Origin: an uncultured Trueperaceae bacterium
Lineage (GTDB): Bacteria > Deinococcota > Deinococci > Deinococcales > Trueperaceae
Reading direction: 5' to 3'
Length of the DNA: 53,702 nucleotides
Assembly: GCA_913057165.1 (NCBI GenBank)
Contig: CAJXNS010000007.1
Location: 1-53,702 of the forward strand
A model generated the notes under the pieces. The model searched no databases and was not told the origin of the DNA. It saw only the letters and a program-made list of their open reading frames with translations. The position numbers and the translations under genes are program-made. Position 1 is the stretch's first letter. Each line of letters begins with the position of its first letter. This document shows, piece by piece, positions 1 through 53,702 of this stretch.

Positions 1-792
1 CAGCATGTCGCGAATCGCCGCCGCCGCCAACGGTTCAACCTCATCCCAGGACGCCAAACCGGCATTGAGGAGGTCGGTCACCAAGGCGGCCGTTTCGAAA
101 AATGGAAGCGGCTCGGCGGCTTGCCGTAGCGCCTCGAGCCGGTCGGTGCGCAGCGAGTTCGGTAGACCATCTTGTAACTGCCGGCGTTGCGTCCAAGGGT
201 TGGTTGGGTCATCGGGGGCGACGTTGAGACGCAAGGCGTTCATCGTCTCAAGGTGCAGTCCGAACGGCTGCGGGGTTTGTTGCATGGTGCTCAGCAGCAT
301 CGGGTCCGCGCCACGAAAGCGCACCATGACCCCTTCGGTCAACGCCTCTAACGCCACCGGTGGATGCGGCGTGGCGTGACGCTCAAGCGGCATGCCACTC
401 GCAGCATCGAGTTCAACAACGTAAAGGCCTTGCGCGGCGTACACGACCTCATCCACGCTTAGGGTGGCCGTCACGTCGGCACCAAGGTTGGTTTGCCACA
501 ACGTCGTGCCACCCGCATTATTCGCTTGGACGGTGCCACCCTCCGTTATGAGGCGGGCGACTGCCATATCGACGCCGGGTGTACTTTGCGGTTCTTCTGT
601 GGTCGGGGGTGCATCCTCAGCCGGCATGGGCGGCGGCGTATCCGCTGGCAAGGTGGGTTCGGTGACCGGGAAAGGTTCGGATGGGGCGTCTTCTGCGGGT
701 TGCGCGAGCGTGAACGTGCACATCACGGCCGCGACGGCAACCCAATGCCGTGCGACACGGCGGAACGGTTGATGCGCGTGACTGGCGGGCAT
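1..792 (-). CDS. Secreted PQQ-repeat-like protein, C-terminus cut by window edge
   Basis: Open frame of 264 codons running off the left edge with no stop. Residues 1-31 look like a signal peptide: an Arg-rich start (FRRVARHW), a hydrophobic stretch VAVAAVMCTF, then a likely cleavage after TLAQ or TLAQPA. Residues about 33-70 are Pro/Glu/Thr rich, like a linker. Around residues 97-135 the pattern W-x-T-x-L ... VVYAAQGLYVVELDAASG resembles one blade of a PQQ-like beta-propeller, which suggests an exported or envelope protein; this is inference from one repeat. The start is supported by a TACCGT box ending 6 bases upstream of the ATG. The rest of the gene, and so its real function, lies outside the window. 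Confidence 0.7.
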   Translation of the reverse strand, partial: MPASHAHQPFRRVARHWVAVAAVMCTFTLAQPAEDAPSEPFPVTEPTLPADTPPPMPAEDAPPTTEEPQSTPGVDMAVARLITEGGTVQANNAGGTTLWQTNLGADVTATLSVDEVVYAAQGLYVVELDAASGMPLERHATPHPPVALEALTEGVMVRFRGADPMLLSTMQQTPQPFGLHLETMNALRLNVAPDDPTNPWTQRRQLQDGLPNSLRTDRLEALRQAAEPLPFFETAALVTDLLNAGLASWDEVEPLAAAAIRDML

Positions 793-798
793 GCCGTC

Positions 799-804
799 AC
801 GGTA
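799..804 (-). promoter_or_regulatory. Leaderless-type -10 box (TACCGT) for the PQQ-like gene
   Basis: TACCGT, then 6 bases, then ATG at 792. It matches the TANNNT spacing seen before most first genes in this window. No ribosome-binding site lies between. Confidence 0.5.
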
Positions 805-860
805 CCGCACGAAACCCCGGTTTTTGCCGTGCAGATGGCCTCCTGCGCAGGTCGTTTTGC

Positions 861-866
861 TACCAT
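861..866 (+). promoter_or_regulatory. Leaderless-type -10 box (TACCAT)
   Basis: TACCAT, 6 bases, then ATG at 873. Transcription would start at or next to the start codon. It selects this ATG over the longer open frame that begins at 750. Confidence 0.55.
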
Positions 867-872
867 CCCGGA

Positions 873-1601
873 ATGCCAAACGACGCTCTCATCCGCGTGG
901 CGCAGCACCTTGTCGAGGCGGACATCCGCTGGGTTGTCCTGGAGTTGAACCACGAGGCTAGCTCAGCACGCCTAGCTCCCGTGTGGGCCTCGCCGGCGGT
1001 CATGTTCGCTCTAGACCGCGAGTTCGGTGCCGATGGCTGGTGGCTGGAGGCTGGTGACGTGGCCGGTGGCACCTACGTAGCGGTGTCGTTCGCGAACCAC
1101 CGCCGGTCGGTCGTGGCTACATCACCGCGGTTTGATCTGCACGTCGACCTGCTGACCGGTCAGCAGCCAAACGGCCTGATTGACAACGTGAAAACCGCCT
1201 GGCTGCATTCCGTGGCCCTTGAAGCGATGGGCCTACCGCTGGATGTCCACGTGGAGGATGATGGTTGGGTGGCTTGGGAAAACGGTCGCCCAACCAGCCC
1301 CCTGCCAGCGGTGGACGTCGCGTTACGCGACGCAGCGACTGCGTCCGACGTCCCTGACACCCAACCTCAGGCCGCGTCGGGCGGGGATGATGCCGCCAGC
1401 GAAGCGGTGAAGTCCGAAGGGCAGCAAGCCATCGACCGGCTGGTCGAACGGTTGCGCGGCGAAGGGCACGGCGTTGAGGTCGCAAAAATCGTTTCGTCGT
1501 TCGGTGGTTACGGCACCACCCCAGAAGAACGCAGGGCGCTCTACGGTGAGTTGCGGTCGCTACTGAAGCGGCAGCAAGAGGGCACGTCTGACGCCAACTA
1601 G
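873..1601 (+). CDS. Protein of unknown function, 242 aa
   Basis: I do not recognise the family. The first ~145 residues look like a compact mixed alpha/beta domain rich in Trp and Val (RWVVLELNHEA, DGWWLEAGD). A low-complexity Ala/Asp/Pro linker follows at about 148-185. The last ~55 residues look helical and charged, with IDRLVERLRGEGHGVEVAKIV and then ALYGELRSLLKRQ. There is no signal peptide or membrane segment, so it is probably cytosolic. The start at 873 is chosen from the TACCAT box 6 bases upstream. The end overlaps the ftsE stop by 4 bp tail to tail (CTAG). Confidence 0.7.
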   Translation: MPNDALIRVAQHLVEADIRWVVLELNHEASSARLAPVWASPAVMFALDREFGADGWWLEAGDVAGGTYVAVSFANHRRSVVATSPRFDLHVDLLTGQQPNGLIDNVKTAWLHSVALEAMGLPLDVHVEDDGWVAWENGRPTSPLPAVDVALRDAATASDVPDTQPQAASGGDDAASEAVKSEGQQAIDRLVERLRGEGHGVEVAKIVSSFGGYGTTPEERRALYGELRSLLKRQQEGTSDAN

Positions 1602-2278
1602 AGGCTGAAACCCCCGTCGCTGCGGTCTTCCACCAACTGCCCGCCTCGCAGGACCAGCGTACGCCTGCGCAGGCGATCGACCAACTCGCGCGAGTGCGTG
1701 GCGATCATCACCGTCGTCCCGCGAATGTTGAGGTCGTTGAGTAACTCCAGGATCTCCCAGCTGGTGTCTGGATCCAGGTTACCGGTCGGTTCGTCACACA
1801 ACAGCAACGGCGGGTTGGTCACAAGCGCCCGGCCGATCGCGACGCGCTGCTGCTCCCCCATCGAGAGTTCGATGGGGTACGCCTTGCGTTTATGCGCCAG
1901 GCCAACCTGCCTAAGGATCTGCAGGGCGCGCTGTTCAAGGTCCCCGCGTGTCCCGGTGGCCCGCAGTGCAAAGGTGAGGTTTTCAAGCGCGTTGAGGTTC
2001 GGCAGCAGCCGGTGGTCTTGAAACACCATTCCGATCGCCCGCCGCAAGTACGGCAACTTGCGGTGGGGGAGGCCGGCCAAGTCCTGACCGCTGAGCGACA
2101 CCACACCCTCGGTTGGGGTGATGCGGCGCATCATGAGGTTCAGCATGGTTGACTTGCCAGCCCCGGAATGACCGACGATGTACACGAATTCGCCCTTACG
2201 GATTTGGAAGTCCACATCCTTCAACGCGTGCGCGTGCGTCCGCGGGTACGTTTTGGTGACGTGGTCGAAACGAATCAT
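1598..2278 (-). CDS. ftsE: Cell-division ABC ATPase FtsE
   Basis: A 226-aa ABC ATPase of FtsE length. The Walker A motif GHSGAGKST is at residues 36-44, the signature LSMGEQQRVAIGRAL at about 136-150, and Walker B plus D-loop LLLCDEPTGNLDPDTS near 160. FtsE normally pairs with the membrane protein FtsX and links septal-wall hydrolysis to division. The sequence fits FtsE better than LolD or MacB-type ATPases, though these families are close. The start used, ATG at 2278, begins MIRFDHVTKTYP and lies 5 bases after the nucleoside hydrolase stop. No ftsX follows: the next gene downstream is on the other strand. Confidence 0.88.
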   Translation of the reverse strand: MIRFDHVTKTYPRTHAHALKDVDFQIRKGEFVYIVGHSGAGKSTMLNLMMRRITPTEGVVSLSGQDLAGLPHRKLPYLRRAIGMVFQDHRLLPNLNALENLTFALRATGTRGDLEQRALQILRQVGLAHKRKAYPIELSMGEQQRVAIGRALVTNPPLLLCDEPTGNLDPDTSWEILELLNDLNIRGTTVMIATHSRELVDRLRRRTLVLRGGQLVEDRSDGGFSL

Positions 2279-2282
2279 GATG

Positions 2283-3221
2283 TTACGCCTCGGCGGTATA
2301 GCTGGTGAGTGCACCAAGCAGGTGGTTGAACGCAGCCTCGCGGTCGATGCGGGTGAGTACGGTTGCGTTGGCTTCCTGACGGTGGTGCAGTTCGCGCGTG
2401 TCGCACAGCGTCATGCCGCGCGTGTGTTCACCGTAGCGTTCGACGCTCACGTTTAAACGCTCGGTCTCGAACAGTTCCGGGTGGGTGACCGCCATGACGG
2501 CACACGGGTCGTGCATGGGCGCGGACGGCATGCCCGACCGTGCTTCGTAACGCTCCATGAAAAACGTCAACAGGTCGGCAGCAAACACACCCACTTTGCT
2601 GTTGAGCGCCCGGAAGGCGTCGATCTCATCCCAACCCAGCCTGAACTGGTGCGTGAGATCCAAGCCCGCCATGATGATGTTCGCCCCAGACGAAAACACC
2701 ACGTGGGCGGCTTCCGGGTCGGCCAAAATATTGAACTCAGCAGCCGGTGTGGTGTTCCCAAACGTCCGTGAGCCGCCCATCAGGCTGATGCCTGCGATGC
2801 GGTCCACCAGGGTCGGGTCCACCCGGAGTGCGTGCGCAATGTTTGTTAGCGGGCCGGTCGGCACCAACCACAACCCGTCAACCTCGCGGGTGTAACGCAA
2901 GATTGCTTCCACCGCGGGGGTCGCCTCAATCTCGCGTGACGGGGTGGGCAGCGTGGGGCCGTCAAGACCGGAATCGCCGTGAATATCGGGAGCATGCAGC
3001 GGTTCACCGGCCAGCGGACGTGCCGCCCCAGCGTAAATGGGGACGTCTAACGCCCCCACCTCACGCACGACGTTGGCGTTACGGGTGGTTGACGCGAGTC
3101 CCACGTTGCCCGACACCGTCGTCACCGCGATCAGATTGGCGGTCGCGCCCGCCAGCAACATGGCGAAGGCGTCGTCATGCCCTGGATCGCAATCCAGCAA
3201 GATGGGCGGCCGCTGGCTCAC
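2283..3221 (-). CDS. Nucleoside hydrolase (inosine/uridine-preferring family)
   Basis: A 312-aa protein with the family's Ca2+-binding motif DCDPGHDDA at residues 10-18, plus GPLTNIA and the [10 protein letters not shown] region. It is predicted to hydrolyse the N-glycosidic bond of ribonucleosides to free base and ribose, a cytosolic salvage step. Substrate preference (RihA/B/C type) cannot be read from the sequence. The GTG start overlaps the gyrA stop by 4 bp (GTGA), so it is probably translated by coupling in a gyrA - hydrolase - ftsE transcript. Length is normal for the family. Confidence 0.9.
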
Positions 3222-5707
3222 GCGTCCCCTTGCGGTGCGCCCGTTTGCGCAGCCTCAACACGTTCGCCTTGTTGTTGCACCTGGTCTTCAGCAAGCATGA
3301 CCAACGCGGAGACGACCCGGTCGTCTTCACCCAATTTTTGGATGCGCACCCCTTGCGACGAGCGGCCGTACGAGCTAATGCCGTCAACCTTGGTGCGGAT
3401 GAGCACGCCACCTTCCGATAGGACGAACAACTCCTCATCCCCCAGGACGGGCGACAGGCTTACAAGCGCACCGGTTTTATCGGTCACTTTGAGGGTGATG
3501 ACCCCCACGCCACCTCGTCCGCGGGTGGGGTACTCCGAGAGCGCGGTACGTTTGCCGTAGCCGTGCTCTGAGACGGCCAGCAGTTCCGCGGTTTCCTTAT
3601 CGCTTGGATCGATCGTTGCCAAACTCACAACACGGTCGTCTTCGCGGAGCCGCAGGCCGATCACCCCTTGGGTGGCCCGGCCCGTTTCACGCGCCGCAGT
3701 TTCGTCAAAACGAATGGCTTGGCCTTGCTCGGTCGCGAGCACAATGTCATGGGCACCTTGCGTGGTACGGACAGCCACCAGCTCGTCACCATCCACCAAA
3801 TTGATCGCCCGTAGGCCTGCGGCGTTGATGTTCGCGTACTCGCGGATGGCGGTGCGTTTAATGAGGCCTTGGCGCGTGGCGAACACAAAGAAACCGTCCG
3901 CATCAAAACTGGTGAGCGACAGGACGGTTTGGACGTTCTCGTCGTCCTGCAGTGGCAGCAGGTTGCGGATGTGGTTGCCCCGAGCCGCCCGTTCAGCCAC
4001 CGGCAGGTCGTAAATCTTCTCGCGGTACACCTGACCGCGGTCGGTGAAGAACAGCAAGTAGTCGTGCGTTGACCCGACCAACAGGAGGCTGTTCACGTCG
4101 TCTTCTTTGGCGCGCTGGCTGGTCACGCCACGGCCACCGCGGGACTGCGCCCGGTAGGAACTCATGGCCGTGCGCTTGATGTAACCACCGCGCGTGAGGG
4201 TCACAACCATCGCTTCCTCAGCGATCAGGTCTTCCTTGCCGATATCGTCGGTGAGTTCACCAATCACCGTCCGGCGGTCGTCGCCGAACTCTTTCTTGAC
4301 CTCGCGAAGCTCGTTCTTCACAACGCCCCAAAGTTCATTCTTGTCGCCCAGGATTTGCTCAAGGCGTCCGATCAGGGCTTGCAGTTCGGCGTACTCCTCT
4401 TCGATCTTGTTGCGCTCCAAGCCGGTTAGGCGCTGCAGGCGCATGTCAAGCACCGCTTGGGCTTGCACGTCACTTAACGCGAAGTTCTCAATCAACGCAG
4501 CCTTGGCTGTCGGACCGTCTTGCGACGCGCGAATGAGCTTGATGACTTCGTCTAGGTTGTCAAGCGCGATGAGGTAACCCTCAAGAACGTGCGCGCGCTC
4601 TTGGGCTTTACGAAGGTCGTACTGCGTGCGGCGTTCAATGACCTCCGCACGATGGTCCAAGTACAACTGCATGGTGTCTTTGAGCGGCAGCAGTTTCGGC
4701 GTGCGGCCCACAATCAACACGTTGTTGATCGCGAAGCTCGACTGCAGCTGGGTGTACTTGTACAGCTGGTTCAGCACCAACTCAGGCAGCGCGCCACGTT
4801 TGAGTTCAAAAACAATGCGCATGCCCTGACGGTCAGACTCGTCGCGCAGGTTGGCGATATCTTCGATCTTCTTCGACCGCACGAGCTGTGCCACCGTCTG
4901 AATCAAGGTCGTCTTGTTGACCTGGTACGGGATTTCCGTGACGACAATCTGCGGTTTCGGCCCACTGGTTTCAATACGCGCTTTGCCGCGCACCCGGATC
5001 GAACCGCGTCCGGTTTCGTACGCCTCGCGGATGCCTTCACGACCCATGATGCCGCCGGTGGGGAAGTCCGGCCCGCGGACGTGCTTCATTAGGTCGTCGG
5101 TACCCATGGCAGGGTTGTCAACAAGGGCCACAAGCCCGTCAATCATTTCGTTCAGGTTGTGCGGCGCAATATTGGTTGCCATGCCGACCGCGATCCCGGC
5201 CGAACCGTTGACCAGCAGGTTGGGAAAGGCCGATGGCAGCACGTCAGGCTCGTCGGTTGAGCCGTCGAAGTTTTCGTGATGATTGACGGTTTCTTTATCG
5301 ATATCAACCAGCAGCGACTCAGCGACTTTCGTGAGGCGCGCCTCGGTGTAGCGGTAGGCGGCTGCAGGGTCACCATCGATCGAACCGAAGTTGCCCTGAC
5401 CGTCCACCAGCGGATAACGCAAGTTCCAGGGTTGGGCCATGCGAACCATGGCGTCGTAAACCGCGCTGTCGCCGTGCGGGTGGTACTTCTTGATGACCTC
5501 GCCAACCACCCCGGCCGATTTGGAATGCCGCCGGTTGCTTGCCAAGCCCTCTTGAGACATGGCGTACAGAATGCGCCGTTGAACGGGCTTAAGACCGTCC
5601 CTAACGTCCGGTAATGCGCGGTCAACAATGACCGACATGGCGTAGTTAATGAAGCTCGATTTAATTTCGTCGGTGATCTGTACGGGAACGACTTGACCTT
5701 CGTTCAA
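3218..5707 (-). CDS. gyrA: DNA gyrase subunit A
   Basis: An 829-aa type II topoisomerase A subunit. The N-terminal winged-helix/tower region carries the catalytic tyrosine in [10 protein letters not shown] (Tyr120). Quinolone-region residues Ser81 and Asp85 (GDSAVYD) are the sensitive form. The C-terminal beta-pinwheel has a gyrase-type box QSRGGRG, which favours GyrA over ParC. The longer frame begins at 5773, but TTG at 5707 is preferred: AGGAGG lies 7 bases upstream and the protein then opens just before [20 protein letters not shown], as in other GyrA proteins. It is divergent from purB. gyrB is not in the window. Confidence 0.97.
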
Positions 5708-5714
5708 CGCGTGG

Positions 5715-5720
5715 CCTCCT
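5715..5720 (-). promoter_or_regulatory. Shine-Dalgarno AGGAGG deciding the gyrA TTG start
   Basis: A perfect AGGAGG, 7 bases before TTG at 5707. No other in-frame start up to 5773 has one. Confidence 0.8.
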
Positions 5721-5763
5721 AAGCGTGCAGCGGGGTGCCTCACGGGCGCCCACAATGCCTCAT

Positions 5764-5769
5764 AGCGTA
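5764..5769 (-). promoter_or_regulatory. Candidate -10 box (TACGCT) of gyrA
   Basis: TACGCT about 57 bases before the gyrA TTG, leaving a short leader with a ribosome-binding site. There is no clear -35. A perfect 14-bp palindrome (5771-5784) fills the space just upstream. Confidence 0.35.
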
Positions 5770-5770
5770 C

Positions 5771-5784
5771 CACCCGCGCGGGTG
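5771..5784. promoter_or_regulatory. 14-bp perfect palindrome upstream of gyrA
   Basis: CACCCGCGCGGGTG is an exact inverted repeat with no loop. It sits directly upstream of the candidate gyrA -10 box, in the gyrA/purB divergent region. It could be an operator or only a GC-rich chance palindrome. Confidence 0.35.
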
Positions 5785-5861
5785 CTTCACCCCCGGCCGT
5801 TAGGTCTGTTTGCCCCGCGCATCACGGCAAAACTTCGCTGAGATCGGGTGGGACTGCGTGG

Positions 5862-5867
5862 TAGCGT
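5862..5867 (+). promoter_or_regulatory. Leaderless-type -10 box (TAGCGT) for purB
   Basis: TAGCGT, 7 bases, then ATG at 5875. No ribosome-binding site is present. Confidence 0.55.
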
Positions 5868-5874
5868 GCCTGCC

Positions 5875-7194
5875 ATGATCGACCGCTACAGCACCCCAGA
5901 AATGACCGCGTTATGGGGTCAGACCGAAACGTACCGGCGGTGGTGGCAGGTGGAACTTGCTGCCGTTGAAGCCTGGGAACACTTGGGCGAGTTGCCAGCA
6001 GGCACCCACGACCAGCTCGACGCAGCTGAAAAAGCCCAGCCGCTCGATGATGCGTTCGCCGAGCGGGTCCTTGCGATCGAAGCGGAAACCAAACACGACA
6101 TCGTTGCCTTCACCCGCGCGCTCACCGAACGCCTTGGGGCGCCCGCACGGCACGTGCACCGCGGGTTGACCTCCACCGACGTGGTGGACACCGCCCAGAA
6201 TTTGGCGTTACGCGACGCCGCGCAGATCATCCTGGATGACTTAAACGCGCTCACCACCACGGTTGGCCGGATGGCCTACCGTCACCGCCACACACCCACC
6301 ATCGGCCGCACGCACGGGGTGCACGCCGAGCCGACCACCTTCGGTTTGAAACTCCTGTCCTTCTACGCGGCCCTGCGTCGCGACGCAGAACGCTTGGAGG
6401 CCGCCCGCCGCAACTTGGCGGTCGCGATGCTGTCCGGATCGGTGGGGACGTACGCCCACGCGCCCCCTGAGCTTGAAGCGCGCGTGGCCGAACGGCTCGG
6501 CTTGGATGTTGACCCGGTGACCAACCAAACGATCGCCCGCGACCGCCATGCTGAGTTCCTGTCAGCCTTGGCCGTCCTAGGCACCAGCCTTGAGCGCATC
6601 GCCACGGAGGTGCGCCACCTGCAACGCACCGAAGTGCGTGAAGCCCGCGAGGGGTTCGGCAAAGGACAAACGGGCTCGTCCAGCATGCCGCACAAGAAAA
6701 ATCCGATCGCCACGGAAAACCTGACCGGTGTGGCCAGGCTGCTGCGCGGTTACCTAACCCCCGCCCTTGAGGACGTCACCCTTTGGCACGAACGCGATAT
6801 CAGCCACAGTTCCGTGGAGCGGGTCATCCTTCCTGACGCCACCACGCTAGCGTCGTACGCCCTGCGGCGGATGACGGGCGTGATGTCCAATCTGGTGGTG
6901 GACGAAGACCGCATGGTCAGCAACCTGCATGCACTGCACGGCCTGATCTTCTCGCAGCGGGTGCTGCACGCCTTGATCGATCACGGCATGATGCGCGAGG
7001 ACGCCTACGCCATCGTGCAACGCAACGCCCTCGAGGCGTGGGACCGCGATGCGGACTTCCGCGGCCTGCTTGAAGCGGACCCAGACATGCCGCTCGGCCG
7101 AAGCGAACTTGATGACGCCTTCCGGGTGGACGCCTACCTCACGCATGTGGACGCCATCTTCGACCGTTTCCCTGAACTTGCAGGAGGCGCGTGA
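5875..7194 (+). CDS. purB: Adenylosuccinate lyase
   Basis: A 439-aa member of the fumarase/aspartase superfamily. The signature loop GSSSMPHKKNP is at about residue 270, the HRGLTSTDVVDT region near 100, and GRTHGVHAEP with the acid/base His near 150. It cleaves SAICAR to AICAR and adenylosuccinate to AMP plus fumarate in purine synthesis. It is a cytosolic tetramer. The start is the ATG 7 bases after a TAGCGT box. The stop overlaps the next gene's GTG by 4 bp, so the two are probably cotranscribed. Confidence 0.96.
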   Translation: MIDRYSTPEMTALWGQTETYRRWWQVELAAVEAWEHLGELPAGTHDQLDAAEKAQPLDDAFAERVLAIEAETKHDIVAFTRALTERLGAPARHVHRGLTSTDVVDTAQNLALRDAAQIILDDLNALTTTVGRMAYRHRHTPTIGRTHGVHAEPTTFGLKLLSFYAALRRDAERLEAARRNLAVAMLSGSVGTYAHAPPELEARVAERLGLDVDPVTNQTIARDRHAEFLSALAVLGTSLERIATEVRHLQRTEVREAREGFGKGQTGSSSMPHKKNPIATENLTGVARLLRGYLTPALEDVTLWHERDISHSSVERVILPDATTLASYALRRMTGVMSNLVVDEDRMVSNLHALHGLIFSQRVLHALIDHGMMREDAYAIVQRNALEAWDRDADFRGLLEADPDMPLGRSELDDAFRVDAYLTHVDAIFDRFPELAGGA

Positions 7195-8012
7195 CGACCG
7201 CCTGGGTGCAACCCGATGAACTGTTCCACCGGCAGTGGCAGGCCGCTGAGGACGTCGAAAGCGTCGCCCACCTGACGGTCGTTCACGGTTTCGCTGAGCA
7301 CGGGGAGCGCTACACCGATCTCGCTGAAGCGGCAGCCGAGCGCGGTGTGACGGTCACCGCGGTTGACCTGCCCGGTCACGGCCGTAGCCCCGGCCCGCGA
7401 GGTCTGGTTGAAGACGTCGACGCGGTGGTTGAAGCCATCCTGAGGCTGGAAGCCGACGTCGCCACTCCGGGCAAGGCCCGCTTGCTGTTCGGTCACAGCT
7501 TCGGGGGCGCCATCGCCCTGCTGATGTTGGCCCGCGACCCGCAACGCTTTGCCGGCGCTGTGATCAGTGCGCCCTACCTGACAGCCGCCCACGGGACACC
7601 CCCGTGGCTGGTCAACGCGGCTGTATCCGCCTCCCGTTGGTTTCCACGCCTCCGGTCACTCCCGATCGATCCAGCCGACGTCTCAGAAGACGTGCAAGAA
7701 CAACGCCGCTACGATGAGGATCCTTACGTCGACCGGGGTGGAGTGCGGCTGGCCAGCCTGCGGGAGTTGACACGCGTCGGTTCGCTCGTCCGTTCCGAAG
7801 CCTCCCAAATCACGTCGCCCACGGTCATCGTGCACGGCACCCGCGACCGGCTTGCCAGCTTCGCCGCCAGCCAAGCGTTGGCGGACCGGTACGAGCACCT
7901 GCGCTTACGCCCGGTGGACGGTGGTGCCCATAACCTGTTCCGTGACCCCGGTGGTAGCGAACTCATGCGCGAGGCGCTGCGTCACTTTGACGCCTGGTCG
8001 GCGTCCAGCTGA
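7191..8012 (+). CDS. Alpha/beta hydrolase, monoacylglycerol-lipase-like
   Basis: A 273-aa serine hydrolase. The nucleophile elbow GHSFGG is at about residue 101. The catalytic Asp is likely in HGTRDRL and the His in GGAHNLF near the end. VHGFAEHGERY followed by VDLPGHGRS is typical of the monoglyceride lipase/lysophospholipase group, so lipid ester hydrolysis is the best guess; the substrate is unproven. The GTG start overlaps the purB stop (GTGA) and a GGAGG lies just upstream inside purB. The last 31 bases overlap the 3' end of the opposing methyltransferase gene. Confidence 0.85.
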   Translation: MTTAWVQPDELFHRQWQAAEDVESVAHLTVVHGFAEHGERYTDLAEAAAERGVTVTAVDLPGHGRSPGPRGLVEDVDAVVEAILRLEADVATPGKARLLFGHSFGGAIALLMLARDPQRFAGAVISAPYLTAAHGTPPWLVNAAVSASRWFPRLRSLPIDPADVSEDVQEQRRYDEDPYVDRGGVRLASLRELTRVGSLVRSEASQITSPTVIVHGTRDRLASFAASQALADRYEHLRLRPVDGGAHNLFRDPGGSELMREALRHFDAWSASS

Positions 8013-9145
8013 AGCCACAGCGACTTCAGGTAACGACCCTCAGGAAACGACTTGCGTACCGGATGGTCCAGGGCATGGCCGCGCCGCTGCAACACAGCAG
8101 CCTGACGGCCGCTGTGGCGTAACCCAGCCAGCGCCGCACGTTCAAACGCTTCGGGGGTCACTTGCGTTGTACACGACGCGGTCAACAGCTCACCGCCTGG
8201 CTTCACGAGCGCACCAAGGCCCTCGTGCAGACGCCCGTAAGCGCCGACCGCGCGATCGCGCTGCCGTTTGCTTTTCGCGAGCGATGGTGGGTCGCAGATC
8301 ACCAAGTCAAAACGCCCTTCCGCCTCAGCAAGCCTGCCAAGCGACGTGAACACGTCGGCTTGGATTGTGCGGTGCTGCTCAGCATGGAGGTCGTTCAGTG
8401 CGACGTTGCGCTCCGCGTCACGTAACGCCGGCCGGGCGACGTCAACGCTGACCACCTCCGTCGCGCCGCCAGCCAGGGCGTACACCGAAAAACCACCCGC
8501 GTACGAGAACAGGTTCAACACGCGTTTGCCTGCAGCGTGCGTCCGCACCCACTGACGCTGTTCTCGGTGGTCTAAAAACAACCCCGTTTTCTGCCCCTCG
8601 TGCATGTTCACCAAAAACGTTAGGCCGTGCTCACGGACGGTCACTTCAGGTGGTGGGACTTCACCCGCCCAAGCGTGCAGGCCGCCCTTGAGCCGCTCCA
8701 CCACACCCCGCAGTTTCAATTTTCGGCGGATCCGCTTCGCGACACGCGGCAGGATCGGCCTGAGCGCTTCGCTATGCACTTGCAGGACGGCATGGCGGCC
8801 GTAACGGTCCACCACCAAGCCCGGTATCCCGTCGCCTTCACCGAACAGCAAACGGTAGGCGTCATGACCGGCATCCGCCAGCGGCTCACGGCGTGCGATC
8901 GCCCGGTCGATGGCGGCGTCCCACCACGCATCCGTGGGGACGGTGTCGGCGTCAAAAAGTCGGACAGCGATCGGACCATCGGCGTCAAACAAGCCCACAG
9001 CGGCCGCGGATCCCGCCTCAACGCGCACCCACGAGCCGGTCTCCAGGGTGATGCCATCTGGCCAATGGGTGCGGTACACCCACGGGTGACCCGACCGCAA
9101 CGCCGTCTCGAGGCGTGCTGGAAGCCGGACGGTGGGAAGGCTCAC
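7982..9145 (-). CDS. Class I SAM-dependent rRNA methyltransferase (RlmI-like)
   Basis: 387 aa with the RlmI/RlmK-like layout. An N-terminal PUA-like domain (GHPWVYRTHW ... GSWVRVEAGS) is followed by a ferredoxin-like linker domain. The catalytic domain has VLNLFSYAGGFSVYAL (SAM motif I) near 225 and DLVICDPPSLAKS (motif IV) near 290. The family makes 5-methylcytosine in 23S rRNA; the exact target base is inferred only by homology. The GTG start overlaps the uracil-DNA glycosylase stop by 4 bp. Its tail overlaps the alpha/beta hydrolase gene by 31 bp in convergent orientation. Confidence 0.88.
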   Translation of the reverse strand: MSLPTVRLPARLETALRSGHPWVYRTHWPDGITLETGSWVRVEAGSAAAVGLFDADGPIAVRLFDADTVPTDAWWDAAIDRAIARREPLADAGHDAYRLLFGEGDGIPGLVVDRYGRHAVLQVHSEALRPILPRVAKRIRRKLKLRGVVERLKGGLHAWAGEVPPPEVTVREHGLTFLVNMHEGQKTGLFLDHREQRQWVRTHAAGKRVLNLFSYAGGFSVYALAGGATEVVSVDVARPALRDAERNVALNDLHAEQHRTIQADVFTSLGRLAEAEGRFDLVICDPPSLAKSKRQRDRAVGAYGRLHEGLGALVKPGGELLTASCTTQVTPEAFERAALAGLRHSGRQAAVLQRRGHALDHPVRKSFPEGRYLKSLWLQLDADQASK

Positions 9146-9864
9146 GCGTCCGCCAAGGCGAGCGCATGCTCAAGCGCCGCATCGAACATGGTTTCGGTCA
9201 GGCGTCCCGTATTCGTGTTCTGAAAACTGACGTGATAACTGTCCACCAGGTGATGGCCGGGCTGTTCGTCTGTTAAGTCGTGATGCGCCCCGTGAGCGAA
9301 CGGGACCGCCTTCTTCACGATGCGGCGACCGGACGCCTGCAGCCAACGCAGGTACGCATCGTGCGCAAACGAACCCAACGCCAGCACCACACGGAGGTGT
9401 GTGAGTTGGGCCAGGTCGTCTGCGAGCCACGGCCGGCAGTGTTGCTGCTCCAACGTGGTCGGTTTGTTCCCCGGGGGGACACACCGCACCGCGGCGGTAA
9501 TCCACAGGTTGGACACGCGCAGACCGTCACCTCGGTGCAAACTCGTGTCGCTTGAAGCCAGCCCGGCCCGGTGCAACGCCGCCCACAAAAAACGGCCCGA
9601 TGCATCCCCGGTGAACTGCCGCCCGGTGCGATTGGAACCGTGGGCACCGGGCGCCAACCCCAGGATCATGAGGCGTGCGTTTCGGTCACCAAACCCTGGA
9701 ACCGGTTGGCCCCAGTAGGTGTCGTCCTGGTAGGCCTTTCGCTTCGACGCGGCCACCGACCTGCGGTGCTCCACCAAACGTGGACAGCGGGTGCATGACA
9801 GCAGCGCATCGGGAGCGAGTTCGTCATTGACCGTCTCAGGTGTTTCGTGCGGATTGATGCTCAC
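9142..9864 (-). CDS. Uracil-DNA glycosylase, family 5 (UdgB type)
   Basis: 240 aa. Motif A is GLAPGAHGSNRTGRQF at about residues 70-85 and motif B is DSYHVSFQNTNTGRLT near 210; both are diagnostic for family-5 glycosylases rather than families 1 or 4. The N-terminal CTRCPRL, with later cysteines (VRCVPPG, QQHCRP), would ligate the [4Fe-4S] cluster of this family. It removes uracil, and often hypoxanthine or other deaminated bases, from DNA as the first step of base excision repair. It sits in a patB-like - udg - rlmI-like operon, joined at both ends by 4-bp GTGA overlaps. Confidence 0.93.
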   Translation of the reverse strand: MSINPHETPETVNDELAPDALLSCTRCPRLVEHRRSVAASKRKAYQDDTYWGQPVPGFGDRNARLMILGLAPGAHGSNRTGRQFTGDASGRFLWAALHRAGLASSDTSLHRGDGLRVSNLWITAAVRCVPPGNKPTTLEQQHCRPWLADDLAQLTHLRVVLALGSFAHDAYLRWLQASGRRIVKKAVPFAHGAHHDLTDEQPGHHLVDSYHVSFQNTNTGRLTETMFDAALEHALALADA

Positions 9865-11027
9865 GAGCGGGACGTCAGCACACCCTCAATTCGCTCAAGT
9901 GCCTCCTGAACAAGCGGCCGCGCGGTCGCGAAATTCAAACGCGCAAACCCCTGCCCGGCTGGACCAAAAGACGTCCCGTCGTTGAGACCTAGGCGCCCGT
10001 GCTCAAGCAGCATGCCGGCAGGGTCATCAGCCAGGGCGGTCTTGCGGAAGTCAAGCCACGCCAGGTACGTCGCCTCGGGTGCATGCAGACGAACATCTGG
10101 CAGACGCTCACGCACAAACCGATCGATCAGGTCGCGGTTGCCCTTCAGGTAGTCGAGCGTCGACGCGAACCACTCCCCACCATGCTGGTACGCCGCCCGC
10201 GCGCCGGCCTGCGACGGGCTGGGCGGTGGCATGCTCACGAACGCCATCGCCTGCTTAAAGCGGTCCAGCACCTCAGGGTTTTCCGCCACCGCAAAACCGA
10301 TCTTGAGGCCCGCTAGGTTGAACGCCTTGGTGGGACCCACGAGCGTGACCGTACGCGCGGCTGCTTCCTTGTTGACCGACGCGAAGGGCGTGTGGCGACC
10401 GTCGTACGTCAGGTCGGCGTGCAGTTCGTCTGAAACGGCGAAAAGACGGTGGCGGTTGACGAGATCGGCCATCGCTTCAAGCTCGTCGCGTTCAAAGGAA
10501 CGTCCGGTGGGGTTGTGCGGGTGGCAGAGCATCAATAGGCGTGTGGCTGGCGTGACTGCCGCCTCGGCTGCCGCTGGATCGAAGTGGTAGCGGCCGGTGT
10601 CGTCCTGCGCAAGATCAACCGATTGAAACAGCCGACCTTGGTTCTCGGTGGCCATCCGAAACGGCGGGTACAGGGGTGTGCTGGCAAGGATGCCGTCCCC
10701 TTGTGATGAGAACGCCTTGACGGCGCCAAACAGGCCGGGCACCACGCCGGGAAGCAACCACACCTGATCGGGCGTCACCTTCCAGCCGGTGGTGCGGTCC
10801 AGGTGCTCAACGAGTGCTTCGCGGACGCCTGGCAAGCCGGTCCACTCGGGGTACCCGTAGAGCGCGGAATCCGCCCACGTGTGGATCCCTTCGCGTACGG
10901 CGCTGGCAACCGGGAAGTCCATATCGGCCACCCACATGGCGAGCACGTCATCGTCGTAGTGTCGCCACTTGAGCAGCGGCCGTTGCTTAAGTTCGTCAAA
11001 CGTGAGTCCGTCGTACGGGTGCGTCAT
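9861..11027 (-). CDS. PLP-dependent aminotransferase, MalY/PatB cystathionine beta-lyase type
   Basis: A 388-aa fold-type I PLP enzyme. It starts with the MalY/PatB hallmark LLKWRHYDDDVLAMWVADMDFP. Later come CHPHNPTGRSF, SDELHADLTYDG and the Schiff-base lysine in VGPTKAFNLAGLKIG. This group includes C-S lyases (cystathionine to homocysteine) and aminotransferases; the activity cannot be chosen from sequence. The ATG at 11027 lies 6 bases after TATGGT, and the protein opens with MTHPYDGLTFDELK. It is first gene of the operon with udg and the methyltransferase, and divergent from an esterase gene 61 bp away. Confidence 0.92.
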   Translation of the reverse strand: MTHPYDGLTFDELKQRPLLKWRHYDDDVLAMWVADMDFPVASAVREGIHTWADSALYGYPEWTGLPGVREALVEHLDRTTGWKVTPDQVWLLPGVVPGLFGAVKAFSSQGDGILASTPLYPPFRMATENQGRLFQSVDLAQDDTGRYHFDPAAAEAAVTPATRLLMLCHPHNPTGRSFERDELEAMADLVNRHRLFAVSDELHADLTYDGRHTPFASVNKEAAARTVTLVGPTKAFNLAGLKIGFAVAENPEVLDRFKQAMAFVSMPPPSPSQAGARAAYQHGGEWFASTLDYLKGNRDLIDRFVRERLPDVRLHAPEATYLAWLDFRKTALADDPAGMLLEHGRLGLNDGTSFGPAGQGFARLNFATARPLVQEALERIEGVLTSRS

Positions 11028-11033
11028 GCCTGC

Positions 11034-11039
11034 ACCATA
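11034..11039 (-). promoter_or_regulatory. Leaderless-type -10 box (TATGGT) for the PatB-like gene
   Basis: TATGGT, 6 bases, then ATG at 11027. No ribosome-binding site is present. Confidence 0.55.
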
Positions 11040-11075
11040 GCAACCGGCCCTGCATTCGCTTGCCTTGTACCTCGG

Positions 11076-11081
11076 TACGCT
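11076..11081 (+). promoter_or_regulatory. Leaderless-type -10 box (TACGCT) for the esterase
   Basis: TACGCT, 7 bases, then ATG at 11089. No ribosome-binding site is present. Confidence 0.55.
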
Positions 11082-11088
11082 GCGGCCC

Positions 11089-12081
11089 ATGAACGTCACC
11101 ATCAACGCGCCCGATTGGGCGACGCACCTGCTTACCGATTTTGACGACATGGGCCGAAATCCGACGCCACTTGAAGACGGCGGGGTTCGCCAATGGACGA
11201 TTGAACTGCCCGATGACGCATACTTCGAGTACGCCTTCATGGACGCAGACGGACGCGTGCGGGCCGATCCTCAACGCGACGCGCGCGCCGCCAACCCTTG
11301 GTACGCCGAAGTCACCAAAATCGAAGGCCCCGATTACAACCATCATCCGCTCGCCAACCTGACGGAAGACCCCTGGAAGGACCACCTCATCCGCGAGCGC
11401 CTGCCATCGGATGATGTGGGTCAACGGCGTGTCCTGCGCTTCGAACACCCAGAAGCCGGCCGCGGTGACCCCGTCCTGATCGTGCAGGACGGCACCGCCT
11501 ACGCCCGTATTGCGCGCCTGCTGGCCGTGCATCAGGCGCTGATCGATGCCGGCCGCTGCCGTCCTGCGCACGTGCTCTTCGTGGACCCGTCCGCACCAGC
11601 GGCGCGGCGTGAAGAGTACGGCTTTGGGGAGGGCTTTACGGCCTTCATGGAGACGGTGCTAATGCCCGCTGCGGACACCTGGTTCGGCGACCAAGGCCCA
11701 CGCCACCTGCTCGGCGCCTCCCTCGGCGGCCTTATTTCCACGGTGCTTGCCACCCGCAACCCAGGCCACATTGACGGCCTTGCGGTGCAATCGCCCGCGT
11801 ACCTTGGAACCCCAGACGAACGGCGCTTTTACGGGTTTGACGAATCATGGTTCCTCGGCTGGCTTGAAGCCAATCAACAGCCGCTGCCGTGGCGCGTGCA
11901 CCACAGCATCGGCAGGTTCGATTGGTTGCTGGATGTCAACCGGCAGGTCGCCGACCTCTGGCCCACGCAGGTGCGCGACCACCGGTACGTGGAGGCCAAC
12001 GCCGGTCACAACTGGACGCATTGGCGCAACGTGCTTCCCGCCGCTTTAGAGACCCTGCTACCCGCCGAAGGCACGACCTAA
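11089..12081 (+). CDS. Enterochelin-esterase-like alpha/beta hydrolase
   Basis: A 330-aa protein with the Fes/esterase-D layout. An N-terminal immunoglobulin-like part (VRQWTIELPDDAYFEYAFMD, residues ~35-60) is followed by a hydrolase domain. The nucleophile is in LLGASLGGL (GASLGG) near 215. The Asp is probably in SIGRFDWLLD and the catalytic His in EANAGHNWTHWR near the end; GHNWxxW is typical of this family. The true ester is unknown: siderophore, sugar or acetyl esters all occur in relatives. No siderophore genes are nearby. There is no signal peptide. Confidence 0.82.
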   Translation: MNVTINAPDWATHLLTDFDDMGRNPTPLEDGGVRQWTIELPDDAYFEYAFMDADGRVRADPQRDARAANPWYAEVTKIEGPDYNHHPLANLTEDPWKDHLIRERLPSDDVGQRRVLRFEHPEAGRGDPVLIVQDGTAYARIARLLAVHQALIDAGRCRPAHVLFVDPSAPAARREEYGFGEGFTAFMETVLMPAADTWFGDQGPRHLLGASLGGLISTVLATRNPGHIDGLAVQSPAYLGTPDERRFYGFDESWFLGWLEANQQPLPWRVHHSIGRFDWLLDVNRQVADLWPTQVRDHRYVEANAGHNWTHWRNVLPAALETLLPAEGTT

Positions 12082-12099
12082 GCCCGCGGGGGCGTGCGG

Positions 12100-12105
12100 T
12101 ATCGT
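12100..12105 (+). promoter_or_regulatory. Leaderless-type -10 box (TATCGT) for fumC
   Basis: TATCGT, 6 bases, then ATG at 12112. No ribosome-binding site is present. Confidence 0.55.
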
Positions 12106-12111
12106 CCCCGC

Positions 12112-13514
<1,403 letters not shown>

Positions 13515-13518
<4 letters not shown>

Positions 13519-14201
13519 CGCTCGTCAATCACCTGCGCATCGGGAGGAAAGGCAAGCACGTCATCGCGTGTCAGGCCGGTATCGACCTGCAGGTCGACCA
13601 GGCGCAGTTCAGCGAACGTGTCGCCGTCTTGGGTGAGCAACTCCAGGCGGTAGGGAAGACGGTCGCGATCGACGATGTCCACCACGGCACGACCAACGTC
13701 GGCAGTGGCGTCAGGATTCTCAAAGCCAAGCCGCGTGGCAGGTCCGCGCGGCGTGTCCACACCGTCCTCGAGGATGCTTCCGTTCCACGCTGCAAGCGCC
13801 TCATTTAAGTCGAACGCTTGCGTGAGCGTGCCAGGTTCAAACGAACCGAACGGTCCGCCAAGCGCGTCTGGATCGTCCAGATCGGACAACGTCAACTGGT
13901 TGGTGATGAACGCGTAGTCATACAGCGTGTCCTCATCGAACGCCAAGATGTTGTCCGCCAACGCCGCGGGAGCGAACACGTAGACGCTCACGGCCAGCGG
14001 ATCCCGGATCGCCAAAACCTCTAAATCGACCTGCATGACGCCACCATCGGGCCCCACGGTCGTGCCCTGCACCAGAAATGACGCGTCGCTCACGGCTTGC
14101 ACCGCCTCTGAACTGGACTCCAAAATCGTTTCGGCGGGGGTTTGGGCGGCCACCCAAGGCACGCTGATCACGAGTGCGGCAAGCACGGCACGAAAGGTCA
14201 T
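13515..14201 (-). CDS. Secreted LolA-like outer-membrane lipoprotein-sorting protein
   Basis: 228 aa beginning with a signal peptide ([20 protein letters not shown], cut likely after VAAQ). The mature part starts with an amphipathic helix ([21 protein letters not shown]). Mostly beta-strand sequence follows, with [21 protein letters not shown] and the two-residue repeats of [17 protein letters not shown]. This matches the LolA/LppX-type half-barrel that carries lipids or lipoproteins across the periplasm. The assignment rests on fold-like pattern rather than a sharp motif. The start is supported by TAGGCT 7 bases upstream. It is divergent from the nucleotidyltransferase gene and its stop overlaps that of fumC. 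Confidence 0.65.
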
Positions 14202-14208
14202 GAACGGA

Positions 14209-14214
14209 AGCCTA
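14209..14214 (-). promoter_or_regulatory. Leaderless-type -10 box (TAGGCT) for the LolA-like gene
   Basis: TAGGCT, 7 bases, then ATG at 14201. No ribosome-binding site is present. Confidence 0.5.
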
Positions 14215-14282
14215 CCGGAACGCTTACGAAACGCTGTCGTCCGCGAACCCGAACTCCTCATCGTCCTAAGGGAACCGCCCGC

Positions 14283-14288
14283 TATGAT
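14283..14288 (+). promoter_or_regulatory. Leaderless-type -10 box (TATGAT) for the nucleotidyltransferase
   Basis: TATGAT, 7 bases, then GTG at 14296. The box contains the in-frame ATG at 14284, which argues that this ATG is promoter and not the start codon. Confidence 0.5.
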
Positions 14289-14295
14289 TGCAGGC

Positions 14296-15132
14296 GTGAA
14301 AGCATCACCCCCTGCGTCCAACACCCCATTTGTCGTGGCGGTTGTGCTGGCAGGCGGCGGGGCTGACGACGCCCTTGCGGCCCGCCTGGGTGCGTCATCA
14401 AAAGCCCTCGTGCCACTCAAAGGCCGGCCCATGGGTGGTTACGTCCTTGATGCGGTCGCAGGTGCTGAACGTGTCGCGCAAACGGTTTGGGTTGGCGAAA
14501 CAACCGCCGGGATGGACGGCGCGGTGGACGTGCAAGTCGGCGGCGGGTCGACCTTGGCTGAGTCGCTCGCGATCGGCTTGGGCGCCGCTGAGGCACTCGC
14601 CGGGCCGGACGCCAGGCTGCTGGTCGTCACCGCCGATGTGCCCTGGTTGCGCCCGTCAAGCGTGGACCGGTTCGTGGTCGAGGCGCTCGGCCACGCCACA
14701 GCCGACCTGGTGTACCCGGTGGTGGACCGCGCCGTCAGCGAAGCGGTGTTCCCCGGCCACCGCCGGACGTGGGTGCGCCTGCGGCACGGCGAAGTTACGG
14801 GCGGCAATTTGGTCCTTGCCACGCCAACCGGATTGCGCGCGGCGCTGCCTTGGATGACGTACGCCTACCGGCACAGGAAACAACCGTGGCGTCTGGCGTG
14901 GCGGGTTGGCCTGCCGACCCTTGCTGCCCTCCTGCTCGGCCGTGCGCGTGACGTGGACCTTGCACGGCGAGCCAGCCGCCTTATCGGTGTTCCCACGGCG
15001 GTGTTGCGCAGCGACGACCCGAGCTTGGCGATGGATGTCGACCGGCCCGATGATCTGCCCCTCACGTTGGACTTAGACAGCGACCCGCCGGTGGGTGGGT
15101 TGCCGAGCGGCCACGCCAGCCGTCACGGTTAA
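14296..15132 (+). CDS. MobA-like nucleotidyltransferase
   Basis: 278 aa. The N-terminus VAVVLAGGGADDALAARLG, then SSKALVPLKGRPM, is the nucleotide-binding loop of the sugar-phosphate/MobA-like NTP transferase fold. VVTADVPWLRPSSV near residue 118 gives the metal-binding aspartate. The tail DDPSLAMDVDRPDDL is also typical of this group. The acceptor could be molybdopterin, a sugar phosphate or another group; the sequence does not decide. A basic, partly hydrophobic stretch (YRHRKQPWRLAWRVGLPTLAALLLGRARD) near 190-220 may touch the membrane. GTG at 14296 is preferred over ATG 14284 because of the TATGAT spacing. Confidence 0.78.
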   Translation: MKASPPASNTPFVVAVVLAGGGADDALAARLGASSKALVPLKGRPMGGYVLDAVAGAERVAQTVWVGETTAGMDGAVDVQVGGGSTLAESLAIGLGAAEALAGPDARLLVVTADVPWLRPSSVDRFVVEALGHATADLVYPVVDRAVSEAVFPGHRRTWVRLRHGEVTGGNLVLATPTGLRAALPWMTYAYRHRKQPWRLAWRVGLPTLAALLLGRARDVDLARRASRLIGVPTAVLRSDDPSLAMDVDRPDDLPLTLDLDSDPPVGGLPSGHASRHG

Positions 15133-15156
15133 GCCAGCCGCTGGCGCCATCGCGCG

Positions 15157-15162
15157 TACACT
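15157..15162 (+). promoter_or_regulatory. Leaderless-type -10 box (TACACT) for bshA
   Basis: TACACT, 8 bases, then ATG at 15171. Confidence 0.5.
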
Positions 15163-15170
15163 AACGGGCG

Positions 15171-16334
15171 ATGGGTCACCTTGCGAACGATCCTCCGTTG
15201 TCCATCGCGGTCCTGCTTCACGGCGGCGCGGGCGGCAGCGGGGTGGTCGCCACTGAAACCGGCCTGCGTTTTGCCCGCGAGGGCCACGACGTCCACTTTG
15301 TGGCCAACCGCGTGCCGTTTAGGCTGATGGATCGCAGCGAACCCAACGTCTGGTTCCATCAAGTCGAAACGCTTGCCTACCCACTGTTCGACGCGCCACT
15401 CACAACCCTGGCTGAAGCCTCCAAACTTGCGGAGGTTATCGAGACGCACCGGATCGACGTGATTCATGCGCACTACGCCATCCCGCATGCCACCGCCGCG
15501 ATTTTGGCGCGCGGGATGGTCGAAGGTCCAAAACCGCGGGTGGTGACCACACTGCACGGCACCGATGTCACCCTGGTTGGCATGGACCGTGCCTACCTGC
15601 GTGCCACGCGCCACGCCATCAACGAATCGGACGTGGTGACTGCCGTCAGTCACTTCCTTCGTCAAGAAACCATCGACGAACTTGGCGTGAAGCGACGCAT
15701 TGAGGTTGTCCCGAACGCAGTGGACATCACGCGGTTTCATCCCGGTCGGCAGCCGGAAATACGCGCAAGGTACGCATCAGACGACGAGTTTCTCTTATTG
15801 CACGTCTCAAACTTCCGCCCGCTCAAACGTGTGTGCGATGTCGTCCGGACGCTCGCGAACATCAACACCACCCACCCCACCCAACTGGTGATGATCGGCG
15901 ACGGTCCCGAACAGCCCAAGGCCGCCTCGCTCGCTGCCGAACTGGGTGTGCGTGACCGCGTGCATTTCCTCGGAGCGTTCCCCAAGGTGGAGGACATCAT
16001 GCGGACTGCGGACGCTTTCATGCTCGTCAGTGAGCACGAAGCGTTCGGTCTTGCTGCGCTCGAGGCCATGGCTTCCGGTGTGCCGGTCGTTGCCAGCCAA
16101 GCCGGTGGCTTGCGTGAGGTCGTTGAGGACGGTGAGACCGGATTCTTGCGGGAGACGCGCGATGTGGCCGGGTACGCCAACGCCTTACGAACACTCTTTG
16201 ACGAGCCGGAACGGCGCCAGCGCATGGCGGTTGCCGCTCGCAGGCGTGCTGAGACCGTCTTCTCTGAAGACGACGTGTTCGCGTCGTACTTGCGGCTGTA
16301 CCGGGAGCCCTACCCGCTCGCCCAAGGCTCGTAG
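15171..16334 (+). CDS. bshA: N-acetyl-alpha-D-glucosaminyl L-malate synthase
   Basis: A 387-aa GT4 glycosyltransferase with the BshA pattern: GAGGSGVVATE at the N-terminus, HDVHFVANRVPFRL, IHAHYAIPHATAA, TTLHGTDVTLVG, and the C-terminal EHEAFGLAALEAMASGVPVVAS donor-binding region. It joins UDP-GlcNAc and L-malate in the first step of bacillithiol synthesis, the low-molecular-weight thiol used by Firmicutes and Deinococcus. Generic GT4 enzymes are the alternative, but the full N-terminal pattern fits BshA closely. bshB and bshC are not in the window. Its tail overlaps tsaD by 25 bp in convergent orientation. Confidence 0.93.
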   Translation: MGHLANDPPLSIAVLLHGGAGGSGVVATETGLRFAREGHDVHFVANRVPFRLMDRSEPNVWFHQVETLAYPLFDAPLTTLAEASKLAEVIETHRIDVIHAHYAIPHATAAILARGMVEGPKPRVVTTLHGTDVTLVGMDRAYLRATRHAINESDVVTAVSHFLRQETIDELGVKRRIEVVPNAVDITRFHPGRQPEIRARYASDDEFLLLHVSNFRPLKRVCDVVRTLANINTTHPTQLVMIGDGPEQPKAASLAAELGVRDRVHFLGAFPKVEDIMRTADAFMLVSEHEAFGLAALEAMASGVPVVASQAGGLREVVEDGETGFLRETRDVAGYANALRTLFDEPERRQRMAVAARRRAETVFSEDDVFASYLRLYREPYPLAQGS

Positions 16335-17293
16335 GCCACAGCGTCTTTTGACCATTCGGTCATGGTGGCTTCATGCTTGCGTGCGCGGGCGGCAAGCGCC
16401 ACCATGGCGCCGTTATCCGTCGCGAGGGCCATCGGGGCGACGTGAACCTCAAGGGGTGACGCCGCAAGGCGTGCTTTGAGCCTCGCGTTGGCGGCGACAC
16501 CGCCAGCGACCACCACCGTGTCCACACCGTGGGTGTCGGCTGCGCGTTCCACCGTGCTCACGATCGCTTGCACCACGACCCGTTCAAATGCTGCTGCCAC
16601 GTCCGCATGACGCAGATTCGGGTCTCGTTCAAGCCGTGTGGCCACGGCTGTTTTGATGCCACTGAATGAAAAATCAAAACCGGATTTGCCTTGCATCGGC
16701 ACCGGCAGGTCAACCGCTTGCGCGTCACCCTCCTCGGCGAGGCGTGAGAGGGCCGGTCCACCGGGGAACCCTAAACCCAACTGCCGGGCAACCTTATCGA
16801 ACGCTTCGCCGGCTGCGTCATCCAGCGTTTGCCCGAGCGTGATGCGTTCGCCGTGTGGTTCGACAAGGAATAGGGATGTGTGCCCGCCCGACGCAATCAA
16901 CGCCAAATGCCGCTGCGGTTCATCCGGTGCGGCCGCTGCCAGGTGGCCTTCTAAGTGGTGCACCGGAAGCCACGGGACGCCACGCGCCCACGCGAACGAC
17001 TTAGCCCACGAAAGGCCGACCAGCAGGGCACCCACCAAGCCGGGCCCGTAGGTGGCGCCGACGAGGGCGACCTCCGCGCGGGTCACGCCGGCTTCGTGAA
17101 GGGCCGCTTCGGCGGTGGCATCGATGACGGCCAAGTGTTGACGGCTGGCGCGTTCTGGGACCACCCCGCCGAAGGCGGCGTGGATGTCGTCCTGCTGGGC
17201 CACACGGTTGGCGAGAATGGCACCGGTTTCAAGATCGACGATGCCAACGCCCGTGTCGTCGCACGAAGTGTCCACACCTAAGGCCGCCAGCAT
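16310..17293 (-). CDS. tsaD: tRNA threonylcarbamoyladenosine synthase subunit TsaD
   Basis: A 327-aa ASKHA-fold protein. It starts MLAALGVDTSCDDTGVGIVD, has the metal-binding motif HHLEGH near residue 108, and IASGGHTSL, DDAAGEAFDKVAR and AGGVAANARL. It transfers the threonylcarbamoyl group to A37 of ANN-decoding tRNAs with TsaB and TsaE, which are not in this window. The ATG at 17293 follows TACGGT by 7 bases; the longer upstream frame lacks support. It is divergent from the RsmC-like gene across only 37 bp. Confidence 0.97.
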   Translation of the reverse strand: MLAALGVDTSCDDTGVGIVDLETGAILANRVAQQDDIHAAFGGVVPERASRQHLAVIDATAEAALHEAGVTRAEVALVGATYGPGLVGALLVGLSWAKSFAWARGVPWLPVHHLEGHLAAAAPDEPQRHLALIASGGHTSLFLVEPHGERITLGQTLDDAAGEAFDKVARQLGLGFPGGPALSRLAEEGDAQAVDLPVPMQGKSGFDFSFSGIKTAVATRLERDPNLRHADVAAAFERVVVQAIVSTVERAADTHGVDTVVVAGGVAANARLKARLAASPLEVHVAPMALATDNGAMVALAARARKHEATMTEWSKDAVAYEPWASG

Positions 17294-17300
17294 GCCGCGA

Positions 17301-17306
17301 ACCGTA
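17301..17306 (-). promoter_or_regulatory. Leaderless-type -10 box (TACGGT) for tsaD
   Basis: TACGGT, 7 bases, then ATG at 17293. It lies in a 37-bp divergent gap with the opposing -10 box at 17320. Confidence 0.55.
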
Positions 17307-17319
17307 TCACGGGGCGCGT

Positions 17320-17325
17320 TATGGT
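17320..17325 (+). promoter_or_regulatory. Leaderless-type -10 box (TATGGT) for the RsmC-like gene
   Basis: TATGGT, 5 bases, then GTG at 17331. It is the main support for that GTG start. Confidence 0.45.
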
Positions 17326-17330
17326 CCCGC

Positions 17331-18449
17331 GTGAACGATTCACCCCCGTGGACGACCACGCGCTTCGCTGGACAGGACGTACAGCTACGCGTCGGCATGA
17401 GAGGGCATCCTGCACCGCCCACCGGTTGGGGGTTGCTGCTGCACGCAGCGGATGCGGCGCGCGGCCGCACGCTGGACCTCACCCAAACGCACGGGTGGAT
17501 CGCCAGGCGGGCAGGGGTAGCGGCAACGGCTGTGGATGTGCTGCTGACGTCAGCGTTGTCGCATGAGGCGGCCCGCCGGACCGACGCGGACGCTGACACG
17601 GACCTTGTGACGTTGCAACTTGGAAGCTTGCGTACGGTCACGCTCGGTGCCTACGACACGGTCTGGGCCGCCCCACCGGCCGACCGGGGTAACGCCGTGG
17701 TGGCCGCCCACCTGCATGCGGCAGCTGCGGCGTTGCGTCCGTCCGGGCAAGCGTGGGTGTTACTCGAAGATGCGCGTGGCGCGAAACGTTACGAGCGTTG
17801 GGTGCGTGAACAATTTCGGCATGTTGAGGGTGCAGGAAAACGAGGCGGATTTCGTCTGCTACGTGCCGAAGGTCCGCGTCCGGTCGGCCCGCTCGACGGG
17901 CCCCAAGCGTTCGATACCAAGTGGGGTGGCATGCAGGCCTACCCAGGCGCGTGGTCGGCAGGCAAGCTGGATCCCGGCGCGGCGTTTCTCCTGGAGGTGC
18001 TCAACGAAGCGGAGGCCCTGCGTCGAGGACAGCGGGTGTGGGATCTCGGGTGCGGGTTCGGGCCCCTTGCTCGGTTCGCTGTGCAGGCCGGCTGTGATGT
18101 CACAGCGTCTGACGATGAGGTGGACGCGGTGGATAGTTGCCGCTTGAACGCACCAGGTGCCCGCGTGCTTCACGGTGCGAATGATGCGTGCCTGGATGGA
18201 CAGGAAAGCTTCGATGTGGTGCTCATCAACCCGCCCCATCATGTTGGCGCGGGCGTCCGGCGCGACGTTGGGCGAGAACTTGTACGGGTCGGATGGCACA
18301 GGGTTCAGCCCGGTGGGGCGTTATGGGTTGTCACCAACACCGCCGTGCCGTATGCGCAGGACGTGCCGATTCAGGCGAGCGGTTCAGTCCGTTCGGGTGA
18401 CGGTCGCTTTACGGTCTTCCACTGGCAGAAACCGGAGTCACACCGTTAA
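17331..18449 (+). CDS. RsmC/RlmG-like SAM-dependent RNA methyltransferase
   Basis: 372 aa with two Rossmann-like halves, as in RsmC. The N-terminal half has lost a clear SAM motif (VDVLLTSALSHEA). The C-terminal half has VWDLGCGFGPLARFAVQAG near residue 235 and the N6/N2-guanine type catalytic NPPHHVGAGV near 300. Relatives methylate N2 of guanine in 16S or 23S rRNA. AFDTKWGGMQAYPGAWSAGKLDPG before motif I is also typical (RsmC: F....GVFS...LD.G). The start is uncertain; GTG 17331 is taken from the TATGGT box. The end overlaps thrB by 41 bp tail to tail. Confidence 0.85.
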   Translation: MNDSPPWTTTRFAGQDVQLRVGMRGHPAPPTGWGLLLHAADAARGRTLDLTQTHGWIARRAGVAATAVDVLLTSALSHEAARRTDADADTDLVTLQLGSLRTVTLGAYDTVWAAPPADRGNAVVAAHLHAAAAALRPSGQAWVLLEDARGAKRYERWVREQFRHVEGAGKRGGFRLLRAEGPRPVGPLDGPQAFDTKWGGMQAYPGAWSAGKLDPGAAFLLEVLNEAEALRRGQRVWDLGCGFGPLARFAVQAGCDVTASDDEVDAVDSCRLNAPGARVLHGANDACLDGQESFDVVLINPPHHVGAGVRRDVGRELVRVGWHRVQPGGALWVVTNTAVPYAQDVPIQASGSVRSGDGRFTVFHWQKPESHR

Positions 18450-19320
18450 CTTGGGCTCCGTCGGCACACCCCACATGCAGCACCCGACCGTCATCACCGG
18501 CGTACCGCCGCAAGATTGGTTCGGCGGCATGCAGCGTGCCTGGTGGCCCCACGGCTGCCAACGTCGGCCCAGCGCCCGATAGGAACGCCGCCCACGCCCC
18601 AGCAGACGTCAGGTCGTGGCAGGCCTCTTCAAAGCCTGGCAGAAGCGGCATGCGTTGGGGCTGATGGAGCCGGTCGTCCGCTGCTGCGCCGAGCAGTGAC
18701 GGGTCGGCTGTTGCAACGGCCGTGGCCCACAAGGCGGTACCGGCCGCGTTATGAACGGCATCTGAACGGGTGACCTCGGCCGGCAGAACCGACCGGGCAT
18801 GCTCCGTACTTAACGGCCAGTTGGGCACAGCGAACGCCAGCGCCCAACCGTCAGGCCAAGGCAGCCGGCGTGTCACAAACCGGCCCGCTCGCCAAGCCGA
18901 CACGGTGAACCCACCAAACAAGGCAGGCGCCACATTATCGGGATGACCCTCAATACCGGCGGTCAGATCGAACACGCCGTCACGACCCAATGGACCTCCT
19001 GCGAAGGCGTCCCCGGCCAGCGCGCCCGCCACCAGAGCAGCCGACGAGGAACCCAGACCTCGCGCGAGAGGGATGGGGTTTGCAACATCGAACCGGACGG
19101 TGGGTGCACGTTCCCCCAAGGCGGCAAAGACCGCGCGGAACCCTGTGTGCATCAGATTGTCCGGGGTGTCTTCGACGTGACCGTCACCGGCGTACGAAAA
19201 CACGTCCTCGTCCGCTGGGTTGGCCGTCACCGTCAACCGCAAGTCAACCGCCAAGCCTAAGCAGTCAAACCCCGGACCTAAATTCGCGCTGGAGGCAGGG
19301 ACGGAAACGTGGACGCTCAC
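18409..19320 (-). CDS. thrB: Homoserine kinase
   Basis: A 303-aa GHMP kinase. Motif 1 is VPASSANLGPGFDCLGLAVDL near residue 7, the ATP loop is PLARGLGSSSAALVAGAL near 90, and motif 3 is AWAAFLSGAGPTLAAVG near 250. It phosphorylates L-homoserine for threonine synthesis. The GTG start follows TAGCCT by 6 bases. Neighbouring threonine genes (thrC, hom) are not in the window. Confidence 0.95.
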   Translation of the reverse strand: MSVHVSVPASSANLGPGFDCLGLAVDLRLTVTANPADEDVFSYAGDGHVEDTPDNLMHTGFRAVFAALGERAPTVRFDVANPIPLARGLGSSSAALVAGALAGDAFAGGPLGRDGVFDLTAGIEGHPDNVAPALFGGFTVSAWRAGRFVTRRLPWPDGWALAFAVPNWPLSTEHARSVLPAEVTRSDAVHNAAGTALWATAVATADPSLLGAAADDRLHQPQRMPLLPGFEEACHDLTSAGAWAAFLSGAGPTLAAVGPPGTLHAAEPILRRYAGDDGRVLHVGCADGAQVNGVTPVSASGRP

Positions 19321-19326
19321 CAGGTC

Positions 19327-19332
19327 AGGCTA
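19327..19332 (-). promoter_or_regulatory. Leaderless-type -10 box (TAGCCT) for thrB
   Basis: TAGCCT, 6 bases, then GTG at 19320. Its first bases double as the TAG stop of the upstream nnr gene. Confidence 0.5.
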
Positions 19333-20787
19333 CCACCGAACGCCGTCGAGACTTTTTGCGTGAGGCAGCGCCTGAGCGACATCGGAGGCGGTCATACCCG
19401 CACCGTGTTCGCCGAAGGCCAAGACGCCTGCCGCAGCATGCGCTCGCACGGCACGCGCCACCGTCGCCCCGGGCGACTGTGGCGCGATGGCGAGCGACGC
19501 AGCGATGGTTCCGGCAAGCACGTCGCCTGACCCGCCGCGCGCCAGAGCGGGTGGTCCCGGCTCAATCAGCCACCAGGCACCGTCTGGGTCCACCACCACC
19601 GTCCCAGGTCCTTTGAGGATCACGCCGACCTGCCAGCGTTCCCGCAACGCTTGGGCTGCTCCAAGTGGATCCCCTGCCACCTCGGTTGCGCTCGTATTGA
19701 GCAGCCGAGCCGCCTCGCCTGCGTGTGGGGTGATCCACGGTCTTGCTCCGGACTTGCGAGCGCCCGCGTCAAGCGTCGGGCCTTCGAGTGCGCCCGCGTC
19801 AAGCACCAGCGCCCCATCCCAAGTGGCGGCCATCTCCACCAGCGGTTGCGCGTCCTGTGGGGTTAAACCAGGTCCGACAAGAACCGCCTGACGTTGCTTC
19901 GCTGGAAGGGTCTGTAACGTGCTCGGTGGGTCCGTCACATCGAGCGGCAAGGGACCAACGGTGGCAGGTTCATAACCAGCCGTGCTGGCGTACGTCGCAA
20001 CGCTCAGCAAACCCACGCCCCGTCGGTGCGCACCCAACGCAGCCAGGCGAGCAGCACCGGGGTAACCGACCGAGCCGGCCACAATCAGCAGGGTGCCGCG
20101 CCGGTACTTATGGCCGGTACGGCGATCCGGTGGGAGGCCACTGCTGCGTTCCAGGCGTCCTGAACGTGGGTCGCGTGCCGCCGCCGGCATGCCGATGTCG
20201 GCGCACGACCAACGCCCGTAACGGCTGCGGGCCGGCTCAAGCGCGCTCGCCGGTTTGCACGCATCCAGTTGAACGGTCACGTCTGCCTGGAAGGCTTCAC
20301 CCGGTACCGCCGCCCGGTCGGCATCCACGCCGCTGGGGACGTCAACCGCCAAGCGTACGGTGGAAGCCTGGTTGGCAGCACGGACGGCATGAAGCAATAC
20401 GCCTTCTAGCGGGCGGCTCAAACCAACCCCGAGGAGTGCGTCGATCACCACCGCATAGCGACCTGCCCTGTCCTCAAATGTGGCGAGGGGGAGCACGTCA
20501 TGCCGTTCTTTCCATTCAGCGCGCACGGCATCTGGCTCGCCTTGGGGACCGGCGGCATACACGTCCACCTCGCGGCCGTAAGCGTGGAGCCGTAAGGCAG
20601 CGGCGAAGCCATCACCACCGTTGTTTCCTGGGCCGCACAGGATGGCGATAGGACCGGTTGTGTTTTCCGCCAGCGCGGCTGCCGCGATCGCTTCACCCGC
20701 TCGATGCATGAGCACGTCAGTACTGACACCGAGGCGGGCTGCCTCGGTGTCGGTAGCTTTCACGTGTTCGGCGGTCATGGTGTACAT
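19330..20787 (-). CDS. nnr: Bifunctional NAD(P)HX epimerase / ADP-dependent dehydratase
   Basis: A 485-aa fusion. Residues 1-205 are the YjeF_N epimerase, with CGPGNNGGDGFAAA near 50 and VIDALLGVGLSRPL. Residues 210-485 are the ribokinase-like dehydratase, with GTLLIVAGSVGYPGAA, VLVGPGL, ITPHAGEAARLL and the ATP/ADP-site ARGGSGDVLAG. It repairs hydrated NAD(P)H. Two spots differ from the usual dehydratase: LDAGAL where many have LDADAL, and EPGPPALARGG where NxGN is common. A 15-bp direct repeat lies at the first of these. ATG 20787 is chosen because GAGGTGG lies just upstream. Confidence 0.93.
   Translation of the reverse strand: MYTMTAEHVKATDTEAARLGVSTDVLMHRAGEAIAAAALAENTTGPIAILCGPGNNGGDGFAAALRLHAYGREVDVYAAGPQGEPDAVRAEWKERHDVLPLATFEDRAGRYAVVIDALLGVGLSRPLEGVLLHAVRAANQASTVRLAVDVPSGVDADRAAVPGEAFQADVTVQLDACKPASALEPARSRYGRWSCADIGMPAAARDPRSGRLERSSGLPPDRRTGHKYRRGTLLIVAGSVGYPGAARLAALGAHRRGVGLLSVATYASTAGYEPATVGPLPLDVTDPPSTLQTLPAKQRQAVLVGPGLTPQDAQPLVEMAATWDGALVLDAGALEGPTLDAGARKSGARPWITPHAGEAARLLNTSATEVAGDPLGAAQALRERWQVGVILKGPGTVVVDPDGAWWLIEPGPPALARGGSGDVLAGTIAASLAIAPQSPGATVARAVRAHAAAGVLAFGEHGAGMTASDVAQALPHAKSLDGVRW
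19760..19804. repeat. 15-bp direct repeat inside nnr
   Basis: The 15-mer GCGCCCGCGTCAAGC occurs at 19760-19774 and again at 19790-19804, a 30-bp period. It duplicates the codons for LDAGA in the dehydratase domain. Confidence 0.6.
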
Positions 20788-20814
20788 CGCACCCACCTCA
20801 GCCGGGCAAGGTTG

Positions 20815-21765
20815 TTACGACGTCAAGATGGCGTCGATGCGCTCCACGCTGTCCTCATCAAGCTCAAGGTCGGCGGCCTTGAGGTTCGACTCAATCTGCT
20901 CAACCTTGGTCGCGCCCGTGATGACCGACGACACGCCGGGATGCCGCAGCACCCAAGCGAGGGCAAGCTCAGCACGCGTCACGCCCAGGTCGCTTGCGAC
21001 ATCAGCGAGTGCCTTCACGCGCGCGCGGTTGTCTTCGGTGAGGAAGTTTTCTGCGAAGCGTTCGTGGCTCTCAAAGCGGCTACCTGAGGGAATACCGTCG
21101 TCGTACTTACCGGTCAGCATGCCCATCGCGAGCGGGCTCCACACCACCAGGCCGACGCCGTGATGATCGGTGGCGGGCAGAATCTGCTCTTCAACACGTT
21201 CGCGGTAGAGCATGGAGTACTGCGGTTGCTCAACGACTGGCGCCACCAACCCGCTGGCTTTCGCAAGTGCGACCGCTTCGGCGATTTGCGCAGCGGACCA
21301 CTCGCTGGTACCCCAGTACAGGGCCCGCCCGGAGCGGACCACGTCGCTGAACGCTTCGACGATTTCGCTCATGGGGACGTCTGGGTCGTAGCGGTGGGCG
21401 AAGTACATGTCCACATAGTCGGTTTGCATGCGCTCAAGCGACATGTCGATCGACTCCAGGATGTGCTTCCTTGACAAGCCACGATCGTTGACGTCGTCGC
21501 TCATCGGCCAAAAGACTTTGGTGCTCAACACGAGATGGTGCCGCGGGATACCCAAGTCGTGAAGCGCTGCTGTCATGAGGCGTTCGCCTTGTCCGCGAGC
21601 GTACATGTCCGCGTTATCGAAGAAGTTGATGCCACCCTCGGCAGCCACCTTCACGATGTCAGCGATCCGCTTTTGGTCCTGAACGCTTTCGCCGTACGTG
21701 GTCCAGGCGCCCAAACTGACGGTCGAGACCTTCAGTCCACTTTTGCCGACCTGTCTGTATTGCAT
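20815..21765 (-). CDS. Aldo/keto reductase (potassium-channel beta-subunit-like group)
   Basis: A 316-aa TIM-barrel oxidoreductase. It starts MQYRQVGKSGLKVSTVSLGAW. Catalytic residues are Asp and Tyr in FFDNADMYARG, Lys in LSTKVFW and His in MYFAHRYDPD. The C-terminal SSVITGATKVEQIESNL binds NADP(H). The voltage-channel beta-like subgroup shares YGxSVQD-type and LGIPRxxxxxxTK patterns. The natural carbonyl substrate is unknown. The start has a strong AAGGAGGT five bases upstream, unlike the leaderless genes nearby, so it is probably strongly translated. Confidence 0.92.
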   Translation of the reverse strand: MQYRQVGKSGLKVSTVSLGAWTTYGESVQDQKRIADIVKVAAEGGINFFDNADMYARGQGERLMTAALHDLGIPRHHLVLSTKVFWPMSDDVNDRGLSRKHILESIDMSLERMQTDYVDMYFAHRYDPDVPMSEIVEAFSDVVRSGRALYWGTSEWSAAQIAEAVALAKASGLVAPVVEQPQYSMLYRERVEEQILPATDHHGVGLVVWSPLAMGMLTGKYDDGIPSGSRFESHERFAENFLTEDNRARVKALADVASDLGVTRAELALAWVLRHPGVSSVITGATKVEQIESNLKAADLELDEDSVERIDAILTS

Positions 21766-21770
21766 GACGT

Positions 21771-21778
21771 ACCTCCTT
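21771..21778 (-). promoter_or_regulatory. Strong Shine-Dalgarno AAGGAGGT of the aldo/keto reductase
   Basis: A perfect anti-16S match 5 bases before ATG 21765. It decides this start within a frame that is open for 42 more codons upstream. Confidence 0.8.
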
Positions 21779-21829
21779 GGGAATGGTTGAGCGTACCCCG
21801 CCGCCTTACGGGCCTTGCTGTTGTTGAGG

Positions 21830-22816
21830 TTACGCGCGCGAGCCGGCGTGCTGTCGGGCGGCGGCGGTTTGCCGGACGGAATCGTCAGCAAGCACGCGTT
21901 CTAAGGTGTCCAGGGTGGCCTCCAGGTTGCTGCGGCCGTCGGGCTGCCTCGTGGTGGCGTCAAGGTAGCCGTTGCGGCCGGTGTGGTCATGGTTGCCTGA
22001 CGCGACAATGCGGACGATGCCGTCGCGCACACCGCGATTCCATGCCGACCAGCGGACAAGTGGCCAACGACCCGGGAAGAAGAGGGTCCCGATCCGCGTG
22101 ACTTTGTCGCCGCTGCCTTTGACGTGCCACAAGCGGTCAAGCCCGTCGAGCGATCGTGGGCTGGCCATCACCCCACCGAGCGAGACGACGCTGCACGGCA
22201 CCCCCAGGCGGCGCGCCAGTGGGCTGGCAGCCCCCAAGGCGATTTGGCTGCCGCCGCTGTACCCCACGAGCACGACCGTGCCGTCATGGTCGTCGCGCCA
22301 GCCGGCATCAAGCAGGGTCCGTTCGATGAGTTCTGCGCTCCCTTCGTCGTACATGGGGCCGTAACGTTTATCGGTCGAGACGGCGACCTGCCAGCCGTTA
22401 CGGAAGTTGATGACAAACCCAGCGATCGCAAGCAGGGACCGGCGGCTGAGCTTCCAGCCAAGCGCCCAGCGCCAGAACCACGCGAACGCCCGCTGCCCTG
22501 TGAGTGCCCGGTTGGTTACCGAATAAGGAAACACCTCGAGCACGGTGGACTCAGGAAAGCGCTTTTTCAGCTGTCTCAGGAACATGCGTTCGCGGCGCAC
22601 AAACGTTGAGCCGCTGACGCTATGGATGCCGGAAAGGAACACGATGTAGCGGTTGCTTGGCTGTAGGTGCTTGGGTGTGCCTTGTTGCTGGTCACGGTTC
22701 GGGCCGAACCAGCCAGCCCACCAGCCCAGGGCTTCAAACGGTGCCAGGATGCCCGCCAGGACGATGCCGCCGGCTGCGAGTGCCAGCAGGACGTCGACGT
22801 TAAAGCCGACGCTCAT
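21830..22816 (-). CDS. Membrane-anchored alpha/beta-hydrolase-like protein, unknown substrate
   Basis: 328 aa. Residues 5-27 form one membrane segment (VDVLLALAAGGIVLAGILAPFEAL). After it come RYIVFLSGIHS, then VVLVGYSGGSQIALGAA with a serine-hydrolase elbow GYSGGS near residue 196, an Asp in VKGSGDKVTR and a His in SGNHDHTGRNG. These could form a Ser-Asp-His triad, so a cytosolic-side lipase or esterase held at the membrane is plausible. I do not recognise a named family. It is the last gene of a fur-type operon, with an ATGA overlap with the preceding membrane protein. Confidence 0.65.
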   Translation of the reverse strand: MSVGFNVDVLLALAAGGIVLAGILAPFEALGWWAGWFGPNRDQQQGTPKHLQPSNRYIVFLSGIHSVSGSTFVRRERMFLRQLKKRFPESTVLEVFPYSVTNRALTGQRAFAWFWRWALGWKLSRRSLLAIAGFVINFRNGWQVAVSTDKRYGPMYDEGSAELIERTLLDAGWRDDHDGTVVLVGYSGGSQIALGAASPLARRLGVPCSVVSLGGVMASPRSLDGLDRLWHVKGSGDKVTRIGTLFFPGRWPLVRWSAWNRGVRDGIVRIVASGNHDHTGRNGYLDATTRQPDGRSNLEATLDTLERVLADDSVRQTAAARQHAGSRA

Positions 22817-23400
22817 GGGTGCTTCTCCAGGGGCGCGCCCGCCACCCAGCGGCGGATGCGGAGGTTCGCTGCCACCAACGGACGGCCGACCGTGCGGCCA
22901 CCGGCCTCAACCGCGATCCACGCCACGCCCAGCAGGAGGGCAGCCTGCAGGGGTGGCACATCCATAAGGGCACCGGCGGCGGTGACCAAACCCACAACGG
23001 TCCACAGCGTCAACGCCGCACCCAACGCAGTCCCGAAGTACGGTACGAGGGCAACGAACGCGAATAGGCGTGGCGCGTGCGCCAGGCCCACCACCGTCAC
23101 GATGTCACGCAGGCTGGCCGTTCGGTTCCAACCTAAACTGCTTGCAACCGCCAAAGCGGCGCTGTAAATCGTCACGGTGGCAGCGAACAGCACGGCCCCA
23201 ACCACCAAGCTGGCGACAAACCGGCGCGGCCTCACGCGGTTCGCAAACAAGGCGACGCTTTGACCTAAGGCGTTGGAAATGCCACCGGCCAGCAGGATGC
23301 CGAGGGCCAGACGCAGACCGCCTGGTGTTTGTACGGCGGCTTGAAACGCGTTCTGATCAAGACGCAGCGCGCCGGATACGAAGGCCAGTGGCTCAAGCAT
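22813..23400 (-). CDS. Yip1-like multi-pass membrane protein
   Basis: 195 aa with about five hydrophobic segments (near residues 30-50, 62-85, 100-120, 122-145 and 150-170). The order resembles bacterial Yip1-domain proteins: an opening PLAFVSGALRLDQNAF, then long helices with small residues (AAGALMDVPPLQAALLLGVAWIAVEAG is one). Function in bacteria is unknown. It lies 8 bases after the YibE/F gene and overlaps the next gene by 4 bp, so it should belong to the same transcript. Confidence 0.6.
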   Translation of the reverse strand: MLEPLAFVSGALRLDQNAFQAAVQTPGGLRLALGILLAGGISNALGQSVALFANRVRPRRFVASLVVGAVLFAATVTIYSAALAVASSLGWNRTASLRDIVTVVGLAHAPRLFAFVALVPYFGTALGAALTLWTVVGLVTAAGALMDVPPLQAALLLGVAWIAVEAGGRTVGRPLVAANLRIRRWVAGAPLEKHP

Positions 23401-23408
23401 CGGCGCGC

Positions 23409-24533
23409 TCAGTGGTGGTGGTGCGCATGATCTAACTCTCCTGGCTTCAGGGGAAGCCTGTTGCCTTTGAACATCACAGCAGCGATCAGTGTCGTGACCG
23501 GGACCGCGAGGATGAGGCCGATGGAGCCGACAAGCGTGTGCACCACCTCAGTCGCGATCAGTTCGAGGTTGATGACGCGCTCGAAGCCGAAATCGCTTTG
23601 GCTTAACAGCACCAAGACCGGTAGTGCCGCGCCGGTGTACGCCAGGACCAGCGTGTTGACGAGGGAGCCGACGTGGTCGGTGCCTACGCGCATGCCACGG
23701 CGGTAGAGTTCGCGCGCCCCTAAGGTCTCATCGGTGTGTGCGAGTTCCCTGACCACGGCTGCTTGGACAATGGTGATGTCGGTGAGGGCACCCAAGGCGC
23801 CAATCATGAGGCCTGCAAGCATCAGGCCGCGTAAGGCCACGCTGGGTAGCGAGGCCGCAATCATCGCAGCATCTTCGCTCCCGATACCGGTCAGGTGGGC
23901 CGCTTCGCTGAAGGTAATACCGAGCAGCATGGTGACCACCGCAGCTAGGAACGTGCCGATCAGCGCGGCTGTCGTGGACCAGTTCACGCCGTGGACGAAG
24001 TAGATGGCGAGAACCAGGATGCCGCCCACGCCGAGTAGAGAAATGGCGGTGGGGCTGGCGCCACCCACAATGTTTGGAATGACGAAGAGGACCACGATGG
24101 CCAAGCTGGCAGCGGTGGCTAGGAATGCCCGTAAGCCCTTGAAGCCTGCGACCGCGACGGACGCGACGAGGAATAGGCCGAGCAGCCAAGCGAGGGCTGG
24201 GCGGCGAATCCAGTCGGAGATCACGAACGATGGGTTGCCGTTGAGATCGGGGGCGGTGTAGACCTCCACCCACTGTCCCGCCTGGTACGACCGGGCATCT
24301 TCGCCAGCAAGTGGATCGGGTTGTGGCAGGTCCACTTCAATGATCCGTCCGGAGCGCAATTCAACGAGCGCCCGGCCGCTCCCATCGGCGTTGCGTTGGA
24401 TTTGTTGGATTTGGCCTTCCACGTAGCCCAGTTGGGGTGGGCCTGAAGCGCCATCGGTCTGTGCGGTGGCAGTACCGACCAGCAGCATGATCAAGACGCC
24501 TAAGAGGGGAGCCAAAAAGGGGTTTCGACGCAA
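23409..24533 (-). CDS. YibE/F-family membrane protein with C-terminal His tail
   Basis: 374 aa. It has a signal-type N-terminus (PFLAPLLGVLIMLLVGTATAQ), an extracytoplasmic beta-domain (GYVEGQIQQIQ ... ALVELRSGRIIEVDLP), then about seven membrane helices with GALGALTDITIVQAAVV and the GRELYRRGM-like motif (GARELYRRGMRVGTDHVGSLVNTLVLAYTGAALP) that mark the YibE/F family. The function of the family is not established. The protein ends LDHAHHHH, a natural metal-binding tail. It sits 5 bases after a Fur/Zur-type gene. TTG 24533 is used: AGGAGG is 10 bases upstream, overlapping the end of the regulator gene. Confidence 0.85.
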   Translation of the reverse strand: MRRNPFLAPLLGVLIMLLVGTATAQTDGASGPPQLGYVEGQIQQIQRNADGSGRALVELRSGRIIEVDLPQPDPLAGEDARSYQAGQWVEVYTAPDLNGNPSFVISDWIRRPALAWLLGLFLVASVAVAGFKGLRAFLATAASLAIVVLFVIPNIVGGASPTAISLLGVGGILVLAIYFVHGVNWSTTAALIGTFLAAVVTMLLGITFSEAAHLTGIGSEDAAMIAASLPSVALRGLMLAGLMIGALGALTDITIVQAAVVRELAHTDETLGARELYRRGMRVGTDHVGSLVNTLVLAYTGAALPVLVLLSQSDFGFERVINLELIATEVVHTLVGSIGLILAVPVTTLIAAVMFKGNRLPLKPGELDHAHHHH

Positions 24534-24538
24534 GGCGG

Positions 24539-24922
24539 TTACGCCTCCTGACAGTCGCTGCAGATGCCGTAGAGGGTTAACTCGTGATCTTCGACGCGAA
24601 AGCCGCCAGGCAGGGTGACGCCTTGCAGGATGGCCACTGGGCATTCGCCTTCAAGTTCAAACACGTGACCGCATTCTCGGCAGCGGAAGTGGTGATGGTG
24701 TGCACGACCGGCCGGTTCGTAGCGCGGGGGGTCTTCAGGCAGGTGCACGGCGACGACGTCACCTTTTTCTTCGAGACGGTTGATGTTGCGGTAGACGGTT
24801 GCAAGCCCGAGGGTTGGGTGAAGCTGTCCGGCACGCTCATGAATTTCACCAGGCGTCAGCGGGCCAGGTGCCTCGCTGAGCGTCTTTAGGATGGCGTCGC
24901 GTGGGGCGGTTTTGCGTTCCAC
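24539..24922 (-). CDS. Fur-family metalloregulator (Zur-like)
   Basis: 127 aa. An N-terminal winged helix (LTPGEIHERAGQLHPTLGLATVYRNINRLEEKG, of which LATVYRNI is the recognition helix) is followed by the dimer/metal domain with HHHHFRCRECGHVFEL and ICSDCQEA. The two CxxC pairs form the structural zinc site. The family senses Fe, Zn, Mn or peroxide; the zinc importer 1.5 kb away makes Zur the favoured guess, unproven. GTG 24922 follows TAAAGT by 6 bases. It appears to lead an operon with a YibE/F protein, a Yip1-like protein and a hydrolase. Confidence 0.88.
   Translation of the reverse strand: MERKTAPRDAILKTLSEAPGPLTPGEIHERAGQLHPTLGLATVYRNINRLEEKGDVVAVHLPEDPPRYEPAGRAHHHHFRCRECGHVFELEGECPVAILQGVTLPGGFRVEDHELTLYGICSDCQEA
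24544..24549 (-). promoter_or_regulatory. Shine-Dalgarno AGGAGG deciding the YibE/F TTG start
   Basis: AGGAGG inside the last codons of the regulator gene, 10 bases before TTG 24533. This suggests translational coupling. Confidence 0.6.
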
Positions 24923-24928
24923 GCCGCT

Positions 24929-24934
24929 ACTTTA
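24929..24934 (-). promoter_or_regulatory. Leaderless-type -10 box (TAAAGT) for the Fur-family gene
   Basis: TAAAGT, 6 bases, then GTG 24922. The same hexamer is used before znuA. Confidence 0.55.
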
Positions 24935-24973
24935 CCCAGCGAGTGCAGCCGTTTGGTTGTACGGACGGTGTGT

Positions 24974-25330
24974 TTACCCGGGCGGCTGAACGATCGGCCC
25001 TAGGGCCCGGCCGGCAAGGATGTGCACGTGCAGGTGGAAGACCTCTTGGCCTGCATCTGGGCCGTTGTTGACGATTAGGCGGTAGCCGGAAGTATCAAGG
25101 CCAAGATCGCGAGCGATGGCGCCGGCTGTCAGTAGGAGGTGTCCGAGGAGGGCTTCGTCGCCAGGTTGGGCGTCGTGGACCGTCGCGATCGCCCGGTTGG
25201 GGACCACGAGAATGTGAACGGGTGCTTGTGGGGCGATGTCGTGAAATGCGGTGACCCGGTCGTCTTGGTAGACGATATCGGCAGGAATGTCGCCCTGGGC
25301 GATGCGTTCAAACAGGGTGGGTTCGCTCAT
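24974..25330 (-). CDS. HIT-family (HINT-type) nucleotide hydrolase
   Basis: 118 aa. The catalytic triad motif HLHVHIL (HxHxHxx) is near residue 100, after NNGPDAGQEVFHLH; the N-terminus FERIAQGDIPADIVYQDDRVTAFHDI is typical of HinT. It probably hydrolyses adenosine 5'-phosphoramidates or aminoacyl-adenylates in the cytosol. The ATG overlaps the pyrE stop by 4 bp, so the two are coupled. Confidence 0.95.
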   Translation of the reverse strand: MSEPTLFERIAQGDIPADIVYQDDRVTAFHDIAPQAPVHILVVPNRAIATVHDAQPGDEALLGHLLLTAGAIARDLGLDTSGYRLIVNNGPDAGQEVFHLHVHILAGRALGPIVQPPG

Positions 25331-25860
25331 GGGATGTTTCCTAGGGCGTGCAGTTCGGTCATGGTGAAGAGTGGCGTTAGGTTGACGCCGTGTTCGGCCA
25401 AGGCTTCGCGTCCACCGGCTTGGCGGTCGATGACGCAAACGGCATGTTCGACGGTTGCACCGCGCTCTCGCAGGTCTTGGGTGGACGCGATGACCTGCCC
25501 ACCTGACGTGACCACGTCTTCGATGATGAGGAGTCGACGGTTTTCAATGGGCGGGCCTTCGGCCAGTTTGGCTGTGCCGTACGTTTTGGCTTCTTTGCGG
25601 ACGAACAGCGTGGGGAGCCCGGTGGCTTGGGAGAGCATGACGGCAAGCGGAATACCGCCGGTTTCGAGGCCGGCGAGGGCGTCGATACCGTCAGGAACGT
25701 GGGGTGCGAGCTGCTGGGCGATGGCGGCAAGCAGTTGCGGGTCGGACTCGAATAAGTACTTGTCGAAGTATTCGTGGCTGACGGCGCCGCTGCGTAGCGT
25801 GAAGGTGCCGGTGAGGTGGCTGGCGGCAAAGATGGCCGCCCCGAGCTCGGATCGGTTCAT
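25327..25860 (-). CDS. pyrE: Orotate phosphoribosyltransferase
   Basis: 177 aa. The PRPP-binding motif LLIIEDVVTSGGQ is near residue 110, with FVRKEAKTYGTAKLAEG (catalytic loop Lys) near 85 and FTLRSGAVSHEYFDKYLF near 20. It converts orotate plus PRPP to OMP in pyrimidine synthesis, acting as a dimer with shared active sites. ATG 25860 follows TAGGCT by 6 bases. Other pyr genes are not in the window. Confidence 0.96.
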   Translation of the reverse strand: MNRSELGAAIFAASHLTGTFTLRSGAVSHEYFDKYLFESDPQLLAAIAQQLAPHVPDGIDALAGLETGGIPLAVMLSQATGLPTLFVRKEAKTYGTAKLAEGPPIENRRLLIIEDVVTSGGQVIASTQDLRERGATVEHAVCVIDRQAGGREALAEHGVNLTPLFTMTELHALGNIP

Positions 25861-25866
25861 GGCCCG

Positions 25867-25872
25867 AGCCTA
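25867..25872 (-). promoter_or_regulatory. Leaderless-type -10 box (TAGGCT) for pyrE
   Basis: TAGGCT, 6 bases, then ATG 25860. It is divergent from the rpmB promoter. Confidence 0.55.
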
Positions 25873-25895
25873 CCGAATCTCATGAGGCTTATGGT

Positions 25896-25924
25896 TTGAG
25901 TCGCGTGGGCGTTCGTGGTACTCT
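25896..25924 (+). promoter_or_regulatory. rpmB promoter (TTGAGT, 17 bp, TACTCT)
   Basis: The -35 TTGAGT at 25896-25901 and -10 TACTCT at 25919-25924 are separated by 17 bp. This leaves a leader of about 80 bases before rpmB. It is one of the few classic two-box promoters seen here. Confidence 0.6.
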
Positions 25925-26010
25925 TTTGTCTTGCGTCGCACGCCGGCCTTGGGCGTGCGGAACTGAATTTCAAAAGCGCCTCCTTTGAGGCTTTGGTGAG
26001 AGGACATGTC

Positions 26011-26265
26011 ATGCCAAGAGTTTGTGCGGTCACGGGTAAGAAGACGCGTTCTACGCGCACCAGCAAACGTAAGGGTTCACCGAAGAAGCGCGGCGGTGTC
26101 GGCGTCAAGCAGGTTGGCGTGCACAAGCGCGAAGTGAAACCCAATTTGCAGAAGAAGACGGTGTGGGTGGATGGCAAGCCGCAGCGCGTGTGGCTTTCCG
26201 TTAAGGCCATGCGGTCAATGGATCCTAGCCTGTTCGTCAATCCAAGCAAACTGTCTGAATCGTAA
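26011..26265 (+). CDS. rpmB: 50S ribosomal protein L28
   Basis: 84 aa. It starts MPRVCAVTGKKTRS, is basic (KRKGSPKKRGG), and ends with KTVWVDGKPQRVWLSVKAMRSMD, which matches L28 proteins of the Deinococcus/Thermus group. It binds 23S rRNA in the large subunit. It has only one cysteine, so it cannot form the CxxC zinc ribbon found in some L28 forms. A GAGAGGA lies just before ATG 26011. It is monocistronic, with a two-box promoter and a hairpin terminator. Confidence 0.95.
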   Translation: MPRVCAVTGKKTRSTRTSKRKGSPKKRGGVGVKQVGVHKREVKPNLQKKTVWVDGKPQRVWLSVKAMRSMDPSLFVNPSKLSES

Positions 26266-26299
26266 GTTTTTCCCTGCTTCTGGCAGGTTAGTCACGTGT

Positions 26300-26323
26300 C
26301 GGTCGGCCTGAAAAGGCCGGCCG
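26300..26323 (+). terminator. Intrinsic terminator after rpmB
   Basis: A 10-bp stem (with one G-T pair) closes the loop GAAA and is followed by ATTTGCTTT. It lies 35 bases after the rpmB stop. Confidence 0.7.
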
Positions 26324-26344
26324 ATTTGCTTTGCATGGGTGCGG

Positions 26345-26373
26345 TTGACAGGGTCGGTTCGACGCAGTAAAGT
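26345..26373 (+). promoter_or_regulatory. znuACB promoter (TTGACA, 17 bp, TAAAGT)
   Basis: A consensus -35 TTGACA (26345-26350), an exact 17-bp spacer and -10 TAAAGT (26368-26373). The znuA ATG at 26380 is 6 bases later, so the mRNA should be leaderless or nearly so. It is the strongest promoter by consensus in the window, as expected for one switched off by a repressor. Confidence 0.75.
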
Positions 26374-26379
26374 TCACCC

Positions 26380-27522
26380 ATGTTGAGAAACAATTATCAA
26401 AAACCGGCCGTTGGTCACCCCAAGCCCCTCAACGCACGAATCATGCAGACCCTCGCCGTGCTGCTTGCCGCCGTTGGGATCGGTCACGTCGCAGCCGAGG
26501 GCACGCTGGTGGTCTCGATGGAGCCATACCGAGAGGTCGCTGAAGCCTTGGCGCCAGCAGGTACCGAAATCCGCGTGGTGCTGCCGTCAGGTCAAAGCCC
26601 GCACGCCTATGAACCGGCACCCAGCGATGCGGCCGCCCTTGAGGATGCCGACCTCGTGATTTTCAACGGCGGTGTTGATGAATGGATGACGTCGCTCATC
26701 GCAACCGTCGGGTCCAGTCAGCGAGTGGTGCGTGCGGCGGATGCGGCTGAGGCCCTTGACGCCAATCATGAAGGGGCGCATGACCACGACGAGCATGACC
26801 ACGATGAGCATGACCACGACGAGCATGACCACGGCGAGCACGACCACGACGAGCATGACCACGAAGAGCACGATCACGATGAGCATGACCACAGCGAGAG
26901 CGAAACCGCTGACCACAATCATGAAGTGGTTACACATGATCATGAGGATGTGCATGAAGCTGAATCATCAGATCAAGCACATGATCATGGTGACCATGAC
27001 CACGACCACGACGGCGACCTTCACGTTTGGCAAAGCATTGCGGTGATGAAGCACGTGGCAGAAGACGTCGCCGACGCTCTGGTCGATTTGCACCCTAGTG
27101 AAGCCGACGCCATCAACGCCGCCCTAGCCGACTACATCCAACACCTCAATGAGCTCGATCAAGAACTGGAAGCCACCTACAGCCAAGTGCAAGGCCGCCC
27201 AATGGTCTTCATGCACGGCGCCTGGGACCGTCTGGTAGAACGCTACAACCTCAATCAGGTCGCCATCATCGAGCCGTTCCCCGGCCGCGAACCGACCGCC
27301 AGCTACCTAGCTGACGTCCTGCAAACCATCGAGGATTCAGGCGCCAACGTCATCTTCAGCGAACGCCAACTCAACCCCCGGCCCGCCACGGTGATTGCAC
27401 AAGAGGCTGGCGTGCAGGTTGCGGTTCTGGATCCGGTGGGCGGAGGCGACACGGGCGGCTACACTGACATGATGCTCCACAACGCACGTACCATCGTCAA
27501 TGCGCTAAGCGCCACAGAATGA
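26380..27522 (+). CDS. znuA: Zinc ABC transporter substrate-binding protein
   Basis: A 380-aa cluster A-I metal-binding lipoprotein-like or periplasmic protein. The signal peptide core is QTLAVLLAAVGIGHVAA (residues 23-39), behind an unusually long n-region of 21 residues. Zinc ligands are expected at His in GQSPHAYEPAPSD, His in VFMHGAWDRLV and the C-terminal Asp in DPVGGGDTGGYTD. Residues 135-169 are seven DHxEH pentapeptides, the flexible His/Asp-rich loop typical of ZnuA. ATG 26380 is used because of the -10 spacing; ATG 26443 just before the signal core is the alternative. It is followed by znuC and znuB. Confidence 0.94.
   Translation: MLRNNYQKPAVGHPKPLNARIMQTLAVLLAAVGIGHVAAEGTLVVSMEPYREVAEALAPAGTEIRVVLPSGQSPHAYEPAPSDAAALEDADLVIFNGGVDEWMTSLIATVGSSQRVVRAADAAEALDANHEGAHDHDEHDHDEHDHDEHDHGEHDHDEHDHEEHDHDEHDHSESETADHNHEVVTHDHEDVHEAESSDQAHDHGDHDHDHDGDLHVWQSIAVMKHVAEDVADALVDLHPSEADAINAALADYIQHLNELDQELEATYSQVQGRPMVFMHGAWDRLVERYNLNQVAIIEPFPGREPTASYLADVLQTIEDSGANVIFSERQLNPRPATVIAQEAGVQVAVLDPVGGGDTGGYTDMMLHNARTIVNALSATE
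26383..26400. promoter_or_regulatory. Candidate Zur/Fur operator inside codons 2-7 of znuA
   Basis: TTGAGAAACAATTATCAA is an 18-bp interrupted palindrome of the form TTGA-n-AA-nnnn-TT-n-TCAA. It is AT-rich in a GC-rich genome, as Fur-family boxes usually are. It starts about 10 bases after the -10 box, where a bound repressor would block RNA polymerase. Confidence 0.55.
26782..26886 (+). repeat. 15-bp tandem repeat encoding DHDEH in znuA
   Basis: Seven in-frame copies of a unit close to GACCACGACGAGCAT, with an eighth decayed copy after. Codons vary between units at third positions, so the repeat is under coding rather than nucleotide-level constraint. Confidence 0.9.
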
Positions 27523-27529
27523 AACGGTG

Positions 27530-28276
27530 ATGCCAACAAGACCCCCGGCGCTTGAGCTGGACGGCGTGACCCTCCAAAAGGGTGACGCCGTCATCCTTGA
27601 CGACATCACCTTGTCACTCGAGCGGGCGCGCTTCCTCGCCATCATCGGACCCAACGGCGCAGGTAAATCAAGCCTCGTCAAGATCCTTCTCGGAATCGAT
27701 CACCCCACCCAGGGCTCGGTCGCTGTGCTCGGAAGTCCACCCGGTCACCACGCCAAACGTGCGGCCTACGTGCCGCAACTCAAAACCTTCGACAGGTCGT
27801 TCCCAGCCACGGCGATTCAGCTGGTTGTCTCAGGAGAACGGCAAGCCTGGCCTGCGCGCACCACCGCCCGCGAGCGCGAACAAGCCCTTGAGGCCCTCAC
27901 GGAGGTCGGTGCTGAACACCTGGCGGACCGGCCACTTGCACGCCTCTCCGGTGGCGAGCTGCAACGCACCTACCTGGCACGCGCCCTGGTCCGAAAACCT
28001 GAACTGGTCGTGCTTGACGAGCCCGCGACGGGCGTTGACTTCATGGCCGAGCACGACCTCAACCACCTGCTTGAGGCGTATCAGGACAAGACACAAGCGA
28101 CGGTGGTCATGGTCACGCACGACCTAGCCGCCGCTCGTCACCATGCCACCGACGTGCTGGTTCTTAATCGCACGGTCGTTGGTTTCGGTGAGCCCGAACG
28201 CGCACTCTCAGACGAGTGCTTACGGCGCGCCTATGGTCATGTGGGGCACGCCCACAGTGGGTTTGTCGCATGGTAG
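27530..28276 (+). CDS. znuC: Zinc ABC transporter ATPase
   Basis: A 248-aa ABC ATPase. Walker A is GPNGAGKSS, the signature is LSGGELQRTYLARALV, Walker B is LVVLDEPATGVD, and the H-loop His is in VMVTHDL. The sequence fits the metal-type ATPases (ZnuC/MntB/TroB). It energises uptake through ZnuB on the cytosolic face. It starts 7 bases after the znuA stop and overlaps znuB by 7 bp. An adjoining GTG at 27527 could also serve as start. Confidence 0.95.
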   Translation: MPTRPPALELDGVTLQKGDAVILDDITLSLERARFLAIIGPNGAGKSSLVKILLGIDHPTQGSVAVLGSPPGHHAKRAAYVPQLKTFDRSFPATAIQLVVSGERQAWPARTTAREREQALEALTEVGAEHLADRPLARLSGGELQRTYLARALVRKPELVVLDEPATGVDFMAEHDLNHLLEAYQDKTQATVVMVTHDLAAARHHATDVLVLNRTVVGFGEPERALSDECLRRAYGHVGHAHSGFVAW

Positions 28277-29115
28277 TCACTCTATTTGAAGCGCTTGACT
28301 ACGCCTTCTTTCAACGGGCCTTGCTCGGTGGGTTACTCACCGCTGTTGCGACCGGCATGCTGGGTGTGTTCGTCGTCCAACGCGGCCTGGCGTACCTTGG
28401 TAACGGCCTGGCCCACGCCTCGTTTGGCGGCCTTGCACTCGGGGCGCTGATCGCGAGCTTGACGTCCGCCCAAGGCATCCTCCGCGAACCGTTATGGATC
28501 GCCCTGCCGTTTACCCTAGCGGTGGCCGCGGCGATCGCCTATGTGCGCGACCGCACCAGACTCTCAAGCGATACCGCCATCGGCGTGTTTTTCGCTGTGT
28601 CCGTCGCCCTTGGGATTCTGTTCCTGTCACTGATACCGCCAGACGACAACGTGATCGACGTGTGGCACCTGCTGTTTGGCTCCATTCTTGCGGTCGGTCC
28701 ACGCGAACTCGTGTTCATCGCGGTGATGGCCGCCATGACGGTGGCGGTCCTAACCGCCACCTGGGGACGACTCGCGTACGCCACCTTTGATGAGGAACTC
28801 GCACAAAGCGACGGCGTGCGCGTCCGCCGGCTTGAGTACGGCCTTTTTCTGTTGGCTGCCGTGGTGGTGGTCGTCAGCGCCCAAGTGGTCGGCATCATTC
28901 TGCTTGCGGCGTACCTGATTATCCCCGCTGCCAGCGCACGCCTGCTGTCTACCAGCCTGCTGCAGATGACCGTCTTGGCGGTCGTGTTTGGGGTCGCCAC
29001 CACCGTCATCGGTCTCTTTACGTCCTACCTTGCCGACGTACCAAGCGGTGCCGCGATTGTGCTACTGCAGGCCGCCTTGTTTGCGGTCGCTGCCTTGATC
29101 AGCCGGCGGCCCTAA
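28270..29115 (+). CDS. znuB: Zinc ABC transporter permease
   Basis: A 281-aa ABC-3 family permease with about eight membrane helices. Family hallmarks are FVVQRGLAYLGNGLAHASFGGLALG near residue 35 and VGIILLAAYLIIPAASARLL near 210. It forms the channel of the ZnuABC importer in the inner membrane. ATG 28270 lies inside the end of znuC. Its TAA overlaps the ubiD stop by 4 bp tail to tail (CTAA), with no hairpin between. Confidence 0.95.
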   Translation: MVVTLFEALDYAFFQRALLGGLLTAVATGMLGVFVVQRGLAYLGNGLAHASFGGLALGALIASLTSAQGILREPLWIALPFTLAVAAAIAYVRDRTRLSSDTAIGVFFAVSVALGILFLSLIPPDDNVIDVWHLLFGSILAVGPRELVFIAVMAAMTVAVLTATWGRLAYATFDEELAQSDGVRVRRLEYGLFLLAAVVVVVSAQVVGIILLAAYLIIPAASARLLSTSLLQMTVLAVVFGVATTVIGLFTSYLADVPSGAAIVLLQAALFAVAALISRRP

Positions 29116-30929
29116 CTCGGGTCGCCGGACATAAGCGCCGCAAAACGTTCGCGAGCGCGGTCTGTGACGCTGGGATCCATCACGATCTTGTCGGGCCAGT
29201 CACGGGCGAACCCTTCAGCGCGCAACTTGTGCGTTGCGTCTACCGCCCAGACGGCACCGCCTGGGGCGTCGTCGACAATCACGACATCCCGCTCGGGGTC
29301 AATGTTGTTCAGCAGCGTCCACATGACATCCTCAAAATCGTGCACGTCGGTGTCCGCATCGACCACCGCGACCATTCTGACCCCCTCCGCCAGCGGCTCC
29401 CGAGCGGCCCAACCAGCCAAGTTCGCCCCCTGACCAGGACGTGACTTGTCCGTTGAAATAAACCAAAAACCCGACCCGGTCTGACGCTGATCAACGATTT
29501 CTGCGTGCGCAGGTAGCTCGTCAGCGGACCTCGCCGGGCCGGGCTCCCAAACCACCTCGCCGCCCTCTTCGGCATGCTTCGACGTGCCGTCAATAATCAA
29601 TTTACTGCCGTAACTCCACGACCGGCTGGCATGGTCCAGCACATCGATCGGTCCTTTGGCGAACTGTTCGTCCCGTCCGGGTGTGGCGTGCTTGAGGACG
29701 TGCGCCCAGAAACCTTCGTGGTCGGTCACCGGCACCGAGCGGTCGTCTGAAACCAACAAAACCTTGCTGAACATTGCCTGACCCAACCCCAGCAGGCCGT
29801 TGGCGACCTTGTACCCATGACCCGGGTAGGCCTTATCGATCGTGATGTTGATCAGGTTGTGGGCAATGCCGGCGGGAGGCAGGTGGTAATCCACAATCTC
29901 AGGCAAGATCAGTTGCGCAGCCGTCAGGAACAGACGCTCGGTGGCCTCAATCAGGTACGCGTCCTCCATTGGTGGGCGCCCCACGATCGTCGCGGGGTAC
30001 ATGGCGTTCTTCCGCATCGTGACAGCCGTTACGTGAAATGCGGGGTACTGATCTTCAAGGGTGTAGAAGCCGGTGTGGTCACCGAATGGGCCTTCCGCCC
30101 ACCAGTCCTCGTTCGGGTCGATGTAACCCTCGAGGACAATCTCAGCGTGCGCTGGCACCTCGAGATCGACGGTGACCCCTTTGGTGAGCTCCAAGCCACG
30201 GCCGCGTAGCCACCCTGTCAACGCGAACTCGTCGATCCCTGGGATCGGGGGAAGCGGTGCGGTGGCGGCGTACGTGAGCGCCGGGTCCCCCCCCAAGGCG
30301 ACGGCAACCTCAAGTTTTTGACCCAAACGCTTGGCTGCCTCAAGGTGCTTGGCGCCCGTTTTATGGCGTTGCCAGTGCATACCGGTGGTGTTCTTGTTGA
30401 ACACCTGCATGCGGTACATCCCAATATTGCGCTCCCCAGATTCGGGGTCGCGACTCATCACCAAAGGCAGCGTAATGAACGGGCCGCCATCTTGCGGCCA
30501 GCACTTAAGGACCGGCAGGCGACCGAGATCCACCTCATCGCCACGCCACACAACCTCCTGAACAGGTCCGCGCCGCACCCGCTTCGGTGGCAGCGACGTC
30601 AACTCCTTGAGCTTAGGAAGGTTCGACGCCATCCCGAACAAGCCGCCACCCATCTGGATGTCAAGTAGCGACCGCACCCGCTCACCCAGCGCATCGAGCG
30701 TCTCCACCCCCAGGGCGCGCGCCATTCGCTCGCGCGTCCCGTACAACCCAATCACCAAAGGAAAATCGCGGTCTTTCACGTTTTCAAAGAGCAAGGCCGG
30801 ACCGCCCCGTTTCACCACGGCGTCGGCAATGGCGGTGATTTCCAAGACCGAATCAACGGGTTCGCTCACGCGGACGAGGTCGCCTCGCGCCTCTAGGTCG
30901 GCCACAAAAGCGTGCAGGTCGCGATACAT
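29112..30929 (-). CDS. UbiD-family decarboxylase (menaquinone-type)
   Basis: 605 aa, the longer UbiD subgroup. It begins MYRDLHAFVADLEARGDLVRVSEPVD. It has GPALLFENVKD, ITLPLVMSRDPESGERNIGMYRMQVF (prenyl-FMN/metal site region), and EGPFGDHTGFYTLEDQYP, whose Glu belongs to the catalytic Glu-Arg-Glu set. UbiD enzymes use prenylated FMN to decarboxylate aromatic acids; in menaquinone-using bacteria of this kind a role in menaquinone synthesis is likely, but other aromatic acids are possible. No UbiX is in the window. The ATG follows TAATCT by 7 bases. Confidence 0.88.
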   Translation of the reverse strand: MYRDLHAFVADLEARGDLVRVSEPVDSVLEITAIADAVVKRGGPALLFENVKDRDFPLVIGLYGTRERMARALGVETLDALGERVRSLLDIQMGGGLFGMASNLPKLKELTSLPPKRVRRGPVQEVVWRGDEVDLGRLPVLKCWPQDGGPFITLPLVMSRDPESGERNIGMYRMQVFNKNTTGMHWQRHKTGAKHLEAAKRLGQKLEVAVALGGDPALTYAATAPLPPIPGIDEFALTGWLRGRGLELTKGVTVDLEVPAHAEIVLEGYIDPNEDWWAEGPFGDHTGFYTLEDQYPAFHVTAVTMRKNAMYPATIVGRPPMEDAYLIEATERLFLTAAQLILPEIVDYHLPPAGIAHNLINITIDKAYPGHGYKVANGLLGLGQAMFSKVLLVSDDRSVPVTDHEGFWAHVLKHATPGRDEQFAKGPIDVLDHASRSWSYGSKLIIDGTSKHAEEGGEVVWEPGPARSADELPAHAEIVDQRQTGSGFWFISTDKSRPGQGANLAGWAAREPLAEGVRMVAVVDADTDVHDFEDVMWTLLNNIDPERDVVIVDDAPGGAVWAVDATHKLRAEGFARDWPDKIVMDPSVTDRARERFAALMSGDPS

Positions 30930-30936
30930 GACGGTG

Positions 30937-30942
30937 AGATTA
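30937..30942 (-). promoter_or_regulatory. Leaderless-type -10 box (TAATCT) for ubiD-like gene
   Basis: TAATCT, 7 bases, then ATG 30929. Confidence 0.5.
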
Positions 30943-30998
30943 TCGGTACCGGCGGCCGGCGACCGCTTTCCGCAGCACAATCCGGGCGCGGTCCGCCG

Positions 30999-32213
30999 TT
31001 AAAACAGCCTCGAGAAAATCCGGAACCCCGCCACGTACGTGCCAATGGCGGAACCTAGCGTGGCACCCGCGAAGACCAGCAGCGTTCGGGACACCCGATT
31101 CCGGTACCAACCCCGCAGGGTCGTCGTCGCACGGCGCAGGTTCGCAAAATCCCCCACGGTTGGCCGCCTTCGCCACAGCTCAAGGGCCGCGGCAACCACC
31201 CCAGCGCCTATGGTCGGGTTGAGGCTTGTGAACGGCGCAGCAAGCATCGTGCCCACCACCGTCACAGGGTGCGCAGCCGCCAAGCTCGCGCCAATCGCCG
31301 AGGTCACTGCATTAATGACGAACCAGTCACTCAGCAGCTGCCGGCCCAGTTCAGGATCGCGGACAAACCCCCACGCGAACCCCGATACGATGACCGCAAC
31401 GACCAACCACGGCAGTGCCTTGACCCACCATGCCGGTGGTGGCATCCGCTTCAGTTCGGCCTGCTCTTCGGTGGCAGCCTCCCCAGACAAATAACGCCGT
31501 AACCCTTGCAGATGCCCTGCACCGATCACAACCAACACCCGCCGCGGCGGCGTAGACGATAAGCGCGCCGTCAGCGCGTTCGCCATGTACTGATCACGCT
31601 CATCGATCAACGCGCCGTACATACCCGAGGAAGACTCAGCAAACTCCGCGAATGTGGCTTCGAGCACGTCCCCCTCCTTCAGCGCTTCCACATCCGACGC
31701 GTCAATCTTCTCTTGCGACACGACACTGCCCAGCAGTCCGCCAAACAACAACCAACGCTTCCACCACGGCACGGCGGCGTAGACGCGCCTCAGCGTCACA
31801 CCGATCTCACGGTCAACCAGCCACACCGGCAAATCCAAGCGGTCCGCAACCCGGACGGCTTCACGCATCTCTTGACCCGGCTCAATGCCGTACTGATCCG
31901 CCAAGCGCTGCTGAAACGCCCCCAACGCGAGTTGCGCGAGCATGGCACCACCACGTCCGGCCCGAATGGCGGCAAGCACGTCGGTGTTCAACGCAGCATC
32001 AGGATCGGCAATCGCTTGATGGCGGGCGCGGTCAAGCTCAAGCGCAACGGCATCAAACTCACCGGTATCGAGGGCACGTGCCACATCCTCTGCGCTTTCC
32101 TTCGACACGTGTGCCGTACCAAGTAACCAAAATTCGGTGTCGTCACGCTTGACGCAAGCAAGCGGACCTGAAAAATCTTCCGGATTAAGCGTTCCTACCG
32201 AACCATCAGTCAT
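30999..32213 (-). CDS. TraB/PrgY-family membrane protein
   Basis: 404 aa. The N-terminal ~240 residues are a TraB/GumN/TIKI-type domain: FWLLGTAHVSKESAEDVARALD (His in GTAHVS), FDAVALELDRAR, and VLVVIGAGHLQGLRRYL with its conserved GxGH. The C-terminal ~150 residues hold four to five membrane helices (LPWLVVAVIVSGFAWGFV and later). TraB-like proteins resemble metalloproteases in fold, and enterococcal PrgY/TraB blocks a pheromone; the role in most bacteria is unknown. ATG 32213 follows TAGAGT by 8 bases. Confidence 0.85.
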   Translation of the reverse strand: MTDGSVGTLNPEDFSGPLACVKRDDTEFWLLGTAHVSKESAEDVARALDTGEFDAVALELDRARHQAIADPDAALNTDVLAAIRAGRGGAMLAQLALGAFQQRLADQYGIEPGQEMREAVRVADRLDLPVWLVDREIGVTLRRVYAAVPWWKRWLLFGGLLGSVVSQEKIDASDVEALKEGDVLEATFAEFAESSSGMYGALIDERDQYMANALTARLSSTPPRRVLVVIGAGHLQGLRRYLSGEAATEEQAELKRMPPPAWWVKALPWLVVAVIVSGFAWGFVRDPELGRQLLSDWFVINAVTSAIGASLAAAHPVTVVGTMLAAPFTSLNPTIGAGVVAAALELWRRRPTVGDFANLRRATTTLRGWYRNRVSRTLLVFAGATLGSAIGTYVAGFRIFSRLF

Positions 32214-32221
32214 GCCCGCGC

Positions 32222-32227
32222 ACTCTA
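32222..32227 (-). promoter_or_regulatory. Leaderless-type -10 box (TAGAGT) for TraB-like gene
   Basis: TAGAGT, 8 bases, then ATG 32213. Confidence 0.45.
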
Positions 32228-32240
32228 CCGGCCCGAACGG

Positions 32241-32777
32241 TCACGGGTGGACCTCACTTGCCGACCAAGTCGCACCCGTCAACGTAAACAGAGTTCGGCG
32301 GTGCGGACGATCAAGCACAAGTCGGTCGGCCGTCTCAGGCGTGAGCAGTCCCACCCGCAAGGAATCCGGCATCGCAGCAGGCTCGCTCGGAGTCAACCTT
32401 TCTGTATCGCGCACGCTTCCTGGAGGAGGCCCCACAAGCTGCTTACGGGCTTCTGCATCCATCGACTCCCAAGCCGCCTCTAACAACGCTGTCACGTCGG
32501 ACCGCTCGCTGCCTGGGGCGTGCAGTTCCAGCTGACCCGCAATGCGCCACTGCGTGGACCGGCTTGGTAGCCACAGGCATAACTCGGCCGGCCCCAAGGC
32601 TGGTTTGCGGCTGCGCCCGTCGGCTGAAAACCAGAACGCCCCGTCGTTGGTGACGCCGCGCAGCACCACGCTGCGCACCGCCGGTCGGTTGTCTGTTGTC
32701 ACGGTCGCCAGCTGCGCAATGGGGCGCTTACGGAAGCCCGCCACGTCGTCAACCAGTGCGTCCAGCCAAGGTGTCAT
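32241..32777 (-). CDS. Pyridoxamine 5'-phosphate oxidase-like FMN-binding protein
   Basis: 178 aa with the split-barrel flavin fold. RPIAQLATVTTDNRPAVRSVVLRGV (residues ~16-40), FWFSADGRSRKPA and AELCLWLPSRSTQWRIAGQLEL are the conserved strands. This fits the cyanobacterial Alr4036-type subgroup rather than true PdxH, because the C-terminal PdxH motif is missing. An FMN-dependent role is inferred. The start (ATG 32777, protein MTPWLDALVDDV) has neither a clear ribosome-binding site nor a TANNNT box, so it is less certain; ATG 32789 is an alternative. Confidence 0.78.
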   Translation of the reverse strand: MTPWLDALVDDVAGFRKRPIAQLATVTTDNRPAVRSVVLRGVTNDGAFWFSADGRSRKPALGPAELCLWLPSRSTQWRIAGQLELHAPGSERSDVTALLEAAWESMDAEARKQLVGPPPGSVRDTERLTPSEPAAMPDSLRVGLLTPETADRLVLDRPHRRTLFTLTGATWSASEVHP

Positions 32778-32816
32778 ACGTCTCAGCATCGCACGCCCTG
32801 CGCCCGAGGGTCGCGG

Positions 32817-32822
32817 TAATCT
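32817..32822 (+). promoter_or_regulatory. Leaderless-type -10 box (TAATCT) for the histidine kinase
   Basis: TAATCT, 6 bases, then ATG 32829. Confidence 0.5.
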
Positions 32823-32828
32823 CGGGCC

Positions 32829-34634
32829 ATGCAAGCCACCGGACCCGCGCAAGCGCGTACCCTGACCGGCCAAATCCGCTGGGCCCGCTTATGGCTTCCG
32901 GTACTGATTGTGCTCATTGTCGTTGCGGTCGAGACGCTGCTGTTTCCAACGACCGCGCCCGCTTCAAGGACAGGCCTACGGATCGGCTTTTATGCCGTCT
33001 TGGGGCCCCTGGCGACCGCGTTGACGCTCACCTGGATCGCCCGGGAGGTCGCCGCGCGCGAAGTCGCCCAAGCCGACCAAATCAACACGCACGCGGCGTT
33101 GCAGCGAAGCCATGAGCGCCTGAAAGCCATCCACGAAGCAACCGAACGCTTGGCCGCTGCCAACGAACCGCAAGCCGTCGCAGACATCGCCGCCCAAGCC
33201 GTGGCCACCGTCACGGGTGCCTCAGCAGCCGCGGTCCATCTGGGCGACGAATCGATCAGTTTTGTCGGCCTTGAAGGCATGTCCGAAGGCGCCTACCGGC
33301 AGGTCCGCAGCGACGCAGAAGCGCCCCGCGTGGACGCCCTCACGCTGGTGCCGCCAAGCCGCCAACCGGACGGGCGTTACGTCTTAGCGCAGCAGGTTGG
33401 CAACAACAAGATGCTGCCCGCAGCGCTGTACGCCGTGTTTGACCGTGAGCCCGATACCGTCACCCGCGAAGCGTTTGCCATTCTGTCCGGCGAACTGGCG
33501 TCCGTGGTGGATGCCGCCCAAGGCCGCATGCGGGATTTCTTGACGCTCTTCGAGGTGGATCAAACGATGCGCGCGGAAGGCAACTTGCAGCGCCTGCTGG
33601 ACCGCCTGCTCGCCCAAACCCTGGAGCGCGTGTCGGGCACACGTGGCGCGGTTTTCTTGACGAGCGGTGACTCGCTCATGCGCCCGCAAGCGGTGAAGCC
33701 TGACATGGACGCTGCCGCCATTCAAACGCGCGACTCCGAGCTCGTGAGGGTCGCCCGAGAAGGCGCTCCGGTGCTGCTCGAGTCGATCCCTGACGGTATG
33801 CGCGCAGAAGCAGGCGGGTTTCTGCAAGGCTGCGCATGTGCTGTGGTGTTGCCCCTCCAGTACGAGGGTGAACTTGAAGGCCTGATGCTGATCGCCCAAG
33901 ACCGTCCCGGCGTCCTTAAACGCTCCCAGCTTTCACTTCTGTCGTTGCTTGCCAGCCAAGTCGCCGTCGCATTGCGCAACGCGCACGCTTACCTGCAATC
34001 TGAAGAGCTGGCGATCGGTGAAGAACGCAGCCGTATCGCGCGCGAGATTCATGACGGTGTTGCGCAAAGCTTGGCGTTTGCGTCCCTCAAGCTTGATTTG
34101 GCTGAACGCTTGAGAACCCAAGATGCTGAACGGTCTGATGGGGAACTTCAGGAAGCCCGCGCCGCCATTCGTGAATCCATTCGTGAAATCCGCCGGAGCA
34201 TCTTTGCGTTACGGCCTGTCGATCTTGAACAGCACGGCTACCTTGAGACCGTCCGGCGTTACAGCGTTGACTTCGCCCAACAAAACAACCTCTACGTCGA
34301 CGTTCACGCGCCCCAAGCCATGCCGCCGTTCGACGTGAGAAGCGAAGCGGTGCTGTTTCGCATCTTCCAAGAAGCGCTGCATAACGTCGCCAAGCATGCA
34401 CGCGCCAAACGCCTGATTGTGCACACAGGCATCAACGACGCAGGAGCTGCGTTTGTCACAGTGGAAGATGACGGTGACGGGTTTGATGTCAGCCTGGTCG
34501 GTGAGCGAGTGACCACGGCCGGAGGTCTTGGGCTCAAGCAGATGCGCGAACGCGTCGAACAGCGCAACGGGCGGTTCGAAATCACCAGCAAACCGGGCGC
34601 GGGAACCCGTGTCACCGCCTCGATTCCTCTCTAA
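32829..34634 (+). CDS. GAF-domain sensor histidine kinase, NarL/DegS type
   Basis: 601 aa. Two membrane helices lie at about 20-40 and 53-71. A helical linker leads to two GAF-like domains (about 100-235 and 255-395). Then come a HisKA_3 dimer helix with phospho-acceptor His in RIAREIHDGVAQSLAFASLKLDLAERL and an HATPase_c domain (LFRIFQEALHNVAKHARAKRL N-box, VEDDGDGFD, GGLGLKQMRERVE). The usual partner would be a LuxR/NarL-type response regulator, but none is adjacent; rpmE follows on the other strand. The signal sensed is unknown; CACAV near residue 340 might bind a ligand or be redox active. Confidence 0.92.
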   Translation: MQATGPAQARTLTGQIRWARLWLPVLIVLIVVAVETLLFPTTAPASRTGLRIGFYAVLGPLATALTLTWIAREVAAREVAQADQINTHAALQRSHERLKAIHEATERLAAANEPQAVADIAAQAVATVTGASAAAVHLGDESISFVGLEGMSEGAYRQVRSDAEAPRVDALTLVPPSRQPDGRYVLAQQVGNNKMLPAALYAVFDREPDTVTREAFAILSGELASVVDAAQGRMRDFLTLFEVDQTMRAEGNLQRLLDRLLAQTLERVSGTRGAVFLTSGDSLMRPQAVKPDMDAAAIQTRDSELVRVAREGAPVLLESIPDGMRAEAGGFLQGCACAVVLPLQYEGELEGLMLIAQDRPGVLKRSQLSLLSLLASQVAVALRNAHAYLQSEELAIGEERSRIAREIHDGVAQSLAFASLKLDLAERLRTQDAERSDGELQEARAAIRESIREIRRSIFALRPVDLEQHGYLETVRRYSVDFAQQNNLYVDVHAPQAMPPFDVRSEAVLFRIFQEALHNVAKHARAKRLIVHTGINDAGAAFVTVEDDGDGFDVSLVGERVTTAGGLGLKQMRERVEQRNGRFEITSKPGAGTRVTASIPL

Positions 34635-34643
34635 ACCACAAAA

Positions 34644-34665
34644 ATGCCGGCCCGAAGGCCGGCAT
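34644..34665 (-). terminator. Intrinsic terminator of rpmE (9-bp stem, TTCG loop)
   Basis: On the minus strand ATGCCGGCC-TTCG-GGCCGGCAT is followed by TTTTGTGG. The UUCG tetraloop is exceptionally stable. It lies just after rpmE and also separates it from the convergent histidine kinase gene. Confidence 0.8.
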
Positions 34666-34685
34666 CCACGAAGCGGTAAGCCCCG

Positions 34686-34904
34686 TTACTTTTTGTTGTT
34701 GCGGTAGCTGCTGCCGAAGCGCTTTTGGAACTTCTCCACGCGACCTTCGGTATCGATGAAGCGCTGCTGACCGGTGTAGAACGGGTGGTTGCCCGACCAG
34801 ACGTCCACGTGCACCTCAGACTTGGTGCTGTACGTTTCCAGGACCACTTCGCCGTCGCAAATCACCTTGCAGGGCACCACTTTCGGGTGAATGTCTTTTT
34901 TCAT
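34686..34904 (-). CDS. rpmE: 50S ribosomal protein L31
   Basis: 72 aa. MKKDIHPKVVPCKVIC ... TYSTKSEVHVDVWSGNHPFYTGQQRF ... GRVEKFQKRFGSSYR closely follows L31 of Thermus and Deinococcus, one of the better taxonomic hints in the window. The zinc-ribbon cysteines are gone: WSGNHPF stands where CxxCHPF occurs in the zinc form. Only Cys12 and Cys16 remain, so this is a zinc-independent L31. AGAGGAG precedes the ATG, and it has its own promoter and terminator. Confidence 0.97.
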   Translation of the reverse strand: MKKDIHPKVVPCKVICDGEVVLETYSTKSEVHVDVWSGNHPFYTGQQRFIDTEGRVEKFQKRFGSSYRNNKK

Positions 34905-34953
34905 GCCGTAATCTCCTCTGAAGGGCCGCGCGTTCACGCGAGCCAGCTGCAGG

Positions 34954-34983
34954 AGTGTAGCAGACCCAGGCCTGCTTCTCCAA
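34954..34983 (-). promoter_or_regulatory. rpmE promoter (TTGGAG, 18 bp, TACACT)
   Basis: The -35 TTGGAG (34978-34983) and -10 TACACT (34954-34959) on the minus strand give a leader of about 45 bases that carries the ribosome-binding site. Confidence 0.45.
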
Positions 34984-34995
34984 CCCTGCGTGCTG

Positions 34996-35427
34996 TCATG
35001 CGCCTTGAGATGCCTCCCGGACCTGCCGTTGAAGGCGACCGATCATGCCCTCCAAACCACGGAGTCGCAACGGACTAATCAACGTCGTGAGACCCAACTC
35101 GGAGGCCACATCACCCGAAACAGACAACACATCATCCACCGTTGCGCCGTCCAGACCGTGCGACAAAATCGACGCGAAACCACGCGTGGTCGGCGCTTCC
35201 TCCGGGGCGTCAAACCAGATGCGCACCACGCCGTCGGTCACCTCACTGGCGAGAAATAACGGTGTTTGGCATTCCTCCACCCGTTCAAAACGGTCGGGGT
35301 CCCCTTGCATGGACTCCGGCAAGGCAGGCAGTTTATTGGCGTACTCAAGCAAAAGCGGCAACCGCAGATTGGACGGCGCTTTCGCGAACTGATCAACAAC
35401 GTGCTGCAAGTTGGCTGGAACAGTCAT
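34996..35427 (-). CDS. SufE-family sulfur acceptor
   Basis: 143 aa. LRLPLLLEYANKLPALPES, then RVEECQTPLFLASEV with the sulfur-accepting cysteine near residue 50, then VRIWFDAPEEAPTTRGFASIL and LGLTTLISPLRLRGLEGMIGRLQRQV. SufE takes persulfide sulfur from the cysteine desulfurase SufS and passes it to the SufBCD Fe-S scaffold. No suf genes are adjacent. ATG 35427 follows TACCGT by 6 bases. It is divergent from aroA. Confidence 0.93.
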   Translation of the reverse strand: MTVPANLQHVVDQFAKAPSNLRLPLLLEYANKLPALPESMQGDPDRFERVEECQTPLFLASEVTDGVVRIWFDAPEEAPTTRGFASILSHGLDGATVDDVLSVSGDVASELGLTTLISPLRLRGLEGMIGRLQRQVREASQGA

Positions 35428-35433
35428 GGCATT

Positions 35434-35439
35434 ACGGTA
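35434..35439 (-). promoter_or_regulatory. Leaderless-type -10 box (TACCGT) for sufE-like gene
   Basis: TACCGT, 6 bases, then ATG 35427. Confidence 0.5.
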
Positions 35440-35523
35440 ACGACAATCGTTGGGGTGCCCCGTCGCCTGCCCAGCATCCGCGCCGGATGCGGCCTGCAGC
35501 CGGGAAGCCGACGTGCCCGGTGG

Positions 35524-35529
35524 TATGGT
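35524..35529 (+). promoter_or_regulatory. Leaderless-type -10 box (TATGGT) for aroA
   Basis: TATGGT, 8 bases, then ATG 35538. The open frame extends 132 codons further upstream, so this box and homology fix the start. Confidence 0.55.
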
Positions 35530-35537
35530 CGCCGCGT

Positions 35538-36839
35538 ATGCCGAACCCTCCATCCCTGCGGCTTCAGTCCGGCGTGCGCGTCCAATCTGACCTGCCACTC
35601 CCCGGTAGTAAAAGCATGACCAACCGCGCGCTCGCCCTTGCCGCGCTGGCGGACGGCGAAAGCCACCTGACCAACATGCTGATCGCCGAAGACCGCACGG
35701 TCATGGTCACCGCTTTACGGTCACTCGGGATTGCGGCGACGGGTGACGGAACCGATGTGCACGTCCATGGTCAGGGCGGCCGCATCCCGGCACGCGAAGC
35801 CAACCTTGACCTGCGCCTGTCGGGAACCGCGATTCGCTTCCTTGCCGCCATGGTGGCACTTGGGCACGGCCGCTACCGACTTGACGGCACGCACCGCATG
35901 CGCGAGCGGCCCATCCAAGACCTCCTTGACGCACTTCACGAACTGGGTGCCGACGTGGCGACGGACGCGGGTAACGGCTGCCCTCCGGTCACCATCCAAG
36001 CCTCTGGTCTGCGTGGTGGTCACGCAACGGTGCAGGGTGGCCGGTCATCGCAGTACCTCTCGGCGTTGCTGATGGTGGCGCCTTACGCCCGTGAAGCTGT
36101 GACGCTGCACGTGCCGATGGAGCAACTGTCGAAACCGTTTGTGGATATGACGGTGCGCATGATGGCCAGCTTTGGGATTGATGTTGAGCGTGACGGCTAC
36201 CGCAGCTTTCACGTACCGACGGGCGGCTACCAAGCCGGCCCGTACCGCATCGAAGCGGACGCGATGGCGGCTGGTTACCACTGGGCTGCCGCAGCCATCA
36301 GCGGCGGTCACGCCATCACCCGCGATGTGGGACGCGACAGCGTCCAAGGGGACCGCCGGCTCGCAGACGTCCTTGAAACGATGGGCTGCCACGTGACGTG
36401 GCACGCGAACCGGTGTGAAGTCGCAGGCCCGTCAGACGGTCGCTTACGCGGGGGCACGTTTGACCTTAATGACATGCCCGACCAAGCACAAACCCTCGCA
36501 GTGGTGGCGCTGTTCGCCGAAGAACCCGTCCGAATCAACAACATCTGGAACCTCAGAATCAAAGAAACGGACCGCTTGACCGCCTTAGCCACCGAACTCC
36601 GCCGTTTAGGAGCCCAGGTGGAACTGGGAGATGACTGGATTACCGTCCATCCACTCGAGTCCGTAGAAAGCGCTGAAGGTACCGCCATCGAGACGTACGG
36701 TGACCACCGCATGGCCATGAGTTTTGCTGTGGCGGGATTGCGGATTCCTAACCTGACCATTCTTGATCCAGCGTGCGTCGAAAAAACGTACCCGACGTTC
36801 TTTGATGATTGGCGCACAATCGGCGGGGTGGCAGGGTGA
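35538..36839 (+). CDS. aroA: 3-phosphoshikimate 1-carboxyvinyltransferase (EPSP synthase)
   Basis: 433 aa. LPGSKSMTNRALALAALADG is the N-terminal substrate motif near residue 22. LSGTAIRFLAAM and the C-terminal RIKETDRLTALATELRRLG and YGDHRMAMSFAVAG follow. It adds enolpyruvate from PEP to shikimate-3-phosphate, step six of the shikimate pathway. The LSGT form (G-T-A at the PEP site) is of ordinary type. It overlaps cmk by 4 bp (GTGA); aroA-cmk pairs are common in bacteria. The pathway's first enzyme is also in this window at 50977. Confidence 0.96.
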   Translation: MPNPPSLRLQSGVRVQSDLPLPGSKSMTNRALALAALADGESHLTNMLIAEDRTVMVTALRSLGIAATGDGTDVHVHGQGGRIPAREANLDLRLSGTAIRFLAAMVALGHGRYRLDGTHRMRERPIQDLLDALHELGADVATDAGNGCPPVTIQASGLRGGHATVQGGRSSQYLSALLMVAPYAREAVTLHVPMEQLSKPFVDMTVRMMASFGIDVERDGYRSFHVPTGGYQAGPYRIEADAMAAGYHWAAAAISGGHAITRDVGRDSVQGDRRLADVLETMGCHVTWHANRCEVAGPSDGRLRGGTFDLNDMPDQAQTLAVVALFAEEPVRINNIWNLRIKETDRLTALATELRRLGAQVELGDDWITVHPLESVESAEGTAIETYGDHRMAMSFAVAGLRIPNLTILDPACVEKTYPTFFDDWRTIGGVAG

Positions 36840-37495
36840 CCGCGCGCCAGGTCGTTGCCATCGACGGACCTGCGGCCAGCGGTAAATCCACCGTGGCCAA
36901 GGTCGTGGCCGAGCGGCTGGGTGTTCCGTTCGTGTCAAGCGGACTGCTGTACCGGGCTGCCACGCTCGTGGCCCGAAGTGTGGGCGATGGGCAACCATCA
37001 GCCCAGGAGCTTGTGGAAGCACTCAAGGGCCGAGACGTGCAGCTTCAGGCACGTCAGGATGGCAACGTCATCCAGCTTGACGGACGCGACATCACCGAGC
37101 AACTGACGCAACACGGTATCGACGAGCAGGTATCCCGCGTGGCGAGCATGCCGGACGTTCGCGCTTGGGTTGACGCCCGACTGCGCGATATTGAAGGACC
37201 GTTCGTGATCGACGGTCGCGATATGGGTACGGCAGTGTTTCCTGACGCGGTCGCCAAGGTGTTCTTGACCGCCGATCCAGAAGTTCGTGCCCGCCGCAGG
37301 GTGGGGGAGCGCGACCAAGCGTTTGATGAGGTCGTTAAAGCGATCATCGCTCGTGACGCCAAGGACGCCAAACAGTCCGCACCCGCCTCCGATGCCCTCA
37401 AGGTCGACACGAGCCGCCTGAGCATTGACGACGTCGTGACGCGCGTGATGGCGCATGTCCAAGACAAATTTCATGCGAAGCAGGCGGCCTCATGA
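36836..37495 (+). CDS. cmk: Cytidylate kinase
   Basis: 219 aa. The P-loop IDGPAASGKSTVAKVVAERLG is near residue 7, SSGLLYRAAT follows, and the CMP-binding/lid region IDGRDMGTAVFPDAVAKVFLTADPEVRARRR is near 122. It phosphorylates CMP and dCMP. The GTG start overlaps the aroA stop, and its own stop overlaps the nadK ATG by 4 bp, so aroA-cmk-nadK form a tightly coupled operon. Confidence 0.96.
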   Translation: MTARQVVAIDGPAASGKSTVAKVVAERLGVPFVSSGLLYRAATLVARSVGDGQPSAQELVEALKGRDVQLQARQDGNVIQLDGRDITEQLTQHGIDEQVSRVASMPDVRAWVDARLRDIEGPFVIDGRDMGTAVFPDAVAKVFLTADPEVRARRRVGERDQAFDEVVKAIIARDAKDAKQSAPASDALKVDTSRLSIDDVVTRVMAHVQDKFHAKQAAS

Positions 37496-38355
37496 GCGCC
37501 ATTCCGGCCGCCCGTGACCTCACCTCGGTGCTGGTGGTGGCCTCTAGCCACAAACCCGAAGCCCTGCCCGTGGCGACCCGTATCGTGTCGCGTATGGAAG
37601 CGTTGGATGTGCAGGTCAAGAGCGGCTCAACCCAAGATGGGTTGGGTGTCCAAGACGCCGCCCAAGCTGAACTGGTGGTTTCCGTCGGGGGCGACGGCAC
37701 GCTCCTTGACGTTGCGCGTCGTGTGGCGCCCGCCGGCACACCGGTCTTAGGGGTCAACCTAGGCAAGCTGGGTTTCTTGGCTGGATTTTCGTACGACGAG
37801 TTCAACGCCTACCTCGAGGGCGCATCGCCTGAAGGTTGGCGCTGTAACGACGAAATCATGCTTGAAGTGGACGTCAACGGCGGCGACCGCCGGGTCGCCC
37901 TCAACGACGTTGCCGTATCGCAAGGCATCATGACCCGCCTGGTCGAACTTGACATGTGGATCGGGCAGGAGCATGCGATCGCCTACCGGGCCGATGGACT
38001 GGTGGTGAGTACGCCCGTCGGTTCGACGGCCTACTCGCTGTCGCTGGGTGGTCCGATCCTCGGGCGTGGCCTGCAAGCGTTGGTGGTGACGCCGATGGCG
38101 CCCCACTCCTTGACCAACCGACCGATTGTGGTCGATGCAGCCGAAGAAATCGAGTTTGAGGTGCGCGGCCAAGTAGGCGAACTTGCGTTGCTGATCGACG
38201 GTCAAGAGCGCATCGACCTTCATGCCCACGACCGAATTGCCATCCGTCGCTCACCCCACCAAGTCACGCTGGTCAGCAGCGGCCGGCTTGGGCCGTACGG
38301 GGTGCTCCGTGAAAAGCTGGGATGGGGTCTTGGACCAGCCTTGACTGAATACTGA
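37492..38355 (+). CDS. nadK: NAD kinase
   Basis: 287 aa. VVSVGGDGTLLDVAR (GGDGT motif) is near residue 64, with NLGKLGFLAG, the second glycine-rich region ADGLVVSTPVGSTAYSLSLGGPI and LTNRPIVV. It makes NADP+ from NAD+ with ATP or polyphosphate. The window also carries the NAD(P)HX repair enzyme, but the two are not linked. Confidence 0.95.
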   Translation: MSAIPAARDLTSVLVVASSHKPEALPVATRIVSRMEALDVQVKSGSTQDGLGVQDAAQAELVVSVGGDGTLLDVARRVAPAGTPVLGVNLGKLGFLAGFSYDEFNAYLEGASPEGWRCNDEIMLEVDVNGGDRRVALNDVAVSQGIMTRLVELDMWIGQEHAIAYRADGLVVSTPVGSTAYSLSLGGPILGRGLQALVVTPMAPHSLTNRPIVVDAAEEIEFEVRGQVGELALLIDGQERIDLHAHDRIAIRRSPHQVTLVSSGRLGPYGVLREKLGWGLGPALTEY

Positions 38356-38429
38356 GTCCGCACCTATCGGCCGAAAACGTAGCGTGAGACGTTGTTTGGC
38401 AACCGTCACGTGCTGCATTATCAACTGCG

Positions 38430-39053
38430 ATGAACGTGCTCCCCGAGGAATTCTTCAAACGCGTTGACGAGCGTCCCGACAGTTTGTATTACCGCAGGCC
38501 GGTTGAAACGAACCTGCTTAGCGAACAAGCCATGCGACAACTTCGGGCCACCATGCCGACCTTGCTGGGCGCGCCCCATCGCGTCCTTGACCTCATGGCA
38601 GGCGTGCGAAGCCACATCGGAACGGTCGATGCGCACGTCACCGGTCTCGGCATGAACCTCGACGAGCTTCAGCGCAATCCGCACGTAGACACGCCGGTTG
38701 TGCACGACCTAAACCGCACGAAGACCCTCCCGTTTGAAGACCGGTCGTTTGATGCTGCTCTGTGCACCGTGGCCGTGCAGTACATGACCCAACCGGTTCA
38801 AACGTTTCGTGAGGTAGGTCGCGTCCTCAAACCAGGCAGCCCGTTCGTGGTGGCATTCAACGCACGCATGTTCGAAGATAAAGCCATCCTCGCCTGGCGA
38901 GCTTCCGATGAGGACGCCCACTGCCGACTCGTCACCACCTACTTTGAAGAAAGTGGCGCCTTTGCCGACCTCGAAGTTAAGCGCATGCTCAGTGAAGACG
39001 GGGACACGGTCGTCATCATCCGCGGTGTGGCCGAGCAGCCGACCGCGGCCTAG
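38430..39053 (+). CDS. Methyltransferase-like protein with altered SAM motif
   Basis: 207 aa, class I Rossmann pattern. HRVLDLMAGVRSHIGTVD replaces the usual motif I (E/DxGxGxG), and LPFEDRSFDAALCTVAVQYMTQPVQTFREVGRVLKPGSPFVVAF is a standard methyltransferase middle. The LDLM..xxSH pattern is shared with a plant/cyanobacterial methyltransferase-like group of unknown substrate. It may bind SAM in an unusual way or have lost activity. No ribosome-binding site is seen; CATTAT 8 bases before the ATG is a weak -10 candidate. Confidence 0.72.
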   Translation: MNVLPEEFFKRVDERPDSLYYRRPVETNLLSEQAMRQLRATMPTLLGAPHRVLDLMAGVRSHIGTVDAHVTGLGMNLDELQRNPHVDTPVVHDLNRTKTLPFEDRSFDAALCTVAVQYMTQPVQTFREVGRVLKPGSPFVVAFNARMFEDKAILAWRASDEDAHCRLVTTYFEESGAFADLEVKRMLSEDGDTVVIIRGVAEQPTAA

Positions 39054-39076
39054 CCAGCCACGTTAACGCCGCAGCC

Positions 39077-39082
39077 TATAAT
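39077..39082 (+). promoter_or_regulatory. Leaderless-type consensus -10 box (TATAAT)
   Basis: A perfect TATAAT, 6 bases, then GTG 39089. It is the clearest single example of the leaderless layout. Confidence 0.65.
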
Positions 39083-39088
39083 CGCGGG

Positions 39089-40285
39089 GTGACCGTACCG
39101 AGTAAGGTCCTCCTGGTCAGCAACGGACACGGCGAAGATGTTGTGTCTGAGCGACTTGTCCGTGCACTTAAGGTGCTTAATCCAGATGTCCAGCTGTACG
39201 CTCTGGCCACGGTCAGTGACGGTCATGGCCTTGCTCAGGCAGGCTGCACATTGCTGGATGCAGGTCCGATCCTGCCGTCCGGTGGCATGACGCTCGAAAG
39301 CCCGAGCGCCCTGATGCGTGATTTACGCGCCGGTCTGCTCACTGGACTCATCACCCAGTGGAACTCCATTCGTCAGGCTGACGTCACGGCCGTCATCAGC
39401 GTTGGCGATATTTGGGCGGAGCTTCTCGCAGCCGGTGTGCAAGCCGATCGCCGTGTGGCCGTACAAACCCTGGTTTCGACCCGCATGCAAGGACGCGAGA
39501 ACGCCACAGGCCGACAAGCATTCAGAGAGCGCATCACCCTCTTAGAACGTCTCGTGCTTAACCGCCGCTTCGACCACGTGTTTGTTCGTGACACGGACAC
39601 AGCCCAACGGCTCGAAGATCAAGGCGTTCACCACGCCGCATTCGTTGGCAATCCCATGATGGACGGCTTACTGCCAAAAGGTGAGGCCTCACCTGAGCCC
39701 TCCGAGGGCCGTCGCCGGCGCGTCCTGCTCTTACCTGGCACCCGCGAGGGTGCCGAAACCAACCTCGCGTTCATGACCGAGGTCCTCAGCCTGCTCGGCA
39801 CGGTTGAAGCCAAAGTCGCATGGGCGAAGACGCACCCACCCGCGCCTGCTGAGCTTCAGCGGGACGGTCGCCCGGTGTCCGCTGGCCAGGCGACATTGGC
39901 GTGGACCGATGAACCGTTTGGCGAACTCCTCACCTGGGCCGACGTTGCCATCGGGTCGACCGGAACCGCGGTTGAGCAGGCCGCAGGCGTGGGCACGCCC
40001 GTTGTCACCTTCCCATCGCCCACCATGCGCCTGCGGTTCTTTGAGAATCAAGCCCGACTCCTGGGTGATGCGGTGCAGCTCGAATCCCGCGATGTGACCG
40101 CGGTCGCTCAGGTCCTAAACCGTTGGCTTCAAACCCCAGGAGAACTGGCCCGCCGTGCCAATGTGGGTAGGCGCGTGATGGGTCCACCAGGTGCGGCTGA
40201 GGCGATCGCCGCTGCAGCACTCGGGCGGGAAGATGCCGGGCGTAGCCCTCGGGTCGGTCACGACAGTGCGACGCGGGTACGCTAA
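39089..40285 (+). CDS. Lipid-A-disaccharide-synthase-related glycosyltransferase-like protein
   Basis: 398 aa, GT-B fold related to LpxB/MurG. It starts VLLVSNGHGEDVVSERLVRAL, the mark of the NGHGED family known from cyanobacteria and the Deinococcus/Thermus group. The C-terminal half has VLLLPGTREGAETNLAFM and DVAIGSTGTAVEQAAGVGTPVVTFPSPTMRLRFFENQARLLGD, the nucleotide-sugar side. Real lipid A genes are not present, so the product is likely another lipid or polyprenyl glycoside; this is unknown. The start is the GTG 6 bases after TATAAT. Confidence 0.82.
   Translation: MTVPSKVLLVSNGHGEDVVSERLVRALKVLNPDVQLYALATVSDGHGLAQAGCTLLDAGPILPSGGMTLESPSALMRDLRAGLLTGLITQWNSIRQADVTAVISVGDIWAELLAAGVQADRRVAVQTLVSTRMQGRENATGRQAFRERITLLERLVLNRRFDHVFVRDTDTAQRLEDQGVHHAAFVGNPMMDGLLPKGEASPEPSEGRRRRVLLLPGTREGAETNLAFMTEVLSLLGTVEAKVAWAKTHPPAPAELQRDGRPVSAGQATLAWTDEPFGELLTWADVAIGSTGTAVEQAAGVGTPVVTFPSPTMRLRFFENQARLLGDAVQLESRDVTAVAQVLNRWLQTPGELARRANVGRRVMGPPGAAEAIAAAALGREDAGRSPRVGHDSATRVR
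40278..40283 (+). promoter_or_regulatory. Possible -10 box (TACGCT) for the ABC ATPase gene
   Basis: TACGCT, 9 bases, then ATG 40293. The spacing is at the long end, and the box overlaps the stop of the preceding gene. Confidence 0.3.
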
Positions 40286-40292
40286 GTAACGC

Positions 40293-41408
40293 ATGCAAGG
40301 AGCACCCCACGCCACCCAACCTGAGACCACGTCGGCTGCGGGCACACCTGTGGTTGAGGTTGCCGGGCTCAGCAAATCGTTTCAAGACCCCCGTTACCCG
40401 GCGGTGGACCGTCTTGACTTGACGTTGCAGGAAGGGGAGACCCTCGCTCTGCTCGGGCCGTCCGGCTGTGGCAAGACCACCCTGCTTCGACTTCTGGCTG
40501 GGTTCGAAACGCCAGACCGAGGCACCATTCGCATTCAGGGCGACACGGTCGTCGGACCCTCCACATTTGTCCCGCCCGAACAACGCAAAATCGGCTTTGT
40601 CTTCCAAGATTACGCCCTGTTTCCGCACCTCAACGTGGCAGCCAACGTGGCGTTTGGACTGCGTGGCTGGTCTGCTGAACGCCGCAATGAGCGCGTTCGC
40701 GAGGTCCTGGATCTCGTCGGCTTAAACGTTTTTGCCAGGCGTTACCCCGGGCAGCTTTCAGGCGGTCAGCAGCAACGCGTGGCATTGGCCCGTGCTCTCG
40801 CGCCGCAGCCCGCGGTGATTCTGCTTGATGAGCCGTTCAGTAATTTAGACGCTGCGCTGCGGGCTGGAACCCGCACCGAAGTGCGGAGGATCCTCGCCCG
40901 TACCAATGCGACCACCCTGCTGGTCACCCACGACCAAGAGGAGGCCATGACGTTCGCAGACCGCATCGCCGTCATGCGTTCAGGGCGCTTGGAGCAAGCA
41001 GGGCCACCTGAGCGCACCTACCTAGAACCGAAGACAGCCTTCGTAGCCGGCTTTTTGGGTGACACGAACCTGCTGCGTGGCGAAGCACACGGCGACGCGG
41101 CCGCGACAGACCTGGGCACGGTGTCCCTCACGAGGCCAGCCGAAGGGGTGTTGATGGTGTCGGTCCGACCTGAAGATCTGAGGCTTGGCTCGCAAGGCGA
41201 GACAGGCCTACCGGTGGTCATCACGGAGCGACGCTTTCATGGTCACGACATGCTGTTTCAGTGCCGTACGGTCGCACCTGACGGCACGGCAACCGGCGAC
41301 ACGTGGACGGTAAGAACCGGACCCGGCCGCACGTTCTACCCTGGTGACTTCGCGTCGTTGACGGTCAAAGGTCGCGCGGTACCGCTCGATCAGGGCGACA
41401 CGCCCTAA
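40293..41408 (+). CDS. ABC transporter ATPase, FbpC/PotA/CysA type
   Basis: 371 aa. Walker A is GPSGCGKTT, the signature is LSGGQQQRVALARALA, Walker B is VILLDEPFSNLDAALR, and the H-loop is VTHDQEEAMTFADR. A C-terminal TOBE domain (LMVSVRPEDLRLG) follows. The group serves ferric iron, polyamine, sulfate or sugar importers; FbpC (iron) is closest by FQDYALFPHLNVAANVAFGL, but this is not decisive. No permease or binding protein is adjacent, so it is an orphan ATPase here. A sulfate role would be of interest given the sulfolipid genes next door, but nothing in the sequence shows it. Confidence 0.88.
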   Translation: MQGAPHATQPETTSAAGTPVVEVAGLSKSFQDPRYPAVDRLDLTLQEGETLALLGPSGCGKTTLLRLLAGFETPDRGTIRIQGDTVVGPSTFVPPEQRKIGFVFQDYALFPHLNVAANVAFGLRGWSAERRNERVREVLDLVGLNVFARRYPGQLSGGQQQRVALARALAPQPAVILLDEPFSNLDAALRAGTRTEVRRILARTNATTLLVTHDQEEAMTFADRIAVMRSGRLEQAGPPERTYLEPKTAFVAGFLGDTNLLRGEAHGDAAATDLGTVSLTRPAEGVLMVSVRPEDLRLGSQGETGLPVVITERRFHGHDMLFQCRTVAPDGTATGDTWTVRTGPGRTFYPGDFASLTVKGRAVPLDQGDTP

Positions 41409-42421
41409 CCGGCGCTGCTGACGGGCTCTTGCAACATTTCTGAGAGCCTCGACAAGCAGCGTCGGTGCTTCTTCGCGTACGCACCATCCATGTATGAGTC
41501 GTCAAAGATGCCGTCTAAGGCAACGTCGCCAGAAACCCTAAGGCCGGTACCGAGGTCGTAGGCCTTGTCCACAAAATGCACGAACCGCAGCGCATCGTTT
41601 TGCCCAGGTAAAGAAGGCAGTTCCTCTAAAAACAAGGCAGGCGTCGTCTTCAAAAACTCGCCGTAGCGGACGGGATGGAGCGCCCGTAGAAACTCGGTCA
41701 GTTCCTGCGCGCCAGCCAGCACGGAGCCAGGCGGTGCCGCCTGCAAGTCAGCGGCAAACGTCTCAGCCGTATTGACGTCAACGCCTGTCGGTGGGGCGCG
41801 GTAGTCAGAACCGTCGAGCGCCACGACCGTAAAGCGACCGGCGATCCCTTGGATTTCACGCCGGAAGTCGTCGGCTGCGAACCGTCCTTGCCCTTGCGAG
41901 GCTGGTGGGGTGTTGGACGTGGTCATCACGTCCGTACCATGCGTCATCACCTGCCGAAGGAACTTTGAGACGATCAGCGTGTTGCCAGGGTCGTCCAACT
42001 CAAACTCGTCGATGCACAGCAAGCGCGTCCGCGAGAACGCCTTGCCGGCCGCTTCCGAACCGAGGAGGCCAACCAAGTACACGAGTTCCTGGAAGGATAG
42101 GTAAGCCTTGTGTTCCGGTGCCCACTCGGCGGCCTGCCAAGCGGCCGCTAGAAGATGGGTCTTGCCGACGCCAAACCCACCATCGAGGTAGAGACCGCGT
42201 CCTTCCTGCCGTGTCAGCCACTTAAGTGGCCCCCAAGGCCGCGGGCGGGACGTGACAAACGCTTGCACGTCGGACTTGGCTTGCGCCTGCACATCCGTTT
42301 GGGGTGCGTAGCCAGCGAAGGTCGTGCGTCCAAAGCGCGGCGGTGGGGTTAAGTGGGCCGTGTCGGCCGTGCGCGCGGGTGGCAGGGCACACGCTTCAAG
42401 GCGCACCACTCCAGAGGTCAC
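41405..42421 (-). CDS. zapE: AFG1/ZapE-family ATPase
   Basis: 338 aa. It has Walker A GGFGVGKTHLLAA near residue 80, Walker B LLCIDEFELDDPGNTL, and sensor DVMTTSNTPP, with the ZapE order throughout, including RFVHFVDKAYD near the C-terminus. In proteobacteria ZapE acts on the Z ring; mitochondrial AFG1 aids quality control. The GTG start overlaps the stop of the upstream glycosyltransferase by 4 bp. The stop overlaps that of the ABC ATPase tail to tail. Confidence 0.88.
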   Translation of the reverse strand: MTSGVVRLEACALPPARTADTAHLTPPPRFGRTTFAGYAPQTDVQAQAKSDVQAFVTSRPRPWGPLKWLTRQEGRGLYLDGGFGVGKTHLLAAAWQAAEWAPEHKAYLSFQELVYLVGLLGSEAAGKAFSRTRLLCIDEFELDDPGNTLIVSKFLRQVMTHGTDVMTTSNTPPASQGQGRFAADDFRREIQGIAGRFTVVALDGSDYRAPPTGVDVNTAETFAADLQAAPPGSVLAGAQELTEFLRALHPVRYGEFLKTTPALFLEELPSLPGQNDALRFVHFVDKAYDLGTGLRVSGDVALDGIFDDSYMDGAYAKKHRRCLSRLSEMLQEPVSSAG

Positions 42422-43560
42422 AGGCGTTCCGGGTCGTAGCGGCGCTGAATCGCTCGGGCGTGCTCGTAGTACTGCACCAACGTTTCGGTCGCACCGCGCC
42501 AGCCATGGGGTTCGGTATCTTCACGCGCTTGACGGCCAAGCCGCTGTCGGAAGACAGGATCGACCGTCAGACGCCGTAAACATTCGGTGAGCTCACCAAG
42601 GTCCCCAGGCGTGAATAGTAGACCGTTGCGTTCGTGGGTAATCACATCCGGCACACCACCCGCCCGGGCCCCCACCACCGGAATGCCCGACGCCATCGCC
42701 TCCATGGCGACAAACCCGAGGGTTTCCGTGTCGGAAGGAAACGCGAGCACGTCCGCACTGGCGTACGCCGCTGCGAGTTCCTCGCCGCCCATGTATCCCG
42801 TGAATACGGTCGGTGTCCCCTCAAAAAGTTTCTTCATCGCGTCCTCCGCAGGTCCAGAACCCACGATGGCAAGACGGACACCAGGCAACTGCTTCATGGG
42901 CGCTTGCAACCAGTCAAGGCGCTTCTCGTACGACACGCGCCCGACGTAAAGCAACAGTGGCTTTTCAGGCTCGCCGCCAGACAGCCGCTCGCGCATGGCG
43001 GACGAGGCGGCCGACGGCCTAAAGAGTTGCGTATCGACGGCTTTGGGCCACAGGCGCACCCGTTTAATGCCGAGCGCTTCGGCTGAACGCACCATCGGCA
43101 TGCTGGTGCACAGGTTCACGTGCGCTTGGTTGTGAACATCCCGCAAGAACGTCTTCGAGAACGGGCTTAAAAAGTTCAGTTTGAGGTGTTTCGCGTACTG
43201 GGTGATATCGGTGTGATAGCTCGCAAGCAGCGGTAGGTTGCGTTGACGCGCCAGCATGGTGCCCCACAAACCCAACACCACAGGATTGACGACGTGCACC
43301 ACGTCCGGCTTGAAGCGGTCTAGCTCACGTCCGATCTTGGGTCGCGGCAACCCAACGAACAATTCGGGGTACCACGGCCGGAACGGCACGCTCGGCACGC
43401 GCACCACCCGGTGGCCGTAATAACGCTCGGGCGGATGCCCGGGCGCGAACACCAACGCTTCGTGTCCAAGCTCAGCGAGTTGTTCTAGCGTCCGGGTGAC
43501 GCGCGTGACGACGCCGTCGATTTTGGGTAGGAACGTCTCGGTGAAGACCGCGACTCGCAT
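42418..43560 (-). CDS. sqdX: Sulfoquinovosyltransferase-like GT4 (SqdX/SQD2)
   Basis: A 380-aa GT4 enzyme. VAVFTETFLPKIDGVV leads; SYHTDITQYAKHLK and RLWPKAVDTQLFRP follow. The C-terminal half, GEPEKPLLLYVGRVSYEKRLDWL, KLFEGTPTVFTGYMGGEELAAAYAS and PSDTETLGFVAMEAMASGIPVV, follows plant SQD2 and cyanobacterial SqdX nearly block by block. It would move sulfoquinovose from UDP-sulfoquinovose to diacylglycerol to make SQDG at the cytosolic membrane face. Related GT4 enzymes use other sugars, but the gene begins 5 bases after sqd1, which settles the likely role. Its codon use is ordinary for the window. Confidence 0.87.
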   Translation of the reverse strand: MRVAVFTETFLPKIDGVVTRVTRTLEQLAELGHEALVFAPGHPPERYYGHRVVRVPSVPFRPWYPELFVGLPRPKIGRELDRFKPDVVHVVNPVVLGLWGTMLARQRNLPLLASYHTDITQYAKHLKLNFLSPFSKTFLRDVHNQAHVNLCTSMPMVRSAEALGIKRVRLWPKAVDTQLFRPSAASSAMRERLSGGEPEKPLLLYVGRVSYEKRLDWLQAPMKQLPGVRLAIVGSGPAEDAMKKLFEGTPTVFTGYMGGEELAAAYASADVLAFPSDTETLGFVAMEAMASGIPVVGARAGGVPDVITHERNGLLFTPGDLGELTECLRRLTVDPVFRQRLGRQAREDTEPHGWRGATETLVQYYEHARAIQRRYDPERL

Positions 43561-43565
43561 GGGGT

Positions 43566-44756
43566 TTAGGCGTCGGGAATGCCGGGTTTTTGTTTTTGGG
43601 TCCAGGTGCTGGTGGCCGGGATTTTGTTTTTATCGGCGCGGTCTTTGTATTTGCGGGCGATTTGGGTGACTTCTTCGAGGAGGCCTTCTTCTAGGGTGGT
43701 GGGGTTGAGGCCGAGGTCGAGGAAGAGGTCGTTTTTGACGTGGAGGTCGTTTTCGGCGTCTTCGTTTCTGGGGTTGGGGACGTTGGCGACTTCGGCGTTT
43801 GCGATGCGGGCGACGATTTGGGCGAGGTCGCGGATGCGGTGGGTTTCGGTCATTTGGTTGAGGATTTTGACGCGTTCACCGCGGGTGGGTGGGTTTTCGA
43901 TGGCGAGTTGGATGCAGCGGACGGTGTCTTGGATGTGGATGAAGGCGCGGGTTTGTCCGCCGGTGCCGTGGACGGTGAGGGGGTAGTCGACGGCGGCTTG
44001 CATGAGGAAGCGGTTGAGGACGGTGCCGTAGTCGCCGTCGTAGTCGAAGCGGTTGATGAGGCGTTCGTCGCTGTTGGTTTCTTGGGTGTTGGTGCCCCAG
44101 ACGATGCCTTGGTGGAGGTCGGTGATGCGGAGGTGGTCGTTTTTGGCGTAGTACGCGAAGAACAGTTGGTCTTGCGTTTTGGTCATGTGGTAGATGGATC
44201 CGGGGTTGGCGGGGTAGAGGATTTCTTGTTGGACTTTGTCGCCGTCGTCGGTGGTGACTTCGATGGGGAGGTAGCCTTCGGGGATTTTCATGCCGGCGGT
44301 GCCGTACCCGTAGACGCCCATGGTGCCGAGGTGGGTGAGGTGGATGTCGAGGCCGCTTTCGACGATGGCGGCGAGGGTGTTGTGGGTGGCGTTGAGGTTG
44401 TTGTCGACGGTGTAGCGCTTGTGGGCGCTGCTTTTCATGCTGTAGGGCGCGGCGCGTTGTTCGGCGAAGTGGACGATGCTGTCGGGTTGTTCGTCTTTGA
44501 TGAGTTGGAGGAGGCGGTCGTATTCTTCGGCGACGTTGATGTTGACGAAGTTGATGGTGCGGCCGCTTTGTTCGTGCCAGGCTTTGAGGCGGGTGCCCAT
44601 GGGGGTGATGGGGGTGAGGCTGCCGGCTTCGAGTTCGTTGTCGATGTTGCGGCGGCTTAGGTTGTCGAGGATGGTGATGTCGTGGCCGAGGTTGCTGAGG
44701 TGGAGGCTGGTGGGCCATCCGCAGAATCCGTCGCCGCCTAAAATGAATACTTTCAT
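43566..44756 (-). CDS. sqd1: UDP-sulfoquinovose synthase
   Basis: A 396-aa SDR-type enzyme. The NAD loop GGDGFCGWPTSLHLS is at residue 7, and FAEQRAAPYSM, HLGTMGVYG (Thr145), YHMTK (Tyr189/Lys193), TDLHQGIVWG and NRFLMQAAVDYPLTVHGTGGQTR match SQD1/SqdB along the whole length. It converts UDP-glucose and sulfite to UDP-sulfoquinovose. GGAGGA lies 9 bases before the ATG. Codon choice is extreme: nearly every Lys, Gln and Glu is AAA, CAA, GAA, and other third positions are mostly C, unlike both neighbours. This creates long empty open frames on both strands. Confidence 0.95.
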   Translation of the reverse strand: MKVFILGGDGFCGWPTSLHLSNLGHDITILDNLSRRNIDNELEAGSLTPITPMGTRLKAWHEQSGRTINFVNINVAEEYDRLLQLIKDEQPDSIVHFAEQRAAPYSMKSSAHKRYTVDNNLNATHNTLAAIVESGLDIHLTHLGTMGVYGYGTAGMKIPEGYLPIEVTTDDGDKVQQEILYPANPGSIYHMTKTQDQLFFAYYAKNDHLRITDLHQGIVWGTNTQETNSDERLINRFDYDGDYGTVLNRFLMQAAVDYPLTVHGTGGQTRAFIHIQDTVRCIQLAIENPPTRGERVKILNQMTETHRIRDLAQIVARIANAEVANVPNPRNEDAENDLHVKNDLFLDLGLNPTTLEEGLLEEVTQIARKYKDRADKNKIPATSTWTQKQKPGIPDA

Positions 44757-44765
44757 GCTGGTTAA

Positions 44766-44771
44766 TCCTCC
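44766..44771 (-). promoter_or_regulatory. Shine-Dalgarno GGAGGA of sqd1
   Basis: GGAGGA, 9 bases before ATG 44756. It shows that the frame extending up to 44837 is not used. A TACGCT at 44816-44821 (minus) could be the -10 box. Confidence 0.65.
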
Positions 44772-44858
44772 GAATGCCGACGCAACGCGCGCCGCCGGTT
44801 GCTTAAAGTCCCAAAAGCGTACCACCGGCCCCACCACGCCCGGCGGGACAAACGACGT

Positions 44859-46076
44859 TCAACGCTCCAAACGCAGGGAACGAACCCGACGTGAAAAGGA
44901 ACGCCATTGTCGCGCCATCCACACGCGACGGTATGACGCTGCACCGGAGTACCACGCCCCCGGCTTTAAGAACGACCAAAGCACCACCGTCGCCACGAAA
45001 AACGGGTGAAGCAACGCCCACCCCACCAGGCTCGGCCTCCACAAATCTCGCCGGCCGAAGCGCCAAGCACCCAAAGCCGTACCGCCCACCTGCAACACAA
45101 GTTCGGTTCCCCACAACCATGCCAACCAGACGAACAACCCATCCACCCAAAAGGCGGCAGCCAAAGAGAAGGCGATGGCGATCGACTGAAAGCCGAGGAC
45201 CGCAATCGACGCAAAAAACGCCGGATGGTAATGCATCACATGGTGATAGCGAGACACCCAACGCCGACGCTGGCGGAGGAAGGCCCCCCAGCTTTCGATC
45301 GGTTGCGTCCACACACGCGTCTCCGGACGCGACGCAAAACGAATACGGCTCCCAGGAAGCCGCCCAAGCTTTTGGGTCAACAGGTCTTCGTCACCACTCG
45401 GCGCGCGACCAATCGCCCCAAACCCGCCCACCGCATCAAAAGCCGAACGCAGGTAGGCCTGATTGTTCGCGCTCGACGCGAACTTCCATCCGAACAACGT
45501 CAAAGCCCGCGATACCAGCATCAGTGACAACCAATCGATCGTCTCAAAGGCATGCAGCCAGCGGCGCACCCCACCCCGGCGCGTGGTTTCGACGTACCCC
45601 ACCACCATCGTCACACCAGGACCAAACTCCCGCACCATGCCGTCCACCCAGCCATCCGGGTACCGGCAATCCGCATCGGTCGTCAAAATAATCTCACCCG
45701 TTGAACCTTCGATGCCTTCGCGCACGGCATTCACCTTCGGGGCGTAACGCTTCGACGGCGTCGTCACGCTGATGAGCCGCACACGCGCGTCCTTGGCGGC
45801 TGCAGCGCGCACCAACTCAGCGGTTGTATCGGTGGAACGGTCGTCCACCACCACGAACTCCAACTCGCCGTCGTACTCCTGCTGCAACAGCGATCGCAAC
45901 GTGGCCGGCAAATTCGCTTCTTCATTATGGGCCGGAAGAATGACACTCACGGACGGTTTGGCCCGGTGCGGTTCAAGCGGCGGGTCACGACGAAGCGTGC
46001 CAACGATCACCAACACCATGAGGCCGAGATAAGGCACGACCAGCAGCGTCAGTAACGTCGCAAACACAGCAAGCAT
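44859..46076 (-). CDS. Membrane family-2 glycosyltransferase
   Basis: 405 aa. Two membrane helices (residues 1-30) are followed by a GT2 domain: VSVILPAHNEEANLPATLRSLL, VVVDDRSTDTTAEL, TTDADCRYPDG (metal DxD-like), SGDEDLLTQKLG (acceptor Asp) and RQRRRWVSRYHH (QxxRW-like product site). Three to four C-terminal helices complete it. This is the layout of bacterial GT2 enzymes that glycosylate lipids or make exopolysaccharide. It ends 102 bp before sqd1 on the same strand; whether it acts on SQDG-type lipids is unknown. GGAAGGTG 7 bases upstream favours ATG 46076 over the earlier in-frame codons. Confidence 0.85.
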   Translation of the reverse strand: MLAVFATLLTLLVVPYLGLMVLVIVGTLRRDPPLEPHRAKPSVSVILPAHNEEANLPATLRSLLQQEYDGELEFVVVDDRSTDTTAELVRAAAAKDARVRLISVTTPSKRYAPKVNAVREGIEGSTGEIILTTDADCRYPDGWVDGMVREFGPGVTMVVGYVETTRRGGVRRWLHAFETIDWLSLMLVSRALTLFGWKFASSANNQAYLRSAFDAVGGFGAIGRAPSGDEDLLTQKLGRLPGSRIRFASRPETRVWTQPIESWGAFLRQRRRWVSRYHHVMHYHPAFFASIAVLGFQSIAIAFSLAAAFWVDGLFVWLAWLWGTELVLQVGGTALGAWRFGRRDLWRPSLVGWALLHPFFVATVVLWSFLKPGAWYSGAASYRRVWMARQWRSFSRRVRSLRLER

Positions 46077-46153
46077 CAAATACACCTTCCCGGGATGGTT
46101 TGCAACGTACCACGGCGGCTTAACGCCGTGCCTTACGGTAACGTGCCAGCCAG

Positions 46154-48451
46154 GTGCCACCGTCCAATCCCAACAAACCATCCGACGTTGCCAACTTCCA
46201 TGCGTGGTTTCAAAGCTTGAAAGATGGCGAGGATCGGGTACGCGCGCACGCATTTCTACCCCCGCGGGCAGGCCAAAAGAGCAGCGAGGCTGAGGAGGAC
46301 GCCTGGTTATCCGGGCTCAATATGACTCCTTGGGAGCATCAAGCCGAAGCGTGGCGCCAACTGGACGCCGGTCGGTCTGTCGTCATCGCGACCGACACCG
46401 CCTCAGGAAAAAGCCTGATCTACCAACGCAAAATGCTTGAAGCACTCGCTCAAGGATTCACCAGTCTCGCGGTATTTCCAACCAAAGCCTTAGCGGAAGA
46501 CCAACTTCGGTCGTTGAGAGAGCTCGCCACGCGAACGGGCATCGACAATCCCGAACAGCTGATCGTGCGCTACGACGGCGATACACCACGAGCTGAGCGT
46601 CAAGCGTTGCGTCGCGAGGCGCGTGTGGTCATCACCAACCCCGACATGCTCCACCGCAGCTTGCTTCCATTTCACTCGTACTGGGCGCCCTTTCATACGT
46701 CGCTTAAGTGGGTTGTCATCGACGAGCTTCACGCCTATCGGGGCGTGTTCGGCACGCACGTCGCCAACGTGCTACGCCGCCTGGACCGCGTGGCAAAACT
46801 GTACGGCAGCGAACCGCAGTTCATCGCCGCAAGCGCCACCGTTGCAAACCCCAGCGAACTCTTCGAGCACCTTGTAGGCCGCACACCCGCCGCGGTCGAA
46901 GCCAACACCGCCCCCCGCGGCGCCAAGGAGGTGCTTTTCTGGACGCCGCCAGCCCGGCCGGGCAATCCTGAACGGCGCCGCAGTCCGGTGGCAGAAGCCG
47001 CCCGTTTGGCTGCTGCTTTGGTCCAAGCGCAGCAAAAAGTCTTGGTGTTCTGTAACTCACGGCGCGCCGCTGAATTGGTCCTGCGCTACGCAAGGCCGCT
47101 CCTTCCTGAAGATAAGCAGGATGTACTTGCAAGCTACCGGAGCGGTTACACCGCCAGCGAGCGGCGTCAGATTGAAGCTGACTTTCGCGCCGGCCGTCTG
47201 CAAGCCGTCGCAAGTACCAGCGCCCTGGAACTTGGCGTCGATATTGGCGACGTCGACGTGGTGGTCCAGGTGGGCTACCCGGGATCGATGATGGCCTTTT
47301 GGCAGCGGGCAGGCAGGGCTGGGCGGTCAGGATCACGCTCCGCAGTCGTCTGGATTCCCGGCGATGATCCGCTCGATGAGCACGTGCTCGGCCACCCTGA
47401 GTTTCTTTTGGACGGGTCCATGGAGCGCGCGGTGGCCGACCCACATAACGCCATCGTGCACGCCCGCCACGTCCGTTGTGCCGCTTCCGAGCACCCTGTC
47501 GAAGACCATGAAGCCTGGTTAAGCCCAGCCATCGATTTGGCCGCCGTGGAAGGACTGCGGGCGTTACCAACAGGCGCGTACGGCGCCACCGAGCGGTACC
47601 CGCACCGTCACGTCAGTTTGCGTGGTCGTGGCGGAACACAGGTACGCATTCGCCTAGCGGGAAGCGCCAAGCCCTTGGGGACAATGGAGGCAGGTCGCGC
47701 GGTTAAGGAGCTGCACCCAGGTGCCGTGTACCTCCACAAGGGAGAGCCGTATCTCGTGGTCGAGCTTGATTTAGGGGAAGGCCGAGCCGTCCTCATTCCC
47801 CACATCGAAGATTTCTACACCCAAGTGCGAACCGAAACCCATATTGATTTGATCGATCACGAACCGCGGCTGGTGGATGCTGAGCTGGGATTAATTGCGG
47901 GATACGTTCGGGTGACGCATGAGGTCGTCGGGTACGTTCGCAAACGCTACAGGACCGAAGTGGTGCTATCGGAGCACGCCCTTGATTTGCCTAATGATTC
48001 ATTCATCACCCAAGCCACGTGGTGGGCCGTCACGCCCGAACAGCAAACCCTCGCCCTACCACCAGGGGTGTTTGCAAGCGGGATGCACGCCCTCGAGCAC
48101 ACCATGATTGGGCTCTTACCGCTGTTCGTGTTGTGTGAGCGTGATGATGTGGGCGGCGTTTCATTCCCCGTGCACCCCGAACGTGGTGAGCCTTTGATCG
48201 TGATTTATGACGGCGCCGAGGGTGGGGTTGGTTATGCCGAGGCGGGAGCGTGGCAGTTTGGGGCGTGGTTGCGAGAAGCGCTCCGTCGCCTGACCGAATG
48301 CGGCTGTGCGGACGGTTGCCCGCGTTGCACCTTGTCACCTAAGTGCGGCAACGGCAACCAGTACCTTGATAAGGAAGCGGCCCGCCGCTTGGCGGCGCAG
48401 CTCCTCACCCGCGCTGGAGGCGCCACTGGAGAGTCCCACCCTCGGGCGTAG
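46154..48451 (+). CDS. DEAD/DEAH-box DNA helicase with DUF1998-type Cys cluster (MrfA/Hrq1 family)
   Basis: 765 aa. Helicase motifs: ATDTASGKSLIYQ (Walker A), VFPTKALAEDQL, ITNPDMLH, VIDELHAYRG (DELH), AASATVANP, then VLVFCNSRRAAEL, STSALELGVDIGDVDVVVQVG and RAGRAGRSG. The C-terminus has four cysteines, CGCADGCPRCTLSPKCGNGN, which in this family bind zinc. Relatives include yeast Hrq1 and Bacillus MrfA, which help repair mitomycin-type crosslinks as 3'-5' helicases. The nuclease partner MrfB is not adjacent. The GTG start is uncertain: TACGGT lies 14 bases upstream, too far for the leaderless rule. Confidence 0.9.
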   Translation: MPPSNPNKPSDVANFHAWFQSLKDGEDRVRAHAFLPPRAGQKSSEAEEDAWLSGLNMTPWEHQAEAWRQLDAGRSVVIATDTASGKSLIYQRKMLEALAQGFTSLAVFPTKALAEDQLRSLRELATRTGIDNPEQLIVRYDGDTPRAERQALRREARVVITNPDMLHRSLLPFHSYWAPFHTSLKWVVIDELHAYRGVFGTHVANVLRRLDRVAKLYGSEPQFIAASATVANPSELFEHLVGRTPAAVEANTAPRGAKEVLFWTPPARPGNPERRRSPVAEAARLAAALVQAQQKVLVFCNSRRAAELVLRYARPLLPEDKQDVLASYRSGYTASERRQIEADFRAGRLQAVASTSALELGVDIGDVDVVVQVGYPGSMMAFWQRAGRAGRSGSRSAVVWIPGDDPLDEHVLGHPEFLLDGSMERAVADPHNAIVHARHVRCAASEHPVEDHEAWLSPAIDLAAVEGLRALPTGAYGATERYPHRHVSLRGRGGTQVRIRLAGSAKPLGTMEAGRAVKELHPGAVYLHKGEPYLVVELDLGEGRAVLIPHIEDFYTQVRTETHIDLIDHEPRLVDAELGLIAGYVRVTHEVVGYVRKRYRTEVVLSEHALDLPNDSFITQATWWAVTPEQQTLALPPGVFASGMHALEHTMIGLLPLFVLCERDDVGGVSFPVHPERGEPLIVIYDGAEGGVGYAEAGAWQFGAWLREALRRLTECGCADGCPRCTLSPKCGNGNQYLDKEAARRLAAQLLTRAGGATGESHPRA

Positions 48452-48454
48452 TGC

Positions 48455-48460
48455 TACACT
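48455..48460 (+). promoter_or_regulatory. Leaderless-type -10 box (TACACT)
   Basis: TACACT, 8 bases, then GTG 48469. It lies just after the helicase stop codon and favours 48469 over the GTG at 48451. Confidence 0.45.
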
Positions 48461-48468
48461 CCTCGGTC

Positions 48469-49326
48469 GTGCGCGTCGGTCTGATCACCACCGTTTTATG
48501 GAGTCGCTACGGGCCGGCATGGCTGAAGGCGCTTGAGGCCGTTGGGGCGACGCTCGAGACGGTGTCGGGTGCCGAAGCAAGCGCTTGGCGCAACGATCCA
48601 CGCGTCCAACGTGGTTCATCGTCAATATTTGAGCTCGCTGCCGCCGAGGCGGTGGCCTTATCGCACTGCGACCGCCTATTGGTACCCAGTATTAATGAAG
48701 GCTACGACGGCACGAAGGGTGGCGCTGGGGATCCGTTTGTTGCGGACCTTCCAGCGGCGTTGCAGCATGCCGTACCGGGTATTCCCAAGGTGTGGCGGGT
48801 GGCAACCAACGCCGCGACGCCTGGCTTCGAAGCGAACGCTCTGGCTTTGTTGGCGGAGGTGGCGGGTCAACCCGCATCAGCACGAAGGGTATGGCAAACG
48901 CACAAGTCTGAACTTTTGCAGACCGTCGGACCTGGGCCGCGACCGGCCAACCCGCCAGGCGACGCGTGGGTCGGCGTGCTGGGTCAGCCTTGGTGGCTGG
49001 AAGAACCGTATCTTGCGGCGTCGTACGACTTTGGCGGTGAGCGCGCCTTGACGCCGGCGGTGTGGCCTGATTCTGAACTACGGTCTGAAGGCTGGACGGT
49101 CGATCCTGACCTGGCACCTTCCGATGCTGAAGCGCTGGGGGCTGCACGACGCATGGCCCGCATGCATCGCGTCAAACGCTTGGTACTCCTCGTCGATCCG
49201 ACGTCTTCTTCGGATGCGTGGTTGACCCGGGCGGTTCAACGCATGGCCCGGAAGCCGCTTGAGATCGTCGAAACACCCGATCCGTTTACCGTCGTTGAAG
49301 GGCGGCGGGTGGAGGCTGCGTCTTGA
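48469..49326 (+). CDS. Protein of unknown function, weakly like the 2-hydroxyacyl-CoA dehydratase/activator group
   Basis: 285 aa. The N-terminus VGLITTVLWSRYGPAWLKALEAVGATLE and the following SHCDRLLVPSINEGYDGTKGGAGDPFVADLPAALQ recall the opening of DUF2229/HgdB-like domains (start with VGxPRxL, then x-P-x-W at a new fold). No CxxC cluster site is visible, only a single Cys in SHCDRLL, so an active Fe-S dehydratase is unlikely. I would treat it as hypothetical. Soluble, no signal peptide. It overlaps the next small gene by 4 bp. Confidence 0.6.
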   Translation: MRVGLITTVLWSRYGPAWLKALEAVGATLETVSGAEASAWRNDPRVQRGSSSIFELAAAEAVALSHCDRLLVPSINEGYDGTKGGAGDPFVADLPAALQHAVPGIPKVWRVATNAATPGFEANALALLAEVAGQPASARRVWQTHKSELLQTVGPGPRPANPPGDAWVGVLGQPWWLEEPYLAASYDFGGERALTPAVWPDSELRSEGWTVDPDLAPSDAEALGAARRMARMHRVKRLVLLVDPTSSSDAWLTRAVQRMARKPLEIVETPDPFTVVEGRRVEAAS

Positions 49327-49640
49327 GTCTGCTGGTCTTCATCACCGCGGCCGTTTACGCGGTGGTATCCACCTTTGGAGCGTGGACGGTCGCTCGGCGA
49401 CAACCGCGGTTGACGTTTTTGTTTATGACATCCGCGTCGCTGTTAATGATCGCGGGCGTCATGGCGTTCTACGGGGCAGAGGGCACGTATGTGGTGATGG
49501 CAGCAGGCGCCGTTTCAGCTTCAATCGCGTCCTACTGGAATGCGCGCTTGGTGTACGCGACCGTGATCCCAATCAACCACGCAGCCCGCCTCCTGCTTGG
49601 GGCGTTACTGATCGCGACATCGTTTCTGGCGTGGGGTTAG
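49323..49640 (+). CDS. Small membrane protein, unknown
   Basis: 105 aa with three to four hydrophobic helices (LLVFITAAVYAVVSTFGAW, LTFLFMTSASLLMIAGVMAFYG, YVVMAAGAVSASIASYW and ARLLLGALLIATSFLAWG). I recognise no family. A TTG start overlaps the preceding stop (TTGA), which suggests coupling. It ends in a 4-bp tail-to-tail overlap (TTAG) with the opposing winged-helix-like gene. Confidence 0.6.
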   Translation: MSLLVFITAAVYAVVSTFGAWTVARRQPRLTFLFMTSASLLMIAGVMAFYGAEGTYVVMAAGAVSASIASYWNARLVYATVIPINHAARLLLGALLIATSFLAWG

Positions 49641-49900
49641 CCGCTGGATGACGGCTCGTCATCGCCAAAAAGCTGCCTGATGGCGTCTTCCTTGGCGGTT
49701 TTTTGGGTGGCAACCCAGCGGTCGGCACCCAGCGCTTCAATCTTCTTGCGCCTGATGAGCGTATCGATCGACTGCTCTAACGTGTCGACGGCTAACTCTT
49801 CGTGGTGCCGGTCGTCCACATGACGTTGGATGTCTCGTAACGTGGACCCTTTGCCACCCGAGGCATCGATCGCTTCGTACACCCAATCATCAACGTTCAC
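49637..49900 (-). CDS. Small winged-helix-like protein, unknown
   Basis: 87 aa: VNVDDWVYEAIDASGGKGSTLRDIQRHVDDRHHEELAVDTLEQ is a likely helix-turn-helix part, followed by IDTLIRRKKIEALGADRWVA, a possible wing with a strand pair, then an acidic tail GDDEPSSSG. It could be a DNA-binding or protein-contact module. The frame could start at GTG 49906, but TACACT lies 6 bases before GTG 49900, so that is chosen. Confidence 0.6.
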   Translation of the reverse strand: MNVDDWVYEAIDASGGKGSTLRDIQRHVDDRHHEELAVDTLEQSIDTLIRRKKIEALGADRWVATQKTAKEDAIRQLFGDDEPSSSG

Positions 49901-49906
49901 ACGCAC

Positions 49907-49912
49907 AGTGTA
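49907..49912 (-). promoter_or_regulatory. Leaderless-type -10 box (TACACT) for the winged-helix-like gene
   Basis: TACACT, 6 bases, then GTG 49900; zero bases before GTG 49906. The spacing decides the start. Confidence 0.5.
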
Positions 49913-49942
49913 ACGGCGTTGGTGCCCTACCGTCGAGACGCG

Positions 49943-50914
49943 TTACCCATCGCGGGCAACGGCCGTACGATCGGCCGCAGGACGGTTAAACAACTCCACA
50001 TCCTTGCTGCGCACCGCTCGAGCGGTCGGCTGGTCCGTCATGGTGACCGCATTGGTGGGGCATGCAGGAACGCAAGCATCGCAACCGATGCACCGCTCTG
50101 CATTCAAATGGAGCGACGCGGAGCCGTCGTGATGGAACCGCCGGGACAGCGCATCGGTCGGGCACGTGCGCGTACACGCGTCACACATGATGCAGCGGTC
50201 GTCGACGGTTGGTAGCCGCCAGGCAACCCGATCGTCTTCACCCTTTGCAGCAGCCAGGGCCAGTTCTCGTTGGCGGCTAGGTTCAACTGGCAAATCACCG
50301 GCTCGCGGTCGGTCAAGCGGGGACAGGGCTTGACCAAACTGGCGCCGCCACTGCCCACCAGTGGATCTCAGAAATGCGCGACGGTCCATAACCTTCGGTC
50401 CTGCGTTTAGTTCGGAGGAGTGCACCACCTGCACGTCCAGGTTCGCTCCCAAGGGGGCAGCCAAGCTTTTGGCAGTGGCAACGGTCGCTGCGACCCTCTC
50501 GGGCACGCTGGCGTCACCAATGGGGCAGGAGGCACAATCGCCATGCGCCAGGGTGGCGGACCCTGACCCGCGCGCCAAGCCCGTCACGTCCGTGGGCCGC
50601 AACCGAGCGAGGCACTCCACGGTCTGCGCATCACCCTGAACCTCGCGGCATTTCACCTGCCCCTCTGGGCGCAGTGACACGCGTGCTTCAAGTGCGTCGC
50701 TTGGGCATGCTTGCACGCACAGCCCGCAGCCAGTACACGCCACGTCGTCGATGGTGACGCCATGCGACGCGACCTCCACCGCCTCATGCGGGCAGACGTC
50801 CTGGCATGCGGTGCAGGCATCAGGCGACCGGCGCACCGCCAAACAGCGCCCCCCAGTGAACTGAGGGCGCACGTCTGTGGCTTGGGTAATCAGATTCAGA
50901 AGATCGTCAAGCAT
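49943..50914 (-). CDS. Multi-[4Fe-4S] ferredoxin-like protein
   Basis: 323 aa with two ferredoxin pairs. The first is at residues 34-70 (CTACQDVCP, CTGCGLCVQACP). The second is near 240-295 (CIMCDACTRTCP, CIGCDACVPACP). Between them are extra cysteines (KCREV, VECLARL, GDCASCP near 89-130) and RRAFLRS at 178-184, which looks like a Tat motif but has no hydrophobic stretch after it. It is likely a cytosolic electron carrier; the partner is unknown. Start ATG 50914 is taken, though TTG 50917 adjoins it and no clear ribosome-binding site is seen. Confidence 0.85.
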   Translation of the reverse strand: MLDDLLNLITQATDVRPQFTGGRCLAVRRSPDACTACQDVCPHEAVEVASHGVTIDDVACTGCGLCVQACPSDALEARVSLRPEGQVKCREVQGDAQTVECLARLRPTDVTGLARGSGSATLAHGDCASCPIGDASVPERVAATVATAKSLAAPLGANLDVQVVHSSELNAGPKVMDRRAFLRSTGGQWRRQFGQALSPLDRPRAGDLPVEPSRQRELALAAAKGEDDRVAWRLPTVDDRCIMCDACTRTCPTDALSRRFHHDGSASLHLNAERCIGCDACVPACPTNAVTMTDQPTARAVRSKDVELFNRPAADRTAVARDG

Positions 50915-50976
50915 CAAAGCCCAACGTGCCTGGCGTGATTCACGGCCTCAGGGGCATCAGGCCAGCCTGCTTGCGC

Positions 50977-52053
50977 TCATGCGCTGCCTTCATGACCAAG
51001 CCCTGTTGCTTCCAGGTACGTATCGAACGCATCAAAGTCGATTTGCTGCTTCTGGTCGGAAAGCGCAACCGCAGGATTCGGATGTACTTCCACCATGATG
51101 CCGTCTGCGCCAGCGGCCAGTCCCGCCTTGGTTAACGGCACCAGCAGGTCCCGGCGACCGCCGGAGTGAGTGACATCCACCACAACGGGCAGGTGCGTCT
51201 CCAGCTTCGCCAAGGCAACCGCCGACACGTCCAAGGTGTTGCGTGTGGTGGGTTCGTACGTCCGGATACCCCGCTCACACAAAATCACGTTCGGATTGCC
51301 TTCATGCAGCAGGTACTCAGCGGCCATCACCCACTCTTGGATGGTGGCTGAGAGACCACGCTTGAGCAGGACCGGTTTTTGCGTCTTACCGACCGCCTTG
51401 AGAAGCGTGAAGTTCTGCATGTTGCGCGCCCCAATTTGCAGCACATCGGCGTACTCGACGAAGGCGTCCAAGTCTTTCGCGTCCATGATTTCAGCCACGA
51501 ACTGGAGTCCATGTGCATCCGCCGACGCGCGACCTAGCTTGAGACCTTCAACGCCCAAGCCTTGGAAGGAGTACGGATCTGTACGTGGTTTAAACGCACC
51601 GCCACGAAACAAGCGAACCCCGCGTGAGGCAACCCGTTCGGCGACCGACTCGACCTGCGCCTCCGATTCGATCGCGCACGGTCCAGCAATCAGGACGGGC
51701 GGGTGACCTTCACCGACGGCGACATCACCCACGTGCACAACGGTGGGTTTCTCGGCAGAACCTCTCGACGTGAGGTAACCCTTTTTGTCTTGGGCTTGCT
51801 CAAGGTGCATCGACGCCTGGAAGATCTGCTTAAACAGACTCTTGACGGTGGCGTTGTCGAACGGCCCTTGGTTGGCTGCCTGGAGGGCATCCAACATCGC
51901 CTGCTCGCGCACGGGGTCGTAGTGCGACGCGCCGGCCGCGGTTTGCAGTTCACCGATCGCCTCGGCGTACCGCGCCCGTTCGGAGAGCTTTTCTAGGATG
52001 TCGAGGTTGAGATCATCAATCTGATCACGAAGCGTTTGAATCTGCTCGTTCAT
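50977..52053 (-). CDS. Bifunctional chorismate mutase / 3-deoxy-7-phosphoheptulonate synthase
   Basis: 358 aa. Residues 1-85 are an AroQ-type helical chorismate mutase (LRDQIDDLNLDILEKLSERARYAEAIGELQ). Residues ~105-350 are a type I-beta DAHP synthase (PVLIAGPCAIESEAQVES, RGGAFKPRTDPYSFQG, VDVTHSGGRRDLLVPL). It condenses PEP and erythrose-4-phosphate, the first shikimate step; the mutase part often acts as the feedback sensor. GGAGGG is about 10 bases before the ATG. The gene begins 29 bases before the end of tatC on the same strand. Confidence 0.94.
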   Translation of the reverse strand: MNEQIQTLRDQIDDLNLDILEKLSERARYAEAIGELQTAAGASHYDPVREQAMLDALQAANQGPFDNATVKSLFKQIFQASMHLEQAQDKKGYLTSRGSAEKPTVVHVGDVAVGEGHPPVLIAGPCAIESEAQVESVAERVASRGVRLFRGGAFKPRTDPYSFQGLGVEGLKLGRASADAHGLQFVAEIMDAKDLDAFVEYADVLQIGARNMQNFTLLKAVGKTQKPVLLKRGLSATIQEWVMAAEYLLHEGNPNVILCERGIRTYEPTTRNTLDVSAVALAKLETHLPVVVDVTHSGGRRDLLVPLTKAGLAAGADGIMVEVHPNPAVALSDQKQQIDFDAFDTYLEATGLGHEGSA

Positions 52054-52753
52054 GGTTGGGGACCCTCCGCTGACTGACTCGCACCACGCCGATGGTGACT
52101 TCGTAAAGTACCACGAGGGGCACAGCCACAAGCGCGAAGTTAAAGGGGTCAGCTGTTGGGGTCAGAACCGCTGCCACCAGGAGTCCAATCACAATCGCCC
52201 AGCGTCGTGATTGCACCAGGCCTGACGCTCGCACCAGGCCGAGCCTGGCGAGCAGGAAACCCACCACAGGCATTTCAAACATAAGCCCAAAAACGCCCAT
52301 CAGAAGTAGAAGCGCGGAAATATAACGACCAATCGACAGCAACCCTTGGGCTTCCTGACCAAGGAACCCAAGCAAAATTGGCAGCGTGAGAGGCAACACA
52401 ACGAAGTAAGCGAACGCGACGCCTGCCGCAAAGGCCAAGGCGGTCATCGAAATGAATGGGATGGCGTAACGCCGTTCTTCTGGGTACAAGCCTGGGGCGA
52501 TGAACGCCCAGATTTGCGACACGATGAGCGGAGCGGCGATCACCAGGCCAAAAAACGTGGCGAGCTGCATACTGACCACGAACGGCTCAAGAATCGAGAA
52601 GTAGTTCAGGGACATCGACCCAGGTAGCGGTTCACGCATCCACTCAAGGAGCTGGAACCGAAAGGCAAACGCCACGCCACTTGCGACAAGCCAGCCACCA
52701 AGTGCCACAAATAGGCGTGTACGAAGTTCACCGAGGTGGTCGACGAGGGTCAT
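52025..52753 (-). CDS. tatC: Sec-independent translocase subunit TatC
   Basis: 242 aa with six membrane helices. LVDHLGELRTRLFVALGGW is the classic N-terminus with the signal-binding Glu/Arg region. SQIWAFIAPGLYPEERRYAI, FAYFVVLPLTLPILL and FEMPVVGFLLARLGLV also match TatC. It receives twin-arginine precursors and, with TatA, forms the translocase. AGGA lies 8 bases before the ATG. It lies 133 bp after tatA; no tatB is seen, consistent with a minimal TatAC system. Confidence 0.96.
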   Translation of the reverse strand: MTLVDHLGELRTRLFVALGGWLVASGVAFAFRFQLLEWMREPLPGSMSLNYFSILEPFVVSMQLATFFGLVIAAPLIVSQIWAFIAPGLYPEERRYAIPFISMTALAFAAGVAFAYFVVLPLTLPILLGFLGQEAQGLLSIGRYISALLLLMGVFGLMFEMPVVGFLLARLGLVRASGLVQSRRWAIVIGLLVAAVLTPTADPFNFALVAVPLVVLYEVTIGVVRVSQRRVPNHERADSNAS

Positions 52754-52886
52754 GTTGATTCCTGTGAAGATTGGGGCTAGGCGCGGCGGAAGCCACGCCC
52801 GTGCTGCTGCGCTACGTCGTGCCTACGACCGTCGGGTCTCACATCTATGGCGCAACTTTGCGCAGGGCCAATTGGGAGCGAGGTCG

Positions 52887-53192
52887 TTAGCCGCTCTTGT
52901 GGTTGGCGTTGTCCGGGGTTTCTTCCTGAGGTTCACCAGCTTGTGCTTCGCTACTGGCTTTAGGCGCGGTCGCTGGTGTGTCTGTCGTCCGAGCTTGCTG
53001 GGCAGGAGCGTTGGCTGGCTCGTTCTGTCCTTCCTCAAAGTCACCTTTGATGTCACGAATCCCTTTACGAAATTCACGAACGGACTGACCTAAGCCTTTG
53101 GCCATTTCAGGCAACCTGCGCGGCCCAAAAATCAGCAGCACAACAACGAGGATAATGAGCAGTTCCCAAATTCCAAGGGGGCCAATTCGCAT
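52887..53192 (-). CDS. tatA: Sec-independent translocase subunit TatA
   Basis: 101 aa. One N-terminal helix (LGIWELLIILVVVLLIFGP), the FGPRRLPEMAKGLG hinge and an amphipathic helix (SVREFRKGIRDIKGDFEEG) mark TatA/E; a polar Ala/Pro/Gln tail follows. The leading Glu in the helix (IWELLI) fits TatA or a bifunctional TatA/B. AGGAGG is 8 bases upstream of ATG 53192. A TAGCGT at 53212-53217 (minus) may be the -10 box. Cotranscription with tatC and the DAHP synthase is likely. Confidence 0.95.
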   Translation of the reverse strand: MRIGPLGIWELLIILVVVLLIFGPRRLPEMAKGLGQSVREFRKGIRDIKGDFEEGQNEPANAPAQQARTTDTPATAPKASSEAQAGEPQEETPDNANHKSG

Positions 53193-53200
53193 GCGTATTT

Positions 53201-53206
53201 CCTCCT
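53201..53206 (-). promoter_or_regulatory. Shine-Dalgarno AGGAGG of tatA
   Basis: AGGAGG, 8 bases before ATG 53192. Confidence 0.75.
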
Positions 53207-53285
53207 GGGAGACGCTACCACGCCCTGCGCCTGCTGCTTGGTTTGTGGGGTGTCCTGCAGCCCATCTATACCCTCACCGTTTTCG

Positions 53286-53314
53286 TTGACACGCCTTTGA
53301 TTCGGTGCTAGCCT
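53286..53314 (+). promoter_or_regulatory. tRNA operon promoter (TTGACA, 17 bp, TAGCCT)
   Basis: The -35 TTGACA (53286-53291) is a full consensus, the spacer is exactly 17 bp, and the -10 TAGCCT is at 53309-53314. tRNA-Thr starts about 50 bases later. Confidence 0.7.
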
Positions 53315-53363
53315 TGCAAGCCGGACGCTGGGCGAACTCGCCGGCGGCCACCCGGGCCAGGGT

Positions 53364-53439
53364 GCCACCCTAGCTCAATTGGTAGAGCATCCGACTTGTA
53401 ATCGGAAGGTTGTCGGTTCGACTCCGATGGGTGGCTCCA
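53364..53439 (+). tRNA. tRNA-Thr (anticodon TGT)
   Basis: 76 bases including the encoded CCA. The acceptor stem is GCCACCC/GGGTGGC, the D-arm is AGCTCAATTGGTAGAGC, and the anticodon loop CTTGTAA has TGT at 53397-53399. The T-loop is GGTTCGACTCC. It reads ACA and probably other threonine codons by wobble. First gene of a Thr-Tyr-Gly cluster. Confidence 0.96.
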
Positions 53440-53472
53440 AACGCGACGCGGCGCAGCATCCGAACGTGGCTT

Positions 53473-53558
53473 GGGTAGGTGCCCGAGTGGTTAAAGGGGA
53501 CGGACTGTAAATCCGTTGGCTTATGCCTACGCTGGTTCGAATCCAGCCCTGCCCACCA
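53473..53558 (+). tRNA. tRNA-Tyr (anticodon GTA)
   Basis: 86 bases with encoded CCA, the long variable arm expected of bacterial tRNA-Tyr, acceptor stem GGGTAGG/CCTGCCC and discriminator A. The anticodon loop CTGTAAA has GTA at 53507-53509. Confidence 0.96.
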
Positions 53559-53625
53559 GCAAAGGATCAGGCGCGCTTGGCTGCACAACTTAGGTCAAGC
53601 GCCCTTGTCCGGAGCTAGCAAGTAC

Positions 53626-53701
<76 letters not shown>

Positions 53702-53702
53702 G

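What the first reader, a model, noticed from the sequence alone, without database searches (positions are those of the whole stretch)
26345..26400. Zur/Fur-like operator embedded in the first codons of a leaderless znuA
TTGACA-N17-TAAAGT puts the transcription start at or near the znuA ATG (26380). The palindrome TTGAGAAACAATTATCAA then occupies codons 2-7 (L-R-N-N-Y-Q). It is AT-rich against a GC-rich background and follows the strongest promoter seen. With no leader available, the operator would have to be coding sequence, which would explain the odd 21-residue n-region in front of the signal peptide core. Operator sequence acting as N-terminal codons is an unusual constraint.
Basis: partly seen in the sequence, partly recalled or inferred. 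Interest (0 to 1): 0.7.

Follow-up and report, generated by a model that had tools for sequence, protein, structure and literature searches.

The report
Zinc-repressor operator inside znuA's first codons
In this bacterium and at least 20 related species, the predicted DNA switch that shuts off the zinc-uptake gene znuA when zinc is plentiful lies inside the gene's first protein-coding letters, often using the start codon itself as part of the switch, because the messenger RNA appears to have no untranslated front end.

Summary
TTGACA-N17-TAAAGT ends 6 nt before the znuA ATG (26380). The only exact match in the 1.78 Mb genome to TGAKAANNNNTTMTCA, TGAGAAACAATTATCA (26384-26399), lies in codons 2-7. 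Across 39 family genomes this pattern gives 30 sites against 5 for its reversed control, many at znuA, znuC, L33/L28 ribosomal-protein genes and a COG0523 GTPase: a Zur regulon. In 21 genomes of six genera the box lies in znuA's first codons; in 19 the start codon itself enters the box ([A/G]TG AGA ANN NNT TCT CAN). Of the 21, 20 have TANNNT 6-9 nt before the start, and all use the rare Arg codon AGA (2 of 405 Arg codons in the same genes' bodies). Other relatives carry the box in a 5' UTR. The Fur-family gene at 24539-24922 is the likely zur. Corrections: the box is 16 bp, not the 15-bp 7-1-7 Fur/Zur box, and it explains only six codons of the long n-region. Binding and transcription start remain untested. 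Zur-controlled leaderless znu genes are known, but with the box over the promoter, so this is a new variant.

The parts
26345..26350 (+). -35 element TTGACA of the znuA promoter
   Evidence: Sequence; promoter scan 10/12 with 17-bp spacer. TTGACA or TTGACG at 17 bp also in G035, G033 and G027.
26368..26373 (+). -10 element TAAAGT (TANNNT class), 6 nt before the start codon, as in leaderless Deinococcota promoters
   Evidence: TANNNT 6-9 nt before the start in 20 of 21 genomes with the box in the first codons. TANNNT peaks 6-9 nt before starts throughout the window.
26380..26382 (+). znuA start codon ATG and predicted transcription start (leaderless)
   Evidence: Position relative to the -10; no Shine-Dalgarno sequence between -10 and ATG. 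The transcription start is inferred, not mapped.
26384..26399 (.). Predicted Zur operator TGAGAAACAATTATCA (palindrome extends one pair to 26383-26400), codons 2-7 of znuA
   Evidence: Only exact genome match to TGAKAANNNNTTMTCA; conserved at the znuA start in 21 genomes of six genera; AGA codon in all 21 versus 2/405 background.
26380..27522 (+). znuA, zinc ABC transporter substrate-binding protein with a His/Asp/Glu-rich loop
   Evidence: Pfam PF01297 E 5.7e-58; relatives in all 39 family genomes.
27527..28276 (+). znuC-like ABC ATPase
   Evidence: PF00005; AztA/ZnuC-type hits below curated cut-offs.
28270..29115 (+). znuB-like ABC-3 permease
   Evidence: PF00950 E 8.5e-62.
24539..24922 (-). 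zur: Fur-family repressor, 127 aa, with two CxxC pairs; itself apparently leaderless (TAAAGT, 6 nt, GTG)
   Evidence: PF01475 E 1.9e-21; 60-70% identical to Fur proteins near znu loci or boxes in ten family genomes, about 30% to the genome's other Fur protein; promoter.
26298..26325 (+). Terminator-like hairpin between rpmB (L28) and the znuA promoter
   Evidence: 12-pair stem, 8 G-C pairs; would isolate znuA from upstream transcription (inference).

Best explanation
The element is the Zur operator of the znuABC operon. The sigma-70-type promoter at 26345-26373 starts transcription at or next to the A of the znuA ATG, giving a leaderless mRNA. When zinc is sufficient, a zinc-loaded dimer of Zur (the Fur-family protein of 24539-24922) binds TGAGAAACAATTATCA at about +5 to +20. 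There it lies in the path of RNA polymerase and blocks open-complex formation or promoter escape. When zinc falls, Zur releases and znuABC is transcribed. In this lineage Zur boxes lie just downstream of the -10 element; with no 5' UTR that position is coding sequence, so the box is written into codons 2-7 (here) or uses the start codon itself as part of its first half-site (19 relatives). The variable start of the signal-peptide n-region tolerates the encoded residues. Shown by sequence analysis: promoter, position, conservation, codon-level DNA constraint, motif shared with a zinc regulon, zur neighbourhood. Inferred: transcription start, zinc-dependent binding, repression, block of RNA polymerase.
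For: Single exact genome hit, at this site. Family-wide 30 box sites versus 5 for the reversed control, many at znuA, znuC, L33, L28 and COG0523 genes. [A/G]TG-overlapping box at the znuA start across genera. 20/21 with TANNNT 6-9 nt upstream; AGA in 21/21 versus 2/405 background; codon before the second half-site codon ends in T in 20/21 versus 5.4% T3. Same box within 5' UTRs of other family members and sister families. In G010, unrelated ZnuA and ZnuC start VRTRSQ and VRTSSQ, so DNA rather than protein function sets the residues. zur ortholog group near znu loci. Leaderless TANNNT rule shown by experiment for Deinococcus-Thermus (PMC12340547).
Against: No binding, footprint, zinc response or mapped transcription start is available. 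Eight genomes have no clear box near their best znuA (G001, G011, G019, G020, G022, G023, G029; G036 only a 1-mismatch site). The genome has a second Fur-family protein (C24:11425) that cannot be excluded as the binder. The conserved rows are related, so the effective sample is well below 21; the tree asks for at least three gains or losses of the coding arrangement.
Confidence: 0.86

Rival explanations
1. The palindrome acts as RNA: a hairpin at the 5' end of the leaderless mRNA controls translation.
For: A perfect palindrome with a 4-nt centre can form a 6-bp hairpin (e.g. G034, -4.7 kcal/mol).
Against: In this genome the predicted fold does not pair the palindrome arms and is no more stable than shuffles (z 0.24); none of six orthologues is clearly more stable than shuffles (z -0.93 to 1.84). 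Arms carry different non-complementary mismatches in different lineages (G/A here, A/C in g4, G/G in G031), and the box also occurs in 5' UTRs and between divergent genes.
Confidence: 0.03
2. The operator is real but is read by another Fur-family or metal regulator (Fur, PerR, Mur) rather than Zur.
For: NCBIfam and PDB searches of the window protein score Fur/PerR families above E. coli Zur, and a second Fur-family gene exists.
Against: Box targets are zinc genes (znuA, znuC, L33/L28 paralogues, COG0523). The window-type Fur gene sits near znu loci or boxes in many genomes. Hits include the M. tuberculosis FurB zinc-uptake regulator 2o03 and the Streptomyces protein 3mwm.
Confidence: 0.06
3. 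The conserved N-terminal residues (M-R-[TIM]-x-[SY]-[QHR]) are selected at protein level and the DNA palindrome is incidental.
For: R recurs in all 21 and S or Y in 19 of 21 ZnuA N-termini.
Against: AGA rather than CGN in 21/21 (background 2/405) and a T-ending next codon in 20/21; the same codons start an unrelated protein (ZnuC, G010) and a 25-codon mini-ORF (G027); the same DNA is found untranslated in other relatives.
Confidence: 0.02
4. Translation starts at M22 (26443) and the segment 26380-26442 is an ordinary 5' leader that holds the operator.
For: An in-frame ATG at 26443 begins a canonical signal peptide, and homology to relatives begins near there. The operator would still be real.
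Against: No SD or -10 before 26443; some relatives have no usable start other than the one at the operator before the mature region (G013, G014, G015); -10 to start spacing of 6-9 nt is conserved.
Confidence: 0.05

Closest known systems
Zur regulon of Corynebacterium glutamicum (cg0042, cg0043, cg2911; PMC2823685)
   Same: Zur-repressed znu genes with transcripts starting at the A of the ATG (leaderless), palindromic AT-rich box, regulon with a COG0523 GTPase.
   Different: There the 21-bp box overlaps the -35 or the entire -10/-35 region; here the box lies just downstream of the -10, in the first codons, often including the start codon, and is a 16-bp 6-4-6 repeat in another phylum.
Actinobacterial 7-1-7 Zur box (S. 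coelicolor TGAAAATGATTTTCA, quoted in PMC2823685)
   Same: TGA...TCA half-sites, AT-rich, recognised by a Fur-family dimer.
   Different: 15 bp with a central base; the present box is 16 bp with a 4-bp variable centre, and the Fur-type consensus TGATAATNATTATCA has no match within 3 mismatches in the window.
Leaderless TANNNT promoters of Deinococcus-Thermus (PMC12340547) and DdrO/RDRM repressor sites (PMC5552922, PMC8072749)
   Same: -10 element directly before the ORF; DdrO sites may overlap the -10 motif or lie near or over the transcription start.
   Different: The RDRM examples read place the motif upstream (starting at -30 to -38 from the start codon), not inside the first codons; no start codon shared with an operator was found described.
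Operators inside coding sequence such as lac O2 and gal OI in E. coli (general knowledge, not looked up)
   Same: Repressor site written into codons.
   Different: Those are auxiliary or downstream sites in leadered genes; here the only known operator is next to +1 and forms the N-terminus.

Membership tests
Zur operator / Zur regulon | Palindromic box shared by zinc-uptake genes and ribosomal-protein paralogues or COG0523 GTPases | tested here: met
   sites at znuA, znuC, L33 (four genomes), L28 (one), COG0523 (one); 30 sites versus 5 reversed control. Gene names of relatives read from sequence, not scanned.
Zur operator / Zur regulon | Classical 7-1-7 (15-bp) spacing | tested here: not met
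   Box is 6-4-6 (16 bp); TGATAATNATTATCA has no match within 3 mismatches in the window.
Zur operator / Zur regulon | Fur-family protein with two CxxC structural zinc motifs encoded near the regulon | tested here: met
   PF01475 1.9e-21; CREC and CSDC in the sequence; ortholog group near znu loci or boxes.
Zur operator / Zur regulon | Zinc-dependent DNA binding and repression | not testable with these tools
   Needs EMSA or footprint and a zur deletion.
Leaderless Deinococcota gene | TANNNT -10 element about 6-9 nt before the start codon, no SD | tested here: met
Leaderless Deinococcota gene | Mapped transcription start at the start codon | not testable with these tools
   No transcriptome for this genome.
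Operator within coding sequence | DNA-level constraint on codons independent of the encoded residues | tested here: met
   AGA 21/21 versus 2/405; T-ending codon 20/21 versus 5.4% T3; unrelated genes share the same first codons.

The most novel reading that the evidence does not exclude
A class of start-codon operators: in this Truepera-like family of Deinococcota the Zur half-site and the initiation codon share bases, so one 16-bp element specifies repressor binding, the initially transcribed region, the start of translation and the first residues. It has recurred in unrelated genes (znuA, znuC, and a 25-codon mini-ORF whose stop overlaps the znuC start in G027), as part of a general rule that promoter-proximal operators become N-terminal sequence wherever leaders are absent.
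Probability: 0.7. Interest if true: 0.6.

Novelty: new variant of a known kind. Interest (0 to 1): 0.52.

Why it matters
It shows how a phylum rich in leaderless genes accommodates repressor sites: the operator stays at its promoter-proximal position and the protein's N-terminus adapts. It is a clean natural case of overlapping codes (operator, start codon, signal-peptide n-region) that can be tested by synonymous recoding. It supplies a predicted Zur box and partial regulon for a family in which I found none described, and it helps gene-start annotation, since an RTGAGAA....TTCYC start marks the true N-terminus.

Tried and rejected
Fur-type 7-1-7 consensus TGATAATNATTATCA: no match in the window. 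RNA hairpin: not supported. The second 1-mismatch genome hit, C11:7967, lies inside a 437-codon open frame and looks like chance. Extra RTGAGAANNNNTTCYCR hits in G001, G002, G005:C74, G007:C417, G010:C30, G021, G025, G027:C92 and G038 lack a -10 at the right place and most of their open frames are short, so they were treated as chance. The genome-contig search for znuA returned distant homologues from other phyla, of no use for footprinting. Paper searches for an operator overlapping the start codon of a leaderless gene found none in the held library; many subscription papers are not held, nor was the D. deserti leaderless-mRNA paper.

Full report
Observation. The sequence carries TTGACA (26345-26350), a 17-bp spacer, TAAAGT (26368-26373) and, six bases later, the ATG of a 380-codon znuA (26380-27522). 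The palindrome TTGAGAAACAATTATCAA (26383-26400) reads TTG AGA AAC AAT TAT CAA, codons 2-7. Upstream lies rpmB (L28, 26011-26265) followed by a strong terminator-like hairpin (26298-26325); downstream are a znuC-like ATPase and a znuB-like permease. The 18-mer is among the 0.04% most AT-rich six-codon stretches of the window's genes, and its synonymous spelling has probability 3.5e-5 under local codon usage (AGA is 2.2% of Arg codons).

Comparative test. The window is part of a 1.78 Mb, 106-contig genome (G000) with 38 other genomes in its family. One of them, G036, has a contig of 3,260,398 bp, which I recall as the size of the Truepera radiovictrix chromosome, so the family is probably Trueperaceae (memory, not tested). 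ZnuA relatives exist in all 39. Reading their start regions shows the same palindrome at the start of znuA in 21 genomes of six genera. In 19 of these the start codon is itself part of it: ATG AGA ATG CAT TCT CAA (G034, a perfect palindrome), ATG AGA ACG AGT TCT CGA (G014), GTG AGA ACC GAT TCC CAA (G006), and so on. In this genome and G035 an additional ATG codon precedes it (ATG TTG AGA ...), keeping the same codon register. G018 may be a further case, starting at GTG. Pattern searches make the point genome-wide: TGAKAANNNNTTMTCA has exactly one hit in this genome, the znuA site, and 30 sites in the 39 genomes against 5 for the reversed control; RTGAGAANNNNTTCYCR mostly gives a single hit per genome, at the znuA start.

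Leaderlessness. In 20 of the 21 cases a TANNNT hexamer ends 6-9 nt before the start codon (the exception, G010, has TATCCA), and in the window TANNNT peaks sharply 6-9 nt before candidate starts. zur and pyrE in the window have the same layout. This is the leaderless promoter class shown experimentally for Deinococcus-Thermus (PMC12340547). No mapped transcript is available for this genome, so leaderlessness is a strong inference rather than a fact.

DNA, not protein, is constrained. The Arg codon in the first half-site is AGA in 21 of 21 cases although AGA is 2 of 405 Arg codons in the bodies of these genes. The codon before the second half-site codon (TCT, TCC, TAT, TGT or CCT) ends in T in 20 of 21 cases, against 5.4% T at third positions. 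The two residues over the variable centre differ widely. In G010 the unrelated proteins ZnuA and ZnuC begin VRTRSQ and VRTSSQ from the same kind of box, and in G027 a box with its own -10 opens a 25-codon mini-ORF whose stop overlaps the GTG of znuC. In other relatives (G012, G037, G038, G028, G026, G002) and in sister families (G047, G043, G045, G046) the same box lies just before znuA in what looks like a 5' UTR. Rows are not independent; a ZnuA tree requires at least three changes of the coding state.

What reads it. Box-bearing genes include znuA, znuC, L33 paralogues (four genomes), L28 (one) and a COG0523 GTPase (one), a Zur-type gene set (gene names outside the window were read from their sequences, not searched against a family library). 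The window's Fur-family gene (PF01475, 1.9e-21) is 60-70% identical to Fur genes near znu loci or boxes in ten family genomes and about 30% identical to the genome's second Fur protein. PDB neighbours include M. tuberculosis FurB/Zur (2o03) and a Streptomyces metal-uptake regulator (3mwm, Zur from general knowledge), but Fur and PerR families score higher in sequence searches, so the assignment rests on context.

Mechanism. Zn-loaded Zur bound at about +5 to +20 would lie in the initially transcribed region and block RNA polymerase; zinc starvation would release it. Because Zur boxes in this lineage sit just downstream of the -10 and there is no leader, the box becomes N-terminal codons. The signal-peptide n-region is a permissive place: n-regions are longer in orthologues with a coding operator (median 15 versus 3 residues, Mann-Whitney p 1.3e-4, not corrected for relatedness). 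The operator itself is only six codons, so it does not explain the whole 21-residue extension.

Rivals. An RNA hairpin is not supported by folding or by the pattern of mismatches. A protein-level signal is contradicted by codon choice and by unrelated genes sharing the codons. Start at M22 would make the element an ordinary leader operator but lacks an SD or promoter and has no counterpart in some relatives. Another Fur-family reader is possible.

Prior art. C. glutamicum Zur controls leaderless znu transcripts, but its boxes overlap the -35 or -10/-35 elements (PMC2823685). Deinococcus RDRM/DdrO sites lie near or over transcription starts. I found no description of a Zur or other operator sharing its bases with the start codon of a leaderless gene in the held library, with the caveat that many papers are not held. 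I therefore call this a new variant of a known kind.

Noticed in passing
L113/L185 (G027:C19), minus strand around 28240-28256: A Zur box with its own TAGAGT -10 opens a leaderless 25-codon mini-ORF (MRTRSQGSRRAQAGVTRLPGQTAAA) whose TGA stop overlaps the GTG start of znuC, suggesting translational coupling from an operator-encoding leader peptide.
   Followed up: partly
L108 (G010:C55), minus strand: znuC starts GTG AGA ACC AGT TCT CAA with TAGCAT 7 nt upstream, giving an N-terminal extension VRTSSQ... on an ABC ATPase, parallel to VRTRSQ on its ZnuA.
   Followed up: partly
L118, L120, L121, L134 (L33); L115 (L28); L132 (COG0523); L111 (ArsR-like): Exact TGAKAANNNNTTMTCA boxes next to ribosomal-protein paralogues, a COG0523 GTPase and an ArsR-like gene, outlining a Zur regulon for the family.
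   Followed up: partly
26760-27020: ZnuA contains a long His/Asp/Glu-rich repeat (HDHDEHDHDEHDH...), a presumed zinc-binding loop.
   Followed up: no
26011-26265: rpmB (L28) directly upstream of znuA has one cysteine and an SD-type start; L28 carries a Zur box in G029 but no box was seen here.
   Followed up: no
L062 (G035), znuA start: Two overlapping box-like palindromes, TGAGAATGAAATCTCA and TGAAATCTCATTATCA, in the first codons.
   Followed up: no
24922 and 25860, minus strand: zur (GTG) and pyrE (ATG) each have TANNNT exactly 6 nt before the start codon, so they too look leaderless.
   Followed up: yes
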